From NCBI GenBank assembly GCA_021228405.1, contig JAJQRF010000016.1:1-64000 (forward strand): 64,000 nucleotides of DNA. The letters are read 5' to 3'. Below are positions 1 to 64,000 of the stretch, in pieces; the stretch's first letter is position 1, and each line of letters opens with the position of its first letter. Under the pieces are notes generated by a model. It was given only the letters and a program-made list of their open reading frames with translations, was not told where the DNA came from and searched no databases. A program made the translations under genes and the position numbers. This DNA is from Pyrinomonadaceae bacterium. GTDB taxonomy: Bacteria; Acidobacteriota; Blastocatellia; Pyrinomonadales; Pyrinomonadaceae.

Positions 1-109
1 CAAGGTTTAATGCTCCACTGTTGGGGAAAACTGGCAGTTGCTTTCTTTCTACTCGTTTTCAACTACTGATTCGCATTAAAATGTAATTAATCCGCACGTT
101 AAACAAAAC

Positions 110-530
110 AACTAAATTTCAGCTTCCTTATCTAAAGGTTCCGGGAGTTGAGAGTTTAGTTGCAAACCGTAAAAACCGAGATTCGGGAAATCAAAACTCA
201 ATTCAGACCTTTGCAAACTCAATATTTATTATTGTGAATTTAGTTTCAGGCTCTGCAAACTCGATTACAGGAAGTAAAAAGTCGATTACAGGAAGTGTAA
301 ACTCGATTCGAGGTTCCCTGAACTCGATTTCAAGATGTCTAAACTCGATTCGAGGTTCCCTAAACTTAATTACAGGAAGTGTCAACTCGATTACAGGAAG
401 TAAAAACTCGATTCGAGGTTCTGTAAATTGACTTTCAGGTTCTATAAATCAAGTTACAAGCTCATCAAACTCGATAAAAGGTTCGCAAAACTAAGTTTCA
501 AGTTCTCTAAACCTAGTTTTCATTAATATA
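110..530. repeat. 21-bp tandem repeat array, about 20 units
   Basis: Successive units start at 110, 131, 152, 173, 195, 216, 237, 258, 279, 300, 321, 342, 363, 384, 405, 426, 447, 468, 489 and 510. The core is AACTCGATTACAGGAAGT plus three variable bases, with a second variant in which the middle reads TCGAGGTT. Central units (258-425) are best conserved and the flanks decay. Because 21 is a multiple of three, reading frames stay open on both strands: the plus frame repeats a heptad like NSITGSV and the minus frame a heptad like EFREPRI. No ribosome binding site precedes either frame, so I do not call a gene. There are no unique spacers, so this is not a CRISPR array. Confidence 0.93.
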
Positions 531-815
531 GACCCGATTGAAACAACCCGAACAAAAACCGCCCAAAATCACGGCAAAGCCCGGTCAATCTCAACCAGAT
601 CACCGACCAACCCTTAGTTCGATGCGACCTATTTTACTTATTTTTTCAAGAATTACAAGAACTTTTTTAAAGGCAAAAAATTACATCAAACAGACAGAAA
701 CGCAACTGTCAAAAATCGTGTCATTATTTACTATAAAAATATGCTTTAGCAAAGATTACACGATTTGATTACAACATAAAAACATATTAAAGTTGGCTTG
801 ATAATTTCTATTTTC
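531..815. other. AT-rich intergenic stretch
   Basis: Between the repeat array and the ribosome binding site of the endonuclease gene lies strongly AT-rich DNA without a convincing reading frame, RNA gene or hairpin. It probably contains the promoter of the endonuclease gene, but no clear -35/-10 pair stands out. Confidence 0.5.
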
Positions 816-827
816 GGAGGAAACAAA

Positions 828-2483
828 ATGGCAAGACGCTCTGGATTCGTTGGGCTGATGAATCAAATTGCTAGAGAGCAGGCGCGTGCTCAACGACGCT
901 CTGTTAGTGAACACAATCGTCAGATTCGTGAATACAACAGAATGATTCGCGAACAGGAAAAACACCAAAAGCAATTAATACGAGAACAAAAACAATACGA
1001 AAAAGATTTGCGGCAACAATATCTTGAGGATAGACAACTTGAAACCGACGAACTAAATCAAGAATTAAACAATAAGATTTCAGAGTTGGATTCGATTCTT
1101 TCTTATACTCTAAGTGTTGATGATAATATAGCTTTTGATTCGCTAAGAATAAAAAACAATTTCCAGCCGCTTCAAATACCAAAAGATTTGCAACTTCCGA
1201 AATCACAACCTGAGAAAAAGAGTTTTGAAAGACAAACCGTTATTAAGCCTGTTGGTTTCTTGGAAAGAATATTTCATGGGGAAAATGGAAAAAATAATCG
1301 AATACTTACTCAACAACAGGATGATGCTCAAGCATCGGAAAAAGCATATCAAAACGCTCTTAACTATTGGCAAAAAAGTGAACGGGAAAGAATTGCGAGA
1401 ATTGAAAAATTAAAAGCGGAACACGAAGAAGCGAAACAAAATTTTATCTCTAAAATGAATCAGCGTAATGCTGACGTTGACGAACTTGAAACAGCTTATA
1501 AAGATGGCGATTCGGAAGCGATTGTAACTTACAATGTGATGGTTCTCGAACGCTCTGAATATCCGGAGGATTTTCCCCAAGAATTTCGTTTAGCTTACGT
1601 TCCCGACTCGAAAGAATTAGTTATAGATTATGAATTACCGACAATAGAAGTTATTCCCACGGAATTGGAGTATAAATTCTTAAAGACAAAAGACGAAATT
1701 CAAACGAAATTACGAAAGCCGGCAGAAATCAAATCCAGTTATCAGGATGTCGTCGCATCAGTTTGCTTGCGAACGATTCACGAAGTTTTAGAGGCAGATC
1801 AAGGAAATCATCTTTCGGTTATAACTTTCAACGGTTTTGTGCAAACGGTTGATCGAACAACTGGACGAGATATTAGACCTTATTTAACAAGCGTCCGTGT
1901 TACAAAAGACAGGTTTTTAGAAATTGATTTAGGTCGGATTGATAAAAAAGCCTGTTTGCGCAATCTCGGCGCACAAGTTTCTCCCCAACCTGAAGAATGT
2001 GTTCCAGTCAAACCGATTGTTGATTTCAATATGGTTGACAAAAGGTTCGTAGAAGGAAGCGATGTTTTGTCTGAATTGGATGCGCGTCCAAATTTGATGG
2101 AGTTAAACCCGTTTGAGTTTGAAAATTTGGTCGGTAATTTGTTTACACAGATGGGACTTGATACAAGACAAACTCAGACCTCACGCGATGGTGGGGTTGA
2201 CGCGATAGCTTTTGATTCAAGACCTGTATTGGGCGGCAAGATTGTCATTCAAGCGAAGCGTTACAAAAATACTGTTGGCGTTGCATCTGTGCGCGATTTA
2301 TACGGAACGATGATAAATGAAGGTGCAAGTAAAGGTATTTTAGTAGCAACATCAGGTTACGGAAAAGATGCTTTTGAATTCGCTAAGGATAAACCGATTG
2401 AACTGATTGATGGTGGCGGATTATTGTATTTGCTTGAACAACATGCGAATATAAAGGCAAAGATTATAATACCGAAAGAATAA
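828..2483 (+). CDS. Mrr-like restriction endonuclease with coiled-coil N-terminal half
   Basis: The 551-residue product ends in a restriction endonuclease domain of the Mrr_cat/PD-(D/E)xK type. From about residue 425 it shows a short helix (NPFEFENLVGNLF), then DGGVDAIA with Asp454 and Asp458, then QAKRY with Gln475 and Lys477, the usual D-QxK nuclease core. Residues 1-100 are rich in Arg, Gln and Glu and look like a long coiled coil, with a second charged helical stretch near residues 180-240. The reading frame extends to a TTG at 798, but ATG 828 is preceded by GGAGG at 816-820 with 7-nt spacing, so that start is chosen. Mrr-type enzymes cleave modified or foreign DNA. No methyltransferase or partner gene is adjacent, so a stand-alone defence role is inferred. 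Base composition is AT-rich compared with thiC, suggesting transfer. Confidence 0.85.
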   Translation: MARRSGFVGLMNQIAREQARAQRRSVSEHNRQIREYNRMIREQEKHQKQLIREQKQYEKDLRQQYLEDRQLETDELNQELNNKISELDSILSYTLSVDDNIAFDSLRIKNNFQPLQIPKDLQLPKSQPEKKSFERQTVIKPVGFLERIFHGENGKNNRILTQQQDDAQASEKAYQNALNYWQKSERERIARIEKLKAEHEEAKQNFISKMNQRNADVDELETAYKDGDSEAIVTYNVMVLERSEYPEDFPQEFRLAYVPDSKELVIDYELPTIEVIPTELEYKFLKTKDEIQTKLRKPAEIKSSYQDVVASVCLRTIHEVLEADQGNHLSVITFNGFVQTVDRTTGRDIRPYLTSVRVTKDRFLEIDLGRIDKKACLRNLGAQVSPQPEECVPVKPIVDFNMVDKRFVEGSDVLSELDARPNLMELNPFEFENLVGNLFTQMGLDTRQTQTSRDGGVDAIAFDSRPVLGGKIVIQAKRYKNTVGVASVRDLYGTMINEGASKGILVATSGYGKDAFEFAKDKPIELIDGGGLLYLLEQHANIKAKIIIPKE

Positions 2484-2501
2484 TTTACAATTTGCAAAAG
2501 T

Positions 2502-4588
<2,087 letters not shown>

Positions 4589-4705
4589 TATTTTCAGAGG
4601 CTTTGCACAAAAACTAAAAAGATGCGAACTTTCGGGAGTTTTTCAAAAGTTTGCTTATTCACGGAGGTTTTTCTGTAAATCCTTTACATGCTTTGGTTTT
4701 TAAGA

Positions 4706-5101
4706 CTATTTCATTGCAGTCGCTTCAATTTCGATCATCAGTTCGGGAAACACGAGTCTGTTCACTCCGAGAATAGTGATAATCGGTTTCGGGTTAGTGT
4801 TTTCCAGTTTCTTTACGATAAGTTCGTAATGTTGAAAAAGTTGGTCAACATCTGTTGTATAAATAGATAAACGCACAATATTTGCCCATTCATAACCGCC
4901 TTCGTTAAGAATGGCTTCGATATTTTTGAGTGAAAGATTTAATTGCGCCTTAATATCGTTTTTGTGTAAAGGTTGCCCTTCGGGAGATATTGAAGTTTGT
5001 CCGGCACAAAGCAAAGTTTGTGTGCCGCCGCTTACTTGAACAGCTTGCGAAAAGCCGAAATTATCTTGCCATTTCCAAGGATTTACTGATTTTTTTTCCA
5101 T
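4706..5101 (-). CDS. RidA/YjgF family protein
   Basis: The 131-residue protein has the RidA fold signature: AGQTSISPEGQP near residue 43, then a QLNLSLKNIEAIL helix, YTTDVDQL, and a C-terminal PELMIEIEATA in which the final Glu is the usual active-site neighbour. RidA proteins hydrolyse reactive enamine/imine intermediates released by PLP enzymes; some relatives have other substrates. The Arg that binds the carboxylate in classical RidA is not obvious here (the block reads RLVFPELMIEIEA), so the exact substrate is open. The gene is convergent with thiC and lies between thiC and the first decayed thiC tail. Confidence 0.88.
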   Translation of the reverse strand: MEKKSVNPWKWQDNFGFSQAVQVSGGTQTLLCAGQTSISPEGQPLHKNDIKAQLNLSLKNIEAILNEGGYEWANIVRLSIYTTDVDQLFQHYELIVKKLENTNPKPIITILGVNRLVFPELMIEIEATAMK

Positions 5102-5292
5102 AAATTTGGTTTGTCGAAGTTTTGTAATATTCCGTTTTATACAGTCCTTCGATTATATCCTATAAATATTAAATATTTGCTATATAATGAGATGCCTAAA
5201 CTGAGTTCAGCAGTTTAATAATAGAATAACTTATTATCGATGAAATTTAGAAACAGTATAGGTTTGGATTGATTTATGAAATCTTCGGAATC

Positions 5293-5382
5293 GGAATGGC
5301 AGAAAAGGCGAAGAAATTTGCGGCAACAGGTGCGGAAATCTATCACGGTAATTTGTCGGAAGACAGGAAAGAGCATCATTTA
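5293..5382 (+). pseudogene. Decayed thiC 3' end, copy 1
   Basis: In frame this stretch reads GMAEKAKKFAATGAEIYHG followed by NLSEDRKEHH, against [19 protein letters not shown] and [10 protein letters not shown] at the end of ThiC. By hand count 22 of 29 residues and 67 of 90 bases match. Many changes are synonymous third-position changes, so it looks like the end of a diverged thiC and not of a fresh local copy. The stop codon TAA has become TTA. A short frame from 5269 to 5472 runs through it but has no other recognisable content. Confidence 0.88.
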
Positions 5383-5422
5383 TTTAATCTAAAATTTATT
5401 CAAGTTTGGAGTTTTTCAGAGA

Positions 5423-5533
5423 ATGAAACGGATACTTTTTATTTTTGCTTTGATCTTATTTGCGGTTGGTAATTCGTTTTATGCTGCTTCGGAGAAAGAG
5501 TTTGGCGGAATTGTTGAAGGGGTAAAACATTAG
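5423..5533 (+). pseudogene. Internally deleted copy of the secreted protein gene at 5981
   Basis: A 36-residue frame starts MKRILFIFALILFAVGNSF and continues YAASEKEFGGIVEGVKH before TAG. The first 19 residues match the signal peptide of the 5981 gene (about 91 percent of bases by eye). The rest matches residues 150-164 of that protein (YAALGKEFDGVVEGV). It is therefore a copy with an in-frame loss of about 130 residues and an early end. The next gene starts 3 bases after its stop. It may still produce a short exported peptide, but a relic is the simpler reading. Confidence 0.8.
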
Positions 5534-5535
5534 TT

Positions 5536-5958
5536 ATGACGATTGAAGAAATAAAAGATTACATTTTTCAAAATTTTAGGGACATTAATTTGCTTGAGGC
5601 AGATGGGGATTTATTCTTTATGCACAAGAGTAATGACAAACTTCCTTTTGCGACAATAGTAACTGGGGATAACGAGTATGACAATTTTTCCAATCTAAAC
5701 AGGGAAGGATTTTTTCGCATAAATATCGGGATAGACAAAGAAACTTTCAATTCTATGTTTGAAGGATTGACGAGTAAAAAAGGGATGGAAGCCTATTTAG
5801 ATATAGGAATTGACTTCACAAAAGAAAACATAATACAACCACATCCAACATACGGAAATTCATATTGGATTTGTGTAGTTAATCCATCAGACAAATTATT
5901 TGAAACACTAAAGCAATACTTGAAAATTTCTTACGACAAAATATCAAAAAACGATTGA
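5536..5958 (+). CDS. DUF6194-like protein
   Basis: The 140-residue protein resembles the DUF6194 family. It has an early acidic segment followed by PFATIVTGDNEYD, then GFFRINIGIDKETFNSMF, and near the end HPTYGNSYWICVVNPSD with a helical tail that would correspond to the family's C-terminal HPxY...W.C.LNPS block. Function is unknown. No signal peptide or membrane segment is seen. The gene is markedly AT-rich compared with thiC and sits between a broken and an intact copy of the secreted-protein gene, as if inserted there. Confidence 0.7.
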   Translation: MTIEEIKDYIFQNFRDINLLEADGDLFFMHKSNDKLPFATIVTGDNEYDNFSNLNREGFFRINIGIDKETFNSMFEGLTSKKGMEAYLDIGIDFTKENIIQPHPTYGNSYWICVVNPSDKLFETLKQYLKISYDKISKND

Positions 5959-5980
5959 TAGGTTCACCAGCGTAAATTTT

Positions 5981-6973
5981 ATGAAACGGATACTTTTTAC
6001 TTTTGTTTTGATCTTATTTGCGGCTGGCAGTTCGTTTGCTCAGATAAAGAATTTTTTGTTTGTGGGAATGGACAGAGAACTACTGAGAAATTCAGACTAT
6101 TGGAAACCCGAACTTTTTGACGGCGTGCAGGTTGCGTATTCGTGGAATCAATTAGAGCATACTAAAGACAAATATGATTTTAGTTTGATTAAAGAGGATT
6201 TGAAGTTTCTCAAGAAATCGAAGAAAAAGCTGTTTATTCAAATTCAGGATGTTTCATTCTCAACGCAGTATAATTTTGCACCGAAATATTTACGGGAAGA
6301 CCCGATCTATAACGGCGGCGCAAACAAAACGTATTCGTTCAAAGACTACGAAGAAACGGAATATACTCAGGAAGGCTGGGCGACGAGAAGATGGGACGCG
6401 GAAGTGCAAAAAAGACTGCATAAACTTTATGCCGCTTTGGGAAAAGAGTTTGACGGAGTTGTCGAAGGCGTAAATACCGAGGAAACTTCCATAAATTTTG
6501 GAAGCGGCAAATTGCATCCGCTTGGGTTTACCTGTTTGCGATACAAAGAGGCGATCACGGAAAATCTGTCAGCTCTCAAAAAAGCGTTTCCGAAATCGAC
6601 CGTTATCGCTTATGCCAATTTTATGCCCGGCTGTCGTGTTCCCGGTTTAGCGTCCGCTTCACTAAAAGAAGTTTATGAATTTGCGTGGGCAAACAACATC
6701 GGTGTCGGCGGTCCCGATCTGTTTCCGTATAAAAAGGAGCAAAAAAGTTACCCGCTTATCAAAGACAGTTATCAAAAAGTGCCTGGCGGTTTGGCTGTTC
6801 AGGACGGAAATTATGATTACATTAACCCGAACACCAATAAACGAATAACGGCTGAAGAAATATACCAATTTGCCGAAAATGAACTTCATTTAAAATACAT
6901 CTTTTGGGGAACGGAAAATCCTTTTTTTCAGTCGGAAACACTGCCTCTTTTGAAAACCAAAAAAGCAAAATAA
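5981..6973 (+). CDS. Secreted TIM-barrel-like (glycosidase-like) protein of unknown function
   Basis: The 330-residue product begins with a clear signal peptide (MKRILFTFVLILFAAGSSFAQ, cleaved after Ala20 or so). The mature part has the alternating strand/helix look of a glycoside-hydrolase barrel: VQVAYSWNQLEHTKDKYDFS, then KKLFIQIQD, later GVVEGVNTEETS, which could carry a catalytic Glu, and near the end YIFWGTENPFF. The VAYSWNQLE and FDFS-like pattern recalls clan GH-A enzymes. I cannot name a family. A truncated copy lies just upstream at 5423, and a decayed thiC tail follows 14 nt after the stop. Confidence 0.6.
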   Translation: MKRILFTFVLILFAAGSSFAQIKNFLFVGMDRELLRNSDYWKPELFDGVQVAYSWNQLEHTKDKYDFSLIKEDLKFLKKSKKKLFIQIQDVSFSTQYNFAPKYLREDPIYNGGANKTYSFKDYEETEYTQEGWATRRWDAEVQKRLHKLYAALGKEFDGVVEGVNTEETSINFGSGKLHPLGFTCLRYKEAITENLSALKKAFPKSTVIAYANFMPGCRVPGLASASLKEVYEFAWANNIGVGGPDLFPYKKEQKSYPLIKDSYQKVPGGLAVQDGNYDYINPNTNKRITAEEIYQFAENELHLKYIFWGTENPFFQSETLPLLKTKKAK

Positions 6974-6987
6974 TCGCTCTCGTATCC

Positions 6988-7038
6988 GGAATGGAGGAAA
7001 AGGCGAAGGGATGTGCTCAAAGCGGAAACGAGATTTAA
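6988..7038 (+). pseudogene. Decayed thiC 3' end, copy 2
   Basis: The in-frame translation GMEEKAKGCAQSGNEI followed by TAA aligns with [17 protein letters not shown] of ThiC. By hand 36 of 51 bases match, including the runs GGAATGG, GGAAAAGGCG and GAGATTTA. It lies directly after the stop of the secreted-protein gene. No gene is otherwise recognisable between 6974 and 7139. Confidence 0.75.
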
Positions 7039-7139
7039 TAAAGAAATTTATCTGATAGAGCGAAGGGTCGGCATTAGCCGTTCATTTGAAAGCAGTTGAG
7101 TTGAATTTTGCAATGCGTGAGTTTAGAGTTGATTTCTAA

Positions 7140-8258
7140 ATGAGCCTGTTTTTATCAGCATTTATAGTCGGCGGGAGTTTTTTGCTTTGCTTTTTACTTT
7201 ATTTTTATCCGCTGAAGCAAAACGAAAAGGCGAATAGATGGCTGAGTGTTTTTGTTTTCATAATCGGGATGGCATTTGTCGGCAATTATCTTGAGTCGGA
7301 CGGTTCTTATTGGTATATCAACAAGCTCATCAACAGTTTGCAGTTTCTTTTGCCGCCGGGTCTTTACATTGGCATCCTCTATTTTGTAAATCCGACGAGC
7401 GGTTTTAAGATTCGTTATTGGCTGCATTTCTTGCCGTTTGCGATTTATACGTTCTTTGAAAATATTGTATTTATTTCGGAAAAGAGTATTGCCACGCGAA
7501 CGATTTTCGAGGTCGGCGATTTTTCATTTTTTGTGCGGGATTTATTGCCGTTTTTAGTTTTGGGTTACACGCTTGCGTCCTATTTCGTTCTCAAAAAACA
7601 CGCTGAAAATCTAAGATTGATTACCGCCGCAACGCAAAACACCGACTTAAAATGGATCAGGCGATTTCTGATTTTCCTGCTTTTACCGATTGTTTTTTGG
7701 ATAAACGATGCGTTGTCGATTTCTGCCGTTTTAGTGAAATTAAACGGATATATTTACGCGGGTTCGATTTTTTTTCTCGGTTACAATGCGATGAGGCAGG
7801 GAGTTATTTTCCCGTATCAAACCGAAGATTTAGCGGAAATTTCCGAAGTTATCGAAATTGCGAGCGACGAAATTCCGAAAGAGAAAAACAAACCGCGATT
7901 AAGCGATGAGCAGATAATTAAACTGTCGGTTGAACTGCGTAAATTGATGGAAATCGAAAAGATTTTTTTAGAAAACGAAATCGATTTGCCGACGGTTGCC
8001 AGGAAATTGGGCATCAGCATTCACGACGCTTCTTATTTGATAAACAAAGTTACGGGCGATAATTTTTACAATTTTATAAATCGGCATCGGGTCGCGGAAG
8101 CTAAGAAATTATTGACTTCCGGCAAAGCTGGAAAGTTGAATATGCTGGGAATTGCTTTTGAATCGGGCTTTAATTCCAAGACCGCTTTTAATACCGCTTT
8201 CAAAAAATACGTCGGAATTTCGCCGTCGGAATATGTAAAAAGTCAGGAAAAGCCTTAG
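7140..8258 (+). CDS. AraC-family regulator with membrane-spanning N-terminal half
   Basis: Residues 1-235 contain about six or seven hydrophobic segments (for example LSAFIVGGSFLLCFLLYFY and LLPFLVLGYTLASYFVL). Residues 270-370 form an AraC-type double helix-turn-helix: LPTVARKLGISIHDASYLIN, then the FESGFNSKTAFNTAFKKYVG motif ending in SPSEYV. This layout (membrane sensor plus AraC output) is common in Bacteroidota and Acidobacteriota. The signal is not known. The esterase gene 61 nt downstream on the same strand is a plausible target or partner. Confidence 0.9.
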   Translation: MSLFLSAFIVGGSFLLCFLLYFYPLKQNEKANRWLSVFVFIIGMAFVGNYLESDGSYWYINKLINSLQFLLPPGLYIGILYFVNPTSGFKIRYWLHFLPFAIYTFFENIVFISEKSIATRTIFEVGDFSFFVRDLLPFLVLGYTLASYFVLKKHAENLRLITAATQNTDLKWIRRFLIFLLLPIVFWINDALSISAVLVKLNGYIYAGSIFFLGYNAMRQGVIFPYQTEDLAEISEVIEIASDEIPKEKNKPRLSDEQIIKLSVELRKLMEIEKIFLENEIDLPTVARKLGISIHDASYLINKVTGDNFYNFINRHRVAEAKKLLTSGKAGKLNMLGIAFESGFNSKTAFNTAFKKYVGISPSEYVKSQEKP

Positions 8259-8307
8259 AAATATGTTCGTTTGGATAACTCTGAACAGCAATCGTTAATT
8301 CAAACCG

Positions 8308-8313
8308 TATTAT
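8308..8313 (+). promoter_or_regulatory. Putative -10 element placing the esterase start at +1
   Basis: TATTAT is followed by exactly six bases and then the ATG at 8320, so a standard sigma-70 start would fall on the A of the ATG and the mRNA would be leaderless. No Shine-Dalgarno sequence precedes this ATG. The -35 region is weak. Confidence 0.35.
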
Positions 8314-8319
8314 CGCGGT

Positions 8320-9384
8320 ATGAAAAAACAAATAGTTTACACAGTTTTCGTTGGCTTATTTTTATCGGTTCAATTTGCCTCGGCACAAGCTAAAGGCACT
8401 GTAAAAATTGACAAAATCGTATCGGCGGCGTTGGCAAAAAACGTCACGGGCGAAAATCCTGAGCGGGAAATCACGATTTATCTTCCGCCAGGCTATTTCA
8501 GTTCGACAAAGCGTTACCCGGTGCTTTATCTGTTGCACGGAACGGGCGACGATCATCTGAATTTTATTGATGATTCGGAAAAAGAATCTACCATTCAGTA
8601 TTTGATGGACACGGGAATTGCCGCCCGTCGTTTTGGCGAAATGATAATTGTTACGCCGAACGAAAAAACGAATTGGCAGGGAAGTTTTTATGTTAATTCG
8701 TCCGCCACGGGAAACTGGGAAGATTTTACCGCTGATGAACTCGTAAAGTTTATCGATAAGAACTACCGAACCATTGCCAGAGCGGAATCCAGAGCGATTG
8801 CCGGACATTCGATGGGCGGTTTCGGAGCAATGACGCTGGCGATGAAACATCCCGATATTTTCAGCGTTGTCTATGCGATGAATAGCGGATTTCTTTCGTT
8901 TACCGCCGAACTCGACAGCAAAAATCCTGACGTGAAAAAGTTTGTTACAGCCAAAAACATTGAGGAAATTCTGGCAACAGACAACAGAAATATCGCGGGT
9001 ATGTTAATGGTTTCGCAGGCGTTTTCACCCAATCCGTCAAAACCGCCTTTTTATGCGGATAAACCGTATTTGCTGAAAGGCAATAAACTTGTTCCGAATC
9101 CGGCGGCTTATCAAAAATGGCTGGAAAACGATGTCGTCAAAATGGCTGAAAAATATAAAGAAAATCTTCTGAAACTTCGCGGGATAAAATTTGACTGCGG
9201 AAACGAAGAAGACATCAAACTGATCGAAATTAATAGTATTTTACTTTCAAAAAAACTGACCATACTCAGAGTTCCGCATCAGTTTGAGCAATACAATGGC
9301 GACCATCGAAACCGACTTTGGGGCTTAAAAGGAAGGATTTACAACGAATTACTTCCGTTTATTTTTGATAATATCGAGAAGTAG
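8320..9384 (+). CDS. Secreted alpha/beta-hydrolase, esterase D type
   Basis: The 354-residue protein has a signal peptide (FVGLFLSVQFASAQA) and a PF00756-type putative esterase domain. REITIYLPPGYF and PVLYLLHGTGDDH open the hydrolase core. The nucleophile elbow GHSMGG carries Ser164, and a late HQFEQYNGDHRNRLWG supplies the likely catalytic His. Relatives hydrolyse ester bonds on plant-wall polysaccharides, siderophores or trehalose esters; the substrate here cannot be told. It is exported to the periplasm or outside and lies just downstream of an AraC regulator. Confidence 0.88.
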   Translation: MKKQIVYTVFVGLFLSVQFASAQAKGTVKIDKIVSAALAKNVTGENPEREITIYLPPGYFSSTKRYPVLYLLHGTGDDHLNFIDDSEKESTIQYLMDTGIAARRFGEMIIVTPNEKTNWQGSFYVNSSATGNWEDFTADELVKFIDKNYRTIARAESRAIAGHSMGGFGAMTLAMKHPDIFSVVYAMNSGFLSFTAELDSKNPDVKKFVTAKNIEEILATDNRNIAGMLMVSQAFSPNPSKPPFYADKPYLLKGNKLVPNPAAYQKWLENDVVKMAEKYKENLLKLRGIKFDCGNEEDIKLIEINSILLSKKLTILRVPHQFEQYNGDHRNRLWGLKGRIYNELLPFIFDNIEK

Positions 9385-9402
9385 AATTCAAACAAGACGG
9401 TC

Positions 9403-9450
9403 AGAACGGCAGAAAAGGCTAAGGAGTTTGTGGAGAAAGGAAGCGGGAAT
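9403..9450 (+). pseudogene. Decayed thiC 3' end, copy 3
   Basis: The in-frame reading RTAEKAKEFVEKGSGN aligns with [16 protein letters not shown] of ThiC; 34 of 48 bases match by hand count. It ends directly at the ATG of the DUF1801 gene, whose purine-rich ribosome binding region (GGAAGCGGGA) is made of the tail sequence encoding GSG. Confidence 0.75.
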
Positions 9451-9849
9451 ATGAAAAATCTGAATAAGGAAGTGACCAAATTTTTGGATGAGCAAAATCA
9501 TCCTCTAAGGAAAGAAATCGAACTTTTGCGAGAAACTATTTTGATTTCCGGCAAAGAACTGGCAGAAAATATCAAATGGAACGCACCGAATTATTCGCAC
9601 AAAGACGAAGACCGAATCACGATGAAGATCAATCCGCCCAGACAAATTCAGTTAATTTTTCACCGAGGCGCAAAAAAACTCGCCCAGCCGCCGACAAAAT
9701 TAATCGACGACAAAACGGGAATTTTGGCTTGGAAAGAAAATGACCGAGCCGTCGCTTCATTTAAGGATTTTGCAGAGATCGAAAAAAATAAAACTGAATT
9801 AAGCAAGATAATTAACGAATGGATAAATGCCGCGCCGGTAAATAAATGA
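9451..9849 (+). CDS. DUF1801 domain protein
   Basis: The 132-residue protein matches the DUF1801/YdhG-like fold: an N-terminal helix, LRETILISGKELAENIKWNAPNYS with the conserved Lys-Trp, then IQLIFHRGAK and a C-terminal helix. The biochemical role is unknown. An upstream in-frame GTG at 9430 lies in the thiC-tail remnant, so ATG 9451 is chosen; it is preceded by GGAAGCGGGA at a suitable distance. Confidence 0.82.
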   Translation: MKNLNKEVTKFLDEQNHPLRKEIELLRETILISGKELAENIKWNAPNYSHKDEDRITMKINPPRQIQLIFHRGAKKLAQPPTKLIDDKTGILAWKENDRAVASFKDFAEIEKNKTELSKIINEWINAAPVNK

Positions 9850-9898
9850 AAAGAGAAGAACTTGAGGGACAACGGAAAATTTGTTCAAAGACTTGAAA

Positions 9899-10585
9899 TC
9901 AAGATCGAAGATCGATGCCTAATATTTCAAAAAGCTCTTTCCGACCTTTTGCAGAAACTTCCAGCTCTCTCGAAAATCGAATCTTCTTAAACCATTCTTT
10001 TTGCAGAATTTTGTCTAAGAATGCCGCGCCGAGTTGTCCGGCGATGTGCGGGCGGCGTTCGCTCCAGTCGAGGCATTGACGCGTGAGCGGGCGGCGGTTG
10101 TTCGTCAGATCGCTTTCATAAATCTCCAAACGCGCGAACCATTCCCAGCCTTTTTCAGTCACGTCGTAAGCTATTGCGGTTTTGCGGATAAAGTTTTTTT
10201 CTTCGAGCATATCGGCAATTCTGACACCGACGAAGCCGGCTAAATGATCGTAGCAGGTTCGGCAGTATTTGACACCGCTCAACGATTTTTCCATTCTGTT
10301 GAGCGAACGTTTGCCCGCCAGATTTGCCAGCGATTCGACCGCGTAGGCGATCTCCGGAGCGGCGAACGAATAATAACGATGTCTGCCCTGTATCTCGACT
10401 TTGACGATGCCGGCGGCTTGCAGTTTGGACAGATGATTGCTCGCAGAAGTCGCCGAAACATCGGCTGCCGCCGCCAGTTCCGTCGCCGTGTAAGCACGTC
10501 CGTCAAGCAGATTCCAGAGCATTCTGGCGCGCGTCGGTTCGCAGATCAAACCTGAGATCGACACAAAATTATCTTCGACATTCAT
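9899..10585 (-). CDS. ArsR-type transcriptional regulator
   Basis: The 228-residue protein starts with an ArsR-like winged helix: ICEPTRARMLWNLLDGRAYT, then AAAADVSATSASNHLSKLQAAGIVKV (recognition helix and wing), then GRHRYYSF. The C-terminal 130 residues are an extra domain with CRTCYDHLAG, perhaps a ligand or metal pocket, which is typical of a longer ArsR subgroup. It is transcribed divergently from the ABM and ACT genes, with only about 50 bases between starts, so it probably controls them and itself. Confidence 0.88.
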   Translation of the reverse strand: MNVEDNFVSISGLICEPTRARMLWNLLDGRAYTATELAAAADVSATSASNHLSKLQAAGIVKVEIQGRHRYYSFAAPEIAYAVESLANLAGKRSLNRMEKSLSGVKYCRTCYDHLAGFVGVRIADMLEEKNFIRKTAIAYDVTEKGWEWFARLEIYESDLTNNRRPLTRQCLDWSERRPHIAGQLGAAFLDKILQKEWFKKIRFSRELEVSAKGRKELFEILGIDLRS

Positions 10586-10618
10586 AGTTCATTCCTCGAT
10601 GAAGCGTGTCTGAAATTC

Positions 10619-10630
10619 TTATGCTAAATT
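10619..10630 (+). promoter_or_regulatory. Extended -10 promoter element, predicted leaderless start
   Basis: TTATGCTAAATT contains TGC directly before TAAATT, an extended -10 form. The hexamer ends six bases before the ATG at 10637, placing the transcription start on the A of the ATG. It lies in the divergent gap to the ArsR gene, so an operator for ArsR is likely here. Confidence 0.45.
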
Positions 10631-10636
10631 CGCAGA

Positions 10637-10999
10637 ATGGAAAAGTCAAAAACAATGATCGCCGTGATTTTTGAAGTCGTGCCCGGCGAGGGAAAAAGGG
10701 ACGACTATCTCGACATCGCGGCGCAGTTAAAGCCGGAACTAAGCAAGATCGAAGGCTTTATCTCGATCGAAAGATTCCAAAGTCTGACCGCACCGGAAAA
10801 AATTCTGTCGCTTTCTTTTTGGGAAAACGAGTCGAGCATCGCCGAATGGCGCAATCTCGAACATCACCGGGCGGCTCAAAAACAAGGTCGAAATTCGATC
10901 TTTGCCGATTACAGGTTACGCATCGCAAACGTCGTGCGTGATTACGGAATGAACGATCGCGAACAGGCACCGGATGACAGCAAGGAGATTCATCAATAA
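10637..10999 (+). CDS. ABM (antibiotic biosynthesis monooxygenase) family protein
   Basis: The 120-residue protein has the dimeric ferredoxin-like ABM pattern: MIAVIFEVVPGEGKRDDYL, FISIERFQSL, ILSLSFWENESSIAEWRN and HHRAAQKQGR. Members include small monooxygenases and heme-degrading enzymes; no substrate can be assigned. It is separated by 5 nt from the ACT-domain gene and divergent from ArsR, suggesting one controlled unit. M7 is a possible alternative start. Confidence 0.85.
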   Translation: MEKSKTMIAVIFEVVPGEGKRDDYLDIAAQLKPELSKIEGFISIERFQSLTAPEKILSLSFWENESSIAEWRNLEHHRAAQKQGRNSIFADYRLRIANVVRDYGMNDREQAPDDSKEIHQ

Positions 11000-11004
11000 A
11001 AAAT

Positions 11005-11397
11005 ATGAAAGATTTAGAGATTATTCTGGAAAACAAACCAGGCGCGCTGGCACTTTTGGGCGAAACTTTAGGAAAGAACAAGATCAGCCTCGAAGGTGGC
11101 GGAGTTTTTGAAAACGGCGCGCATTCGATCGCACACTTTCTGGTCGAAGAAGCCGAACGCGCGAAAGAAGTTCTGGCACAAGCCGACATTAAGAGCGTCA
11201 AGATAAACGACGTGATAATTCAAAAACTGCGGCAGGACATTCCCGGACAATTGGGAATGTTCTGCCGACGGTTAGCCGATGCGAGTGTCAACATCCGCAC
11301 GCAATACAGCGACCATTCAAATCAACTGATCGTCGTCGTTGACGATTACGAAACGGCAAACCGTGTTTCGGACGAATGGATGAAGGAATGGTGGTAA
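11005..11397 (+). CDS. Tandem ACT-domain protein
   Basis: The 130-residue protein looks like two ACT domains: MKDLEIILENKPGALALLGETL opens the first (about residues 1-65) and IPGQLGMFCRRLADASVNI opens the second (about 75-130). The PGALA and PGQLG turns are the usual ligand-facing motifs. ACT domains bind amino acids or similar small molecules. It carries no catalytic domain and may act as a sensor or binding partner of the preceding ABM gene. Confidence 0.85.
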   Translation: MKDLEIILENKPGALALLGETLGKNKISLEGGGVFENGAHSIAHFLVEEAERAKEVLAQADIKSVKINDVIIQKLRQDIPGQLGMFCRRLADASVNIRTQYSDHSNQLIVVVDDYETANRVSDEWMKEWW

Positions 11398-11466
11398 ACG
11401 AATTGCTTTTCATTAGAAAAGTTGTGAAAAAACATTTCTCTGAATATTTCCGATAGTAATTTTTAG

Positions 11467-11494
11467 CGGACGAAGTTTCGGCTTCGTCCTTTTT
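11467..11494 (+). terminator. Intrinsic terminator after the ACT gene
   Basis: GGACGAAG and CTTCGTCC form an 8-bp stem around TTTCGG, followed by a T-run. The same 28-bp sequence recurs at 12358-12385 with only two changes, so the rifampin ADP-ribosyltransferase gene is bracketed by a direct repeat. Confidence 0.88.
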
Positions 11495-11496
11495 TA

Positions 11497-11507
11497 TTTG
11501 CTAGAAT
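11497..11507 (+). promoter_or_regulatory. Extended -10 promoter of arr, predicted leaderless
   Basis: TTTGCTAGAAT is an extended -10 element (TGC plus TAGAAT). Six bases separate it from the ATG at 11514, so transcription should start on the A of the start codon. CGGAGA lies between but is too close to act as a Shine-Dalgarno sequence. The -35 region would overlap the upstream terminator hairpin. Confidence 0.5.
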
Positions 11508-11513
11508 CGGAGA

Positions 11514-12260
11514 ATGGAATTTAATCCCAATAACAATATCGTTAAACTCTGTCTGCAAGGAATGAACCTGGAAGACGCAGACAAAACCGAAGAGGCAAGC
11601 GGAATATTTCTTCAAGCCTGGAACGAAGCGGCGAATGATTTTGAAAAGTTTCTGGCGGCTTATTATATTGCAAGACGGCAGGAAGATTCTTCCGAAAAAA
11701 TAAAATGGCTCGAAACGGCTTTGCGGCTTGCGTTGGGAATAAACGACGATGCGGTTAAGAGTGCTTTGCCTAATCTGTATTTAAATATTGCTAAATATTT
11801 TGAGGATTCAGGCGACACTGAAAATGCGCAAAAGAATTATGAGTTAGCCGAATCGTTTAAGAATACGGCTTCGGATAAAGGTCCTTTTTATCACGGGACG
11901 AAGGCGGATTTGCAGGTCGGGGATTTTCTGACGGCTGGATTCAGGTCTAATTACAATTCCGAAGTCATAATGAATCACATTTATTTCACAGCCATTATCA
12001 ACGGCGCGGGGCTTGCCGCTGAATTGGCGAAAGGCGACGGAAGCGCACGTGTTTACATCATCGAGCCGACAGGGAATTTTGAAAACGATCCGAATGTGAC
12101 GGACAAGAAATTTCCGGGTAATCCGACGCGTTCATACCGCACCGAATCGCCGTTGAAAATCATCGGCGAAGTAACCGGTTGGGTGCGTTTGACACCTGAG
12201 CAACTACGACAATGGCGCGAAAAGCTGGCAAAGATCGAAAAGGCTGAAATAATCAATTAA
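11514..12260 (+). CDS. arr: NAD-dependent rifampin ADP-ribosyltransferase with TPR-like N-terminal extension
   Basis: Residues 122-248 are an Arr domain, which inactivates rifamycins by ADP-ribosylating the C21 hydroxyl. FYHGTKADL, NHIYFTA, YIIEPTGNFENDPNV and KKFPGNPTRSYRT are all present. His127, Tyr157 and Asp192 have the same 30- and 35-residue spacing as the catalytic His19, Tyr49 and Asp84 of the mycobacterial enzyme. Residues 1-120 are an added all-helical region with a TPR-like pattern (AKYFEDSGDTENAQKNYELAESF), so this is about twice the length of classical Arr. A decayed thiC tail and a repeat of the upstream terminator follow. I infer rifamycin resistance; other substrates are possible. 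Confidence 0.92.
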   Translation: MEFNPNNNIVKLCLQGMNLEDADKTEEASGIFLQAWNEAANDFEKFLAAYYIARRQEDSSEKIKWLETALRLALGINDDAVKSALPNLYLNIAKYFEDSGDTENAQKNYELAESFKNTASDKGPFYHGTKADLQVGDFLTAGFRSNYNSEVIMNHIYFTAIINGAGLAAELAKGDGSARVYIIEPTGNFENDPNVTDKKFPGNPTRSYRTESPLKIIGEVTGWVRLTPEQLRQWREKLAKIEKAEIIN

Positions 12261-12273
12261 AATCAAATTGAAA

Positions 12274-12327
12274 GAATTCGCGCAAAAAGAAAGCCGGATT
12301 TATCAGGGTAATTTGCTCGCAAGGTAA
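12274..12327 (+). pseudogene. Decayed thiC 3' end, copy 4
   Basis: Read in frame this gives EFAQKESRIYQGNLLAR and a TAA stop, aligning with [18 protein letters not shown] of ThiC. By hand 29 of the first 42 bases match, and it keeps the ATTTATCA and AATTTG runs. It follows the arr stop by 13 nt, the same position relative to the upstream gene as copy 2. Confidence 0.75.
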
Positions 12328-12357
12328 AAGAACAAAGTCAAAAATCCTGTTGAAGAT

Positions 12358-12385
12358 CGGATGAAGTTTCGGCTTTGTCCTTTTT
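12358..12385 (+). terminator. Terminator downstream of arr, repeat of the one at 11467
   Basis: GGATGAAG and CTTTGTCC enclose TTTCGG and a T-run follows. It differs from the 11467 copy at two positions, and both changes turn G-C pairs into G-U wobbles, so the RNA stem is kept. Confidence 0.75.
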
Positions 12386-12467
12386 CCTTTTATGATTTGC
12401 AACGCTGTTTCATCTGTGATACATTCCTCTCATCAAAATTTTGCGTAAATTATGGTCGAAGGAAAAA

Positions 12468-13037
12468 ATGAGAAAAGTAAAATTATCGATGCAGATGACC
12501 GTTAACGGGTATGTTGCCGGACCGAATGGGGAAAATGATTGGATGACGTGGAATCCTGACGACGAATTTCTGGGGTTTATCGATTCGCATTTTGATTCTT
12601 CGGACACGCTTTTGCTCGGCAGAAAACTAGCGGAAGGCGGTTTTATAGATTACTGGGAAGGGGTTGCCGTCAGCGATCCCGCACACCCATTCGCGAAAAA
12701 AATCGTCGATCTGCCGAAAATCGTTTTTACGAAATCTCTTGCTGAATCGAGTTGGAACAATACGACTCTGGCAAAAGGCGATCTGGCGGAAGAGATCGCC
12801 AAACTGAAAAATCAAGACGGCAAAGACATTGCCATTGTCGGCGGTGCAGAGTTTGTTTCATCGCTCATTAAAGAAAATCTGATCGACGAGTATCATCTTA
12901 TTTTGAATCCGACGGTTATGGGCAGCGGGATGACGATTTTCAATTCGCTTACCGGGATACGGAAACTGACTCCAATCGAAGCAAAGCTTTATGCGGGCGG
13001 CAAAGTCGTTTTGAGTTATAAACCAGAAAATGACTGA
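12468..13037 (+). CDS. Dihydrofolate reductase-like (RibD C-terminal domain) protein
   Basis: The 189-residue protein has the RibD_C/DHFR-like fold: KLSMQMTVNGYVAGPNG, DTLLLGRKLAEG, IVFTKSL, then DIAIVGGAEFVSSLI and LNPTVMGSGM. It probably uses NADPH, but the substrate of this single-domain subgroup is unknown. The frame can be opened from TTG 12441, but ATG 12468 has GAAGG just upstream and is chosen. It leads a row of five co-oriented small genes. Confidence 0.87.
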   Translation: MRKVKLSMQMTVNGYVAGPNGENDWMTWNPDDEFLGFIDSHFDSSDTLLLGRKLAEGGFIDYWEGVAVSDPAHPFAKKIVDLPKIVFTKSLAESSWNNTTLAKGDLAEEIAKLKNQDGKDIAIVGGAEFVSSLIKENLIDEYHLILNPTVMGSGMTIFNSLTGIRKLTPIEAKLYAGGKVVLSYKPEND

Positions 13038-13069
13038 TAAAACATAAATGTGCGGATTCAAAGTTCAGA

Positions 13070-13669
13070 ATGGTATATAAGCTAATTGCCGAAAAAATTA
13101 TCGAACTGAAAAAAGCCGATCTGGATTTGAGAGATAAACTCGTCCGAAACGGGCAGTTATTTGAAGGCTACAACCGGGAAATGGAAGCATTGCACAATAA
13201 AAATGCGGAAATTTTGAACGAGATCATTGATGAGATCGGTTATCCGACCGTTGAGAAGGTCGGCGCGGAAGCGAATGCGGCGGCTTGGCTTGTGATTCAG
13301 CATTCTATCGGCAAACCCGAATTTATGAAAAAATGCGCCGCGCTTTTGGAAAAAGCCGTCGCCGAAGATCAGGCTGATGCGAAACAACAGGCATATTTAT
13401 CCGACCGGATCGCGGTTTTTGAAGGACAACCGCAACTTTACGGGACGCAGTTCGATTGGGATGAAAACGGCGAGATGAGTCCGAAATCGTTTGACGATCT
13501 CGAAAAAGTAAATCGAAGAAGGAAAGCCGTCGGTTTGAATCGGCTTGAGGAACAGATTGAAATTATCAGGCAACAAGTCGCCGCCGAAGTCGAAAAACCG
13601 CCGGCTGATCTGAAGGAACGAATCAAACAGGCGGACGAATGGCGGAAAAAGGTCGGCTGGATAAAGTAG
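13070..13669 (+). CDS. DUF6624-like protein
   Basis: The 199-residue, mostly helical protein matches DUF6624: [19 protein letters not shown], then [24 protein letters not shown], then a [10 protein letters not shown] segment near the end. The family occurs in many accessory gene pools and has no known function. About 45 extra residues follow the usual family end; the last of these overlap a possible further thiC-tail trace in another frame (see rejected items). No signal peptide is present. Confidence 0.75.
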
Positions 13670-13755
13670 AAAAGACGAGTCAAATTAAGACAAAGATCAT
13701 TGAGATTTTCACGTTCTTTATCCGCAAACAAATTAGTCTGAAGACACGAAAAAAT

Positions 13756-14112
13756 ATGAATCCGAACAATACAAGAGTTTATAAAATGTCTTTTGCGGGC
13801 GTTTATCCGCATTACGTTGCGAAAGCGGAAAAAAAGGGACGCACGAAAGCGGAAGTTGACGAGATCATCTTTTGGTTGACCGGATACGACGAACAAACTT
13901 TACGGAAAATCATTGAAGATAAAACCGATTTTGAAAGCTTTTTTGCGCAAGCCCCGAAAATTAACCCGAATGCTTCAAAAATTACGGGCGTAATTTGCGG
14001 TTATCGTGTTGAAGAGATCGAGGACGAGATTATTCAAAAAGTTCGTTACCTGGACAAGTTGATCGACGAATTGGCAAAAGGCAAGACGATGGAGAAAATC
14101 CTGAGAAAATAA
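13756..14112 (+). CDS. DUF2200 family protein
   Basis: The 118-residue protein begins [24 protein letters not shown], then [16 protein letters not shown], and ends with a helical [14 protein letters not shown] segment, matching the small DUF2200 family (probably a helix-turn-helix-like fold). Function unknown. The frame is open from 13639 but overlaps the previous gene, and the conserved part begins at ATG 13756. Four nt separate it from the YdeI gene, so the two are likely cotranscribed. Confidence 0.78.
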
Positions 14113-14116
14113 GCCG

Positions 14117-14749
14117 ATGAGTAAACTAACCCCGAAAGTCGATACATATTTGGCAATCGGTTGCGGTCGTTGCCCGCTCGGAAATACGCCCGGATGCAAA
14201 GTGCATAACTGGACGCAGGAATTGAAAACTTTGCGCGGAATCGTGCTCGATTGCGGTTTGACGGAAGAATTGAAATGGAGCGTTCCCTGTTACACTTTCG
14301 AGGGAAGTAATATTGCGATCGTCAGCGCGTTCAAAGAATTTTGTTCGATCTCGTTTTTCAAAGGCTCTTTGCTGAAAGATGCAAACGGGATTTTGAGCAA
14401 ACAGGGCGAAAACTCGCAAGCCGCACGGCTGGTGAAATTTACGGATGTGCGGCAGATTCTCGAAAAGGAATCGATCTTGAAAGACTATATTAGTGAAGCG
14501 GTCGAAATCGAAAAAGCGGGTTTGAAGGTTGCGTTCAAGGACATTTCGGAATATCAACTTCCCGCAGAATTACAGGAAAAACTAGCTGAAAACGAAGCGT
14601 TCAAAAATGCCTTCAACGCTCTGACTCCGGGCAAAAAGAAAGGCTACATTCTTCATTTCTCGCAACCGAAACAAATACAGACGCGCGAATCGAGGATCGA
14701 AAAAGCAATGCCGCGAATTTTTCTTGGAAAAGGACTGAACGAATACTAA
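14117..14749 (+). CDS. YdeI/OmpD-associated family protein
   Basis: The 210-residue protein combines a DUF1801-like part (LDCGLTEELKWSVPCYTFEGSNI, then FCSISFFKGSLL) with a C-terminal OmdA part (YQLPAELQEKLAENEAFKNAF, then LTPGKKKGYILHFSQPKQIQT). E. coli and Salmonella relatives have been linked to antimicrobial peptide tolerance, so a stress or resistance role is possible but unproven here. A short N-terminal CxxC-like segment (GCGRCPLGNTPGC) is unusual and might bind metal. Confidence 0.86.
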   Translation: MSKLTPKVDTYLAIGCGRCPLGNTPGCKVHNWTQELKTLRGIVLDCGLTEELKWSVPCYTFEGSNIAIVSAFKEFCSISFFKGSLLKDANGILSKQGENSQAARLVKFTDVRQILEKESILKDYISEAVEIEKAGLKVAFKDISEYQLPAELQEKLAENEAFKNAFNALTPGKKKGYILHFSQPKQIQTRESRIEKAMPRIFLGKGLNEY

Positions 14750-14753
14750 AATT

Positions 14754-15107
14754 ATGCTGACGAATATCAATCCGAAACTGCCGATGCGCAACAAAGCCGC
14801 GACTAAAGATTTTTATGTTAACAAACTCGGTTTCGAGCAATACGGCGGCGATTTTGACGACTATTTAATGGTCGAAAAGGATCATATCCAGATTCATTTC
14901 TTTGAATTTAACGAACTCGACCCGAATGAAAATTACGGGCAAATCTACATTCGCACCGACGACATTGACGGCTTATATAATTCTTTTCAGGAAAACCGGG
15001 TCAACATCCACCCGAACGCGCCTTTGCAGAACAAACCCTGGGGACAGAGAGAATTTTCGATTCTCGATCCCGACAGCAACTTGTTGACCTTCGGACAAAG
15101 CTTGTAA
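14754..15107 (+). CDS. VOC-family protein, bleomycin-resistance-like
   Basis: The 117-residue protein has the paired beta-alpha-beta-beta-beta units of the vicinal oxygen chelate fold. It opens with NPKLPMRNKAATKDFYVNKL and contains HIQIHFFEF and, near the C-terminus, WGQREFSILDPDSNLLTFGQ. This arrangement is typical of the bleomycin-binding subgroup, which sequesters the drug without catalysis. Ligand identity is not established. It ends the row of co-oriented small genes begun at 12468. Confidence 0.82.
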   Translation: MLTNINPKLPMRNKAATKDFYVNKLGFEQYGGDFDDYLMVEKDHIQIHFFEFNELDPNENYGQIYIRTDDIDGLYNSFQENRVNIHPNAPLQNKPWGQREFSILDPDSNLLTFGQSL

Positions 15108-15291
15108 GGCGACTGCCTTTTGCTTTCCAAATTCTTCATTCGTAATTATTTTAAAGCAATCAACGTGTAATTTTTGCGGATATTAATGATGAATTAACAA
15201 TTTGGAATTTAGAATTGCAGTTGCAATACAAACCGCAGCTTGTTCTACGCTTGATTCACATAATTCCTTTCTTCATTTTCCGAAATGCCGA

Positions 15292-15321
15292 TTGGCAAGG
15301 TTTTCGCGCTTTGCTTATAAT
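15292..15321 (+). promoter_or_regulatory. Sigma-70-type promoter
   Basis: TTGGCA and a perfect TATAAT are separated by 18 bases. The element lies 20 bases before the ATG at 15342 and supports the small reading frame there. Upstream of it (15108-15291) I see no gene. Confidence 0.6.
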
Positions 15322-15341
15322 CTTTATGCAGTCTTGCTTTT

Positions 15342-15518
15342 ATGACACCCAATCGGACAATCTACGTTATCCATCAATCTTCGGAACTGACCAAAGTTTG
15401 GCGCGAGCTTTCGGACGTGCAGAAACGCGAAGTTTTGAAGGAATGCGAAACGGCTGAGGAAAACGAAATCGAAATGATAATCGCCGAAGTTGTCGAAGGT
15501 CAGCGAAGACTTTTTTGA
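15342..15518 (+). CDS. Small hypothetical protein, 58 residues
   Basis: The frame reads MTPNRTIYVIHQSSELTKVW and continues with a helical segment rich in Glu and Lys (VQKREVLKECETAEENEIE) to end in RRLF. The promoter at 15292-15321 is well placed. Codon use resembles the neighbours, with GAA/GTC-rich choices. No family is recognised. It could be a small regulator or toxin/antitoxin-type protein, but nothing shows this. Confidence 0.45.
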   Translation: MTPNRTIYVIHQSSELTKVWRELSDVQKREVLKECETAEENEIEMIIAEVVEGQRRLF

Positions 15519-15545
15519 TAGGAAGTTTTAAGAACGCGGATTGAT

Positions 15546-15607
15546 CGGATTCGACGGACTTACGGGATTAAAATTAAATATTTACCCGTAAGAGTCTGTC
15601 GAATCCG
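15546..15607. repeat. Long imperfect inverted repeat
   Basis: The arm 15546-15566 (CGGATTCGACGGACTTACGGG) pairs with 15585-15607 apart from two extra bases and one mismatch, around an AT-only 18-base loop. It follows the small gene by 28 bases and precedes the polysaccharide locus by about 100. It could end transcription or be a dispersed repeat; no T-run follows the right arm. Confidence 0.8.
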
Positions 15608-15703
15608 CCTGATTTGCCTTACAATTTTGCTCAGAGAATTGGATTTACCTCGAAATTAAAACTTTTATACGCTTTAACATCCTGAATTTGGACAATTGAT
15701 AAA

Positions 15704-16636
15704 ATGAGAATATTAGTAACAGGCGGTGCGGGCTTTATCGGTTCGCATTTGTGCGAACGGCTTTTATCGCAGGGACACGAGGTAATTTGTCTCGACAATT
15801 ATTTTACGGGCAGAAAGGAAAACATTTTTCATTTGATGGACGATCATCGTTTTGAATTGATTCGTCACGATGTCACCGAACCGATCTTTCTCGAAGTCGA
15901 TCAGATTTACAATCTGGCGTGTCCGGCTTCGCCCGTTCATTACCAATTCAACCCGGTCAAAACCGTGAAAACGAGCGTGATGGGCGCGATCAATATGCTC
16001 GGACTCGCCAAGCGCGTGCGTGCCCGAATCTTTCAGGCTTCGACCTCGGAAGTTTACGGCGACCCGCTGATTCACCCGCAAACCGAAGATTACTGGGGAA
16101 ACGTCAACCCGATCGGATTGCGGAGTTGCTATGACGAAGGAAAACGCATTGCCGAAACGCTCTTTATGGATTATCACCGTCAGAACGGAGTCGACACGCG
16201 CATCGTCAGAATTTTTAATACTTACGGTCCGAAAATGCTCGAAAACGACGGTCGCGTGGTTTCAAATTTCATCGTGCAGGCGTTGAAAGGCGAGGAACTG
16301 ACGATTTACGGCGAAGGCAACCAGACGCGTTCATTTTGCTACGTCGATGATCTGGTCGAAGGTTTTATCCGTTTGATGAATGCCGAAGCGGAAGATATTC
16401 ATTTGCCCGTCAACATCGGCAACCCGGGCGAATTTACGATGAACGAGCTTGCACAGGAAGTCGGCAAAGCGATCGGCAAGGACATCAAAATCACGCATCT
16501 GCCACTGCCGCAGGACGACCCGAAACAGCGCAAACCGAATATCGAACGCGCTCAAAGACTGCTCGGCTGGCAACCGACGATTCCGCTTGCCGAAGGATTA
16601 AAGAAAACGGTCGAATATTTTGCGAAAAGAATTTGA
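15704..16636 (+). CDS. UDP-glucuronate decarboxylase (UDP-xylose synthase)
   Basis: The 310-residue extended short-chain dehydrogenase begins [12 protein letters not shown] (NAD-binding GxxGxxG) and has the catalytic Tyr143 and Lys147 in [11 protein letters not shown], with STSEVYGDP supplying the Ser/Thr. The YDEGKR context, the IFNTYGPKM and [13 protein letters not shown] blocks and the length are those of UXS enzymes, which convert UDP-glucuronate to UDP-xylose. It leads the polysaccharide locus and would supply a pentose precursor. A strong terminator follows. Confidence 0.93.
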
Positions 16637-16658
16637 AGAAATTCAATAAATAATTGAA

Positions 16659-16691
16659 AAGCTAAGATTTTCCGAAATCTTAGCTTTTTTT
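16659..16691 (+). terminator. Intrinsic terminator after the UXS gene
   Basis: AAGCTAAGATTT and AAATCTTAGCTT form a 12-bp perfect stem around TCCG, followed by a run of T. Confidence 0.92.
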
Positions 16692-16728
16692 ATTTGGCTT
16701 ATTATTCTAAGATTTATGTTTCTCATCA

Positions 16729-18207
16729 ATGAATCAGGAAAACATTCAAACAACATCGACCGAACGCCGGAGTGCCTCGTGGGACATTAAAAATGCTCCG
16801 AAAAATTATTTTTCACTGGTCTTAACTCAATTCGGCAGTGCCTTTTTCGCCTTTGCAACCGTTTGGCTGATCTCAAAAAAGATCGGCTCCGAAGGTTACG
16901 GCGGGGTCGTTGCAATTATTGCCGCTTCACAGGTCGCGCAGATTTTAGTCAACTGGACGAGTTATTCGGTCGTACGTTTCGGAACGGAAGAGTTTGTCGA
17001 AACCGAAAAGATCGCGCGGGTTTTCTGGCTTCGTTTCTTCGTGCTCGTGCCCAATCTTTTGCTTGTCCTTCTGGCATCGCGATTCTGGTTTCCGCCGCTT
17101 GCCGATTGGCTCAAGCTTCCTGTCGAATCTTTCTGGTATGTGATCGCGCATTTTGTGACGACCGCCTTGTGGATTCATATTCAGATCAGTTTGCAAAGCG
17201 TCAAACTGCCGCGAATGCAGGGATTTTTGATGATGATCGAGCGCGTCATCATTCTGGCGGGTATCGGCATTCTGGCAGCGATTGGCAAACTAAGCCCGTT
17301 AAATGCGCTTATCTGTTATCCTGTCGCGGCGATTTTAGTGGTTCTGGCAGGAATTTTCTTTTTGAGAAAATATTTGTTCGCGCCTTTTTCGGTTGACCTG
17401 AAATTTATCAAAAAAATACTTGCTTATTCGCTTCCGCTTTTGCCTTTTTCGCTGGTCGGTTATTTTTCGGGAAGTTATGTTGACGCAATTTTCGTATCCA
17501 AGTTTCTTTCGACGAAAGATTTAGGAATTTACTCGGTCGCCTCGCAAATCAACGGTATGGCACTTCAACTTCCGACGCTGGCAAATTCATTGCTGATTCC
17601 TTTTTTCGTAACCTTGCAAAAGGAAAATCTGACGCAAAAATTGAACGCATATTTTGAAACTCTGTTGCCCGTCTTAACTTTAATGTGGGGGCTTTTTTGC
17701 ACTTTTCTGGCAATCGGCGGATACTTTTTGATTCCTTTGATCTTCGGAAATGAATTTTATCAGTCTGTGATGCCTTTTATGATCTTGCTCGCGGCTTCGG
17801 TGGTCGGGCTTCCGGGCTTGTGCGGTTATTCAGGACTCACACATTCATATTCTCTGACATATTTTGTAACGATAAGTTCGATACTTTCAGCCTTTGTTAA
17901 CGTTATTTTAAATTACCTGCTGATTCCTGACTATGGGATGGCTGGTTGTGCGTGGGCAACGTTTTTCTCCTATTTTGTCAGCACGGCAACTTCTGCGGTG
18001 CTCTTGAACGCCAAAGTCGAAATGCCCGTTTCGTGGATATTTCTCTCGGTTTTGCCGATTTTCAGCGGAGCCGTGATCTATTTTTTCACCAAAAACATCT
18101 GGTTTTCTCTCGGTGTAAATTTTACGCTTTTCTGTCTGATCGCGTTGCTGAAGAAACGTTCTTTGATTTCGAGTTTTGATGTTTTGAAGGGATTTATGAG
18201 AAATTAA
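16729..18207 (+). CDS. Wzx-type polysaccharide flippase
   Basis: The 492-residue protein has about 12-14 hydrophobic segments with few charged residues and the N-terminal PKNYFSLVLTQFGSAFFAF block typical of the polysaccharide-transport (PST/MATE-like) family. It would move lipid-linked repeat units across the inner membrane. It lies among glycosyltransferase genes, which supports this assignment. Start ATG 16729 lies 38 nt after the upstream terminator. Confidence 0.9.
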   Translation: MNQENIQTTSTERRSASWDIKNAPKNYFSLVLTQFGSAFFAFATVWLISKKIGSEGYGGVVAIIAASQVAQILVNWTSYSVVRFGTEEFVETEKIARVFWLRFFVLVPNLLLVLLASRFWFPPLADWLKLPVESFWYVIAHFVTTALWIHIQISLQSVKLPRMQGFLMMIERVIILAGIGILAAIGKLSPLNALICYPVAAILVVLAGIFFLRKYLFAPFSVDLKFIKKILAYSLPLLPFSLVGYFSGSYVDAIFVSKFLSTKDLGIYSVASQINGMALQLPTLANSLLIPFFVTLQKENLTQKLNAYFETLLPVLTLMWGLFCTFLAIGGYFLIPLIFGNEFYQSVMPFMILLAASVVGLPGLCGYSGLTHSYSLTYFVTISSILSAFVNVILNYLLIPDYGMAGCAWATFFSYFVSTATSAVLLNAKVEMPVSWIFLSVLPIFSGAVIYFFTKNIWFSLGVNFTLFCLIALLKKRSLISSFDVLKGFMRN

Positions 18208-18247
18208 ATCTTTGAAATATAAATTTTTCTCCCCATAATCATTCGAG

Positions 18248-18397
18248 TTGCATACGAAACTTTACGAAAACGAATATGACGCGGAAAATGTGAAAATTTT
18301 CCTGACGGCTCCGTTTGCGGGTATCCGAAATGTTTCCGATAAACTCGGCAGGAAAAGCAATTACGTGCATATAACGGTTGTATTTTCCAAAAAATAA
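18248..18397 (+). CDS. Small hypothetical ORF, TTG start, coupled to the next
   Basis: A 49-codon frame (TTG start, no ATG available) ends in TAATG with the next small frame. The product includes KIFLTAPFAGIRNVSDKLGR and has no recognised family. In-frame stops close the frame just upstream. Its coding-like composition suggests either a small protein or the remains of a larger gene between the flippase and glycosyltransferase genes. Confidence 0.35.
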   Translation: MHTKLYENEYDAENVKIFLTAPFAGIRNVSDKLGRKSNYVHITVVFSKK

Positions 18398-18525
18398 TGA
18401 AAAATTTTCCGGTAAAATTTCAACAAAAACACATCCGCATCGTCGGCGGAAATTTTGAAGTAATCCTGACTTCAAAACAAATGTCTTTCAATCTTCTGAC
18501 CATTGCGAGGAAAAAACAGGCATAA
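18397..18525 (+). CDS. Small hypothetical ORF, 42 residues, coupled at both ends
   Basis: The ATG overlaps the TAA of the preceding frame and its own TAA overlaps the ATG of the glycosyltransferase gene at 18525 (TAATG at both junctions). The product reads MKNFPVKFQQKHIRIVGGNF and continues EVILTSKQMSFNLLTIARKK. No domain is recognised. The double coupling argues that translation passes through this region, so it may set glycosyltransferase expression even if the peptide itself does nothing. Confidence 0.45.
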   Translation: MKNFPVKFQQKHIRIVGGNFEVILTSKQMSFNLLTIARKKQA

Positions 18526-19652
18526 TGAAACCGATCAAAGTTCTGCACGTTTTGGAAGTCGAAAAGGAAGCGTTTTATTTCAATAATTTAGCGGATTTCA
18601 CGGATCGAAACGAAGTCGAGTTTGCCTTTGCGACATTTGCGCCCGAAGGCGGATTCACGGAAAGTCTGCGGCGGCGCGGTTTCAACGTGTATTCGTTGGA
18701 CGCGATGGGCAAGAAACGATTCGTGAAAGCGGCGCGCGCGCTTCGTCAAATCCTCAAAAAAGAAAATCCCGACATCGTTCATACGCATCTTTTTAATCCG
18801 ACATTTATCGGGTTAATGCTTGCCAAATGGCAAAACCGAAAAACCGTCCTGACGCGGCATCATTCGGACGCACTGCATCTGCTTCCGACAAGGTTAAAGC
18901 GAAATTTCTACTTAAAACTCGAAAATATCAATAATCGAAAAGCCGATCACATCATCGCACCGTCGCGAATGGTTCGCGAATGTATCGTCGATTGGGAAAA
19001 AACGCCGGACGAAAAAGTTTCGCTGATTCCATACGGGCAGACGAACGAGCGTTTCGATGCGATCACGCCTGAATTGATAGAAAAAAAACGCGCCGAACTC
19101 GGAATGAACGACCAACTTTCACTGGTTTGCGTTTCGCGTCTTTTTAATCGAAAAGGTCACATTTATCTTTTTCGTGCGCTTGCGCCTTTGATAAAAAAAG
19201 GCTTATCGGTAAAACTTTATCTGGTCGGGACAGGGGATTATAAAGAAAATCTTGAAACGGCGGCGCGTGAGTTGGGAATTCTCGCAAACATCGAATTTCT
19301 CGGTTGGCGCGATGACGGATTGGCGATCATCGGCGCGGCTGATATTATCGTTCATCCTTCGCTCGAAGATGCTCTGTCGCAAAGTTTGATAGAATCATTA
19401 ATGCTTCAGCGTCCGATCGTGGCAACCGACATCAGCGGTGCGGGCGATACCCTAGACGGCGGAAAATACGGAAAGCTCGTGCCGCCCGAAGATTCGGAAA
19501 GTTTTCAAAAGGCACTGGAAGAAATTATCGAAAATCTCGACGCGGCGCGTGAAAATGCGAAAAAAGGCAGGAAATATCTGCTCGAATATATGAACGCACA
19601 GCGCGTTGCCGATGAATATGTGAAAATTTACCGAAAGGTTCTGGGTTTGTAA
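18525..19652 (+). CDS. Glycosyltransferase family 4
   Basis: The 375-residue GT-B enzyme has an N-terminal acceptor half (IKVLHVLEVEKEAFYFNNLA, PDIVHTHLFNPTFIGLMLA, VLTRHHSD) and a C-terminal donor half (VSRLFNRKGHIYLFRAL, LVGTGDYKENLE, then IVHPSLEDALSQSLIESL with the E(x7)E-type pair). It should add a sugar from a nucleotide donor to the growing lipid-linked unit. It overlaps the preceding small frame and is followed 3 nt later by a methyltransferase gene, so they are cotranscribed. Confidence 0.9.
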   Translation: MKPIKVLHVLEVEKEAFYFNNLADFTDRNEVEFAFATFAPEGGFTESLRRRGFNVYSLDAMGKKRFVKAARALRQILKKENPDIVHTHLFNPTFIGLMLAKWQNRKTVLTRHHSDALHLLPTRLKRNFYLKLENINNRKADHIIAPSRMVRECIVDWEKTPDEKVSLIPYGQTNERFDAITPELIEKKRAELGMNDQLSLVCVSRLFNRKGHIYLFRALAPLIKKGLSVKLYLVGTGDYKENLETAARELGILANIEFLGWRDDGLAIIGAADIIVHPSLEDALSQSLIESLMLQRPIVATDISGAGDTLDGGKYGKLVPPEDSESFQKALEEIIENLDAARENAKKGRKYLLEYMNAQRVADEYVKIYRKVLGL

Positions 19653-19655
19653 AAA

Positions 19656-20435
19656 ATGGCATCACACGAAAGATTTCAAGGCGCAAACGTCATCGACGCG
19701 GGCAAACTTTCGCCTTACTGGGGCGAACACGCGGCGCGTTACGTTTTTGCTTTGCCTTATGCGGAAAACAAGTCGGTTTTGGATATTGCCTGCGGAACGG
19801 GTTACGGTTTGGGTTTTTTGAAAGGCACGGCGCGGCGCGTCACGGGCGTTGACGTGGACATCGAAGCGGCGCGTCAGGCACGAAAGGAATGTGCGGAAAA
19901 CGCCGACGTTTTGCTCGGCGACGGTTTGAAACTGCCGTTCGCGGACGAAAGTTTCGAGGTCGTCACATCGTTTGAAACGCTCGAACATATTCACGCCAGA
20001 CCGCAATTTCTGGCGGAATTGAAGCGGGTTTTGAAACAAAACGGTTTGCTGATCCTGTCAACGCCGAACGCGAATTACACGCAACCCGTCAACGGCAAAC
20101 CGTTAAATCCGTTTCACGTTTTTGAATATAAACCTGAAGAATTGCGCGGCGAACTGGAAAATCATTTCAAGCTCGAAAAGTTTTTGGGTCAGAGTTTGAG
20201 CGATGATTTCGGAATTCCGCCGTTTTACGATGCACAGCAGAAGTTATCGAAGGATTTTGTGACGCAAACCAAACTTTTCGGTTGGAAAATAATTAACAAA
20301 ATGCCGCTCGGTCTGCGCGAGAACGTCAGCGAAACGCTTTGGAAAAGACCTTTTTACCCGACCGACAAAGATTACCGATTCGGAGTTGAAACAACCGAAA
20401 ATGCGCCCGTTTTGCTGGCGGTTTGCCGAAAATAA
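19656..20435 (+). CDS. Class I SAM-dependent methyltransferase
   Basis: The 259-residue protein shows motif I VLDIACGTGYGLGFL, an acidic residue at the next strand (VTGVDVDIEAARQA), LPFADESFEVVTSFETLEH (motif IV) and GLLILSTPNANY. It probably methylates a sugar or a polysaccharide intermediate, as it lies between glycosyltransferase genes. Seven nt separate it from the next gene. Confidence 0.9.
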   Translation: MASHERFQGANVIDAGKLSPYWGEHAARYVFALPYAENKSVLDIACGTGYGLGFLKGTARRVTGVDVDIEAARQARKECAENADVLLGDGLKLPFADESFEVVTSFETLEHIHARPQFLAELKRVLKQNGLLILSTPNANYTQPVNGKPLNPFHVFEYKPEELRGELENHFKLEKFLGQSLSDDFGIPPFYDAQQKLSKDFVTQTKLFGWKIINKMPLGLRENVSETLWKRPFYPTDKDYRFGVETTENAPVLLAVCRK

Positions 20436-20442
20436 TTAAAAT

Positions 20443-21315
20443 ATGAACTTGCCGAAGGTCAGCGTAATCATTCCGAATTACAATTACGCGAATTACATTG
20501 CCAAAACGATCGACAGCGTTCTGGCGCAAACTTATAAAAATCTGGAAATTATCGTCATCGACGACGGTTCAAAAGATAATTCGCTCGAAATTCTGGAAGG
20601 CTACGGCGAAAAGATAAAGGTTTTGAAACAGCAGAATCAAGGCGTTTCGATGGCGCGAAACAACGGAGCGGCAAATTCGAGCGGCGAATATATTGCGTTT
20701 CTCGATGCCGACGATATTTGGCTTCCCGGAAAAATGGAAGTTCAGATGAAGCGTTTTTTTGACGACGGCGAGATCGGTTTGGTTCATTGTTCGATGGATT
20801 TTATCGATCCGAACGGCAAGCCTTGCGGTGAAAATTATAACGGAATGGAAGGACGTGTCGCCGACGAATTTTTACGTTTTGAAAAAGGCGTGGTCGTCGG
20901 TGCCGGGAGCACAGGCGTGGTGCCGCGCCGGATATTTGACGAACTCGGCGGTTTCGATAAACGTTTTTCGACCGCCGCCGATTGGGACTTTTCATATCGG
21001 CTTGCCACGAAATACAAGATCGCCTTCGTGCGTGAACCGCTCGTTTTGTATCGCATTCATAACTCGAATATGCACGGAAACATCAAAGTGATGGAACACG
21101 ATATGATGCTCGGTTTTGAAAAAGCATTTGCGGGAGAAACCGGCGCAGACCGGCGCGAATGTTACGGAAATCTGCATAAAACGCTGGCGGGTTCGTATTT
21201 TCACGCCAAACAATATTCTCAATTTATGCGGCACGCCGTGAAAAGTCTTATCAATAAACCTTCTAATCTGGCTTATTTCGCCGCCTTTCCGTTACGCCGT
21301 TTGCAAAAAAAATAA
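20443..21315 (+). CDS. Glycosyltransferase family 2
   Basis: The 290-residue GT-A enzyme begins VSVIIPNYNYANYIAKTIDS, continues LEIIVIDDGSKDNS and has the metal-binding DxD region in AFLDADDIW. A C-terminal half with DWDFSYRLA completes the fold. It probably transfers one sugar of the repeat unit on the cytoplasmic side. Its TAA overlaps the ATG of the next gene. Confidence 0.93.
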   Translation: MNLPKVSVIIPNYNYANYIAKTIDSVLAQTYKNLEIIVIDDGSKDNSLEILEGYGEKIKVLKQQNQGVSMARNNGAANSSGEYIAFLDADDIWLPGKMEVQMKRFFDDGEIGLVHCSMDFIDPNGKPCGENYNGMEGRVADEFLRFEKGVVVGAGSTGVVPRRIFDELGGFDKRFSTAADWDFSYRLATKYKIAFVREPLVLYRIHNSNMHGNIKVMEHDMMLGFEKAFAGETGADRRECYGNLHKTLAGSYFHAKQYSQFMRHAVKSLINKPSNLAYFAAFPLRRLQKK

Positions 21316-22589
21316 TGATCGGGAAAACACTATATCTTTGTTATTTCGGTTTGCGCGAACCGCTCGTGCAAACGCAGGTTTTACCGTATCTGCGCGAGAT
21401 CGTGAAAGGCGGAACCGCCGCCAATATTCTCACGTTTGAAACGAATCCGAAGGAAACGTGGACGTGTGAGCAAATCGCCGAAATGAAGCAGAAACTTGCG
21501 GCGGAAGGCATCAACTGGGATTTTCTGACCTATCACAAACGACCGTCCGCGCCCGCCACACTGTTCGATGTTTTGTGCGGTGCTTTTTACGCCTGGCGGT
21601 TGGCGCGGCGCGAAAATATCGACGTCTTTCACGCACGCGTGCATATGCCGGCGATGATGGGCGCACTGGCGAAAAAGTTTCTTTTCGGCAAAAGAAAACC
21701 GAAACTGCTTTTCGATATTCGCGGATTTTTTCCCGAAGAATACACCGACGCGGGCATTTGGAAGGAAAACGGCTGGCTTTATAAAACCGTCAAAAAGATC
21801 GAGAAATGGCTTTTCAGGGAATCCGACGGTTTCGTTGTTTTGACGGAAAAAGCACGTGATATTTTGTTTCCCGAATCGAAGGAAAGCGGTTTCGATAAAT
21901 TCGGCAGACCCGTCGAAGTAATTCCCTGCTGTATCGACAAAAAACGGTTCGAGTCCGCCGAAATTTTCGACCGTGAAAAGATTCGGCGCAAACTTAACAT
22001 AGAAAATAAAAAGGTTTTTATTTATGTCGGATCGTTCGGCGGTTGGTATCTTACCGAGGATATGGCGCGGTTTTTTGCACAGGCGCATTCGGCAGACCCC
22101 GATCTGTTCACGATAATTTTGACGCAGAGAAACCTCGAACAGGTCAAACAAACCTTGCAGGATAAAGGCTTGAACGAGCAGGATTTTTTGATAAAAAGCG
22201 TTTCGCCGCGTGAAGTTCCGAATTACTTAAACGCTTCGGATGCGGCGATCTCGTTTATCAAGGCGTGTTATTCAAAACAATCATCCTCGCCGACGAAAAT
22301 TGCCGAATATCTGGCGGCAGGTTTGCCCGTCATCTCAAATTCGGGCGTGGGCGATCTGGACGCGCTCATCGAAAACAACAGGGTCGGCGTTATTTTACAA
22401 GGCTTCGATCAGGAAAGTTACACTAAAGCATTGGAAAATATAGAGGTTTTACTGCAAGATACAAGTTTGAGAGAACATTGCCGGAAAATAGCCGACGAAC
22501 AATTTGACCTTGAAAAAGTTGCCGGTGAAAGATACCGCAGAGTTTATGAAAAGATTCTGAATGAAAGACAAAAAACTTTACGATCTTAA
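21315..22589 (+). CDS. Glycosyltransferase, GT-B fold
   Basis: The 424-residue protein has GT4-like N- and C-terminal halves: REPLVQTQVLPYLREIVKGG near the start, FHARVHMPAMMGALAKKF, KLLFDIRGFFPEEYTDAG, VFIYVGSFGGWYLTEDMA at the start of the donor domain, and SSPTKIAEYLAAGLPVISN with the donor-binding Glu. Translational coupling with the preceding GT2 gene (TAATG) supports a shared role in repeat-unit assembly. Confidence 0.88.
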   Translation: MIGKTLYLCYFGLREPLVQTQVLPYLREIVKGGTAANILTFETNPKETWTCEQIAEMKQKLAAEGINWDFLTYHKRPSAPATLFDVLCGAFYAWRLARRENIDVFHARVHMPAMMGALAKKFLFGKRKPKLLFDIRGFFPEEYTDAGIWKENGWLYKTVKKIEKWLFRESDGFVVLTEKARDILFPESKESGFDKFGRPVEVIPCCIDKKRFESAEIFDREKIRRKLNIENKKVFIYVGSFGGWYLTEDMARFFAQAHSADPDLFTIILTQRNLEQVKQTLQDKGLNEQDFLIKSVSPREVPNYLNASDAAISFIKACYSKQSSSPTKIAEYLAAGLPVISNSGVGDLDALIENNRVGVILQGFDQESYTKALENIEVLLQDTSLREHCRKIADEQFDLEKVAGERYRRVYEKILNERQKTLRS

Positions 22590-22615
22590 TATTCGGGCGC
22601 AAAAATCAAAGATAA

Positions 22616-23686
22616 ATGAGAGTTTTAACTTTAGTTCCCAGTCAGAAAGGACATTCACCCGGACAACGCGGCAGTATCGAACTTTGGGAGGACATTCTTA
22701 AGCCCGAAGGCATCGAACTAGTTTACGCGCCGTTTGAAACGGATAAATTGCGGAAAATCCTGTATCAAAGCGGCAACAATGTCGCAAAAGCCCTTGAAAT
22801 GGTGACGGCGTATGCCAACCGGGTCAAACTTTTGCGAAATCTGGACGGATACGATGCGGTTTTTATCTACCGTGAAGCCGCGCTTTTAGGTCCGGCGTTT
22901 CTCGAAAAAATGGCGGCGCGCCGAAAGCCGATCATTTATCAGCTCGACGATCCGCTCTTTATGCCCTATAAAAGCCCGTCGAACGGCTATTTTTCGTATT
23001 TGAAATTTTTCGGAAAGATCAAAGAGATCATTCGGATGAGCAAGGTCGTGATGGTCAATTCCACGCATATCCGCGAATACGCGGAGCAATTTAATAAAAA
23101 TATCTGGCAGGTTCCGAGCATTGTCGATACGAAAAAATTCAGCTACGAGCCGTTTGCCGGAAATCCTGCGCGGATTTGTATCGGTTGGAGCGGCAGTCCG
23201 ACTACTTTAGGCAACATCAAACTCGTCGAGAAACCTCTGCAAGTCATTTCAAAACAGGGAAATGCCGCTCTGCATTTTATCGGCGGCGAAGATTTCGGGC
23301 TTGAAAACGTGAACTATACCGCGCAGAAATGGAACGGGGAAACCGAAGTCGAAGATTTGAGAAAAATTCAGATCGGGCTTGTTCCGCTTCCGCAAAATTC
23401 GTGGAATAAATACAAATTTATTATGAAAACCGCGCAGTATATGGCTCTCGGAATCATTCCCGTCGGCACGCCGATGGCATCCAATCCCGAAGTCATCCAA
23501 CACGGCGAAAACGGATTTCTGGCGGCAAACGATGAAGAGTGGATAAAATATCTCAATATTCTGCTGAACGATGCGCAACTGCGCAACGAAATGTCGGCAA
23601 ACGCGGCAAAAAGCGCGCAGGCAAATTACAGCCTCGAAGCCAACGCCCCGAAAGTGATCGAGGCGTTTCGCGCCGCTCTCAAATGA
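22616..23686 (+). CDS. Glycosyltransferase, GT4/GT1-like
   Basis: The 356-residue protein has a GT-B arrangement: VLTLVPSQKGHSPGQRGSIE at the N-terminus, PIIYQLDDPLF, VNSTHIREYAEQFNKNIWQV, then CIGWSGSPTTLGNIKLVEKP opening the donor half, and AQYMALGIIPVGTPMASNPE near the nucleotide-sugar site. Donor and acceptor are unknown. It closes the run of genes that began at 18525; a terminator follows at 23731. Confidence 0.85.
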   Translation: MRVLTLVPSQKGHSPGQRGSIELWEDILKPEGIELVYAPFETDKLRKILYQSGNNVAKALEMVTAYANRVKLLRNLDGYDAVFIYREAALLGPAFLEKMAARRKPIIYQLDDPLFMPYKSPSNGYFSYLKFFGKIKEIIRMSKVVMVNSTHIREYAEQFNKNIWQVPSIVDTKKFSYEPFAGNPARICIGWSGSPTTLGNIKLVEKPLQVISKQGNAALHFIGGEDFGLENVNYTAQKWNGETEVEDLRKIQIGLVPLPQNSWNKYKFIMKTAQYMALGIIPVGTPMASNPEVIQHGENGFLAANDEEWIKYLNILLNDAQLRNEMSANAAKSAQANYSLEANAPKVIEAFRAALK

Positions 23687-23730
23687 TTTTCGATTCTTAA
23701 AAAACTGCATTCATATCTTAAAGCAATCCG

Positions 23731-23763
23731 AATCGGGGAAGACCGCCTTCCCCGATTTTTTTT
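23731..23763 (+). terminator. Intrinsic terminator
   Basis: AATCGGGGAAG and CTTCCCCGATT form an 11-bp stem around ACCGC and eight T follow. The rest of the gap between 23687 and 24012 holds no recognisable gene. Confidence 0.93.
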
Positions 23764-24012
23764 ATCTGAAGTTTTTGAGATTGTTTCTAAATAAAATATA
23801 AAAAATGCCGATAAGTATCTTGCCGGACATATTGAGTCGGTTGACGGATATTTTCTTCCGGTCTGTTTTTTTTGACGGCGTTTGTATCAAAAAGCTGTTT
23901 GAAAAGACTTAGCAAATAGAAGAGATTGAGCGCAGGATCGCCTTACTTGATGTGTCCCCTGATTCCGGCGTTCAAGGTTTATCAATTAATTCACATAAAA
24001 CTGAGATACGAT

Positions 24013-25068
24013 ATGCACATCAAAAAAATATTATTCATAATCATCTGTTTTCTTTTCATTCCCGTTTCCGCTTTTGCCATCGAATCAAGACCCGAAGACT
24101 TCGGCGCGATTCCCAATGACGGATTGGACGATTCGGCAGCCGTCCAAGCGGCGATCAACGATGTCGTTGCCGAGGGCGGCGGAACCATTATTTTCCCGAG
24201 CGGAAAATTGAATATTACAAACGTTTTGCGCTTTCTCCCGACTAATTACATCGGCGGCGAAGTCAAGCTTCAGGGCAACCGCGGTTCAATCGTCGAAGTT
24301 TCAACGGGCGCGTCGGGCATTGCGTTTTACGCCGGCAATCTGAACGTCTTTACAATCGAAGATCTGATCGTCGTCGGAAAAAACGTTCCTGAAGGAGATT
24401 CGCAGTTTTACGACGCGAAATACGTCGTTTTTACAACCTTTGTCCAACATACGAATATTATCCGCTCACAATTTTACGGGCTTGGCGTGCCGTCGAACGG
24501 AGCCGTACTGTATTTCGGAAATACCGATGCGCGAGTGATCGATTCGCAGTTTGACGGAAGCCTCGGACAATATCCCGAAGGCGCGGTCATTATGGCTGAA
24601 GATACGCGCGGTTTGACCGTCAAGCGTTCGTCCTTTATCGATTATGCGAATTTTCACGAGGGCTACATTTCCAAAACGACGGCTTTTACGGGTTCGTGGA
24701 TAAAGGTCAAAGGCGGACTGCCGTTCGGCGCAAACGGCATACGGCGCGTCGTGGTCGAAGATTGCCGCTTTGACGAAGGTGCGGCAACCGCCGTCAGCAT
24801 CGAAAACGTTCCGTGGGTTTATCTGACGGGAAACAGCGTCAATGTAAACAGTGCTTCGCCGGGCAAAGGAATCTATTTGAAGGATGTCGAACACGCCAAA
24901 ATCGAACAATCGTGGTTCGGCTACACGGCACAAGCGCGTCCGGCATTGGATTTAACGAACGTCAAAGCCGTGGAAGTCGTTTCTTTGAAATTCGGCGGCG
25001 GCGTTTATTTCTGGAAAAAACAAAATGTCCTGAGCACAAGCGTCAGGTTTTGCGAACAGTGCCGTTGA
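24013..25068 (+). CDS. Secreted right-handed beta-helix protein, pectate-lyase-like
   Basis: The 351-residue product starts with a signal peptide (ILFIIICFLFIPVSAFA). The mature part opens DFGAIPNDGLDDSAAVQAA, the hallmark of the Pectate_lyase_3 beta-helix family, followed by regular turns rich in Val, Ile, Asp and Gly. The frame can be extended upstream to 23926, but only ATG 24013 puts the signal peptide at the N-terminus. Such proteins act as polysaccharide lyases, epimerases or binding proteins. Between the glycosyltransferase and carbamoyltransferase genes it may trim or modify the exported polymer. Confidence 0.83.
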   Translation: MHIKKILFIIICFLFIPVSAFAIESRPEDFGAIPNDGLDDSAAVQAAINDVVAEGGGTIIFPSGKLNITNVLRFLPTNYIGGEVKLQGNRGSIVEVSTGASGIAFYAGNLNVFTIEDLIVVGKNVPEGDSQFYDAKYVVFTTFVQHTNIIRSQFYGLGVPSNGAVLYFGNTDARVIDSQFDGSLGQYPEGAVIMAEDTRGLTVKRSSFIDYANFHEGYISKTTAFTGSWIKVKGGLPFGANGIRRVVVEDCRFDEGAATAVSIENVPWVYLTGNSVNVNSASPGKGIYLKDVEHAKIEQSWFGYTAQARPALDLTNVKAVEVVSLKFGGGVYFWKKQNVLSTSVRFCEQCR

Positions 25069-25116
25069 TCTAATGAAAAAAATACATTAATTTATAGCTG
25101 AAAGATAATAACTGAA

Positions 25117-25155
25117 GAAAACGCTCCTTTATTTTCAGAAAGGAGCGTTTTTGTT
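25117..25155 (+). terminator. Intrinsic terminator
   Basis: AAACGCTCCTTT and AAAGGAGCGTTT pair perfectly around ATTTTCAG, with trailing T. Confidence 0.92.
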
Positions 25156-25271
25156 TGGGATAAAATATTAATGGTTTGATTTATGCCTCAATAATCGGCA
25201 ATATTAACATTTTGAATTTAGACTCGATTAACTAACCGATAACTAAAACAGATTCGCAGTAAGATCGACAG

Positions 25272-25282
25272 TTTGCTAAAAT
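25272..25282 (+). promoter_or_regulatory. Extended -10 promoter before the carbamoyltransferase
   Basis: TTTGCTAAAAT is an extended -10 element (TGC plus TAAAAT) 12 bases before the ATG at 25295. It follows a terminator, so it should start the 25295-31803 transcript. The same TTTGCTA form is seen at 5176 and 11497. Confidence 0.5.
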
Positions 25283-25294
25283 TTCTAACAATTT

Positions 25295-27007
25295 ATGTAT
25301 ATTTTGGGTTTAACGACATTGGGCGATTCCGCCGCAACTTTGATTAAAGACGGCGAGATCGTCGCCGCGATTGAGGAAGAAAGATTTTCGCGGAAAAAAC
25401 ATCATAGCGGCTTTCCCTATAAAGCGATTCAATTTTGTCTGGATTACGCCGGAATCACGCTGAAAGATGTCGAACACGTCGGGCATTATTGGAAACCATG
25501 GATTTTGCGCCATAAAGCGATGCAGGCGTTGAAAGCCGCTTTTATTTCGCCCGATATGTTCAAGGCGCGGGCAGATCGCGGAGTGGCGCAGGTGTCCGAC
25601 AGTTATCTCGGAATGTTCAAACATCCGAAGCGTCTGCGCGAACATTTCGGTGCATCGGATTTCAAGTTTCATTATCTCGAACATCATCAAACGCACGCCG
25701 CTTCAGCTTTTTTCGTTTCTCCTTTCGATTCCGCCGCGATCTTGACGTGGGACGGAACAGGCGAGGATACGACGACGCTGTTTTCGCACGGAAAAGGCAA
25801 TAAGATAAAGGTCTTAAAACGCATCAAACTCCCGCACAGTCTGGGACAATTTTATTCGGCGGTGACGAATTATATCGGTTTCGATATGTTCACGGGCGAC
25901 GAATGGAAAGTAATGGGACTGGCGGCTTACGGTAAACCGAAATATTACGATTTTCTCAGCGAAAAAGTGCTCACTAAAAACGGCAAAGGCGATTTTCACT
26001 TCAATATCAAAGTTCTGGATCATCATCTCGCAAAGCATTATCAATTTCCCGACGAAATCGTGAAGGAAATCGGACCCGGACGCAAAAAAGGCGAAGAATT
26101 GACCGAACATCACTGGGATATTGCCTGTTCCGCGCAAAAGGTTTTGGAAGATACGGCAATTTATCTCGTCAAGCAGATCAAGGAAATGACGGGCGAAGAA
26201 AATCTCTGTATGGCTGGCGGCGTGGCGTTTAATTCGGTGATGAACGGACGCATTTTCCATGAAACGCCATTCAAAAATTTCTACGTTCAAGCGGCGGCAG
26301 GTGATGCCGGATGTTCGCTCGGCGCAGCATATTACGTCTGGCATCAAATTTTAGGAAAACCGCGTAAATATGTGATGAACAGCGCGTATTGGGGACCGAA
26401 ATTTACTAATGGAGAATGCCGGAAAGCGTTGGATAAAGCGGGTTTGAAATACGAAACCTTGCCCGACGAAGAATTACTTCCGCGTCTTGCGAAAATGATT
26501 TCCGAAGGCGCGATCATCGGTTGGTTTAACGGTAGAAGCGAATGGGGACCGCGTGCGCTCGGCGCGCGAAGTTTTCTTGCCGATCCGCGCCGTGCCGATA
26601 TGCGCGAGATTTTGAACCATAAAGTAAAACTGCGCGAATGGTTTCGTCCGCTTGCGCCGTCGATGCTCGAAGAATATGGCAAAGAGATTTTCGGGGTCGA
26701 ACATCACGATCCGTTTATGATTACCGTCATTCAAGTGGCAGAGGAATGGAAAAAGAAAATTCCGGCGGTCGTCCACGTTGACGGAACGGCGCGCCCGCAA
26801 ATGGTCAATAAAGAAGTAAATCCGCGTTATTGGAATTTAATTAACGAATTCAGAAAACTGACGGGAATTCCGCTTCTTTTGAATACTTCATTCAACATTC
26901 AGGAGCCGATTGTTTGCACGCCTGAAAATGCGATCAATACATTCGGAAACGCAAATTTCGATGCGCTTGTTTTAGAAAATAATCTGGTTTTGCGCGAAGA
27001 TAATTAA
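25295..27007 (+). CDS. Carbamoyltransferase, NodU/CmcH/TobZ family
   Basis: The 570-residue protein has the Kae1-like N-terminal domain (GLTTLGDSAATLIKDGEIVA, EEERFSRKKHHSGFP, HHQTHAASAFFVSPF, LTWDGTGED) and the C-terminal Carbamoyltransf_C domain (GRSEWGPRALGARSFLADPR, LNTSFNIQEPIV). These enzymes make carbamoyl-adenylate from carbamoyl phosphate and ATP and pass the carbamoyl group to a hydroxyl. Here a sugar hydroxyl of the polysaccharide is the likely acceptor. Its TAA overlaps the ATG of the next gene. Confidence 0.93.
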   Translation: MYILGLTTLGDSAATLIKDGEIVAAIEEERFSRKKHHSGFPYKAIQFCLDYAGITLKDVEHVGHYWKPWILRHKAMQALKAAFISPDMFKARADRGVAQVSDSYLGMFKHPKRLREHFGASDFKFHYLEHHQTHAASAFFVSPFDSAAILTWDGTGEDTTTLFSHGKGNKIKVLKRIKLPHSLGQFYSAVTNYIGFDMFTGDEWKVMGLAAYGKPKYYDFLSEKVLTKNGKGDFHFNIKVLDHHLAKHYQFPDEIVKEIGPGRKKGEELTEHHWDIACSAQKVLEDTAIYLVKQIKEMTGEENLCMAGGVAFNSVMNGRIFHETPFKNFYVQAAAGDAGCSLGAAYYVWHQILGKPRKYVMNSAYWGPKFTNGECRKALDKAGLKYETLPDEELLPRLAKMISEGAIIGWFNGRSEWGPRALGARSFLADPRRADMREILNHKVKLREWFRPLAPSMLEEYGKEIFGVEHHDPFMITVIQVAEEWKKKIPAVVHVDGTARPQMVNKEVNPRYWNLINEFRKLTGIPLLLNTSFNIQEPIVCTPENAINTFGNANFDALVLENNLVLREDN

Positions 27008-28338
27008 TGGATAGAAGACTCATAATTTTAACCGTATTGGTAATGCTCGTAGTCGCGTTGGTAAGTTTTCCCAACGGAGCCATTTCCGTATTGCTAATCG
27101 CGGTTTTTTCATTTCTCACGATCTTTCTGATCCGAAGATTTGCGGAAGATGATAAGGATATTCTGGTAAATGTGTTCCTGATGGCACTGGTCGTCCGGAT
27201 ATGCTTCGGTTTGTTTATTTTTCTTTCTGACTCACAGTCGTTTTTCGGCGGCGATGCGGAAACCTATAATTCTCTCGGGCAGAGATTGGTCGATCTGTGG
27301 TTTCACAACGCCGATCCGTCCGATTGGTGGAGCCGCCGTGCGGCAAGCACGAGCGATGCCGGATGGGGAATGAGTTATCTGGTCGGGACGATCTATACGA
27401 TCACCGGAAGCAGTATTTTGATCGCGCAATCGTTTTGTGCCGTGGTCGGTGCCGCGACTGCGCCGATGGTTTATTTCTGCGCGCAGAAGGTTTTTAACAA
27501 CAACCGCGTTTCAAAGGTGACGGCAATTTCGATTGCGCTGTTTCCTTCGTTTATCGTCTGGTCGTCGCAATTGATGAAGGACGGTCTTATCATCTTCCTG
27601 CTCGTCGTCGTGATGACGATGGTTTTGCAGTTGCAGAAGAAATTCAGTCTTTTGGCGGTTTCGATCCTGATTTTTTCGATGTTCGGCATTTTGTCGTTGC
27701 GGTTCTATATTTTCTATATGGTCGCGGTCGCCGTCGCGGGAAGCTTCGTCGTCGGATTAGGGCAATCGGGAAGCTCGATCTTCCGCCGCCTTGCCGCCGT
27801 TATTTTGCTCGGATTGGGACTGACTTATTTCGGGGTTTTGCGCGACACTACGCAGATCGAACGCTATGCAAATCTGGAAATGGTTCAGCGCAGTCGGCAG
27901 GATTTAGCGGGCAGTGCCGAGTCGGGATTTGCCGAAGATGTCGACGTTTCGACCACCGAAGGCGCGATCACGACGATTCCCGTCGGCTTTCTTTATCTGA
28001 TGCTTGCACCCTTCCCGTGGCAGGTCACGAATATCAGACAGGCGATCACTTTGCCGGAAATTCTGCTTTGGTGGGCAATCATCCCGCTCATTATCAGCGG
28101 CTCCTGGTATACTATTAGGCATCGTTTGCGCGAAGCAATTCCCATTATTATTTTTACGGTGACTTTGACTCTGGTTTACTCGGTATTTCAGGGAAATGTC
28201 GGCACGGCATACCGTCAGCGGACGCAGATTCAGGTTTTCCTGTTTATGTTTGCCGGGGTCGGCTGGACGTTAATGCAGGAGAAAAAGGAAAATAAACAGC
28301 TTATCAGGCAGGCGGCAAGGGATCGGAAAATAAAATAA
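27007..28338 (+). CDS. Polytopic membrane protein, GT-C/Wzy-like
   Basis: The 443-residue protein has about 9-11 hydrophobic segments. After the third comes FFGGDAETYNSLG, an acidic loop like those of GT39/GT-C sugar transferases, followed by a large loop and AISIALFPSFIVWSSQLMKD. The last 20 residues are basic and cytoplasmic. Because no other classical polymerase is evident among these genes, a role as repeat-unit polymerase or lipid-linked sugar transferase is inferred. It is translationally coupled to the carbamoyltransferase gene and is followed immediately by the amidotransferase gene. Confidence 0.7.
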   Translation: MDRRLIILTVLVMLVVALVSFPNGAISVLLIAVFSFLTIFLIRRFAEDDKDILVNVFLMALVVRICFGLFIFLSDSQSFFGGDAETYNSLGQRLVDLWFHNADPSDWWSRRAASTSDAGWGMSYLVGTIYTITGSSILIAQSFCAVVGAATAPMVYFCAQKVFNNNRVSKVTAISIALFPSFIVWSSQLMKDGLIIFLLVVVMTMVLQLQKKFSLLAVSILIFSMFGILSLRFYIFYMVAVAVAGSFVVGLGQSGSSIFRRLAAVILLGLGLTYFGVLRDTTQIERYANLEMVQRSRQDLAGSAESGFAEDVDVSTTEGAITTIPVGFLYLMLAPFPWQVTNIRQAITLPEILLWWAIIPLIISGSWYTIRHRLREAIPIIIFTVTLTLVYSVFQGNVGTAYRQRTQIQVFLFMFAGVGWTLMQEKKENKQLIRQAARDRKIK

Positions 28339-30225
28339 ATGTGCGGAATTGTCGGATTTGTAAACGGAAACGCGCGACGCGCGGAACGTGAAATTCTTGA
28401 AAATATGAACCGGTGCATCGTCCACCGCGGTCCCGATGAAGACGGCTTTTTCGTCAGGGAAAACGTCGCATTGGCGATGCGCCGTCTGGCGATCATCGAT
28501 CTTAAAGGCGGGCAACAGCCGATCTTTAACGAAGACCGCACGAAAGCGATCGTTTTCAACGGCGAAATCTATAATTTTCAGGAATTGAAAAAGGATTTGG
28601 AAGCGCGCGGACACCGGTTTTACACCAATTGCGATACGGAAGTCATCGTTCATCTTTACGACGAATACGGCGCGGATTGTGTTCAGCATCTGCGCGGAAT
28701 GTTCGCTTTTGCGATCTGGGACGAAACGGATAAAAGTTTATTCGTTGCGCGTGACCGCGTCGGCAAAAAACCGCTTCTTTATTCGCACCAACCGAACGGC
28801 GATCTCATTTTCGGCTCGGAATTTACCGCCGTTCTCGCGCATCCGAACATTTCCCGCGAAGTCGATTTCAACGCGATAGATTCTTATCTGAGCTATTTAT
28901 GCGTTCCCACTCCGCAGACGGCTTTCAGGCAGATTCGCAAGCTCGAACCCGCGCACTGGCTTCGCTGGAAAGACGGAAAAATTGAAACGAAACGTTACTG
29001 GCTGCCTGATTTTTCCAGGAAAATAAAGATTTCCGAAGAAGAAGCGATCGAAGAAACGACGCGCATTGTCCGCGAAGCGACGAAAATGCGTTTGATCTCG
29101 GAAGTTCCGCTCGGCGCATTTCTCTCGGGCGGAGTTGATTCCTCGACGGTCGTTGCGCTGATGGCGCAGGAAGACAGTAAGCCCGTCAAAACCTTTTCGA
29201 TCGGTTTTGAAGAACAGGATTTCAGCGAACTGAAATATGCGAAGATCGTAGCCGACCACGTCGGCGCGGAATACAACGAGTTTATCGTGAAACCGAACGC
29301 GCTCGAAATTTTGCCCGAACTGGTCGCGCATTACGGCGAACCTTACGCCGATTCTTCGGCGATTCCGACTTATTATGTTTCAAAGGAAACGCGAAATTTC
29401 GTGACGGTCGCGCTCAACGGCGACGGCGGCGACGAATCTTTCGCGGGTTACGAACGCCACGCCGCAATGAAAATTGCCGAGCTTTATCACCGTGTTCCGT
29501 CAATTGCCAGAAAACTTTTCGTCGAAACGCCGATCAATCTTTTCCCGACTTCGGAATTGAAAAAATCCCGCGTTCGCGACGCGAAAAGATTTTTACAGGC
29601 GGCAAACCTGCCGAAAACCGAACGCTATTACCGTTGGATGTCGACGTTTAACCGCACCGCAAAACAAGAAGCTTATACAAAGGAATTTTCGGAAAAGGTG
29701 GCGGCGCAGAACGCTTCGCATTTTCTCGATCAATGGTTCGCAAAGGCGAACGGTTCGGGCATTCTGGACGCGACGCTTTTGACGGATCAGATGACTTATC
29801 TGCCGAACGATCTGCTGGTCAAGGTCGATATTGCTTCGATGGCGGTTTCGCTCGAAGCGCGTTCGCCGTTTCTCGATCACAAGGTTATCGAATTTGCCGC
29901 GAGCTTGCCCGAAAATATTAAGATGAAGGGATTTGAAACAAAGTCCCTGCTGAAAAAAGTTGCGGCGCGATTAGTGCCGAAGGAAGTTATTTATCGTCGG
30001 AAAATGGGTTTCGGCGTGCCGATCGGAAATTGGTTTCGGGGCGAAATGAAAAATTTCGTGAAAGACGTGCTGTTGTCCGAAAACTCTTTGAAACGCGGAA
30101 TCGTCAAACCCGAAATAATGGAGAAATATGTCAATGAGCATACGAAAGCCGAAAAAGACCACACTTTTCAAATTTGGACGCTCTTGATGCTGGAACTTTG
30201 GTTTCGGCATTTTATTGATGGATAA
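28339..30225 (+). CDS. asnB: Asparagine synthase-like amidotransferase (glutamine-hydrolysing)
   Basis: The 628-residue protein starts MCGIVGF, exposing the nucleophile Cys2 of the class II glutaminase domain (HRGPDEDG, FNGEIYN, CDTEVIVH). The synthase domain follows, with the ATP pyrophosphatase loop SGGVDSS beginning at Ser263 and RKMGFGVPIGNWF near the C-terminus. Enzymes of this type inside exopolysaccharide loci often amidate uronic acids or other acids and do not make free asparagine. Given the UDP-glucuronate chemistry of the UXS gene, uronamide formation is a reasonable inference. The next gene overlaps its last 8 bases. Confidence 0.92.
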   Translation: MCGIVGFVNGNARRAEREILENMNRCIVHRGPDEDGFFVRENVALAMRRLAIIDLKGGQQPIFNEDRTKAIVFNGEIYNFQELKKDLEARGHRFYTNCDTEVIVHLYDEYGADCVQHLRGMFAFAIWDETDKSLFVARDRVGKKPLLYSHQPNGDLIFGSEFTAVLAHPNISREVDFNAIDSYLSYLCVPTPQTAFRQIRKLEPAHWLRWKDGKIETKRYWLPDFSRKIKISEEEAIEETTRIVREATKMRLISEVPLGAFLSGGVDSSTVVALMAQEDSKPVKTFSIGFEEQDFSELKYAKIVADHVGAEYNEFIVKPNALEILPELVAHYGEPYADSSAIPTYYVSKETRNFVTVALNGDGGDESFAGYERHAAMKIAELYHRVPSIARKLFVETPINLFPTSELKKSRVRDAKRFLQAANLPKTERYYRWMSTFNRTAKQEAYTKEFSEKVAAQNASHFLDQWFAKANGSGILDATLLTDQMTYLPNDLLVKVDIASMAVSLEARSPFLDHKVIEFAASLPENIKMKGFETKSLLKKVAARLVPKEVIYRRKMGFGVPIGNWFRGEMKNFVKDVLLSENSLKRGIVKPEIMEKYVNEHTKAEKDHTFQIWTLLMLELWFRHFIDG

Positions 30226-31051
30226 AAATTTTGATAAAAACGTGGTCGCGGGCTTTGGAGATGAATGGTCGCGGTTCGACCAATCGGCTTTGTCGGCGGA
30301 GGAACTCGAACGGATTTTCAACGAATATTTCAATATCTTTCCCTGGGAAAATCTGCCTGAAGATGCGGTCGGGTTCGATCTCGGTTGCGGCAGCGGACGT
30401 TGGGCAAAGCTGGTCGCCAAACGCGTCGGTCATCTGCATCTGATCGATCCGAGCGAGGCGATCGAAGTAGCGAAAAGAAATCTGACCGGCGCGGAAAACT
30501 GCGAATTTCACCGCGCTACGGTCGAAGAAATTCCGTTGCCCGATAATTCGCAGGATTTCGGTTACAGTTTGGGCGTTTTGCATCACATTCCCGACACGGA
30601 AAAAGGTTTGCAGGCTTGCGTCGATAAATTGAAAAGCGGTGCGCCGTTTCTCGTTTACCTTTATTATCGTTTCGATAATCGTCCGGTTTGGTATCGGATG
30701 ATCTGGAAAACATCCGACGTTCTGCGCCGTTTCGTGAGCCGGATGCCGCACGGTTTGCGTTTCGGCGCGAGTCAGATTTTAGCGGCGGCAGTTTATTTTC
30801 CATTGGCAAGAACGGCAAGAATACTGGAAAAAGCGGGTGCAAACGTGAAAAATTTTCCGCTTTCGCAGTATCGCAATCACAGTTATTACACGATGCAGAC
30901 GGACGCGCTCGACCGTTTCGGGACGAGATTGGAAAGACGGTTTACAAAAGACGAAATAAAAACGATGATGGAAAATTGCGGTTTGCGCGATATAAAATTC
31001 AGCGAACAGGCATTTTGGACGGCAGTCGGTTTTAAGAAACAGCAATTATGA
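30218..31051 (+). CDS. Class I SAM-dependent methyltransferase
   Basis: The 277-residue protein has motif I VGFDLGCGSGRWAKLVA, LIDPSEAIEVAKRN, VEEIPLPDNSQDFGYSLGVL followed by HHIPDTEKGLQ. The hydrophobic stretch ILAAAVYFPLARTARIL near residue 190 may associate with the membrane. Start ATG 30218 lies within the end of the amidotransferase gene (ATGGATAA), and its TGA overlaps the ATG of the next gene. A polysaccharide or lipid-linked intermediate is the likely substrate. Confidence 0.88.
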   Translation: MDKNFDKNVVAGFGDEWSRFDQSALSAEELERIFNEYFNIFPWENLPEDAVGFDLGCGSGRWAKLVAKRVGHLHLIDPSEAIEVAKRNLTGAENCEFHRATVEEIPLPDNSQDFGYSLGVLHHIPDTEKGLQACVDKLKSGAPFLVYLYYRFDNRPVWYRMIWKTSDVLRRFVSRMPHGLRFGASQILAAAVYFPLARTARILEKAGANVKNFPLSQYRNHSYYTMQTDALDRFGTRLERRFTKDEIKTMMENCGLRDIKFSEQAFWTAVGFKKQQL

Positions 31052-31803
31052 AAGGAGTTGTATTAGCCGGCGGATTAGGTTCAAGACTTTTTCCGCTGAC
31101 GAAAATTACCAATAAACATTTACTTCCGGTTTACGATCAGCCGATGATCTATTACCCGATCCAGACCCTCGTTAATGCGGGGATCGACGACGTGATGATC
31201 GTGACGGGCGGAAACTCGGCGGGCGATTTTTTGAAATTGCTCGAAAACGGTGAAGATTTCGGTTTGAAGCGTTTGAGCTACGCGTATCAGCGCGGCGAAG
31301 GCGGCATTGCGGCGGCACTCGCGCTCGTCGAAGATTTTGCTGACGATGAACCGATCTGCGTCGTGCTGGGCGACAATATTATCGAAAACAACATCCGACA
31401 AGCCGCCGACGATTTCAGAAAACAGGAAAAAGGCGCAAAGATTCTGCTCAAAAAAGTTCACGATCCGCAACGTTTCGGCGTTCCCGAACTTGACGGCGGC
31501 AAGGTTTTACGGATCGAAGAAAAGCCGCAAAACCCGAAATCCGACCTTGCCGTGATCGGCATTTATTTTTACGATTCGACCGTTTTTGAAGTTATCAAAA
31601 CCCTCAAACCTTCGGGGCGCGGCGAACTCGAAATCACCGATGTAAACAATCATTACATCAACGAAGGAACGATGAGCTGGTCGGAACTCGACGGTTGGTG
31701 GACGGACGCGGGAACATTTGAAAGTCTGCTTTACGCTTCAAAACTCGTTGCCGAAACGGGCGCGAATAATTTGAAGGATTTAACCGCAAATCAAGGAAAA
31801 TAG
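31048..31803 (+). CDS. Sugar nucleotidyltransferase, RmlA-like short form
   Basis: The 251-residue protein opens KGVVLAGGLGSRLFPLTKIT with the signature GxGxRxxPLT, then KHLLPVYDQPMIYYPI, CVVLGDNI with the metal-binding Asp, and the KILLKKVHDPQRFGVPEL and GIYFYDS blocks. It is the short form that lacks the C-terminal allosteric part of full-length RmlA (about 290 residues). It should couple a sugar-1-phosphate to TTP or UTP. The cupin gene downstream fits a deoxysugar pathway, but rmlB- and rmlD-like genes are not in this window. Confidence 0.9.
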   Translation: MKGVVLAGGLGSRLFPLTKITNKHLLPVYDQPMIYYPIQTLVNAGIDDVMIVTGGNSAGDFLKLLENGEDFGLKRLSYAYQRGEGGIAAALALVEDFADDEPICVVLGDNIIENNIRQAADDFRKQEKGAKILLKKVHDPQRFGVPELDGGKVLRIEEKPQNPKSDLAVIGIYFYDSTVFEVIKTLKPSGRGELEITDVNNHYINEGTMSWSELDGWWTDAGTFESLLYASKLVAETGANNLKDLTANQGK

Positions 31804-31805
31804 TA

Positions 31806-31898
31806 TTTGCCCACGAAATACACGAAAGAAACGAAAATAAAATCAAAGAAAGTCTTTATTATCTTTTTTTCGTGATTTTCGTGTATTTCGTGGGCAAA
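31806..31898. repeat. Long inverted repeat between nucleotidyltransferase and cupin genes
   Basis: TTTGCCCACGAAATACACGAAA (31806-31827) pairs with TTTCGTGTATTTCGTGGGC and AAA (31877-31898) without mismatch over 22 bases, and weaker complementarity continues inward. The loop is AT-rich. It sits between the nucleotidyltransferase stop and the cupin start and could stop or stabilise transcripts from both sides. The arm sequence resembles a dispersed intergenic repeat. Confidence 0.9.
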
Positions 31899-31912
31899 AA
31901 AACTCTTATTAT

Positions 31913-32416
31913 ATGTCACAAACTAAAGAAAAAGAAGAGATTTTTAAGAAGGGAAAGATTCACGATGTCGTCGTTTATCCGCTCAAGAAATTGGTCGATG
32001 ATCGCGGGTGGCTGGCGGAACTTTTCCGTCACGACGAGATCGCCGAAGAATTTTATCCGGCGATGGCTTACATTTCCGTGACCGAACCGCTCGTTCAACG
32101 CGGACCGCACGAACACGTTGACCAAGCCGATCTGTTTTGCTTTATCGGCACGGGAAATTTCAAAATGCGGATGTGGGACAACCGCGAAGATTCGCCGACC
32201 TACCGCGTTATTATGACGCTTTACGTCGGTGCGGATAATCCGCAAGCCGTGATCGTGCCGAAGGGCGTGGTTCACGCTTATAAAAACGTGAGCAAGACCG
32301 AGAAAGGCGTGGTGATAAATTGTCCGAACCGTCTTTTTATGGGGGTCGGCAAAAAAGAGGAAGTTGACGAAATTCGCCACGAAGACGACCCCGAAGCCAT
32401 TTTCGAGATGGATTAG
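31913..32416 (+). CDS. RmlC-like cupin, dTDP-sugar 3,5-epimerase family
   Basis: The 167-residue protein has the jelly-roll core of the dTDP-4-dehydrorhamnose 3,5-epimerase family: KKLVDDRGWLAELFRHDE, VTEPLVQRGPHEHVDQADLF (usual position of the catalytic His), and AVIVPKGVVHAYKNVS. The catalytic His and the late aromatic residue cannot be placed with certainty, so it could be an epimerase, isomerase or a related WxcM-type enzyme. It lies after an RmlA-like gene, fitting a deoxysugar branch. Confidence 0.85.
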   Translation: MSQTKEKEEIFKKGKIHDVVVYPLKKLVDDRGWLAELFRHDEIAEEFYPAMAYISVTEPLVQRGPHEHVDQADLFCFIGTGNFKMRMWDNREDSPTYRVIMTLYVGADNPQAVIVPKGVVHAYKNVSKTEKGVVINCPNRLFMGVGKKEEVDEIRHEDDPEAIFEMD

Positions 32417-32553
32417 CTTTTGAATTTTTTCGGATTTGGATTTAGACTATCTGCATCAGATTTTCGACGACGGTTTTCCCGCACGACCGCTCAAGCGTTT
32501 TGCCTCTTTTGTGAAAAATCGAAAGCGCAGAGCGTTGGTTGAAAACTGAAACT

Positions 32554-32614
32554 GAGCCGTAAACGGTCGAAATTTACAAAATCATTTGCCATATACCGTT
32601 TACGGCTCTTTTAT
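32554..32614 (+). terminator. Hairpin with trailing T-run before the next glycosyltransferase
   Basis: GAGCCGTAAACGGT (32554-32567) and ACCGTTTACGGCTC (32595-32608) are perfect complements separated by 27 bases, and TTTTATTTT follows. The gap of about 200 bases (32417-32617) has no other clear content. The next gene starts almost on the tail, so this may also attenuate its expression. Confidence 0.82.
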
Positions 32615-32617
32615 TTT

Positions 32618-33826
32618 ATGAAAATCGTTCGCATCATTGCGCGGCTCAATGTCGGCGGTCCGGCGCGTCACGTCGTTTGGCTCACCAAAGCATTAAACAA
32701 TCAGGAATTTCAGACGAGCTTGCTGACGGGAAGCGTCCCCGAAGGCGAAGAAGATATGAGCTATTTTGCCGACGAAAACGGTGTTGCGCCGTTTTTCATC
32801 GAAGAAATGAGTCGCGAACTTTCGCCGAAGGACATTATTTCGCTCTGGAAAGTTTACCGTCAAATCTGTCGCGAAAAACCCGAAATCATTCATACACACA
32901 CCGCCAAAGCCGGATTCGTCGGACGCACGGCAGGATTTTTTTATCGTTGGCTGAATTGGAAAAACGTAAAAATCGTTCACACTTTTCACGGGCACGTTTT
33001 TCACAGCTATTACGGCAATCTGAAAACCAAGCTTTTTCTTTTTATCGAAAAAAATCTGGCGCGGTTCGTGACGGATAAAATTGTTGTCATCACGAAACAG
33101 CAGTTCGAGGAAATTCATCACCAATTCGGGGTCGGGAAAGCAGAACAATTTCAGATCATCCCGCTCGGAATCGATCTCGAAAAATTTGCCGAAGCGGACG
33201 AAAAACGCCGTATTTTACGCGATGAAATCAAATCGGACGATGATGATGTTTTAGTCGGATTCGTCGGGCGTTTGACGGAGATCAAAAACGTTTCGTTGCT
33301 TTTGAAGGTCGCCGGAATTTACGAAAAAAATAAAAATGCAGAGCTTCCGAAGCTGAAATTTGTCATCATCGGCGACGGAAATACGCGCAAAAGTCTGGAA
33401 AAAGAAGCGGAAGAATTCGGGTTAAAGGATAAGATTTTATTTCTCGGAAACCGCAATGATACCGATATTTTCTACGCCGGGCTGGATATTATCGCGCTGA
33501 CCTCGCTGAACGAAGGAACGCCGCTTTCGCTCATCGAAGCGATGGCAAACGGCAAATCCGTGATCTCAACGGCGGTCGGCGGCGTGACCGATCTTTTGGG
33601 TGCGGTCGAAACGGAAGAAAGCGGTTTCAAAGTTTGCGAACGCGGTATCAGGATCGATGAAAATTCAGCCGAAAATTTTTACAAAGGCTTGCTTCATCTG
33701 GCAAAAAATTCGGGCTTGCGCGAAAAATATGCCGAACGCGGCAGAAACTTTACCGATCTGCGCTATAGTAAGGAAAGATTAATTAAAGATATTACAGAAC
33801 TTTACCTAAATTTAAGACCGTCTTAA
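32618..33826 (+). CDS. Glycosyltransferase family 4
   Basis: The 402-residue GT-B enzyme shows IARLNVGGPARHVVWLTKAL (glycine-rich N-terminal loop), EIIHTHTAKAGFVGR, HTFHGHVF, GFVGRLTEIKNVSLLLKVA and LTSLNEGTPLSLIEAMANG, the donor-site E(x7)E block. It should add a sugar to the lipid-linked intermediate, as a cytoplasmic or membrane-associated enzyme. It lies 62 nt upstream of the WecA-like fusion gene. Confidence 0.93.
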   Translation: MKIVRIIARLNVGGPARHVVWLTKALNNQEFQTSLLTGSVPEGEEDMSYFADENGVAPFFIEEMSRELSPKDIISLWKVYRQICREKPEIIHTHTAKAGFVGRTAGFFYRWLNWKNVKIVHTFHGHVFHSYYGNLKTKLFLFIEKNLARFVTDKIVVITKQQFEEIHHQFGVGKAEQFQIIPLGIDLEKFAEADEKRRILRDEIKSDDDDVLVGFVGRLTEIKNVSLLLKVAGIYEKNKNAELPKLKFVIIGDGNTRKSLEKEAEEFGLKDKILFLGNRNDTDIFYAGLDIIALTSLNEGTPLSLIEAMANGKSVISTAVGGVTDLLGAVETEESGFKVCERGIRIDENSAENFYKGLLHLAKNSGLREKYAERGRNFTDLRYSKERLIKDITELYLNLRPS

Positions 33827-33888
33827 AATAGAACCGTTAAGTTTTAATAGTAAAAATCTCGAAAGTTCCTCTAAAAAGAAGATTTTCT

Positions 33889-35694
33889 ATGCCGGAAATT
33901 TTAAAGAACCCGTTTGCGGTCACGTCGATCAGTTTTGTGCTGGCGATCATTGCGACGTATCTCGTGCGGGAAACGGCGCGGCGGTTTAATTTTGTCGCAA
34001 AACCGAAATCAGACCGTTGGCACAAAAAACCGACGGCAATGTATGGCGGAATTGCCATTTTCGCGGCGACCGTTTTCATGTATGCCGTGCTCGTGCCGAA
34101 AACGCAGGAATCGCTCGTCGTCGTCGGCGCAAGCGCGCTTCTGTTTCTGGTCGGTTTGCTTGATGATTACCTGAACATCAAGCCGTATCAAAAATTGATC
34201 GGACAACTGATCGGGGCGACAATTGTAGTCGGTTTCGGATTAACTCTGCCGCTTACGGGAAACGAGATAATCGATATTTGGATCACGGTTTTCTGGCTGA
34301 TCGGCATCACGAACGCGATCAATCTGCTCGACAATATGGACGGGCTTGCCGCCGGGATTTCGGCTATCGCGGCGTTTTCGCTGGCAATCGGATTCGGCGC
34401 GAACGGGCAATCGAACGATCTTTTGCTGATTTCGGCTTTCGTCGGCGCACTGGTCGGATTTTTGGCGTTTAATTTCAATCCCGCTTCGATCTTTATGGGA
34501 GATTGCGGTTCGATGTTCGTCGGATTTCTACTTTCAAGTTCGGTGCTTTTGAGTCAAACGGGCGGACGTTCGCGCGGGATTTTTTCGATTCTCGCCGTGC
34601 CGGTTTTGATTCTTTTCGTGCCGATCTTCGACACGACTTTCGTGACCATCCTGCGTAAACTCTGGGGCAGAAAAGCTTCGCAGGGCGGGCGCGATCACAC
34701 GTCGCATCGCCTTGTCGCGCTCGGACTTTCGGAACGTGCCGCCGTTTTGATGCTTTACGCTTTTGCGATCATTGCCGGAACGCTTTCCTTATTTGTCAGC
34801 CAGTTACAGCCGACGCAAAGCATCGCCTTGATCGTAGTTTTCGTTATCGTCCTAACGCTCGTCGGCGTTTATCTCTCAAAGGTAAAAGTTTATGAGGAAC
34901 AGCAGGAAGAACTCGCTCTGCAAAACAATGCCGTTTTCGGATTTTTGGTAAATATTTCTTATAAACGGCGGCTTTTCGAGGTTTTGCTGGATGCACTGCT
35001 CATCACGCTTTCATATTACAGCGCGTATCTTTTGCTTTTCGGTTCGTTCGAGCAAAGCGGAAATTGGGAACTTTTCTTAAAGAGTCTGCCGATTCTGCTC
35101 ATCTTGAAACTCGGTGCTTTTCTCGTTGTCGGCGTGTATCGCGGCATCTGGCGTTATACGAGCATCGGCGATTTCATTACCTTTACAAAAGCGGTGGTTT
35201 TCGGCTCGGTTCTGAGTGTTTTGGGCGTTTTGCTTTTCTATCGCTTTCAAAATTTTTCACGCGCCGTTTTCATAGTTGACGGACTTATTTTGTTCATTGC
35301 GATTGTCGGCAGTCGGATGGCTTTTCGCCTGATTCGGCAATTGATTCCGTCACCGATGCGCGGCGAACAGCGCAAGGTTTTGATCTACGGCGCGGGCGAC
35401 GGCGGGGAAATGGTTTTGCGCGAATTGAAGAATAATCCGCAATGGAATTATCAGGCAATCGGTTTTGTCGACGACGATCCGCTCAAAAAGGACAAGGTCA
35501 TTCACGGGCTGAAGGTTTTCGGCGGAAACGGTTTTCTGCCGATGATCTGCGCGGAAAAAGAGGTCGAGGAAATTCTTATTTCGTTTCGCAAGTTGTCCGA
35601 CGAAAGGCTGGAAGAAGTAAAGGAAGTTTGCCGTGAAGCCGATGTTTCGCTTAAACGCGCACTAATTAAGATCGAATCGATCGAGATCGATTAA
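33889..35694 (+). CDS. WecA/MraY-like phospho-sugar transferase fused to WbpM/CapD-type N-terminal half
   Basis: Residues 1-340 are a polytopic glycosyltransferase of the WecA/TagO type, which starts polymers by moving a sugar-1-phosphate to undecaprenyl phosphate: DNMDGLAAG with Asp148, NFNPASIFMGDCGSMFVGF, and the cytoplasmic RDHTSHRLVALG block with Asp269. From about 360 four further hydrophobic segments follow, then a Rossmann-like KVLIYGAGDGGEMVLREL (about 496) and VDDDPLKKDK. This second part matches the N-terminal membrane and CoA-binding-like region of WbpM/CapD dehydratases but stops before the catalytic epimerase/dehydratase domain. It may tie initiation to sensing or assembly. WecA is about 360 residues, so 601 is clearly a fusion. 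Confidence 0.88.
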   Translation: MPEILKNPFAVTSISFVLAIIATYLVRETARRFNFVAKPKSDRWHKKPTAMYGGIAIFAATVFMYAVLVPKTQESLVVVGASALLFLVGLLDDYLNIKPYQKLIGQLIGATIVVGFGLTLPLTGNEIIDIWITVFWLIGITNAINLLDNMDGLAAGISAIAAFSLAIGFGANGQSNDLLLISAFVGALVGFLAFNFNPASIFMGDCGSMFVGFLLSSSVLLSQTGGRSRGIFSILAVPVLILFVPIFDTTFVTILRKLWGRKASQGGRDHTSHRLVALGLSERAAVLMLYAFAIIAGTLSLFVSQLQPTQSIALIVVFVIVLTLVGVYLSKVKVYEEQQEELALQNNAVFGFLVNISYKRRLFEVLLDALLITLSYYSAYLLLFGSFEQSGNWELFLKSLPILLILKLGAFLVVGVYRGIWRYTSIGDFITFTKAVVFGSVLSVLGVLLFYRFQNFSRAVFIVDGLILFIAIVGSRMAFRLIRQLIPSPMRGEQRKVLIYGAGDGGEMVLRELKNNPQWNYQAIGFVDDDPLKKDKVIHGLKVFGGNGFLPMICAEKEVEEILISFRKLSDERLEEVKEVCREADVSLKRALIKIESIEID

Positions 35695-35725
35695 TTTGTC
35701 TGAACGCTTACTTTTCGACGTTATA

Positions 35726-36994
35726 ATGGCTATCAAATCCGTAAAAATAAATTCGCCGATTCGCCGCGTCGCACTGGTTGCGACAGCGGTTTTTTGCGTT
35801 TTAGGCGCGTATTTTTTCGCCAAATGGGGATTGGCAAATACGGCTTCGACACGGACGGACTTAAAGGAAATCGCCGAATTTACGACCGAAATCGCGCCCG
35901 GCGACCCGCAAACTCATTATTCGGCGGCGGTTTTACTGGAAAAAAGCTTTCTGCCCGAAGATTTCTCAAAATCTCTCGCCGAATATGAAAAAGCGACCGC
36001 GCTTGCGCCGCATAACTATCTGCTCTGGCTTGCTTTAGGCAGAGCGCGTGAGCGAAACGGCAACGCGGAAGGCGCGGAAAAAGCTTTGCGGAAAGCCGTC
36101 GAACTTGCGCCGAATTACGCGGAAACTCAGTGGGCTTTGGGCAATGCACTTTTACGTCGCGGAAAATCCGACGAAGCATTTGCCGAAATCCGCAAAGCCG
36201 TCGCCGCAGACGCAAAATTTACCGATCCGGCAGTTTCAACCGCGTGGCAGATTTTCGACGGCGACATCGCAAAAATAAAACAGGTCATCGGCGATTCGGA
36301 GCGGATTCGCGTTGCTCTGGCATTATTTTTGGCAAAGCAAAAACGCTTTGACGAATCATTTGAAATCTGGAACGCACTGCCCGCCGAAGAGAAGAAAAAT
36401 CTTTTCAAAAAGAACGGTGAAGAACTTTATAATCAATTCGTTACCGAGAAAAAGTTTCGCGGAGCCGTGCAGATTATTTCGCAGATTTCCGGCAATGAAA
36501 TAAGCAATTTTGCTTTTGGCAAGATCAACAACGGCGGTTTTGAAGACGACATAAAAACTCAGAATCCGGGGCTTTTTGAATGGAGTTTAGCGGACGGCGG
36601 CGAACCGCAAATCGCTTTCAGCGACAGCCAAAAACACGGCGGAAACCGCAGTTTGTTTATGATCTTCAATTCTGCGGAAGGAAGAAATTTTCGCCGCGTT
36701 TCGCAAAACGTCGCCGTCGAATCAAACAAAACCTTTGAGTTTTCGGCGTTTTACAAGTCCGATCTGAAGGCACAAAACACGCTTCGCTGGGAGATCGTTG
36801 ACGCTTCGGACGGGAAAATTCTGGCTTCGACCGAAAATCTCTCCCCCGTTAGCGATTGGACGAATATAAAAGCGAAATTTACGACCTCGCCAACGACGGA
36901 AGCCGTTATCATTCAACTGGTTCGTGTAAATTGCGGCGGAACGGTTTGCCCGATCTCAGGCAAGGTTTGGTTTGACGATCTGAGCTTGAATTAG
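35726..36994 (+). CDS. Membrane-anchored TPR protein with C-terminal carbohydrate-binding-like domain
   Basis: One membrane helix near residues 15-38 (VALVATAVFCVLGAYFFAKW) precedes TPR repeats (LWLALGRARERNGNAEGAEK, then YAETQWALGNALLRRGKSDE) to about residue 240. Residues 265-422 look like a CBM_4_9-type jelly roll (INNGGFEDD, SQKHGGNRSLFMIF, VWFDDLSLN at the end). The frame extends to TTG 35696, but ATG 35726 is chosen to keep a short basic cytoplasmic end. Next to an O-antigen ligase gene, a scaffold or polymer-binding role in export is plausible. Confidence 0.78.
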   Translation: MAIKSVKINSPIRRVALVATAVFCVLGAYFFAKWGLANTASTRTDLKEIAEFTTEIAPGDPQTHYSAAVLLEKSFLPEDFSKSLAEYEKATALAPHNYLLWLALGRARERNGNAEGAEKALRKAVELAPNYAETQWALGNALLRRGKSDEAFAEIRKAVAADAKFTDPAVSTAWQIFDGDIAKIKQVIGDSERIRVALALFLAKQKRFDESFEIWNALPAEEKKNLFKKNGEELYNQFVTEKKFRGAVQIISQISGNEISNFAFGKINNGGFEDDIKTQNPGLFEWSLADGGEPQIAFSDSQKHGGNRSLFMIFNSAEGRNFRRVSQNVAVESNKTFEFSAFYKSDLKAQNTLRWEIVDASDGKILASTENLSPVSDWTNIKAKFTTSPTTEAVIIQLVRVNCGGTVCPISGKVWFDDLSLN

Positions 36995-37005
36995 CATTTA
37001 CGAAA

Positions 37006-38424
37006 ATGAAAGACATCACCGAAAAAAAGGATTTCAACGAACATCCGGAAAAAAAATCCGCCACTGAACAAACATCGCGCTTGAGCGGTGCGGTCTTTTT
37101 CTTTCTTTGTCTGATTCCCGTTTTCTCGACGATTGCCTTCGGCGGCGTGGATGCGTGGGCGTTGGGTTTGAATTCGATCTTCTGTGCGGTTCTGGCGATC
37201 TTATGGCTTGCTGATTCGTGGATTTCAAAAGAGTTTCGCTATCATTCGAGCCTTTTACAGATTCCGTTGGTCGGATTGCTTATCATCGGAATAATCCAAC
37301 TTTTACCGCTTCGCAGTTTTGATAATTCGGGAAATCTTTTAAGCATTTCCGCCGTCAGTTCGCTCTCGCTCGATCCTTATTCGACGCGGTTTTTCGTCAT
37401 TCAACTTGTCGGTTACATAGTTTTCTTCGCCGCCGCGCTGACCTTTATCAATAATCAAAAACGGATGCAGAAAACCGTTTTGATAACGATAATTTTCGGC
37501 GCAATAATGGCTTTCGCCGGGATTTTACAACGTCTGGCAAGCCCCGACGCGATCTACGGCGTGCGCCCGACACCACAGGCGATTCCGTTCGCTTCGTTTG
37601 TAAATCAACATCATTTTGCGGCTTTTATGAACTTGACACTCGGTTTGACGCTGAGTTTGCTGTTTGGAAAAGCATTGAAGAAAGATAAAAGCCTGCTTTT
37701 GATAATCGCGGCTTTTTTGATGCTGGTCGCACTCATTTTCACGAGCTCGCGCGGCGGGATTTTGAGTTTTTTTGGTGTTTTGGCGTTCGTCTTTTTGCCG
37801 ATGTTTTTGAACAGGGATTCAGGTTCGGAAACTCACGATCAAAAAGAAAAAAGAGGTTTTCGGAACAAATTTTTATTACTGGCGGGAGCTTTCGCGGCGA
37901 TCTTCGCGGTTGTCGGGGCGGTTTTTTTACTCGGCGGCGAAAGTTCGCTCGTGCGCGGGATCGGTTTCAGCGGACAAGCGGATATTTCGAGCGGACGAAC
38001 GCATTTTTGGGCGATTGCTCTGCAAATATTTCTCGATCACCCGATTTTTGGCGCAGGTTTGAATGCGTTCGGCGCGGCTTTTACCAAATATGATACGTGG
38101 AACGGTGCTTTCCGCGTCGAACAGGCACACAATGATTATTTGCAGATTTTAGCCGATGCGGGAATCGCCGGATTTGCCTGTATCGCCGCTTTTATCTACT
38201 TTCTGTTCAAAAAAGTCTTGCCGCATATCGATTCGTCGATGAGTCATTTTCGACGCAGTGCGGCGGTCGGCGCGTTGGCGGGTTGTTTCGGAATTTTGAT
38301 TCACAGCTTTTTCGATTTTCCCCTGCGAACGCCGTCGAATGCTTTCTTTTTTCTGATGTTTGCGGCGATTGCGACCGTGACGATTCACCAACCTAAAAAC
38401 GAAAGAAGGCATCGACAGAGATAA
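37006..38424 (+). CDS. O-antigen ligase/polymerase (Wzy_C family)
   Basis: The 472-residue protein has about 11-12 hydrophobic segments and, in the long loop around residues 325-375, GRTHFWAIALQIFLDHPIFG then EQAHNDYLQILADAGIAG, the Wzy_C/WaaL signature with the conserved Arg and His. It either joins polymer to lipid or polymerises repeat units. It lies 11 nt after the TPR/carbohydrate-binding gene, suggesting a common transcript. Confidence 0.9.
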   Translation: MKDITEKKDFNEHPEKKSATEQTSRLSGAVFFFLCLIPVFSTIAFGGVDAWALGLNSIFCAVLAILWLADSWISKEFRYHSSLLQIPLVGLLIIGIIQLLPLRSFDNSGNLLSISAVSSLSLDPYSTRFFVIQLVGYIVFFAAALTFINNQKRMQKTVLITIIFGAIMAFAGILQRLASPDAIYGVRPTPQAIPFASFVNQHHFAAFMNLTLGLTLSLLFGKALKKDKSLLLIIAAFLMLVALIFTSSRGGILSFFGVLAFVFLPMFLNRDSGSETHDQKEKRGFRNKFLLLAGAFAAIFAVVGAVFLLGGESSLVRGIGFSGQADISSGRTHFWAIALQIFLDHPIFGAGLNAFGAAFTKYDTWNGAFRVEQAHNDYLQILADAGIAGFACIAAFIYFLFKKVLPHIDSSMSHFRRSAAVGALAGCFGILIHSFFDFPLRTPSNAFFFLMFAAIATVTIHQPKNERRHRQR

Positions 38425-38435
38425 TTCCGAAAACT

Positions 38436-41435
38436 TTATCTGACGCGGACGATTATTTCCTTCTTTCCGCAGGGGGCTTCAAAAAACACCTTAAATTCAC
38501 CCGTTTTAGTGCTGATCGATTTGATAACGAAAAACGCACGACCCGACTGCGCACCGATCTCAGGCTCGAAACTGACATCAATATCATTCGGATTTTCCGT
38601 CGAAGCTTCGAGGTCGCTGAGTTTTCCGTCCTTTTCAAATCCGACCAGAACGCCGACACTTCCGCCGCCGTTAAGGAGCGAAACGGTTTCCTGGCTGACG
38701 ACGATCGGGCAAGGCTGAATCGTTTTCGGTGCAAATTTATCGTCGACGATCACGCGTGGACGGTTTACACCGGAACCGAGGTTTTCGTCAACGGGCTTTT
38801 CAGCCGGTTTTTCTTCCGTTTTCCCGGATGTTTCGACTTCCTTCGGTTCCTTTGAAGGCGATTTGATCGTTTCCATTCTCGGAACGGAGATTATGATCGG
38901 CTCGAAAAGCGTTTTCGGTGCAGCGGAAGTTTTCGGCGCGGTGTCGCTATTTTCGGAATTTTTCGTCGGTTCGGATTGCTCGACCGTTTCGGTTTTTGGT
39001 TCGGAAGAATTTTCGGGAGTCGGTTGCGGCGAAGCCTGAACAGGGGATTCAACCGTTTTTTCGGTGGTGTTTTCGGGCGATGTTTGCGGCGTTTCCGCCA
39101 CATTCGGCGGAGGTTCCGGCAAGGGCGAAACTTCGGGCGTTGGTTGCGGAGTCGTTTCGGCAACGGGTTGGACCTGAGGTGTCAGCTCGGTTTTTGCCTC
39201 GGTAGTTTTTTCTGCGATTTTTTCCGAATTTGTTTCGGTTTTCGGAGTTTCGGTCGGTGTCGGTTGAGGAGTTTCAGCCGTTATCGGAGTTGGCAAAGTT
39301 TCGGGCTTTACTTCGGGCGTAGTTTCAGGGGTCGGGGAAACTTTTTCGCTTGTTTCTGTCGATTTTTCCGTTTGAGTTTCAGGAGTCTGTCCGGGCGTTG
39401 CGGAAGGCTGTTCGGGTTGTTTTTCAGCGTTTTGCGAAACGGTTTCGGCAAAAACTGAAGCGGGTTTTTGACCGATCTTGGCTTCCAAACCGTCCGTGCT
39501 TCCATTCAATTTTTTGTAAAGCAATTCGATCACGACATATTTTCCGCCGTCGGGATTGTCCTGCGGATAGCTTTTAATGTATGAATCGAGCGCGTCTTTT
39601 TCCTTTCCGTCCGCTTCGAGCGCGGTTCCGAGCCGCCACATACTCGAACGCCACCACGCACTTCTGTCGGGCAAAACACTGATGGCGCGTTTCAGGCGAA
39701 TTACCGCTTCGGCGGGTTTATTCTGTCGGTAAAGCGACCAACCCGCGAGTTCTTCGATGCGTCCGCGCAGAATGGCGGAAAGCGTCTGGCGCGGAATCGC
39801 GGGAACCAGTAAAAGTTGATTTCGCGCGATCGATGCTACGCGGCTCTCGTAAAGTTCGTCCGCCAAAACTGCCGCTGACGGATTGGCAACTTCAAGCGCG
39901 GTGTCACTGTTTCCGATCGCATTTTGCGCAAGTTCGTAGGCTTTGCCGATGGCGTGATTTTTTTTCAAAAGCTGGTCGGCGGCAAAAAGCTGGCGGTGAA
40001 GTTTCATTTTATCTTCGCCTTTGACGAAGTTTTCGGCTGATTCCGCAAGCGCGGTTTCATCCGCTTTGGGGTCGTTCAGTTTCAGGTTGAATTCGAGCAG
40101 GGAACGCAGTTTGTTTGAACTTTCGACATCATCGGCGGCAAGCGGTTGGAATATACCGGCACGGCGTTCGGCGGCGAGCAGTTCGATAAATGTTTTCGCT
40201 TCTTTCGGAACGCGCCCGCCGAGTTTAGTTTTGATATTTTCGCCGTCGATGCGGAAGTTTCTGGCGATTTCTTCGGCGGCTTCGCGGAAAAATCCGGCTT
40301 GCAGACGCATTGAAGCGATCTCGTAATCGAGCGTCGGGAAATTGCCGTATTGACGCGCAATAAGCAAGGTTTTTTCGGCTTCGAGCGGTTGTTTTTGCTG
40401 TAAAAGTCCGCGTGCGAGAGCGATATGCGCCCAGATGTAGCGCGGTTCGACGGCGACGGCTTTTTGCGCGAGTTCGACGGCTTTCGCGCCGTCGTTATGT
40501 GCCGCATACCAATATGCCGCACCGACGAGAAGCTGAAAATTGTTCGGGTTCGTTTCGAGAATTTTGCTCATTTCGGCTTCGGCTTCCGACTTTTTCTCGG
40601 AATCGAACAGCGCGAGCGCAAGACCCGTCTGCGCCAATTGATCGTCCGCACCGTTTGCCAGAATTTCACGGTAAAGCGCGATTGCTTCTTCGGGTTTTCC
40701 GACGGCGCGCTTCATCTCTGCCAAACTTCGTTTTGAAACAACGGAATTAGGGTCGAGTTCGAGAGCTTTCACATACGCCGCCGCCGATTCTTCCAACTGA
40801 AAATTCATCCGGTAAGCCAATCCGAGAGTTTGATGAGCGTTCGGCAGATTGGCATCGACGGCTAAGGCTTTGTTGGCGAGGCGTTGTGCTTCCAGGGCGT
40901 TTTCCGTGCCGAGATAAAAACCTGCGAGTCCGAGCAATTGTTTCGTGCTTACGCCGCTTTTTTCCTCGATGATCCTGGCGATTTCGACTGCCGCGGTGCG
41001 TTCGCCGCGCCAGAAAACGTTGTTCGGAATCTGTAAAAGAATCTCGCTGAAGAATTTATCGGAAACGGGTGTCGGGGCTTCTGTGACGGCAAGTTTGAAA
41101 AGCGCGATGCCGTCTGCCGTTTCGCTCAGACGAAGTTGTTCGTCGGCAATAGCGGCGCGCGCGCCGACGATCAATTCCAACGCGCGATTTTTTTCCGCGG
41201 ATTTCGGAAAGTTTTCGACAAATTTCTGCAAGGCGATAATTCGTTCGGCGTTATCGGTGAGGGCGGCGGCTTTTTCAAATTCTTCCTTTTCATTGCCGGG
41301 ATTTACTTCAGCAGGCGGAGTTGTTTTGACGAGTTTTGCCGGGGTTGAAGGCGATTTTTTGGCAGGTTTCGGTTTTTGAGAAAAAACCGTGAGCGAAAAG
41401 ATGAATATTAAAATAATGACTGCTGAATTTCTCAT
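38436..41435 (-). CDS. Large secreted TPR protein with Pro/Thr-rich linker
   Basis: The 999-residue protein has a signal peptide (IILIFIFSLTVFSQ), TPR-type repeats to about residue 620 (LPNAHQTLGLAYRMNFQLEE, YIWAHIALARGLLQQKQPLE and others), then about 190 residues of low-complexity Pro, Thr, Glu and Ser (blocks such as TPETTPEVKPETLPTP), and an IgSF/BACON-like C-terminal part with SVGVLVGFEKDGKLSD. The first Met of the open frame is TTG-encoded at 41444; ATG 41435 is preferred. It is on the opposite strand to the polysaccharide genes and converges on the ligase gene. A periplasmic or surface adaptor role is possible; function is unproven. Confidence 0.82.
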   Translation of the reverse strand: MRNSAVIILIFIFSLTVFSQKPKPAKKSPSTPAKLVKTTPPAEVNPGNEKEEFEKAAALTDNAERIIALQKFVENFPKSAEKNRALELIVGARAAIADEQLRLSETADGIALFKLAVTEAPTPVSDKFFSEILLQIPNNVFWRGERTAAVEIARIIEEKSGVSTKQLLGLAGFYLGTENALEAQRLANKALAVDANLPNAHQTLGLAYRMNFQLEESAAAYVKALELDPNSVVSKRSLAEMKRAVGKPEEAIALYREILANGADDQLAQTGLALALFDSEKKSEAEAEMSKILETNPNNFQLLVGAAYWYAAHNDGAKAVELAQKAVAVEPRYIWAHIALARGLLQQKQPLEAEKTLLIARQYGNFPTLDYEIASMRLQAGFFREAAEEIARNFRIDGENIKTKLGGRVPKEAKTFIELLAAERRAGIFQPLAADDVESSNKLRSLLEFNLKLNDPKADETALAESAENFVKGEDKMKLHRQLFAADQLLKKNHAIGKAYELAQNAIGNSDTALEVANPSAAVLADELYESRVASIARNQLLLVPAIPRQTLSAILRGRIEELAGWSLYRQNKPAEAVIRLKRAISVLPDRSAWWRSSMWRLGTALEADGKEKDALDSYIKSYPQDNPDGGKYVVIELLYKKLNGSTDGLEAKIGQKPASVFAETVSQNAEKQPEQPSATPGQTPETQTEKSTETSEKVSPTPETTPEVKPETLPTPITAETPQPTPTETPKTETNSEKIAEKTTEAKTELTPQVQPVAETTPQPTPEVSPLPEPPPNVAETPQTSPENTTEKTVESPVQASPQPTPENSSEPKTETVEQSEPTKNSENSDTAPKTSAAPKTLFEPIIISVPRMETIKSPSKEPKEVETSGKTEEKPAEKPVDENLGSGVNRPRVIVDDKFAPKTIQPCPIVVSQETVSLLNGGGSVGVLVGFEKDGKLSDLEASTENPNDIDVSFEPEIGAQSGRAFFVIKSISTKTGEFKVFFEAPCGKKEIIVRVR

Positions 41436-41502
41436 AACAAACAAATAACTAAAATCATATCACAAATTGCATTTGTTTCCCGACAGTTTTATCCTCGAAA
41501 CG

Positions 41503-42012
41503 ATGATGGAACTCGACGAAATCTGGGCGCAAAAACTGGAAGACGCGCTTGCCGCCGCCCGTGCTTCGGGACGCACGGACGTTGCCGAATATCTCGCGCT
41601 CAAAGCCGCCAACGATGCCGTTCGGCAAACCGGCGTGCAGTGGCTTTTCGGCGCGATGCTCGAAATCGCCGCACCCAATCCTTTTATTAAAGTCGAAAAC
41701 GAAACGGCACACCGCTTCAAATTTGCCAACGCGCAAATGGTCGGCTATCTGCTCCGCCTTCGTCAGGGAGTCAGATGTCTGACGCTCGAAGCGGGTTGGA
41801 CGCGCACGCCTAACGACGGATTTATGCGAAATAATGCGCTTGCCGCCGCCCGATTCACGCATTTCGGAATGGCGAAACACAATGTCGATCTGATCCTGCT
41901 CAAGAACGAAGATGTTTTGAACTGGTTTCTGATCGACGACTACGGAAGTAAAAAAATGTTCGATTCGACACATATTTCCGATCATTTCCGGATTTTCGCG
42001 GGCAATATCTGA
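41503..42012 (+). CDS. Conserved hypothetical protein
   Basis: The 169-residue protein has a charged start (MMELDEIWAQKLEDALAAAR), then ANAQMVGYLLRLRQGVRCLT, NNALAAARFTHFG and a C-terminal hydrophilic tail. No signal peptide, membrane segment or known domain is evident. A longer frame on the opposite strand lacks such features. It is divergent from the TPR gene with a short gap, so they may share a promoter region. The frame can be extended upstream to TTG 41467. Confidence 0.65.
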   Translation: MMELDEIWAQKLEDALAAARASGRTDVAEYLALKAANDAVRQTGVQWLFGAMLEIAAPNPFIKVENETAHRFKFANAQMVGYLLRLRQGVRCLTLEAGWTRTPNDGFMRNNALAAARFTHFGMAKHNVDLILLKNEDVLNWFLIDDYGSKKMFDSTHISDHFRIFAGNI

Positions 42013-42028
42013 TCGCAAATTTTGCGAT
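42012..42028. promoter_or_regulatory. 17-bp palindrome at the stop codon
   Basis: ATCGCAAATTTTGCGAT is a perfect palindrome with one central base, starting on the last base of the preceding stop codon. It is too short and without T-run to be a terminator, and could be an operator for the following nuclease gene. Confidence 0.35.
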
Positions 42029-42330
42029 GACCTGCATTTCTTCATTTTTAATTCATTAAAATTTTCTTACATTTTAAAATTAATTGTTGCCAACCGCAAA
42101 AAAATGAGTCATAGTTCTGTCTGACTTCTCTGGACGGGTTTTCGCAGCATAAACCCGAAACTTATCAAGTAATTCAAATTTAGAACTGGCTTTAGATAAA
42201 AAGTTTAGTGAAACTTTTCTCCCTGATATTTAACACGCCGGAGTGTGTAATTTGCGCTCTGCGGCGCGTTTTTCTCTTTAAATTTACCCAAAACAAAAAA
42301 TCCAAACTAAAAACAAAAAGAGGACAATCT
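42029..42330. other. Untranslated region before the secreted nuclease
   Basis: About 300 bases of AT-rich DNA without an identifiable gene. Apart from the palindrome at its left edge and a GAGG ribosome binding site (around 42320), I see two weak hairpins near 42240 (GCGC...GGCGC type) and nothing else. Confidence 0.5.
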
Positions 42331-43587
42331 ATGAAAAATAAAATTATTGCCGTTTTGTCGGCAGTCGTATTTGTGTGCGTTTTTTCGGTTTTTGCCCAGG
42401 CGCAAAACACCTTGAGCGAAGGCTTTGAAGCAGGCGGAAAGACCGCATATGCCGCCGCCAATGTGACGCTCGGTTCGGGAAGCTGGAATCTGGACGAGGC
42501 TTTGACGGGAAATTCGGCGAGCGACCGCAAAACGGGGTTGTGGTCGGCGCGTGTCCGCAACACTGGAAAAGTGACGATGAATTTCAACGTGGCGAGCGCG
42601 GGAACGGTCACGATCCAACACGGCGTTTACGGCTCGGACGGTTCGAGCACGTGGGAATTATGGCAATCGGCGAACAGCGGCGCGAGCTGGGCAAAGGTCG
42701 GTTCGACGGTGACGACAAGCTCGACCTCGCTTGCGACCGCAAGTTTTACGGTCAATACTTCGGCGGCAGTTCGTTTTGAAATCCGCAAAATTTCGGGCGG
42801 CACAAACCGCATCAATCTCGACAACATCACGGCGACGACTTACGGCGGCGGCGGCGGCGGTTCGTCGAGCGTTCATCTGACGATGGGAAATCCGTCAAAT
42901 GCCGTCACGAACATCAGTTCGCCGACGAATTACCTGATGGAAAAACCGCAATACGCGCTTTCTTATCACAACGGCAATAACATCCCGAACTGGGTTTCGT
43001 GGCATCTCGATTCTTCGTGGCTCGGTTCGACACCGCGTCAGGACGATTTCCGCGCCGATACGTCGCTTCCGGCGGGCTGGTATCAGGTTGGTTCGACGAG
43101 CTATTCGGGCTCAGGTTACGACCGCGGGCATATGTGTCCTTCGGCTGACCGGACGGCTTCGGTCGCAGACAATTCGGCGACGTTTTTGATGACGAATATG
43201 ATTCCGCAAGCTCCGACCAACAATCAGGTGACGTGGGCAAATCTCGAAAATTATTCGCGTTCGCTCGTCACGGCGGGCAATGAACTTTACATCATTTCGG
43301 GCGGACAAGGCGTTTCCGGCTATATCAATAACGGTAACGTTGCCGTTCCGACCAACACCTGGAAAGTCATCATCGTTCTGCCTGCGGGCACGAACGACGT
43401 TTCGCGCGTAACTTCCGCAACGAGAACGATCGCGGTCTTTATGCCGAACAATAATTCGGTCGTTTCGGATTGGAAACAATACCGCGTGAGCGTCGATTAC
43501 GTCGAATCGATGACGGGTTACGATTTCTTTTCAAACGTTGGCGACACGGTCGAAAACCAGATCGAATCGGTCGTTGACACACAGTAA
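42331..43587 (+). CDS. Secreted DNA/RNA non-specific endonuclease with N-terminal beta-domain
   Basis: The 418-residue product begins with a signal peptide (IIAVLSAVVFVCVFSVFAQA). Residues 25-165 form a beta-rich domain (GSWNLDEALTGNSASDRK, NFNVASAGTVTIQHGVYG, RINLDNIT) followed by a Gly/Ser linker. The nuclease domain has the DRGHM motif with His267 as general base, LMTNMIPQAP with the metal-binding Asn, and NLENYSRSL, the pattern of NucA/Serratia-type enzymes. Extracellular nutrient or DNA degradation is likely. ATG 42331 is chosen because it keeps the signal peptide and has GAGG upstream. Confidence 0.92.
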   Translation: MKNKIIAVLSAVVFVCVFSVFAQAQNTLSEGFEAGGKTAYAAANVTLGSGSWNLDEALTGNSASDRKTGLWSARVRNTGKVTMNFNVASAGTVTIQHGVYGSDGSSTWELWQSANSGASWAKVGSTVTTSSTSLATASFTVNTSAAVRFEIRKISGGTNRINLDNITATTYGGGGGGSSSVHLTMGNPSNAVTNISSPTNYLMEKPQYALSYHNGNNIPNWVSWHLDSSWLGSTPRQDDFRADTSLPAGWYQVGSTSYSGSGYDRGHMCPSADRTASVADNSATFLMTNMIPQAPTNNQVTWANLENYSRSLVTAGNELYIISGGQGVSGYINNGNVAVPTNTWKVIIVLPAGTNDVSRVTSATRTIAVFMPNNNSVVSDWKQYRVSVDYVESMTGYDFFSNVGDTVENQIESVVDTQ

Positions 43588-43594
43588 TAAATGA

Positions 43595-43713
43595 CGGAAA
43601 ACGGAAAATGGAAAATTAATGTTATTGTGGCACATTATCCTTAATATTGCTCTTTAATTGTCGATTTACAGCAACTCATTTTCCGTTTTCCGTTTTCCGT
43701 TTTCCGTTTTCTC
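43595..43713. repeat. Heptamer inverted repeat (CGGAAAA)n ... (TTTTCCG)x4
   Basis: The left arm holds CGGAAAA at 43595 and 43602 and TGGAAAA at 43609. The right arm holds four perfect TTTTCCG units from 43679 and a fifth partial unit. The arms are complementary and enclose about 63 bases. It lies between the nuclease and the zinc-ribbon genes and could fold as a large hairpin. Confidence 0.9.
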
Positions 43714-43780
43714 CCTTCCTGCGTTAGAATAAAAGCACTTACTTTGATTAAGTGGTTTTTAAACAGGAGAATTTTTAATA

Positions 43781-44515
43781 GTGAAGTCAGAATTAGAAAA
43801 GCTGGTAGAATTGCAAAAAACAGATACGAACATCCGTAAACTGAAAAAAGCTATAGAAACCGCAGAAGACAGGCGTGCCGCTATCGAACAAGAGTTTGAA
43901 CAGCACGCCTTTTCTATACGTGAAATACAGTCGAAGCGCGACGGCATTCAAGCCGAACGCGCCGAACTCGAAAAGCAGATCGCCGAAAATAAAACTTATC
44001 TCGAACGCGCCGAACGCAATTTGAAAAACGCGCAAAATCAGAAAGAATATGAAACCGCTATGCGCGAAACCGACGCTTTGCAAAAGCAGATCGGCGGATT
44101 GGAAGCGCAGGTGGTCGAAAAGATGACTGCGATCGATGAAGTCGAAGGCGTTTTAGCCGAACGCGCCGAGGAAATTAACAGTCTTGACGCAAACCGTGAT
44201 AAAGCCTTAGGCGAATTCGACGCGGAACTTGCCGAAAATAAAAAAGAATTTGAGGCGGAAACCGCCAAACGGCACGAAGTTTTCGTGACATTGCCGACGC
44301 AACTCGCCAATGTTTATAACCGTCACGCCCAGCGTAGCCGCGACGGAATCGCCGTTGCCGAAGTTGTCAACGGTTCGTGCAGTGCTTGTTTTATGAAACT
44401 GCGTCCGCAAATGCAGGTCGAAGTGAAAAAAGGTAATCAGATCATTACCTGTGAAAGCTGTTCACGAATTTTATACACCGTCGAAGAAGCGAAAAGCGCG
44501 ACCAAAGAAGGTTAA
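43781..44515 (+). CDS. C4-type zinc-ribbon protein with coiled-coil region
   Basis: Residues 1-170 are a long coiled coil (TDTNIRKLKKAIETAEDRRA to about NRDKALGEFDAELAENKKE). Residues 195-232 form a zinc ribbon with NGSCSACFMKLRP and ITCESCSRIL (two CxxC). This matches the CT398-like/zf-RING_7 family, whose members may act on RNA or flagella; function here is unproven. Start is GTG 43781, preceded by AGGAG 11 nt upstream. A terminator follows. Confidence 0.88.
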   Translation: MKSELEKLVELQKTDTNIRKLKKAIETAEDRRAAIEQEFEQHAFSIREIQSKRDGIQAERAELEKQIAENKTYLERAERNLKNAQNQKEYETAMRETDALQKQIGGLEAQVVEKMTAIDEVEGVLAERAEEINSLDANRDKALGEFDAELAENKKEFEAETAKRHEVFVTLPTQLANVYNRHAQRSRDGIAVAEVVNGSCSACFMKLRPQMQVEVKKGNQIITCESCSRILYTVEEAKSATKEG

Positions 44516-44538
44516 ATTCAAATTAATAGTTCGATTTG

Positions 44539-44566
44539 AAAAGGATGCTTTGCGGCATCCTTTTTA
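44539..44566 (+). terminator. Intrinsic terminator
   Basis: AAAAGGATGC and GCATCCTTTT pair around TTTGCG with a T-tail. Being close to symmetric, it may serve the convergent methyltransferase gene as well. Confidence 0.88.
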
Positions 44567-44576
44567 ATTGAGGATT

Positions 44577-45260
44577 TTATTTAACGGCGACTCCCGAAAT
44601 GATATATTTCCAGTTTTTCGGGACGATTCGTTCAAAAATGAGTTGGTCGCCGAAGCCGAGCAGGTTTCTTTGTCTTTCATTTCTGCCGAAAGTTCCTGCA
44701 AAACCGTGAACGTAAAGTTTGGTTTCGGAAAACGGCGCGAGAAAATCCTTCATTTCTTTGATCTTTATGTAACGCCACTCATTGCCCCAACGAATCATCT
44801 TTTTTCGGAGAAACATATGTGCCGGCGAGCCGACAAGATTTTCGGCGAAAAACAGTTCGCCGTTTTTTTTCAGAGCGCGATACATTTCTCCTCCGACGGC
44901 TTTCTTTTGCGATTCGTAATCATCGAGCACGCCGATGACCGATTTGAAAACGACAATGTCGAACTCTTCCGTGTATGGAATATCGAGCGCGTGAATCGTT
45001 TCATATTCGATCAAATGCGTGACGTTATGAGCGCGGTGAAGTTCGACGGCGATTTGCGAAACGCCCTGAAAATCGGAACAGACGACGTGTGCGCCTTGTT
45101 TCGCAAACCACAGCGAAAGCCCGCCGAAACCGCCGCCGATCTCCAAAACACGGGATTCGAAAAGTTTCTTTGCCGAATTTTTCTGCCAGAAATCGAGCGC
45201 GACCGACCAATTTTTCACGTCCCATTCAACGTATTTTAAGAGTTCGTCAGATTTTTTCAT
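44577..45260 (-). CDS. Class I SAM-dependent methyltransferase
   Basis: The 227-residue protein has motif I RVLEIGGGFGGLSLWFA, the following CSDFQGVSQIAVEL, and FDIVVFKSVIGVLDDYES with the motif IV position. The last 60 residues are basic (KKMIRWGNEWRYIKIKEMKD). It lies beyond the sugar transferase and DegT genes on the same strand, so it may belong to the same polysaccharide decoration, with unknown substrate. Confidence 0.85.
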   Translation of the reverse strand: MKKSDELLKYVEWDVKNWSVALDFWQKNSAKKLFESRVLEIGGGFGGLSLWFAKQGAHVVCSDFQGVSQIAVELHRAHNVTHLIEYETIHALDIPYTEEFDIVVFKSVIGVLDDYESQKKAVGGEMYRALKKNGELFFAENLVGSPAHMFLRKKMIRWGNEWRYIKIKEMKDFLAPFSETKLYVHGFAGTFGRNERQRNLLGFGDQLIFERIVPKNWKYIISGVAVK

Positions 45261-45305
45261 CTTTTGAAGGAGTTTTGTTCGAGGTTTTATCTTATAACGA
45301 TTGTT

Positions 45306-45965
45306 TCAGGAATCGCTAATCATCAGTTCGTCGAGCGTCGGTGGCGGAACGGTATTCGGCAGTAAGATCGCCTTAAATGTTTTGAGAATAATAGAAAGAT
45401 CGTTTCCGAAGCTTTTGCGGCGGGCATATTCAGCCCAGCCGCGCAGTTTAAAGGGAAGCAGGATTTCCTTGTAGAAAATTTCCTTGTTTTCCGCTTTGGA
45501 AAGAAGCCTTTCCTCGTTGCGGAGCCTGATCGAGATCGGATCGGTAATGCCCGGACGAACGGAAAGAATTTCGTTCCAGAGCGGATTTTCAAGATCGACG
45601 TATTCGGGCACTTCGGGACGCGGACCGACCAGCGACATTTCGCCGCGGAGCACATTCCAGAGTTGCGGAAGCTCATCCAGTTTGTAACGGCGCAGCCATT
45701 TGCCGACCTTTGTTAACCGCAGGTCGTTCGTTGCCGTCAGCCGAACGCCGCCCGCCTTGTCGTGCATCGATCTGAATTTATATAAAACAAATTCCTTTCC
45801 GCCCAACCCGACGCGTTTTTGGCGAAATAAAACCGCACCGTGCGAAGAAAATTTAATGAGCAGTGGAATCAACAGAAATAACGGCGATAAAAGAAATATG
45901 CCGGCAATCGTCAGCGCGATTTCAGCCGGACGGGAAATTCCACGGTTTTCGGCACGATCTTTCAT
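45306..45965 (-). CDS. Bacterial sugar transferase (initiating phosphoglycosyltransferase)
   Basis: The 219-residue protein has one N-terminal membrane segment (IALTIAGIFLLSPLFLLIPL) followed by the PglC/WcaJ-type core: FRQKRVGLGGKEFVLYKFRSM, VGKWLRRYKLDELPQLWNVL with the DE active-site pair, and RGEMSLVGPRPEVPEYV. It would transfer a sugar-1-phosphate to undecaprenyl phosphate. Since the WecA-like fusion can also start synthesis, two different polymers or two routes are possible. Its ATG overlaps the stop of the DegT gene. Confidence 0.92.
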   Translation of the reverse strand: MKDRAENRGISRPAEIALTIAGIFLLSPLFLLIPLLIKFSSHGAVLFRQKRVGLGGKEFVLYKFRSMHDKAGGVRLTATNDLRLTKVGKWLRRYKLDELPQLWNVLRGEMSLVGPRPEVPEYVDLENPLWNEILSVRPGITDPISIRLRNEERLLSKAENKEIFYKEILLPFKLRGWAEYARRKSFGNDLSIILKTFKAILLPNTVPPPTLDELMISDS

Positions 45966-47251
45966 TAGGCTACGCGGACGGCTTTTTTTCGGCTGAAATC
46001 AGCGCAAAGATTTTTGACCGTGTTGCCGACGTGTCTGAGCTCGGAAACGGTCATCGAAGAAAAGATCGGCAAACTGATGAGCCTTTTCCAGAGATGCGTC
46101 GCAACCGGAAAATCCGTTTCGCGCCAGCCGAGTTTTTCCGCGTAAAGCGGGTGACGGTGAAGCGGTCGCCAATGAACCGAACATCCGACACCGTTTTCGC
46201 GAAGTTTTTCCAAAAATTCGTCGCGGTTAACCGTTAATTTTCCCAGATCGAGTTTGATCGGAAAAAGATGCCACGAATGAAGCCGGTCGGAACTCTGCGG
46301 CGGAAGCTCGATTTCGGAAATGTCTGCGAGCGAATCGAAATAATATCCGGCGACGGCTTCGCGTTCGAGGCGCATCGATTCGGCGCGTTCGAGTTGGTGC
46401 AGACCGATGGCGGCGGCAATATCGGTCAGATTGTATTTGTAGCCGGGCAAAACTATCTTGTAATCCCAGCCGCTTTCGGCGGAATAACGATTCCACGCAT
46501 CTTGCGAAAGACCGTGAAGCGACATCAGGCGCATTTTTTCGGCAATTATTTCGTTGTTCGTCACCGCCATTCCGCCTTCGCCCGTCGTGATGGTTTTATT
46601 CGCGTAAAATGAAAAACAAGTGACCGAAGCCGTATTCGAGCCGCAAAATTCCCAGCCGCTTTCGGAGTTTTCACGCCACGCCGCCGGAAAAGCGTGTGCC
46701 GCATCTTCGATTATCCAGAGCTTATGTTTTGCGGCAAAAGCCTTTATTTCTTTGATGTTCATCAAATAACCGCCGACGTGAACGGGAATTATGCCGACGA
46801 CTTCGAGCGCACCAGCATTGCCGACCGCAAGTTTTCCTTCCTTTAACTGGCGGAGTTTTTCTTCGGCATCGCGCAAATCCATATTTCCGCTCACGGGATC
46901 GCAATCGACCAAAATCGGCACGGCGTTTTTATACAAAACTATTTCAGACGTGGCGGCAAAGGTCATCGTCGGAACGAGAACGGCTTGACCTGCGCGAAGT
47001 TCCAACGCCTCGACCGCCAGATGCAGTGCCGCCGTGCAGGAGTTTACGGCAACCGCGAAACGCGCCTTGATCGCGGCGGCAAATTTTTTCTCAAAACTTT
47101 TTACCTTCGGTCCCGAGGTCAGCCAGCCCGAACGCAGAGTTTCGACGACTTCCTTAATTTCTTCATCGCCCAGGTGCGGACGTTGGAATGGAACCTTTTT
47201 CGCCGGTTCCCTGGCAGATAGAGAATGAACTACGTGTAAGTTATTTTTCAT
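45965..47251 (-). CDS. DegT/DnrJ/EryC1/StrS aminotransferase
   Basis: The 428-residue PLP enzyme has PFQRPHLGDEEIKEVVETLR, then NSCTAALHLAVEAL, VPTMTFAATSEIVLYKNA, IEDAAHAFPA and CFSFYANKTITTGEGG with Lys219 as the PLP lysine. It probably aminates a nucleotide-keto-sugar for the polysaccharide. The open frame reaches TTG 47323; ATG 47251 begins 18 codons before the conserved PFQRP and is chosen, but neither has a strong ribosome binding site. It shares a TAATG overlap with the sugar transferase gene. Confidence 0.9.
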   Translation of the reverse strand: MKNNLHVVHSLSAREPAKKVPFQRPHLGDEEIKEVVETLRSGWLTSGPKVKSFEKKFAAAIKARFAVAVNSCTAALHLAVEALELRAGQAVLVPTMTFAATSEIVLYKNAVPILVDCDPVSGNMDLRDAEEKLRQLKEGKLAVGNAGALEVVGIIPVHVGGYLMNIKEIKAFAAKHKLWIIEDAAHAFPAAWRENSESGWEFCGSNTASVTCFSFYANKTITTGEGGMAVTNNEIIAEKMRLMSLHGLSQDAWNRYSAESGWDYKIVLPGYKYNLTDIAAAIGLHQLERAESMRLEREAVAGYYFDSLADISEIELPPQSSDRLHSWHLFPIKLDLGKLTVNRDEFLEKLRENGVGCSVHWRPLHRHPLYAEKLGWRETDFPVATHLWKRLISLPIFSSMTVSELRHVGNTVKNLCADFSRKKAVRVA

Positions 47252-47705
47252 AAAATGATTCGCAAATCTATTTTCTTCATCGAATTTTGGTAAATCCGAC
47301 AGTGATCTTATATTGAAAATCAACCGCTGTGTTTCGGCTGTTCGCAGTTTGAATTATGAATTCCGTAGGAAGTTGATTTTGAATTTTCGGGCTTGCAATG
47401 AATTACCGTATTACCTGATTTCACTGAAATTTATACTTATTCCCATCCGCCAGAAAGACAAAATAATTGAAATTTTCTATTTTTTATATTGTGTGCAGTT
47501 TCATTATGATAAAAATTTCAGTTTTTGGCTATAAAAAAATTTCCATCGCGAAAAAAAATTGTATACATAATTTTCCCGGGAGCGGAAAACGAGTCGAAAT
47601 ATAAAGAGATATTGCAGAAAATCGATGCAGAGAGAGGCGGTTTTCAGTAAAATTAGAAAATAAAACTTCATAAATTGGGTTTTAGCAATTACGATAAAGT
47701 TAAGT
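47252..47705. other. Divergent intergenic region, degT to trmFO
   Basis: About 450 bases, AT-rich, with no credible reading frame or RNA gene on either strand. It must contain promoters for both directions. I could not assign a clear -35/-10 pair, although GAAATTTATACTTATTCC near 47420 and TTGTATACATAATTT near 47560 are candidate elements. Confidence 0.5.
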
Positions 47706-49046
47706 ATGAAAGAAATAAATGTGATCGGCGGCGGACTTGCGGGAGTCGAAGCCGCGTGGCAAGCGGCGGAAAACGGCGCGAAGGTCAAATTGTTTGAAAT
47801 GCGTCCCGTTACCCAAACTCCTGCGCACCGCACCGAAAATCTGGCGGAGATCGTTTGTTCCAATTCGCTGAAAACCGACGAAAAAGGTTCTGCGCCATAT
47901 CTTTTAAAAGAAGAATTAAGACGCGGAAAATCGCTTGTGATGAAAGTCGCCGAACAAACGAAGGTCCCGGCGGGCGCAGCTCTTGCGGTTGATCGCGGAA
48001 AGTTTTCCGAGCTCATCACGCAGAAGATTTCCGCGCATCCGAATATCGAATTGATTCGTGAAGAGATCAAAGCGATTCCGTCCGACGAAATATCGATCAT
48101 TGCGACGGGTCCGCTTACTTCAGATGCTCTGACCGCGGAAATAATGAAATTTACAGGTGACGATCAGCTTTATTTTTATGATGCCATCGCACCGATTGTC
48201 GCCGCCGATTCGATCGATATGAACGTCGCTTTCAAAGCCGCACGTTACGGCAAAGGCGGCGACGATTACATTAATTGTCCGTTCGATAAAGAGCAATACG
48301 AGCGTTTTTACAGCGAACTGATCGAAGCAAAATCGGTTCCGCTCAAACGTTTTGAGGACACAAAATGGTTTGAAGCCTGTCTGCCGATTGAAGAATTGGC
48401 GCGGCGCGGCGTTGACACGCTGCGTTTCGGCTGTATGAAACCGAAAGGTTTGCCGTTGCCCGCGACGGGACGCGAACCTTACGCGGCGGTTCAGCTTCGG
48501 CAGGAAGATTTGATGGCGGACGCTTATTCGCTCGTCGGTTTTCAAAATCATTTGAAATACGGCGAACAGGAGCGCGTTTTGAAATTGATCCCGGGCTTGG
48601 AAAACGCCGAATTTCTCCAATTCGGGCAGATTCACCGCAACACTTTTATCAATTCGCCCGAAATTTTGCACGAAACTTTGCAGACGAAAAAAGAGCCGAA
48701 ATTATTTTTTGCAGGTCAGATCACGGGGGTCGAAGGCTACGTCGAATCGGTCGGAACGGGTTGGCTCGCAGGTTTGAACGCGGCGCGGACGGCGCGAAAT
48801 GAAGATTTGATAACCGCGCCCGAAACGTCGGCAATCGGTGCGCTCTGCCGTTATGTTTCAAACGTCGAAACGAAAAATTTTCAGCCCGTCAACATTACCT
48901 TCGGACTGCTTGCGCCCGTTTCGGTCGAAATTCGCAAAAAATACCGCAACAAACGCGAGCGTCACGGCATTCAGGTCGAACTCGCGCTCAGGGATTGGGA
49001 CGAATGGATTTCTAAAATTAATCAGCATTTTACGGCTTCGGTATGA
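47706..49046 (+). CDS. trmFO: Folate-dependent tRNA (uracil-54) methyltransferase TrmFO
   Basis: The 446-residue flavoprotein begins EINVIGGGLAGVEAAWQAAE (FAD-binding GxGxxG), then FEMRPVTQTPAHRTENLAEI, VCSNSLKTDEKGSAPYLLKE, and a C-terminal FAGQITGVEGYVESVGTGWL and RKKYRNKRERHG block. It methylates U54 of tRNA to ribothymidine with methylenetetrahydrofolate. Length and motifs fit. Its TGA overlaps the ATG of a small membrane-protein gene. Confidence 0.96.
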   Translation: MKEINVIGGGLAGVEAAWQAAENGAKVKLFEMRPVTQTPAHRTENLAEIVCSNSLKTDEKGSAPYLLKEELRRGKSLVMKVAEQTKVPAGAALAVDRGKFSELITQKISAHPNIELIREEIKAIPSDEISIIATGPLTSDALTAEIMKFTGDDQLYFYDAIAPIVAADSIDMNVAFKAARYGKGGDDYINCPFDKEQYERFYSELIEAKSVPLKRFEDTKWFEACLPIEELARRGVDTLRFGCMKPKGLPLPATGREPYAAVQLRQEDLMADAYSLVGFQNHLKYGEQERVLKLIPGLENAEFLQFGQIHRNTFINSPEILHETLQTKKEPKLFFAGQITGVEGYVESVGTGWLAGLNAARTARNEDLITAPETSAIGALCRYVSNVETKNFQPVNITFGLLAPVSVEIRKKYRNKRERHGIQVELALRDWDEWISKINQHFTASV

Positions 49047-49219
49047 GTTTTTTACTTTTGCTTTTACAAATCGGCGACCTGTTCAACGGCAAATTTAACT
49101 GGCGCGGAGTTATTCAGCTGGCGATCTTTATCGTGATGGGTTTGATCGTGGTCGGGGTCGGCGGTGTCATCGTTTACAAGGCGTTCAGTTCAAAAGGAAA
49201 GGACAAAAATGGAGCTTGA
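49043..49219 (+). CDS. Small one- or two-segment membrane protein, 58 residues
   Basis: The frame reads MSFLLLLLQIGDLFNGKFNW followed by RGVIQLAIFIVMGLIVVGVG, a membrane segment, and a basic tail (KAFSSKGKDKNGA). Its ATG overlaps the stop of trmFO (ATGA), and its stop lies 11 bases into the following transporter gene. The chain trmFO, small protein, transporter is thus translationally linked. No family is recognised. Confidence 0.6.
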   Translation: MSFLLLLLQIGDLFNGKFNWRGVIQLAIFIVMGLIVVGVGGVIVYKAFSSKGKDKNGA

Positions 49220-49937
49220 AATATTAATTATTATCGCCGTTTTCGTGGTTGCGATGCTTTATTCGTCGGTCGGTCACGGCGGCGCATCGGGTTATCTGGC
49301 GGTGATGGCTTTGCTGGCGGTTTCGCCGACCGTCACGCGCCCGACGGCTTTGATCCTTAATTTATTTGTCGCTTCGATTGCCTTTATCCAATTTTACCGC
49401 GCCAAACATTTCGACTGGAAAATCTTTCTGCCGTTTGCCGCCGCTTCCGTTCCGTTCGCATTTATCGGCGGAATGATTCACCTGCCGACGACGGTTTACA
49501 AAATAATTTTAGGCATCACATTAATGCTTGCGGCGATTCGGCTGGCGATAAATATGAAATCGGAAATCGAACCGCGTGCGCCGAAAATCTGGATTTGTTT
49601 GTTGATCGGTGCTATTTTAGGCTTGGTTTCGGGACTCGTCGGTGTTGGCGGCGGAATTTTTTTAACGCCGATCCTGCTTTTGATGAATTGGACGGAAACG
49701 AAAAAGGCGGCGGGAATTTCCGCGCTTTTTATTCTCGTTAATTCGATCTCGGGGCTTTTGGGAAATTACGTGCAGGTTTTACAACTTTCCGCGTCGGTTT
49801 TCGTATGGATATTAGCGGCAGTCTGCGGCGGTATCGTCGGTGCGACTTTGGGAAGTAAAAAGTTTAATTCGATGACCTTGCGCCGTGTTTTAGCCGTCGG
49901 ATTATTGGTTGCAGGATTGAAATTAATTTTTACTTAA
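49209..49937 (+). CDS. TauE/SafE-family membrane transporter
   Basis: The 242-residue protein has about seven hydrophobic segments and the family repeats: YSSVGHGGASGYLAVMALL at the N-terminus and LGLVSGLVGVGGGIFLTPIL in the middle. Members export sulfite, sulfoacetate or related anions. ATG 49209 follows GGAAAGGACAAAA; an upstream frame start at 49164 would overlap more of the small gene. Substrate is not determined. Confidence 0.9.
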   Translation: MELEILIIIAVFVVAMLYSSVGHGGASGYLAVMALLAVSPTVTRPTALILNLFVASIAFIQFYRAKHFDWKIFLPFAAASVPFAFIGGMIHLPTTVYKIILGITLMLAAIRLAINMKSEIEPRAPKIWICLLIGAILGLVSGLVGVGGGIFLTPILLLMNWTETKKAAGISALFILVNSISGLLGNYVQVLQLSASVFVWILAAVCGGIVGATLGSKKFNSMTLRRVLAVGLLVAGLKLIFT

Positions 49938-49999
49938 AAATATTTTCTTTCGGCGGCAAAATCCCGAAAATTGATTCGTTCATAAAAAGGAGAAAAATT

Positions 50000-50446
50000 A
50001 TGAATCAGCAAACTAACGACGATTTAAGTCACTTGAAAATTCTAGCTATTTGTTTTTATGTGAAAGCCGGATTGACGGCACTTACCGCGCTTATTTTTTC
50101 GATCTACGTGGTCTTGGGTGCAGTTTTTATGACCGCCGACATTCCGCGTAAGGCGGGCGATCCTCCGCCGGAGCTGATGGGCGGAATTTTTGCGGGTATC
50201 GGAATCGTTTTGATGGGACTATTTTTCATTTTGGCTTTTCTGGCTTTTTATGCCGGGCGTTCGCTATCAAAACATAAAAATTACACATATTGTCTGGTAA
50301 TCGCCGGATTGGTTTGTCTTTCGATGCCGCTCGGAACCATTCTAGGAATTTTTACGATTATTGTTCTGATGCGCGACTCGGTGAAGACTTTATTTACCAA
50401 ACCGTCTTTTCAGGAATACGGCGGCACTTCGCCGGATTGGAAATAA
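50000..50446 (+). CDS. Hypothetical membrane protein, 148 residues
   Basis: After a hydrophilic start there are about four hydrophobic segments (ALTALIFSIYVVLGAVFM, GIGIVLMGLFFILAFLAFYA, YCLVIAGLVCLSMPLGTILG and a shorter one), ending in a soluble tail TSPDWK. AGGAG (AAAAGGAGAAAA) precedes the ATG. The protein resembles small four-helix membrane proteins common in this phylum, with no known function. Confidence 0.7.
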   Translation: MNQQTNDDLSHLKILAICFYVKAGLTALTALIFSIYVVLGAVFMTADIPRKAGDPPPELMGGIFAGIGIVLMGLFFILAFLAFYAGRSLSKHKNYTYCLVIAGLVCLSMPLGTILGIFTIIVLMRDSVKTLFTKPSFQEYGGTSPDWK

Positions 50447-50489
50447 AATTTACGTCAAGCTAACTAATTTAATAGTTTCAGCATCGAAA

Positions 50490-51578
50490 ATGTTGAAACA
50501 AAATATGAATTCTAAAATTTTGCTCACAATTTCGCTTTTCGTGCTTGCGACGGGAATTTTTGCGCAAAGCGGACGCAATAAACCGGCGGAATCGCCTTCG
50601 CCGACACCGACACCGCGCCGCGTTGTTTATTCGCCGACCGAACCGATCAACGATTATCCTTCCCCTAATTCGACACCGCCGAAAACACCTATTAAAAAAG
50701 AAACGAATGACGATACGATTACGGTCGAATCCAATCTCGTGCCCGTTCCCGTTTCGGTTTTGGATGCAAACGGTGTGAGCGTAACGAATTTGAAATTGGC
50801 GGATTTCACGCTCGAAGTTGACGGGCAAACGGTCGAGATCGGCGAAGTTACGCGCTCGGAAACGCCTGTCAGGTTGGCACTTTTATTCGATAATTCGTCG
50901 AGCGTGAGCATTGCCCGCGAGTTTGAAAAAAAGGCGGCGATCAGGTTTTTCAAACGCGTCATTCGTCCCGAAAAAGATTTGGTCGCGCTTTTTTCGGTCG
51001 CGACGGCTTCGCGATTGGAGCAACCGTTAACGAAAAATACTTCGCAATTGACCGATGCGATCGAGATGTTTCCGAATCCTGAAGGCGCGACCGCTTTGCT
51101 CGACGGAATCATCAAAGCCGCCGAATATCTGCGCGATGCGCAAGGTCGTCGCGTCGTCGTGATAGTTTCGGACGGCGACGATACCGTCAGCGATTCGACG
51201 CTCGAGGAAACGATGCGTTCACTGCAACTCAATAATTGTCAGGTTTATGTCGTCAAAACGACGGATTTTGAAAACTACAAACGCACCGGGCAACGCGGCG
51301 GAAACGCTAATATTCGCCAGCTTGCCGCCGAACGCCGAATGCAGGAAATCGCCTCACAAACGGGCGGCGCGGTTTATTCGCCGATCGACGAAAAGGAACT
51401 CGACGCGGCTTTTATCCAGATTTCCGCCGAACTCGCCCAGCAATATATTTTGAGTTATTACCCCGAAGACGATGCCGGCAAACGCGGGCAATTTCGCACG
51501 ATCAACCTGACCGTTAAAAACCGCGAAAATCTTTCCGTCCGCACCAGAAAAGGTTATTACGTGCCGAAACGCAATTGA
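50490..51578 (+). CDS. Secreted VWA-domain protein, acidobacterial VWFA-related family
   Basis: The 362-residue product has a signal peptide (KILLTISLFVLATGIFAQS), a Pro/Thr/Ser-rich spacer (SPSPTPTPRR), then a short N-terminal module (VPVPVSVLDANGVSVTNLKL and DFTLEVDGQTVEI) and a von Willebrand A domain with the metal-binding DNSSS (in LALLFDNSSSVSI) and VVIVSDGDDT. This is the layout of the VWFA-related acidobacterial domain family. Extracellular adhesion or complex assembly is likely. ATG 50505 is an alternative start. Confidence 0.9.
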   Translation: MLKQNMNSKILLTISLFVLATGIFAQSGRNKPAESPSPTPTPRRVVYSPTEPINDYPSPNSTPPKTPIKKETNDDTITVESNLVPVPVSVLDANGVSVTNLKLADFTLEVDGQTVEIGEVTRSETPVRLALLFDNSSSVSIAREFEKKAAIRFFKRVIRPEKDLVALFSVATASRLEQPLTKNTSQLTDAIEMFPNPEGATALLDGIIKAAEYLRDAQGRRVVVIVSDGDDTVSDSTLEETMRSLQLNNCQVYVVKTTDFENYKRTGQRGGNANIRQLAAERRMQEIASQTGGAVYSPIDEKELDAAFIQISAELAQQYILSYYPEDDAGKRGQFRTINLTVKNRENLSVRTRKGYYVPKRN

Positions 51579-51592
51579 GCGCACATAAAATT

Positions 51593-51660
51593 GATAATGG
51601 ATAATGGATAATGGATAATGCCGAAAGCATTTAATTTTCCGTTATCCGTTTTTCATTATG
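51593..51660. repeat. Heptamer repeat (GATAATG)x4 with partly complementary right arm
   Basis: Four perfect GATAATG units (51593-51620) are followed by a 14-base spacer and an imperfect complementary stretch (ATTTTCCGTTATCCG and TTTTTCATTATG) that ends at the start codon of the recombinase. The layout matches the 43595-43713 element with a different heptamer. The Xer gene start codon overlaps the right edge. Confidence 0.85.
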
Positions 51661-52575
51661 CTAGAAGAATACTTACAGCAATTTCTCCAACATCTGCTTT
51701 ATGAGCGAAACGTCAGCAAACACACACTGCGAAATTATTCGAGCGATCTCGAACAGTTTCGCGATTATTTGCTGTTAAAAGGCAAAGTTTCGGACATTCC
51801 CGTTTCCGGGATCGACCATTTGACGATCCGCGAATGGATGGCGAGTTTGCACGGCGACAACAAAAAGAAAACTTCCATAGCGCGAAAATTAGCGAGTTTG
51901 CGGACGTTTTTCCAATTTCTCGTGCGTGAAGGAGTTCAGGAAAATAATCCCGCAAAATTGGTCGCCACGCCGCGCATCGAACGCAAACTTCCGACGCATC
52001 TTTCGATGGAAGATGCCGTCCGCTTTATCGAAACGCCCGATCTGCAAACCGATCTCGGCAGACGCGACCGCGCGATTCTGGAATTTCTCTATGCAACGGG
52101 AATGCGCGTCGGCGAGCTTGTCGGACTAAATCTGAAGGAAATCGATTTCCGCGAAAAACTCGTCCGCGTTACGGGAAAACGCAAGAAACAGAGGATTTTG
52201 CCGTTCGGCGAACCCGCGCTTCAAGCCTTGATGTATTATCTCAACGAAACGCGCCCGACGTTTTTAAATAATTGTCCGCCGTCCGAACGCGACGAGCAAG
52301 CCGTTTTTCTGAATTATCAGGGCACGCGCATCACGACGCGCTCGGTCGGGCGAATGGTCGATAAATATATTAAACTCTGCACCGACATTCACCGCGACAT
52401 CTCGCCGCACAGTTTGCGTCATTCTTTTGCAACGCATCTGCTCGATCAGGGCGCGGATTTGCGCGATATTCAGGAATTGCTCGGACACGCAAGGCTTTCA
52501 ACGACGCAGATTTATACCCAGGTTTCGATGGAAAAACTCATCGAGGTTTACGACAAATCACACCCGAAAGCTTAA
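51658..52575 (+). CDS. Xer-type tyrosine recombinase
   Basis: The 305-residue protein has an N-terminal SAM-like core-binding domain ([19 protein letters not shown]) and a catalytic domain with Arg150 ([12 protein letters not shown]), the HSLRHSF box with His251 and Arg254, His277 in LGHARL, and the nucleophile Tyr286 in TQIYTQVS. Size and motifs match chromosomal XerC/XerD, which resolve chromosome dimers at dif. No attachment site or cargo region is evident beside it, so I do not read it as an island integrase. The ATG lies directly at the right arm of a heptamer repeat, which may influence its expression. Confidence 0.9.
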
Positions 52576-52683
52576 GGCGAAAATTTTATCGGCATCCAAA
52601 GCAGTTAATTTAAGATTTACGGCATCTATTTTTACGTCATAAATTAAAAAATATCTATAAAGAGTGAAAAAACGGGGAAAATT

Positions 52684-53418
52684 ATGAAGTTGAAAATACT
52701 TGTTCTGCTGACGGTATTTCTGTTTTCAGCCTTTTCGATTTCTGCACAAAGCATCGACACGAGCAAAGCTCCGACCATTCAGGTTATCGGAACGGCGGAA
52801 ATTCAGATCGTGCCTGATACGGTCACGCTTTCTTTTACGATCTCGAAAAAAAATAAATCGGTCGCCGCCGCAAAAAAAGAAAACGACGATACCATCGATA
52901 AAGTTACCTCTCTGGCAAAGCGTTTCGGAATTGCGGCGACCGACGTAAAAACCGATTACATTCAAATTAAAGAAGCAACGAAGCGGGTGAAAATTGAAGG
53001 TTCGGATAATGATTATGAAGAAATTTCGGACGGCTATCTGGTCAACCGAAATTTAGTTATAAAACTCCGTGAAATAAGCAAATTTGAAACTTTTTTGACC
53101 TCGCTTTTGGATGCCGGAGTGGATGATGTCGATAGTGTCGTTTTTACATCTTCGGAACTTCGCAAATATAAAGATCAGGCACGCGCCCAAGCCGTTCGCG
53201 CCGCCCGTGAAAAAGCCGATGCGATTGCCAAAGAGATCGGGCAATCTATCGGGAAAGCCGTTTCTATCGAGGAAAAGGACATCGACGGTTATCGGAGTCC
53301 GTATGCAAATATTTCGTCAAATTCGTTTGCAATTGACGGAAACGAGGTCGTTGAAAATGAGGCGGTCGGAACGATCAGCGTCAAAGCTCAGGTCGAAGTC
53401 AGGTTTCTCTTGAATTAA
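52684..53418 (+). CDS. SIMPL-domain (DUF541) secreted protein
   Basis: The 244-residue protein has a signal peptide (ILVLLTVFLFSAFSISAQS) and the SIMPL domain: PTIQVIGTAEIQIVPDTVTL, then IAATDVKTDYIQI, VNRNLVIKLREISKFETF, and RAQAVRAAREKADAIAKEIG. The family forms periplasmic or surface oligomers of unknown function and is frequent in envelope gene sets. GGGG and AAAATT precede the ATG; there is no obvious partner gene. Confidence 0.88.
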   Translation: MKLKILVLLTVFLFSAFSISAQSIDTSKAPTIQVIGTAEIQIVPDTVTLSFTISKKNKSVAAAKKENDDTIDKVTSLAKRFGIAATDVKTDYIQIKEATKRVKIEGSDNDYEEISDGYLVNRNLVIKLREISKFETFLTSLLDAGVDDVDSVVFTSSELRKYKDQARAQAVRAAREKADAIAKEIGQSIGKAVSIEEKDIDGYRSPYANISSNSFAIDGNEVVENEAVGTISVKAQVEVRFLLN

Positions 53419-53426
53419 TTTTGCTG

Positions 53427-53459
53427 AAAAGCCGTCGGTCGATTTATCCGTCGGCTTTT
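53427..53459 (+). terminator. Intrinsic terminator
   Basis: AAAAGCCGTCGG and CCGTCGGCTTTT pair with one mismatch around TCGATTTAT and T-rich sequence follows. Confidence 0.85.
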
Positions 53460-53579
53460 CGGTTTTCGTTCTGCAGAATTATTTTTTTCCTCAAAGCAAC
53501 CGATTCAAAATCTCGCTGCATCCATTAGGCTGACAGGTCAAAACTTTCATAAAACTTAGTAAAATCAGAGGAAAACGAA

Positions 53580-56500
53580 ATGCGAAACAGGCTCTTCCCG
53601 TTGTTCGTAGTGTGCTTATTGTGTGTTTTTTCGGCTCACGCGCAAAATGTTATTGAAAAAGAATCGAGTCTTATTTTGAGTGAAAAATCGGCTCAGGCGG
53701 AGATCGTGATCGAAAATCCTGCGCCGCGTTTCGATTTAAGGATCGAACTCGAAATTCTCGACACGAAAGATCAGATTCGGGCAAGCAAAACTCAGGATTT
53801 GCGAATCGAGAAAGGCAAAAAAACTTACAAAATCCCGCTTGTTTGGAACGATCTCACTAAAGATTTCGATGAAAGAATCGATTGGTTTCGGTTTCATTAC
53901 AAAATTGGGGAAAAGGAAGGTTTCGTTTCGCTTTCCGAACTCATCAAAGATATTTTCGTGATTCGCGTTGCTGCGGCAAAGCAGGTTTTTCCGGGTGAAA
54001 CTCAAACCGTGCGCGTGCGCGCCGTTCATCCGGTGACGGATTTGCCCGTCAAAAATGTCAGAATCGACGGCGTGATCGAAATGGAAATTGACACCGAAGC
54101 GGAAGACGACGAAGTTAACGTGAAGGCAAAAGCCGAAACCGATTCCGAGGGGTTTGCGGTCTTAAACTTTAAGATTCCCGAAAATATCAAGATCGAAGAT
54201 GCCGATCTGGAAATTGAAGGCAGAAAAAACGGAATCTTTCGTTCGGTTTCCGAAGATTTCGATAATGATTCGGGAAAAGGCAGAGTTTTGCTGACGACCG
54301 ACAAACCGATCTACCAGCCCGGACAGGAGTTTAAAGTTCGCGGACTTTATTTCGATGCAAATAATACGGTTGTAACTAACAGCGAACTCGAATTTAAGAT
54401 TTACGATCAGGAAGACACCGTTTTGTTCAAGGAAACGGTGAAAACTTCCGAATTCGGCATTGCTTCCGTTTCGTGGAAAATTCCCGATAATGCCAAATTG
54501 GGCAATTACCGCGTCGAGATCGATGCCGAAAACGATCTGAGCGAAGATAACCTTTCATTCAAAGTTTCGCGTTACGATCTGCCGAATTTTGCCGTTACCG
54601 CAAAGCCCGACAAAACCTTTTACCTGCCCAATGACAAGCAAGCCGAAATCGCCGTGACCGCCGATTATCTTTTCGGAAAACCCGTTATCAAAGGGAAAGT
54701 GCGCGTGGTTCAGGAAAACGAAAGAAGCTGGAACTGGCGTTTGCAAAAATACGATGTCACGGAAAAAGGCGTGTTTGAGGGCGATGCCGACAAAGACGGA
54801 AAATATATCGCGAAAGTCGATCTGGAGGATGAATTTGCCGATCTGCTGGATGATAGGTGGAGAAATTTTGAAGATTTGCATTTTGCGGCTTACTATACCG
54901 ATCTGACGACGAACCGCACCGAACAAAAACGCTTCGACGTGCGCATTTCAAAAGAACCGATCCACATTTATTTTATCGGGAAAACTTACGAACTGAGTCA
55001 AAAACTGCCGATTTCGGCGTATGTTTCGACGTTTTATGCGGACGGAAGCCCGGCGGTTTGCGACGTTGAGATAAAGGGCAAAAATGACGACGATGCGGAA
55101 TTTAAGATTTTACAGCGTTTGAAAACGAATTCGTTCGGTGCGGGAAAACTATTTTTCGAGCGACCGGCTTTTGAAAGCGCGAGTGACGATCTCGATCTGC
55201 AAATAGTTGCGCGTGATAAAAACGGGCAAAAAGGAACATACCGGCGCGAAATCGAATATTACGACGATACGGAGGGTTTGAGCATCGAAATTGAAAAAAC
55301 CATCTTCAAACCCGGCGAAAGCGTCAAAATCGACATCGTTTCATCGAAGAAGGAAGGCTACGTTTACGTCGATGTCGTTAAGGATTGGACGGTTTTGGAA
55401 TCTTTTCTGGTCAAATTAGCCAACGGGAAAGCAAATCTGAAAATTCCATATCACCCGACATTCAAAGGCGAATTGACGGTCGGCGTTTACAAGGACGAAG
55501 ACACGGATTATTACAGTCCCGAGGTTCGTGCTTCACGCGGAATTATTTTTCCGGCACAGGAAAATCTGCGCGTCGACGCAAAATTTGAAAAATCCGTTTA
55601 CAAACCCAATGAAGACGGAACGATCAATTTTTCATCGCTCGACGGGGCGGGAAAACCGATTGAAACCGCGCTCGGTGTCGTGATTTTCGATAAAGCCGTC
55701 GAAGAACGAGCGCGGACCGATGCCGAATTCGGCAGTTATTTCAGCCGCTATTCATATTTTTTAGGCTATCACAAATCCTTCGGCGGCGTGTCGCTCAAAG
55801 ATTTGAATGGGCTCAATCTTTCCAAAAATATTTCGCCCGAATTACAGCTTGTTGCGGAAGTAATGCTTTCCAATAACTACTTTTATCCGCGCATTTATCA
55901 AAGCTGGCTAAATCACACGGAAGCAAAAAGTCTGTATGCGGAATTTTTCAAAAAACAGTTTACACCGATCGAAGAAATGCTGAAAAAACATTTCGAGAAA
56001 ACGGGCGAAAATCCGATCGATGAAAGTTCTCTGCGCGAGATTTTGCGTAAAAACGGTTTCGATTTAGACAAGATACGCGACGTTTGGGGCAACATTTACC
56101 GACCTGTTTTCACGACCGACAGAACGCAGAATATTCTGACCTGGAAAACCTCCGGCGCGGACGAAACTTTCGGAACGCAGGACGATTTCGACATTTCGAC
56201 ATCGAGTTTTTCCTATTTTCAACCGATCGGCAAATCCATCGATAAAGCCGCTGAAAACTACTATCAACAAACCGGGAAATACATCCGCGACATCGAAACC
56301 TTACGCACCGAACTCGCGAAGCAAAACATCGATCTCGGCAAGCTGAAAGACCGCTGGAATCGGGATTATGAGATTTATTTTGAAGTTTCGGGCGCAAATT
56401 ATGTAATCCGGTTTTTCAGCCTCGGCGTAAACGGGGTGCGCGAGCCGAATTATTGGAATCGTGACGATTTCGACATTTGGAAAACATCGCAGAATTATTT

Positions 56501-59500
56501 CTATAAAACCGAGCAAAAAATAGTCGAAATTCTCAATCAAAATGTAAATAACGGCAAACGTCCGTTTCCGAAAGATGCCGGGGAATTTCAAAACCTTTTG
56601 AGGGAAAACGATTTCGCGTTGGAAAATATCAAAGACGGTTACGGCAGAAATGTTTTTCTCACTTCAAACCGTTATTCGCGTTATGCGGATAAAACCGTCA
56701 TCGAAAACGGCAAACAGAAGATCACGCCCGTGACGGAAGAGGTTATCAATTTCAGTCTTTATACGAAAGGCGCGGACGGTGTTCTTTCAAGCGACGATTC
56801 GGTTTTGGCGATGTTTTCGGGAATCGTGATGGAACAATCGAAGGAATCCGATTTCAGGAAAACCGAAGTCAAAACGATCGGCTTTGCGGGCGAGCAGGGC
56901 GCGATTCGCGGAACGGTTTCCGATTTGCAAGGTGCGGCGGTTTTCGGCGCGTCGGTAAAAGCCACGAACGCAAGTGATTCGACGAAAATTTACAATGCAA
57001 ATACCGATGAGCAGGGAAATTTTGTGATCGCCAACCTGCCCGCGGCAAAATACGATCTCCGCATCGATGCAAGCGGATTTAAGTCTTTCGTTTACCAGAG
57101 TCTTGAAGTCAAAGCGCAAAATATTATTGAAATAAAAGCAATGCTTGAGGTCGGAGGTGTCAGCGAAGTCGTCAATGTTACGGGAAGCGTTGATGAGTAT
57201 GCAGTGAACGCGAGTACCTCTACGAACGTCACCATTGAACAGATTCAGCAATTACCTGTAAACGGAAGAAGTTTTTCTTCAATCTTAAAGCTTGCGCCGA
57301 CAAAACCGGAAGCGATGGCAGGGCGATCGAAGGATGATGAAACGGATGATTCGCCGAATTCAACGCCGCGTTTGCGCGAATATTTTCCTGAAACCCTGCT
57401 TTGGAATCCTGAAGTCATCACCGACAAAAACGGTAAAGCCGAAGTGAAATTCAAACTTGCCGACAACATTACGACGTGGAAGCTCTACACGATCGCTTCG
57501 ACCAAAAAAGGCAAGATCGGCGTGACGGAAAAGGAAATCCAGGCGTTTCAGCCGTTTTTCGTCGATCTCGAACCGCCGAAATTCCTGACCGAAGGCGACG
57601 AGATTCATTTGCCGACGCAAGTTAGAAATTACACGGAAGCGAAACAAAAAGTTAATGTTTCGATGACGAAATCAGATTGGTTCTCATTTCTGAGTTCGGA
57701 AAAACAACAGGTCGAAGTCGCGTCGGGCGCGTCGGAAAATGCAATTTTCGGTTTCAAAGCGGTTTCGGCGATCAAGGACGGCAAACAAAAAGTTACGGCA
57801 ATCGCCGCCAGGGATTCGGACGCAATCGAAAAGCCTGTGACGGTGCGTCCGAACGGTCAGGAAATCGTCAAAACCGAAACGAGGCTTTTCACAAATCCGG
57901 CAACTTTCGACGTGAATTTTCCTGCAAATGCTCGATCGAAAACACAGAAGGCGGAACTCAAAATCTATCCGAATCTGATGGCGCACGTCACCGAATCGGT
58001 CGAAGGTTTACTGCAAAGACCTTACGGATGCGGCGAACAGACGATCTCTTCGACCTATCCGAACCTGATGATTTTGAAATTTACGCGCAGCGATTCAAAG
58101 CTTCGGCAGACGGCGCAGAAATTTCTCCAGAAAGGTTACGAACGCCTGATCGGTTATCAGGTCGCAAGCGGCGGCTTTTCATATTGGGGCGGCAAAGATG
58201 AAGCCGATATTGCCTTGACAGCCTATGCTTTACGGTTTTTGAACGATGCCGGAGCGTATATTACGGTCGATCCAGAAGCGGTCACGAAAGCGCAAAACTG
58301 GCTTATTTTACAGCAACGCGCTGACGGCGGTTTTACAAAAAAATACTACTGGGAAACCGCCGAAGACACGAACCGCACAAAAATTTTTACATCGTATGTC
58401 GCCCGAACGCTGGCGAGAATCAAAGCTGAAAGAAAAGATTCCGATAATTTGCAAACTGCCGCGCTCGATAAAGCCTTAGATTATCTGAAACGTCAAAATG
58501 CACGCATCGACGAGCCTTACGCGCTTGCGCTCTACGGTTTGTCCCTGCTCGACGCGGGCAAAACGGAAGAGGCGAATTCGGTTGCCGAAATTCTAACAAA
58601 GATGGCGATTCCTGAAAATAATTCGGTTTACTGGAAACTCGAAACCAACACGCCGTTTTACGGTTGGGGAACTGCCGGACGCGTCGAAACGACTGCTTTG
58701 GTAGTTCAGTTTTTAATAAAAATGCAGAAGGTTTCGGAAAACGAACAAAGAGCAAAGAGTAACGAACTAATTACAAAAGGCACGCTGTTTTTGCTGAAAA
58801 ACAAAGACCGTTACGGCGTTTGGTATTCGACGCAGACGACGATCAATGTGCTTGACGCTTTCTTAGCCGCGCTTTCGGACGAAAAACAAACGGCGGAAAA
58901 CCAGCAAATCCAAATTGCCTTGAACGGAGCAAATTTGCAAACGATCACGGTTTCGCCCGATCAGATCGCGCCGGTAACTGTGAGCCTGAACGAAAAACTG
59001 AATCCGAACGAAAATCGTTTGGAAATCAGTTCATCAACGAATTCGGCGGTGATGGCGCAGGTCGTGCAAAATCATTACATCGAGTGGAAAGATGCGGAAA
59101 TTTCGGGACAGAATACGAATAATTTGCGCCAGTTACAGCTTGATTACAAATGCGACAAACAGAACGTGCAAATTATGGAAGAGGTAAATTGTTCGGTCAA
59201 AGCCGAACGCGTCGGGTTTAAAGGCTACGGGATGTTGCTTGCCGAGATCGGAATTCCGCCGGGCGCGGACGTTTCGCGTGAATCGCTTCAAGCCGCGATG
59301 GATGCGGACTGGAGCCTGAGCCGTTACGACGTTTTACCGGATAGGATCATTATTTATATGTGGTCGAAAGCCGGCGGCACGAACGTCACTTTCAAATTCA
59401 AGCCGCGTTACGGCATCAACGCGCAAACGCCTTCGTCATTTGTCTACGATTATTACAACGAGGAAGCGAAAGCGACGCTCGCGCCTTTGAAATTTGAGGT

Positions 59501-59507
59501 GAAATAG
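53580..59507 (+). CDS. Alpha-2-macroglobulin family protein with GspG-like and TonB-plug-like insertions
   Basis: A 1975-residue exported protein (signal peptide LFPLFVVCLLCVFSAHA) with macroglobulin domains: VLLTTDKPIYQPGQEFKVRG near residue 238, A2M core YFPETLLWNPEVITDKNGK near 1267, and the thioester motif YGCGEQT with Cys1484 and Gln1487. A terpenoid-cyclase-like helical part (YLKRQNARIDEPYALALYG) and receptor-binding-like C-terminus follow. Two insertions are unusual. Residues about 800-1080 hold three repeats, each ending in a D-W-G-N-Y-type block like the GspG pseudopilin (DVWGNIYRPVF, DRWNRDYEIYF, DGYGRNVFL) with FSLGVNG-like strands. Residues 1107-1250 hold a carboxypeptidase-regulatory-like domain and NVTIEQIQQLPVNGRSFSSI, as in acidobacterial TonB receptors. 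Bacterial A2M traps attacking proteases covalently; this one likely does so in the periplasm or on the surface. Confidence 0.9.
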   Translation: MRNRLFPLFVVCLLCVFSAHAQNVIEKESSLILSEKSAQAEIVIENPAPRFDLRIELEILDTKDQIRASKTQDLRIEKGKKTYKIPLVWNDLTKDFDERIDWFRFHYKIGEKEGFVSLSELIKDIFVIRVAAAKQVFPGETQTVRVRAVHPVTDLPVKNVRIDGVIEMEIDTEAEDDEVNVKAKAETDSEGFAVLNFKIPENIKIEDADLEIEGRKNGIFRSVSEDFDNDSGKGRVLLTTDKPIYQPGQEFKVRGLYFDANNTVVTNSELEFKIYDQEDTVLFKETVKTSEFGIASVSWKIPDNAKLGNYRVEIDAENDLSEDNLSFKVSRYDLPNFAVTAKPDKTFYLPNDKQAEIAVTADYLFGKPVIKGKVRVVQENERSWNWRLQKYDVTEKGVFEGDADKDGKYIAKVDLEDEFADLLDDRWRNFEDLHFAAYYTDLTTNRTEQKRFDVRISKEPIHIYFIGKTYELSQKLPISAYVSTFYADGSPAVCDVEIKGKNDDDAEFKILQRLKTNSFGAGKLFFERPAFESASDDLDLQIVARDKNGQKGTYRREIEYYDDTEGLSIEIEKTIFKPGESVKIDIVSSKKEGYVYVDVVKDWTVLESFLVKLANGKANLKIPYHPTFKGELTVGVYKDEDTDYYSPEVRASRGIIFPAQENLRVDAKFEKSVYKPNEDGTINFSSLDGAGKPIETALGVVIFDKAVEERARTDAEFGSYFSRYSYFLGYHKSFGGVSLKDLNGLNLSKNISPELQLVAEVMLSNNYFYPRIYQSWLNHTEAKSLYAEFFKKQFTPIEEMLKKHFEKTGENPIDESSLREILRKNGFDLDKIRDVWGNIYRPVFTTDRTQNILTWKTSGADETFGTQDDFDISTSSFSYFQPIGKSIDKAAENYYQQTGKYIRDIETLRTELAKQNIDLGKLKDRWNRDYEIYFEVSGANYVIRFFSLGVNGVREPNYWNRDDFDIWKTSQNYFYKTEQKIVEILNQNVNNGKRPFPKDAGEFQNLLRENDFALENIKDGYGRNVFLTSNRYSRYADKTVIENGKQKITPVTEEVINFSLYTKGADGVLSSDDSVLAMFSGIVMEQSKESDFRKTEVKTIGFAGEQGAIRGTVSDLQGAAVFGASVKATNASDSTKIYNANTDEQGNFVIANLPAAKYDLRIDASGFKSFVYQSLEVKAQNIIEIKAMLEVGGVSEVVNVTGSVDEYAVNASTSTNVTIEQIQQLPVNGRSFSSILKLAPTKPEAMAGRSKDDETDDSPNSTPRLREYFPETLLWNPEVITDKNGKAEVKFKLADNITTWKLYTIASTKKGKIGVTEKEIQAFQPFFVDLEPPKFLTEGDEIHLPTQVRNYTEAKQKVNVSMTKSDWFSFLSSEKQQVEVASGASENAIFGFKAVSAIKDGKQKVTAIAARDSDAIEKPVTVRPNGQEIVKTETRLFTNPATFDVNFPANARSKTQKAELKIYPNLMAHVTESVEGLLQRPYGCGEQTISSTYPNLMILKFTRSDSKLRQTAQKFLQKGYERLIGYQVASGGFSYWGGKDEADIALTAYALRFLNDAGAYITVDPEAVTKAQNWLILQQRADGGFTKKYYWETAEDTNRTKIFTSYVARTLARIKAERKDSDNLQTAALDKALDYLKRQNARIDEPYALALYGLSLLDAGKTEEANSVAEILTKMAIPENNSVYWKLETNTPFYGWGTAGRVETTALVVQFLIKMQKVSENEQRAKSNELITKGTLFLLKNKDRYGVWYSTQTTINVLDAFLAALSDEKQTAENQQIQIALNGANLQTITVSPDQIAPVTVSLNEKLNPNENRLEISSSTNSAVMAQVVQNHYIEWKDAEISGQNTNNLRQLQLDYKCDKQNVQIMEEVNCSVKAERVGFKGYGMLLAEIGIPPGADVSRESLQAAMDADWSLSRYDVLPDRIIIYMWSKAGGTNVTFKFKPRYGINAQTPSSFVYDYYNEEAKATLAPLKFEVK

Positions 59508-59523
59508 AAAATTACTTACAAAT

Positions 59524-59570
59524 AAAAAGCGGGATTTTTATCAAAAACCTTCGATAAAAATCCTGCCTTT
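59524..59570. terminator. Bidirectional terminator
   Basis: GCGGGATTTTTATC and GATAAAAATCCTGC pair with one mismatch around AAAAACCTTC, flanked by A- and T-runs on both sides. It separates two convergent genes. Confidence 0.85.
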
Positions 59571-59588
59571 AGATGTGGAAAAAAAATC

Positions 59589-61922
59589 CTATTCTCCTTT
59601 ATTTTCGTCCAAAACGATTTCGGGAAATTCACGTGCAAACTGTTCGCGCGGTTTGTTATCGATCTCGGCGCGCAAAACGCGTGTGCCGACGTTTGATTTG
59701 AAATTCCCGTTTTCGTCATACAGACGGCGATACTGCGCTGAATTTCTGATAACGCCTTGAATATATGCTTTGGTTTCTTTGAACGGAACGGCTTCGACAA
59801 ATTCATCCATTTCGGGCGGCAAACTTGCCCGCCACGGCGGAACTCTGCCGGGACCGGCGTTGTAAGCGGCGGCGACATATTCTATGCGTCCGAAGGCGTT
59901 GAACTGGTCGCGCATATACGCCGTGCCGAGTTCGATATTCAGTGCCGGATTGAAAAGCGTATTGCCGTCGATCGCCGTGTTCGCCGAACCATATTTCTTC
60001 GACATCATTCGCGCAGTCGGGACGAGCAACTGCATCAAGCCGTAAGCGTTTGCGCCCGATTTTGCACGCGGATTGAAAACCGATTCCTGGCGAATCAGAC
60101 CCGCGACCTGATAATGATCGAGATTTCGCGCTTTTGCCCATTTTTTGATGTCGTCCCAATTCGTCAGCGGGTAAAAAATATCCCATTCTTCCTGTCCCAT
60201 TTCTTCGGGATTCATCTGTGAATAATCGGGATAACTTTTCGCCAAAGCGAGCAATGCGCCGACGTTATCGCCTTTCAAACGAAAATGTTTTGCCAGCGAG
60301 AGATTGATCTTCGGACTGTTTGAAGCGGTTTTTTGCGCTTCCTGAAGCTCGTCGATCGCCCAATCGAAAAGCCCGACGGTTGAAAGTTCTTCCGATTTTT
60401 CGGCGCGTTCCAGTTCTTTGTTCGTTGCGGTTTCGGGCGCAACGGTGACGGTTTTTAAATTGGCAACCGCCTTCGGAATCAGCGAATTCGCGGGGAAATT
60501 CGGCGGCGTTTGGCATTGTCCGCGACCGCGCAAACTCGTCAGTCTTTGGAGAGCGAGATAGCCATACCAATTTGCCGCGTAGCGGTGCATAACGCCGTCG
60601 TAAAGCGCACAGGCTTCGGGAATTTTGTTGGCAAGTTCCGAATCACGCGCCGCCCAATATCCCGCTTTTCCGCGATTTGCCGTGTCTTTGTCCACGTATC
60701 GGGCGAGATGTTCGGTCAGCATTTGCGAACTTAATTGATAATTCTTCGCTTCGTGTTCGAGCCAGGCGAGTTCAAATTGCGCTCCCGCAACTTCGACCGC
60801 GTTAGGATATGCGGCAAGCGCGGTGCGGAAAAAGAATTGTTCTTCGAGTTTGTTTTTCGCGTCACGTGCCTGAAGCCCGGCGGCGGCGTAGGTTTTCGGG
60901 ATCAATTTGCTGTTCGGCAAGGTTCGGCGCATTTCTTCGACGACGGTTTTGGCATTTGCCCAAAGACGATTTTGAGCGTAACCGAGCACGAGTTGATAAT
61001 AGGCTTCGTCTTTTTCTTTAGCCGTCGCGGGAACGGCGAAAAATGCGCTTTGTGCATTCGGCATCTGCTTCAGATTTGAATAAGTGATGATTCTTTTCAA
61101 CTGGATTTGCGGCGAATTCACCGCGGGAAAATTTTGCAGAAGTGCGTCGAAGGATTTGGCGGCTTCGGCGTAATTTTTGGCAGAATAAAGCTTTTCGGCG
61201 CGGGTTTGGATTTCTTCCGCCGAATTCGGATTCAAATCCTGACCGAGCGAAACGAGTTTGGCTTCGGCTTCCTTTGCCGCATTTGTGCCCGCGCCGTAGA
61301 AATAAACCTTGCGGTAAAACTTTACCGCTTCGCCTTGATTCTGCGTTTGTTCATAGGCTTTTGCCGTTAAAAGAAGTGCGTCGGCGTTGTTTTTGTCGTT
61401 CAGTTCTTTCAGGAAATTCGGGATTTGCGCCGCGTTACCCGATGTCATCGCCGAATTTGCCCATAACAATCTCGATTCCCGAACGCGCAGTGAAGTCGGA
61501 AAATCATTGACCAGATTTACAAAAACGCTCATTGCTTCGGCGTGGTTTCCGAGCGATTGCAAGGCGCGTCCGCGAAGCCAGAGCGCATAATCGCCGAGTT
61601 CGGTCTTTTCCCTGAAAACGTTCGTATTCAATATCTGCGCCGCGCCGTTAAAATCGTTGTTTTCAAAGCGAATCCGAGCGCGGAGCAGTTTAGCGAGCGT
61701 GCCGCTTTTGGTTTTTGAGAAACGGTTTTCGATCTCCAAAACGACATTTTCGGGCGGCAATTTACCGTTTTTGGTCAAGTCGCGCAAAGTTTTCAGCGCG
61801 TCGTCTTCCGACATCGGACGCACGGCGGCGGAACAACTCGTTGTCAGAGGAATCAGGAAAAGAGCTATTGAAAAAAAGATGATCGTTAAAATTGAATATG
61901 AATCAAGGCGGTATTTTGACAT
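59589..61922 (-). CDS. Lytic transglycosylase, SLT type, with TPR-like superhelix (lipoprotein)
   Basis: The 777-residue protein starts with a lipoprotein signal (IIFFSIALFLIPLTTSCSAA, Cys in a lipobox). An alpha-superhelical part rich in TPR-like helices fills residues 40-590. The catalytic domain follows with Glu613 in RQESVFNPRAKSGANAYGLM and AAYNAGPGRVPPWR, as in Slt70-like enzymes, which cleave peptidoglycan to 1,6-anhydro ends. It should act in the periplasm, anchored to a membrane. The gene converges with the alpha-2-macroglobulin gene. Confidence 0.92.
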   Translation of the reverse strand: MSKYRLDSYSILTIIFFSIALFLIPLTTSCSAAVRPMSEDDALKTLRDLTKNGKLPPENVVLEIENRFSKTKSGTLAKLLRARIRFENNDFNGAAQILNTNVFREKTELGDYALWLRGRALQSLGNHAEAMSVFVNLVNDFPTSLRVRESRLLWANSAMTSGNAAQIPNFLKELNDKNNADALLLTAKAYEQTQNQGEAVKFYRKVYFYGAGTNAAKEAEAKLVSLGQDLNPNSAEEIQTRAEKLYSAKNYAEAAKSFDALLQNFPAVNSPQIQLKRIITYSNLKQMPNAQSAFFAVPATAKEKDEAYYQLVLGYAQNRLWANAKTVVEEMRRTLPNSKLIPKTYAAAGLQARDAKNKLEEQFFFRTALAAYPNAVEVAGAQFELAWLEHEAKNYQLSSQMLTEHLARYVDKDTANRGKAGYWAARDSELANKIPEACALYDGVMHRYAANWYGYLALQRLTSLRGRGQCQTPPNFPANSLIPKAVANLKTVTVAPETATNKELERAEKSEELSTVGLFDWAIDELQEAQKTASNSPKINLSLAKHFRLKGDNVGALLALAKSYPDYSQMNPEEMGQEEWDIFYPLTNWDDIKKWAKARNLDHYQVAGLIRQESVFNPRAKSGANAYGLMQLLVPTARMMSKKYGSANTAIDGNTLFNPALNIELGTAYMRDQFNAFGRIEYVAAAYNAGPGRVPPWRASLPPEMDEFVEAVPFKETKAYIQGVIRNSAQYRRLYDENGNFKSNVGTRVLRAEIDNKPREQFAREFPEIVLDENKGE

Positions 61923-61987
61923 TGAAAAACTCCGAAATTTTGATGCGAATTATGAAAATTATTTTGTCTTTGGGGCAAACAAAAATC

Positions 61988-62016
61988 TTCCAAAAAGAAA
62001 AATTCCGTTATATGAT
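61988..62016 (+). promoter_or_regulatory. Putative promoter of the VWA gene
   Basis: TTCCAA and TATGAT are separated by 17 bases, about 35 nt before the ATG at 62051. The -35 box is weak. It lies in the divergent gap to the lytic transglycosylase gene. Confidence 0.4.
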
Positions 62017-62050
62017 AGCAGAGAATTTGTTGATCTCAGGAGTTTTCAAG

Positions 62051-64000
62051 ATGAAAAAATCATTCCTTGCGCTCGTTTGCGCCTTTTGGTTCGTTGCAAA
62101 TGTCTTTTCGCAAACCCCGAATCCGACCCCGACACCACAGCCTGCCGACGATGATGACGTTGTTAAAATTTCGACTTCGCTGATTCAGGTCGATGTCACC
62201 GTGACGGACAAAAGCGGAAAGGTCATTTCCGATCTGAAGCCCGAAGAAATAGAGATTTACGAAAACGGCAAAAAGCAGGATATTTCAAATTTTTCGTTTA
62301 TTTCAAACCTCAAGAAAACGCCCGTGCCGCCCGTTGAAAGCGTGAACGGCAACGTAAACGTTCCCGTTCCGCCGCGCAATCTCAATTCTGAACAGGTGCG
62401 CCGCACGATCGCGCTCGTGGTCGACGATCTGACGCTTTCCTTTGAGAGCGTTTATTTTGTGCGCCGCGCTTTGAAAAAGTTCGTTGACGAGCAAATGCAG
62501 GACGGCGATCTCGTCGCGATCATTCGGACAGGCGCGGGAATCGGCGCACTTCAACAGTTTACGACCGACAAACGCCAACTTTACGCCGCTATCGAAAAGG
62601 TTAAATGGAATCCTGCGGGAAACGGCAGAATCGGTGCGTTTGCTCCGCTCGAATCCGTCACTTCCTTACCTCAAACGGGCAGTGAAGAGGAAGATTCGGA
62701 TACTTTACAAACCGATGCGGAAAGCGAACTAAACAATCTGCGCGAAAGCATTTTTGCGACCGGAACACTCGGCGCGATCAATTTCATCGTGCGCGGAATG
62801 CAGGATTTGCCGGGCAGAAAATCGGTTATGCTTTTGTCGGACGGTTTCCGAATCCTGACGACTGGCAACAGCGGTTTTCTTGAATCGTCGCGGGTTTTGG
62901 AGTCTTTGCGGCGGTTGGTCGATCTCGCTAATCGTTCGTCGGTGGTCATCTACACGATGGACGCGCGCGGATTGCAATATACCGGACTTACGGCGGCTGA
63001 CAATACCGACGGAAGAAGCGCGGAACAGGTCGAACAGGCTTTGAGCAACCGGCGCGCCGAGCTTTTCGATACGCAGGAAGGCTTGCGCTATCTGGCTCAA
63101 CAAACAGGTGGCATTTCGGTCGTAAACAACAACGATCTGAGCCAGGGAATTTCACGGATGCTCGACGATCAAAGTTACTATTTGATAGGTTATCAGCCTG
63201 ACGAGGAAACCTTCGACCCGAAAACGAGGCGATTTAATAAGCTTGCCGTTAAAGTAATTCGTCCGGGCGCGCGGGTTCGCTACCGCAGTGGATTTTTCGG
63301 AATTTCCAACGAAGCGATCGCCAATAAACCGACAACGAACCTGACTCCGGCGCAACAGATCAACAACGCGCTCACGTCGCCTTTTGCCGTGAACGACATT
63401 TCTCTGCGCTTAAATGCTCTGTTCGGTGCGGATGCCAAACAGCAGGTTTTCATCCGCTCGTTTTTGCACGTTAAGGGTGATAATCTGACTTTTACGGAAG
63501 GTGCGGACGGCAGTAAAAAAGCGGTTTTCGACGTGGTTGCGGTGAGTTTCGGCGATAACGGAATGATCGTTGACGAGATCAGTAAAACTTACACGATAAC
63601 CGCAAAAGATGACGTTCTAAAGGTCATCCGAACGAACGGATTTGTTTACGATTTTACGTTCCCGATAAAAAAATCGGGCGCATATCAGCTTCGCGTGGCA
63701 CTGCGCGACACGGTCAGCGGAAAGGTCGGCTCGGCGAATCAATTTGTCGAAGTTCCAAATCTGAAAAAAGAACGCTTGACGGTTTCGGGCATAATTCTGG
63801 AAAACATTTCGCTCAAGGAATGGCAAAGCCGGAGCGAAGGCAAACCGCCCGAAGTATCGCTCTCCGACCCGCAAACGGCAACGTCGCTTCGCCAGTTCAA
63901 ACGCGGAACCATCCTGAATTTCGGAACACAGGTCTACAACGCCAAACTCGACACTACGCGCAAACCCAATCTGACCTATCAAACCAGAATTTTCCGTGAC
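62051..64000 (+). CDS. Secreted VWA-domain protein, acidobacterial VWFA-related family (3' end outside window)
   Basis: The open frame runs for 650 codons to the window edge without a stop. A signal peptide (SFLALVCAFWFVANVFSQ) is followed by a PNPTPTPQPADDDD spacer, the short module DVTVTDKSGKVISDLKPEEI, and a von Willebrand A domain (TIALVVDDLTLSFESVYFV, LPGRKSVMLLSDGF). The metal-binding DxSxS is replaced by DDLTLS, so divalent-ion binding may be weak. C-terminal beta-rich modules follow from about residue 430 (NLTPAQQINNALTSPFA). AGGAG at 62038-62042 precedes the ATG by 8 nt. It is a longer relative of the 50490 gene. Confidence 0.88.
   Translation, partial: MKKSFLALVCAFWFVANVFSQTPNPTPTPQPADDDDVVKISTSLIQVDVTVTDKSGKVISDLKPEEIEIYENGKKQDISNFSFISNLKKTPVPPVESVNGNVNVPVPPRNLNSEQVRRTIALVVDDLTLSFESVYFVRRALKKFVDEQMQDGDLVAIIRTGAGIGALQQFTTDKRQLYAAIEKVKWNPAGNGRIGAFAPLESVTSLPQTGSEEEDSDTLQTDAESELNNLRESIFATGTLGAINFIVRGMQDLPGRKSVMLLSDGFRILTTGNSGFLESSRVLESLRRLVDLANRSSVVIYTMDARGLQYTGLTAADNTDGRSAEQVEQALSNRRAELFDTQEGLRYLAQQTGGISVVNNNDLSQGISRMLDDQSYYLIGYQPDEETFDPKTRRFNKLAVKVIRPGARVRYRSGFFGISNEAIANKPTTNLTPAQQINNALTSPFAVNDISLRLNALFGADAKQQVFIRSFLHVKGDNLTFTEGADGSKKAVFDVVAVSFGDNGMIVDEISKTYTITAKDDVLKVIRTNGFVYDFTFPIKKSGAYQLRVALRDTVSGKVGSANQFVEVPNLKKERLTVSGIILENISLKEWQSRSEGKPPEVSLSDPQTATSLRQFKRGTILNFGTQVYNAKLDTTRKPNLTYQTRIFRD

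What the first reader, a model, noticed from the sequence alone, without database searches (positions are those of the whole stretch)
55978..56820. Three GspG-like repeats inserted in an alpha-2-macroglobulin
Residues about 800-1080 contain three modules: a helix with LRxxLxxNxxDLxxLKD-like spacing, then D-W-G-N-Y, a strand, and SLGxxG followed by DDFDI or DSVL. This is the order seen in the C-terminal part of the type II secretion pseudopilin GspG. Alpha-2-macroglobulins are not known to carry such modules, so this may be a new way to anchor, polymerise or export the protease trap.
Basis: partly seen in the sequence, partly recalled or inferred. Interest (0 to 1): 0.72.

Follow-up and report, generated by a model that had tools for sequence, protein, structure and literature searches.

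The report
Pseudopilin-like domains inside a protease trap
A soil-bacterium relative of our blood protein alpha-2-macroglobulin carries, in the slot where such proteins hold their protease bait, three copies of a domain otherwise known from bacterial secretion pili, followed by a piece that looks like the start of an outer-membrane receptor; many related bacteria share the layout, so it is a real protein architecture, but what the extra domains do is still a guess.

Summary
The 1975-residue alpha-2-macroglobulin (A2M) at 53580-59507 (+) holds three tandem modules (55944-56189, 56214-56471, 56496-56804). They are related to the globular domain of the type II secretion pseudopilin GspG: a profile of 64 modules finds GspG as its five best PDB hits; hhalign against 18 acidobacterial GspGs gives 97.1%, while A2M windows clear of the modules stay at or below 0.8%; in the AlphaFold2 model (pLDDT 94.6) module 1 aligns best to GspG/XcpT/EpsG. 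They lack the pilin membrane helix. They sit in the MG6 slot that holds the bait or the anaphylatoxin domain in other family members, followed by a transthyretin-like domain and a stretch predicted disordered that resembles TonB-receptor plugs, just before the conserved 'TPRLREYFPET'. 68 of 70 slot-spanning ORFs have exactly three modules (found with a three-module query). The 'anchor, polymerise or export' idea is not supported. Best reading: a thioester protease trap whose bait slot was enlarged by a rigid, probably Ca2+-stabilised domain array that carries the bait; the array's role is inferred. New variant of a known kind.

The parts
53580..59507 (+). Alpha-2-macroglobulin-like protein, 1975 aa, closer to CD109/A2ML1/A2M than to bacterial YfhM
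   Evidence: Open frame; Pfam MG2, MG3, A2M_BRD, A2M, TED, A2M_recep; best PDB relatives CD109, A2ML1, A2M
53580..53645 (+). Sec-type signal peptide by eye, putative cleavage after A-H-A (about residues 1-22); no lipobox seen
   Evidence: Read from the sequence; 4 of 54 relatives have a lipobox-like pattern
54285..54566 (+). MG2 domain (residues 236-329)
   Evidence: Pfam E 1.2e-24
55278..55700 (+). A2M bait-region domain PF07703 (residues 567-707), ends in the first part of MG6
   Evidence: Pfam E 2.2e-5; model aligns to A2M-family structures from about residue 659 to 1375
55701..55943 (+). Linker-like stretch (LNK position), residues 708-788
   Evidence: Position between MG6 first part and module 1; length 70-91 in 27 homologues
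55944..56189 (+). T2SSG-like module 1 (residues 789-870; loop GADETFGTQDD)
   Evidence: Module profile E 1.2e-28 (the profile includes this module); AF2 model; best structural match GspG 3g20 Z 6.1
56214..56471 (+). T2SSG-like module 2 (residues 879-964; loop GVNGVREPNYWNRDD)
   Evidence: Module profile E 5.5e-24 (the profile includes this module); AF2 model; matches PilA1 Z 5.0 and PulG 5o2y Z 4.4
56496..56804 (+). T2SSG-like module 3, with a long beta-hairpin (residues 973-1075; loop GADGVLSSDD)
   Evidence: Module profile E 1.1e-10 (the profile includes this module); hhalign windows 82.5-86.0%; AF2 model; no GspG row over this part
56901..57125 (+). CarboxypepD_reg / transthyretin-like domain (residues 1108-1182)
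   Evidence: Pfam E 7.6e-16; model matches carboxypeptidase D TTR-like domain 5aq0 Z 10.3, 81 residues
57156..57362 (+). Candidate bait region: predicted disordered, hypervariable, TonB-plug-like tail with LPVNGRSFSSILKLAP (residues 1193-1261)
   Evidence: pLDDT under 50 over model 634-710 = residues 1193-1269; length 9-104 in 27 homologues; tails of 49 of 72 relatives match TonB-receptor ORFs, shuffles 0-4
57363..57407 (+). alpha'NT segment TPRLREYFPETLLWN (residues 1262-1276)
   Evidence: Aligns to human A2M ETVRKYFPETWIWD; mean pairwise identity 0.73, the highest of 11 stretches measured
57393..57665 (+). A2M domain PF00207 (residues 1272-1362)
   Evidence: Pfam E 1e-24
57975..58862 (+). 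Thioester domain (residues 1466-1761) with GCGEQ at 58026-58040
   Evidence: Pfam E 6.8e-43; motif position
59229..59477 (+). A2M receptor-binding domain (residues 1884-1966)
   Evidence: Pfam E 2.5e-8

Best explanation
This is a secreted or periplasmic thioester protease trap of the A2M family. The slot in its MG6 domain, which in A2M holds the bait region and in complement C3 the folded anaphylatoxin domain, is filled with a chain of folded domains: three copies of a T2SSG-type domain (the globular part of the pseudopilin GspG, without the pilin helix), then a transthyretin-like domain, then a disordered bait that probably came, with that domain, from the front end of a TonB-dependent receptor. 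Proposed working: a protease cuts the disordered bait (1193-1261), the alpha'NT segment just behind it is freed from its channel, the molecule closes and the GCGEQ thioester links to the protease, as proposed for other family members. The three modules are joined to the MG ring on the N-terminal side, so they would stay on the trap after the cut. They most likely act as a rigid spacer or docking surface, stabilised by Ca2+ as GspG is, that places the bait and limits or selects which proteases reach it. Shown by computation: the domains, their order, their place in the slot, their kinship with T2SSG domains, and their conservation. Inferred: cleavage site, Ca2+ binding, origin of the bait, and the role of the array.
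For: Kinship with GspG: the profile of 64 modules gives GspG as PDB hits 1-5, E 1.9e-4 to 1.5e-3 (in the three alignments shown the helix and DPWG blocks are in the same order); 38 of 64 modules match Pfam T2SSG at E<=1, best 8.3e-6; hhalign 97.1%, pairwise E 7.7e-11 over 71 columns, against 18 acidobacterial GspGs found by the Pfam model; over 42 windows of the A2M alignment the 6 lying on the modules give 82.5-94.7%, 2 edge windows 4.2 and 5.8%, the other 34 at most 0.8%. Structure: pLDDT 94.6, three times helix-helix-three strands; VIA-align ranks 1-5 are GspG/XcpT/EpsG on module 1, Z 5.4-6.1, 89-92 residues. Reciprocal: in 297 genomes the module profile at E<=1e-5 hits frames of 1134 aa or more and ten short ORFs; 8 of the 10 were scanned and all 8 reach the T2SSG cut-off. 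Slot: the 816-residue model aligns with A2M-family structures at both ends (e.g. 8s3o: 156 residues aligned between model 102 and 816, chain 555-805), which I read as MG6 with the insert between its halves; alpha'NT aligns to human A2M; PMC9352918 (passages) says MG6 is interrupted by linker and bait, that complement factors have ANA there, and proposes alpha'NT release from a channel as trigger. Bait: the one long low-confidence stretch, 1193-1269, 9-104 residues long in 27 homologues. Conservation: copy numbers; in a module tree the best clades hold 72, 62 and 72 of 74 first, second and third modules, so the triplication looks old.
Against: No bait cleavage, Ca2+ binding or trapping has been measured. 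The window's own modules do not reach Pfam's T2SSG cut-off. Foldseek has no match with E<=0.001 and no GspG among the 50 rows shown; GspG appears in the second-look aligner only, with Z below 8, which that tool warns can be a common arrangement, and no GspG row covers module 3, whose rows are other proteins at Z 3.2 or less. The 816-residue model is weak overall (pLDDT 76.5, pTM 0.49), so where the array stands relative to the ring is unknown. The Asp triad of the loop is complete by a simple pattern in 58, 34 and 42 of 72 modules 1, 2 and 3, and module 2 of this protein has Asn for the first Asp. No gene neighbour is widely shared. The loci were found with three-module queries, so copy-number counts lean towards three.
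Confidence: 0.58

Rival explanations
1. The modules dock the trap onto pili, pseudopili or a secretion machine, so that the A2M is anchored, polymerised or exported.
For: They are relatives of GspG. The genome has pilin-type genes: 12 N_methyl matches over the cut-off and T2SSF matches in two frames.
Against: No pilin N-terminal helix found in the protein (no N_methyl row at E<=10). No T2SSG match in this genome at E<=10. T2SSG in 4 of 16 genomes with three or more module matches against 71 of 297 overall. The protein appears to have its own Sec-type signal.
Confidence: 0.08
2. The folded insert is itself the cleaved, functional moiety, like the anaphylatoxin domain of C3: proteolysis releases a four-domain fragment that acts as a signal or effector.
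For: Folded domains occupy the same slot as ANA in C3 (PMC9352918 passages).
Against: Release needs a second cut on the N-terminal side; the linker there has a steady length (70-91) and ordinary conservation (0.30), unlike the bait. No ANATO row at E<=10.
Confidence: 0.12
3. The insert is a passive, neutral expansion: mobile domains landed in a loop that tolerates insertions and have no role of their own.
For: T2SSG-type and CarboxypepD_reg domains occur in other proteins of this phylum and genome. One-, four- and zero-module relatives exist.
Against: Copy number is three in 68 of 70 spanning ORFs (with the search bias stated); between homologues the modules (0.30-0.37) are as conserved as the bait-region domain (0.33), while the disordered stretch is 0.26 with length 9-104.
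Confidence: 0.16

Closest known systems
GspG/T2SSG pseudopilin globular domain (PF08334; PDB 3g20, 1t92/5o2y, 2kep)
   Same: Helix-helix-three-strand fold, DPWG turn, S-x-G-x-D...DD loop where GspG binds Ca2+, profile match in the same order
   Different: No prepilin leader or transmembrane helix, shorter stretch between the second helix and the DPWG turn, three copies inside another protein, found in genomes without a T2SSG match
Eukaryotic-type A2M, CD109, A2ML1
   Same: MG domains, alpha'NT RxYFPET, thioester GCGEQ, receptor domain
   Different: The linker-plus-bait stretch (about a hundred residues in human A2M, recalled) is replaced by about 550 residues with four folded domains
Complement C3/C5 with ANA domain
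   Same: Folded domain in the MG6 slot just before alpha'NT
   Different: ANA is a small helical disulphide-rich domain (recalled); here pseudopilin-type and transthyretin-type domains, and a disordered stretch remains as likely bait
Bacterial YfhM-type A2M (ECAM, Salmonella A2M)
   Same: Bacterial, thioester, disordered bait
   Different: 13 domains and a membrane anchor (PMC4498604 passages); ranks below CD109/A2M/C3 for this protein; no such insert in the passages read
TonB-dependent receptors of the same phylum (CarboxypepD_reg + Plug + OMP barrel)
   Same: CarboxypepD_reg domain followed by LPxNGR...LxPG plug start
   Different: Here the plug is a fragment and there is no barrel

Membership tests
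GspG pseudopilin (T2SSG) | Helix-helix-three-stranded sheet of the globular domain | tested here: met
   AF2 model three times H-H-E-E-E, pLDDT 94.6; VIA-align ranks 1-5 GspG on module 1, PilA1 and PulG rows on module 2; module 3 has the same element order but no GspG row
GspG pseudopilin (T2SSG) | Sequence profile relationship | tested here: met
   PDB profile hits 1-5; hhalign 97.1% with windowed control
GspG pseudopilin (T2SSG) | Pfam gathering score of the window's own modules | tested here: not met
   No T2SSG row at E<=10 for the protein or the region nor at E<=1 for module 1; relatives match, best E 8.3e-6
GspG pseudopilin (T2SSG) | Prepilin leader and N-terminal transmembrane helix | tested here: not met
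   Modules are internal; no N_methyl row at E<=10
GspG pseudopilin (T2SSG) | Ca2+ bound through loop aspartates | tested here: inconclusive
   D..DD in modules 1 and 3 here, N..DD in module 2; complete in 58/34/42 of 72 (simple pattern); binding itself not testable. Which Asp residues are ligands is recalled, not read
A2M thioester protein family | MG, A2M, TED and receptor domains in order | tested here: met
   Pfam
A2M thioester protein family | Thioester motif | tested here: met
   GCGEQ at 58026; among 69 module-bearing ORFs over 1700 aa, by a pattern: GCGEQ 37, GCAEQ 20, four other variants 1 each, none 8
A2M thioester protein family | Disordered, protease-cleaved bait before alpha'NT | tested here: inconclusive
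   Disorder and place predicted; cleavage not testable here
C3/C4/C5 complement factors | Anaphylatoxin domain | tested here: not met
   No ANATO row at E<=10
TonB-dependent receptor | Plug and outer-membrane barrel | tested here: not met
   No Plug row for this protein's tail at E<=10; 1 of 7 tails matches PF07715, E 0.003, below cut-off; no barrel

The most novel reading that the evidence does not exclude
A decoy trap: the bait is descended from the plug entry of the bacterium's own outer-membrane TonB receptors, so proteases that attack those receptors would cut the copy held by the trap and be captured; the three GspG-type domains would be a Ca2+-dependent arming or presenting device for that bait, so that the trap is set only outside the cytoplasm, where Ca2+ is high.
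Probability: 0.14. Interest if true: 0.82.

Novelty: new variant of a known kind. Interest (0 to 1): 0.62.

Why it matters
It shows a pilin-type domain detached from the pilus and reused, three in a row, inside an immune-type protease trap, in the one slot that decides what triggers the trap. That slot separates inhibitors (loose bait) from complement factors (folded anaphylatoxin domain); a bacterial family that seems to combine both, folded array plus loose bait, would be a third design and a natural test of which parts of the trigger are essential. The tail's likeness to TonB receptors raises the question whether baits can be copied from the proteins they protect.

Tried and rejected
Direct Pfam and NCBIfam scans of the window protein gave no T2SSG hit; weak hits such as SAM_Exu, UBA_NBR1_C and Clp_N over the module helices were set aside as short partial matches below cut-off. 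Foldseek against the PDB listed no GspG among its 50 rows and nothing at E<=0.001; VIA-align gave no GspG row over module 3. A pilus or export role was considered and rejected as main reading. A conserved gene neighbour was sought: apart from the A2M cluster itself the largest neighbour clusters occur in 9, 8 and 8 of 80 loci; two of these include the window's transglycosylase-like and recombinase-like genes (names by eye). A plug domain in the bait was tested: 1 of 7 tails matched Pfam Plug, E 0.003, below cut-off, and this protein's own tail did not match. The stronger evidence is the BLAST comparison; it used only 8 receptor ORFs, all chosen because they match this protein's segment, the E-values are for that tiny set, and in short baits the 62 residues reach into the end of the CarboxypepD_reg domain, so it shows likeness and not a measured distance. 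A tree of the A2M core (39 of 70 eligible rows, every second three-module row kept; quick method) put three of four rows labelled one-module, and one row labelled zero whose single module scores 8 bits, in one clade with support 100; the fourth one-module row is L117; many forks are open and one three-module row (L042) has a very long branch. No order of events is claimed. In one search the loop pattern found nothing in 4, 10 and 22 of 72 modules 1, 2 and 3; these count as incomplete. Dropped rows: one search used 33 ORFs (this protein and 32 of 57); one search sets 21 contig-cut ORFs apart from the 70 spanning ones; one search drops duplicates and ORFs under 1000 aa; A1 holds 64 of the 87 modules found, chosen by hand; A3 holds 23 rows; A4 leaves out one other pilin frame and two of 20 loci in which my pattern found no frame. 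In one search only up to 18 first-look candidates a genome were scored, so its counts are lower bounds.
Full report
What is there. The frame 53580-59507 (+) encodes 1975 residues. Pfam finds MG2 (236-329), MG3 (332-415), the A2M bait-region domain (567-707), CarboxypepD_reg (1109-1182), A2M (1272-1362), the thioester domain (1466-1761) and the receptor domain (1884-1966). The thioester GCGEQ is at 58026. The best-scoring solved relatives are CD109, A2ML1 and A2M, ahead of the bacterial YfhM type. The start of the protein reads as a Sec-type signal; 4 of 54 relatives have a lipobox-like pattern. Between the bait-region domain and the A2M domain lie about 550 residues; this stretch holds the three modules.

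The modules are real and repeated. A profile seeded with modules of this protein and one homologue, iterated over 33 hand-picked A2M ORFs, found three in 27 and one in 6. Of the 57 A2M-matching ORFs, 25 were left out: further copies of the same genes, contig-cut pieces, two truncated one-module ORFs, and four ORFs matching in the A2M core with no module. So modules mark one branch of bacterial A2Ms, not all. Among loci from named genome records, 68 of 70 ORFs spanning the slot have exactly three, one (L105) four and one (L117) two weak ones. These loci were found with an alignment that contains the modules, so they lean towards three; L074 and L075 are identical. By record title all but two of the 79 loci are Acidobacteriota or groups placed there (among them Pyrinomonadaceae, Blastocatellia, Bryobacterales, Terriglobia, Granulicella, Bryocella); L091 is labelled Actinomycetota and L133 Betaproteobacteria, possibly mis-binned. 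In a module tree the best clades hold 72 of 74 first, 62 of 74 second and 72 of 74 third modules, with 5, 3 and 8 other rows inside, so the triplication looks older than the spread of the family.

They are T2SSG-type domains. The window's own modules score below Pfam's cut-off and no T2SSG row appears for them, so the test was made with the family. Of 64 modules scanned one by one, 38 match T2SSG at E<=1, best 8.3e-6; the next family has 8. The profile of these 64 against 177,635 PDB sequences gives five GspG chains first (E 1.9e-4 to 1.5e-3), helix and DPWG...DD blocks in order in the three alignments shown; the best other protein has E 0.016. hhalign with 18 acidobacterial GspGs, found by the Pfam model and not by the modules, gives 97.1%. 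As a control the same GspG alignment was compared with 42 windows along the A2M alignment: the six on the modules give 82.5-94.7%, two at the edges 4.2 and 5.8%, the remaining 34 at most 0.8%. AlphaFold2 on residues 777-1087 gives pLDDT 94.6 and three times helix-helix-three strands. VIA-align puts GspG/XcpT/EpsG at ranks 1-5 on module 1 (Z 5.4-6.1, 89-92 residues, rmsd 3.3-3.9); PilA1 (rank 6) and Ca2+-bound PulG (rank 8) fall on module 2; module 3 has no such row. Foldseek alone showed no GspG among 50 rows. In 297 genomes of the phylum, 31 have a module-profile match at E<=1e-5 (lower bound); the frames hit are of 1134 aa or more, not each checked to be an A2M, and ten short ORFs. Eight of the ten were scanned and all eight reach the T2SSG cut-off; one is a full GspG with an N-methylation motif, the other seven have no such motif at E<=0.1.

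The slot. The 816-residue model (residues 560-1375) aligns with A2M-family structures at both ends, e.g. Salmonella A2M Z 13.8 with 159 residues aligned between model 100 and 816, and native CD109 Z 13.0 with 156. As only about a fifth of that span is aligned, I read it as MG6 with the insert between its halves. PMC9352918 (passages read) states that MG6 is interrupted by the linker and bait region, that complement factors have the folded ANA domain instead, and that alpha'NT, with conserved R732 and F735, is threaded through an MG2-MG3 channel; it proposes release of alpha'NT as trigger. Here 'TPRLREYFPETLLW' aligns to human 'ETVRKYFPETWIW' and is the best conserved of 11 stretches measured (0.73). 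So the trigger end is kept.

The bait. The model has one long stretch of very low confidence, residues 1193-1269, before and into alpha'NT. Across 27 homologues the segment matching 1193-1261 varies from 9 to 104 residues with 0.26 identity, while modules 1, 2 and 3 span 79-88, 80-93 and 92-119 and the transthyretin-like domain 85-87. The CarboxypepD_reg domain and this tail together resemble the start of TonB-dependent receptors: 33 further places in the own genome match the segment, most in frames of about 800-1400 aa, and two such ORFs that were scanned (one from this genome, one from G048) carry CarboxypepD_reg, Plug and an outer-membrane barrel. The last 62 residues before TPR match at least one of 8 such receptor ORFs in 49 of 72 relatives against 0-4 in 20 rounds of shuffling (all 8 were chosen for matching this protein); some tails keep phrases such as LPLNGRNVANLLSLQPG. 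Pfam Plug is reached weakly in 1 of 7 tails and not in this protein's. I read this as a bait that came from a receptor front end, with moderate confidence.

What the modules do. Supported by computation: fold, place, copy number, conservation. Inferred: in PulG, absence of Ca2+ misfolded the C-terminal region, and changing the Ca2+-coordinating aspartates of GspG impairs secretion (PMC6692295 and PMC10574481, passages). The loop's Asp set is complete by pattern in 58, 34 and 42 of 72 modules 1-3 (ligand identities recalled), so Ca2+ stabilisation is plausible for modules 1 and 3 here and less sure for module 2. As the modules are joined on the N-terminal side of the bait, a cut in the bait would leave them on the ring. 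A spacer or docking array that presents the bait fits best. A pilus role fits badly: no pilin helix, no T2SSG match in this genome although it has pilin-type genes, and T2SSG in 4 of 16 genomes with three or more module matches, as in 71 of 297 overall.

Known or not. Searches of the open-licence PMC library: A2M with Acidobacteria or pseudopilin (two of three terms) gave 8 papers, none on this by title and start of abstract; macroglobulin with T2SSG, carboxypeptidase regulatory-like or Acidobacteriota gave 2, of which PMC9793634 speaks of A2Ms in Patescibacteria without such domains in the passages seen and the other is on a fish-gut bacterium by title; macroglobulin, pilin and bait region gave none; with TonB none. 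Subscription papers and preprints were not searched. I therefore call it a new variant of a known kind. Confidence in the best explanation and in the novel case was lowered slightly on re-checking, for the missing structural row of module 3, the search bias in copy number and the choice of the receptor ORFs.

Noticed in passing
57252-57362 (residues 1225-1261) and homologues, e.g. L005, L058, L132: The presumed bait of many of these A2Ms reads like a fragment of a TonB-dependent receptor plug.
   Followed up: partly
L154, L157, L158, L162, L173: Short proteins with a single T2SSG domain and no N-methylation motif; L154, L157, L158 and L162 have lipobox-like leaders by eye: T2SSG domains seem to be used outside pili in this phylum.
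   Followed up: partly
L038, L039, L040, L041, L043: A2Ms with only one module, a CarboxypepD_reg-like domain and a shorter insert; L038, L039 and L040 have CFEQ at the thioester position.
   Followed up: partly
L105 (7183-13548): An A2M with four modules.
   Followed up: no
L034/L035 (G038 contig 112), L058: Neighbouring three-module A2M frames, three in G038 and two in L058.
   Followed up: no
own genome (G000): 33 further places match the CarboxypepD_reg plus plug-start segment, most probably TonB-receptor-like genes; another, distant A2M-like frame lies at C4:587063-587962.
   Followed up: no
50490-51578 and 61892-64000: Two VWFA-like proteins with proline-threonine-rich stretches flank the region; families assigned by eye only.
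   Followed up: no
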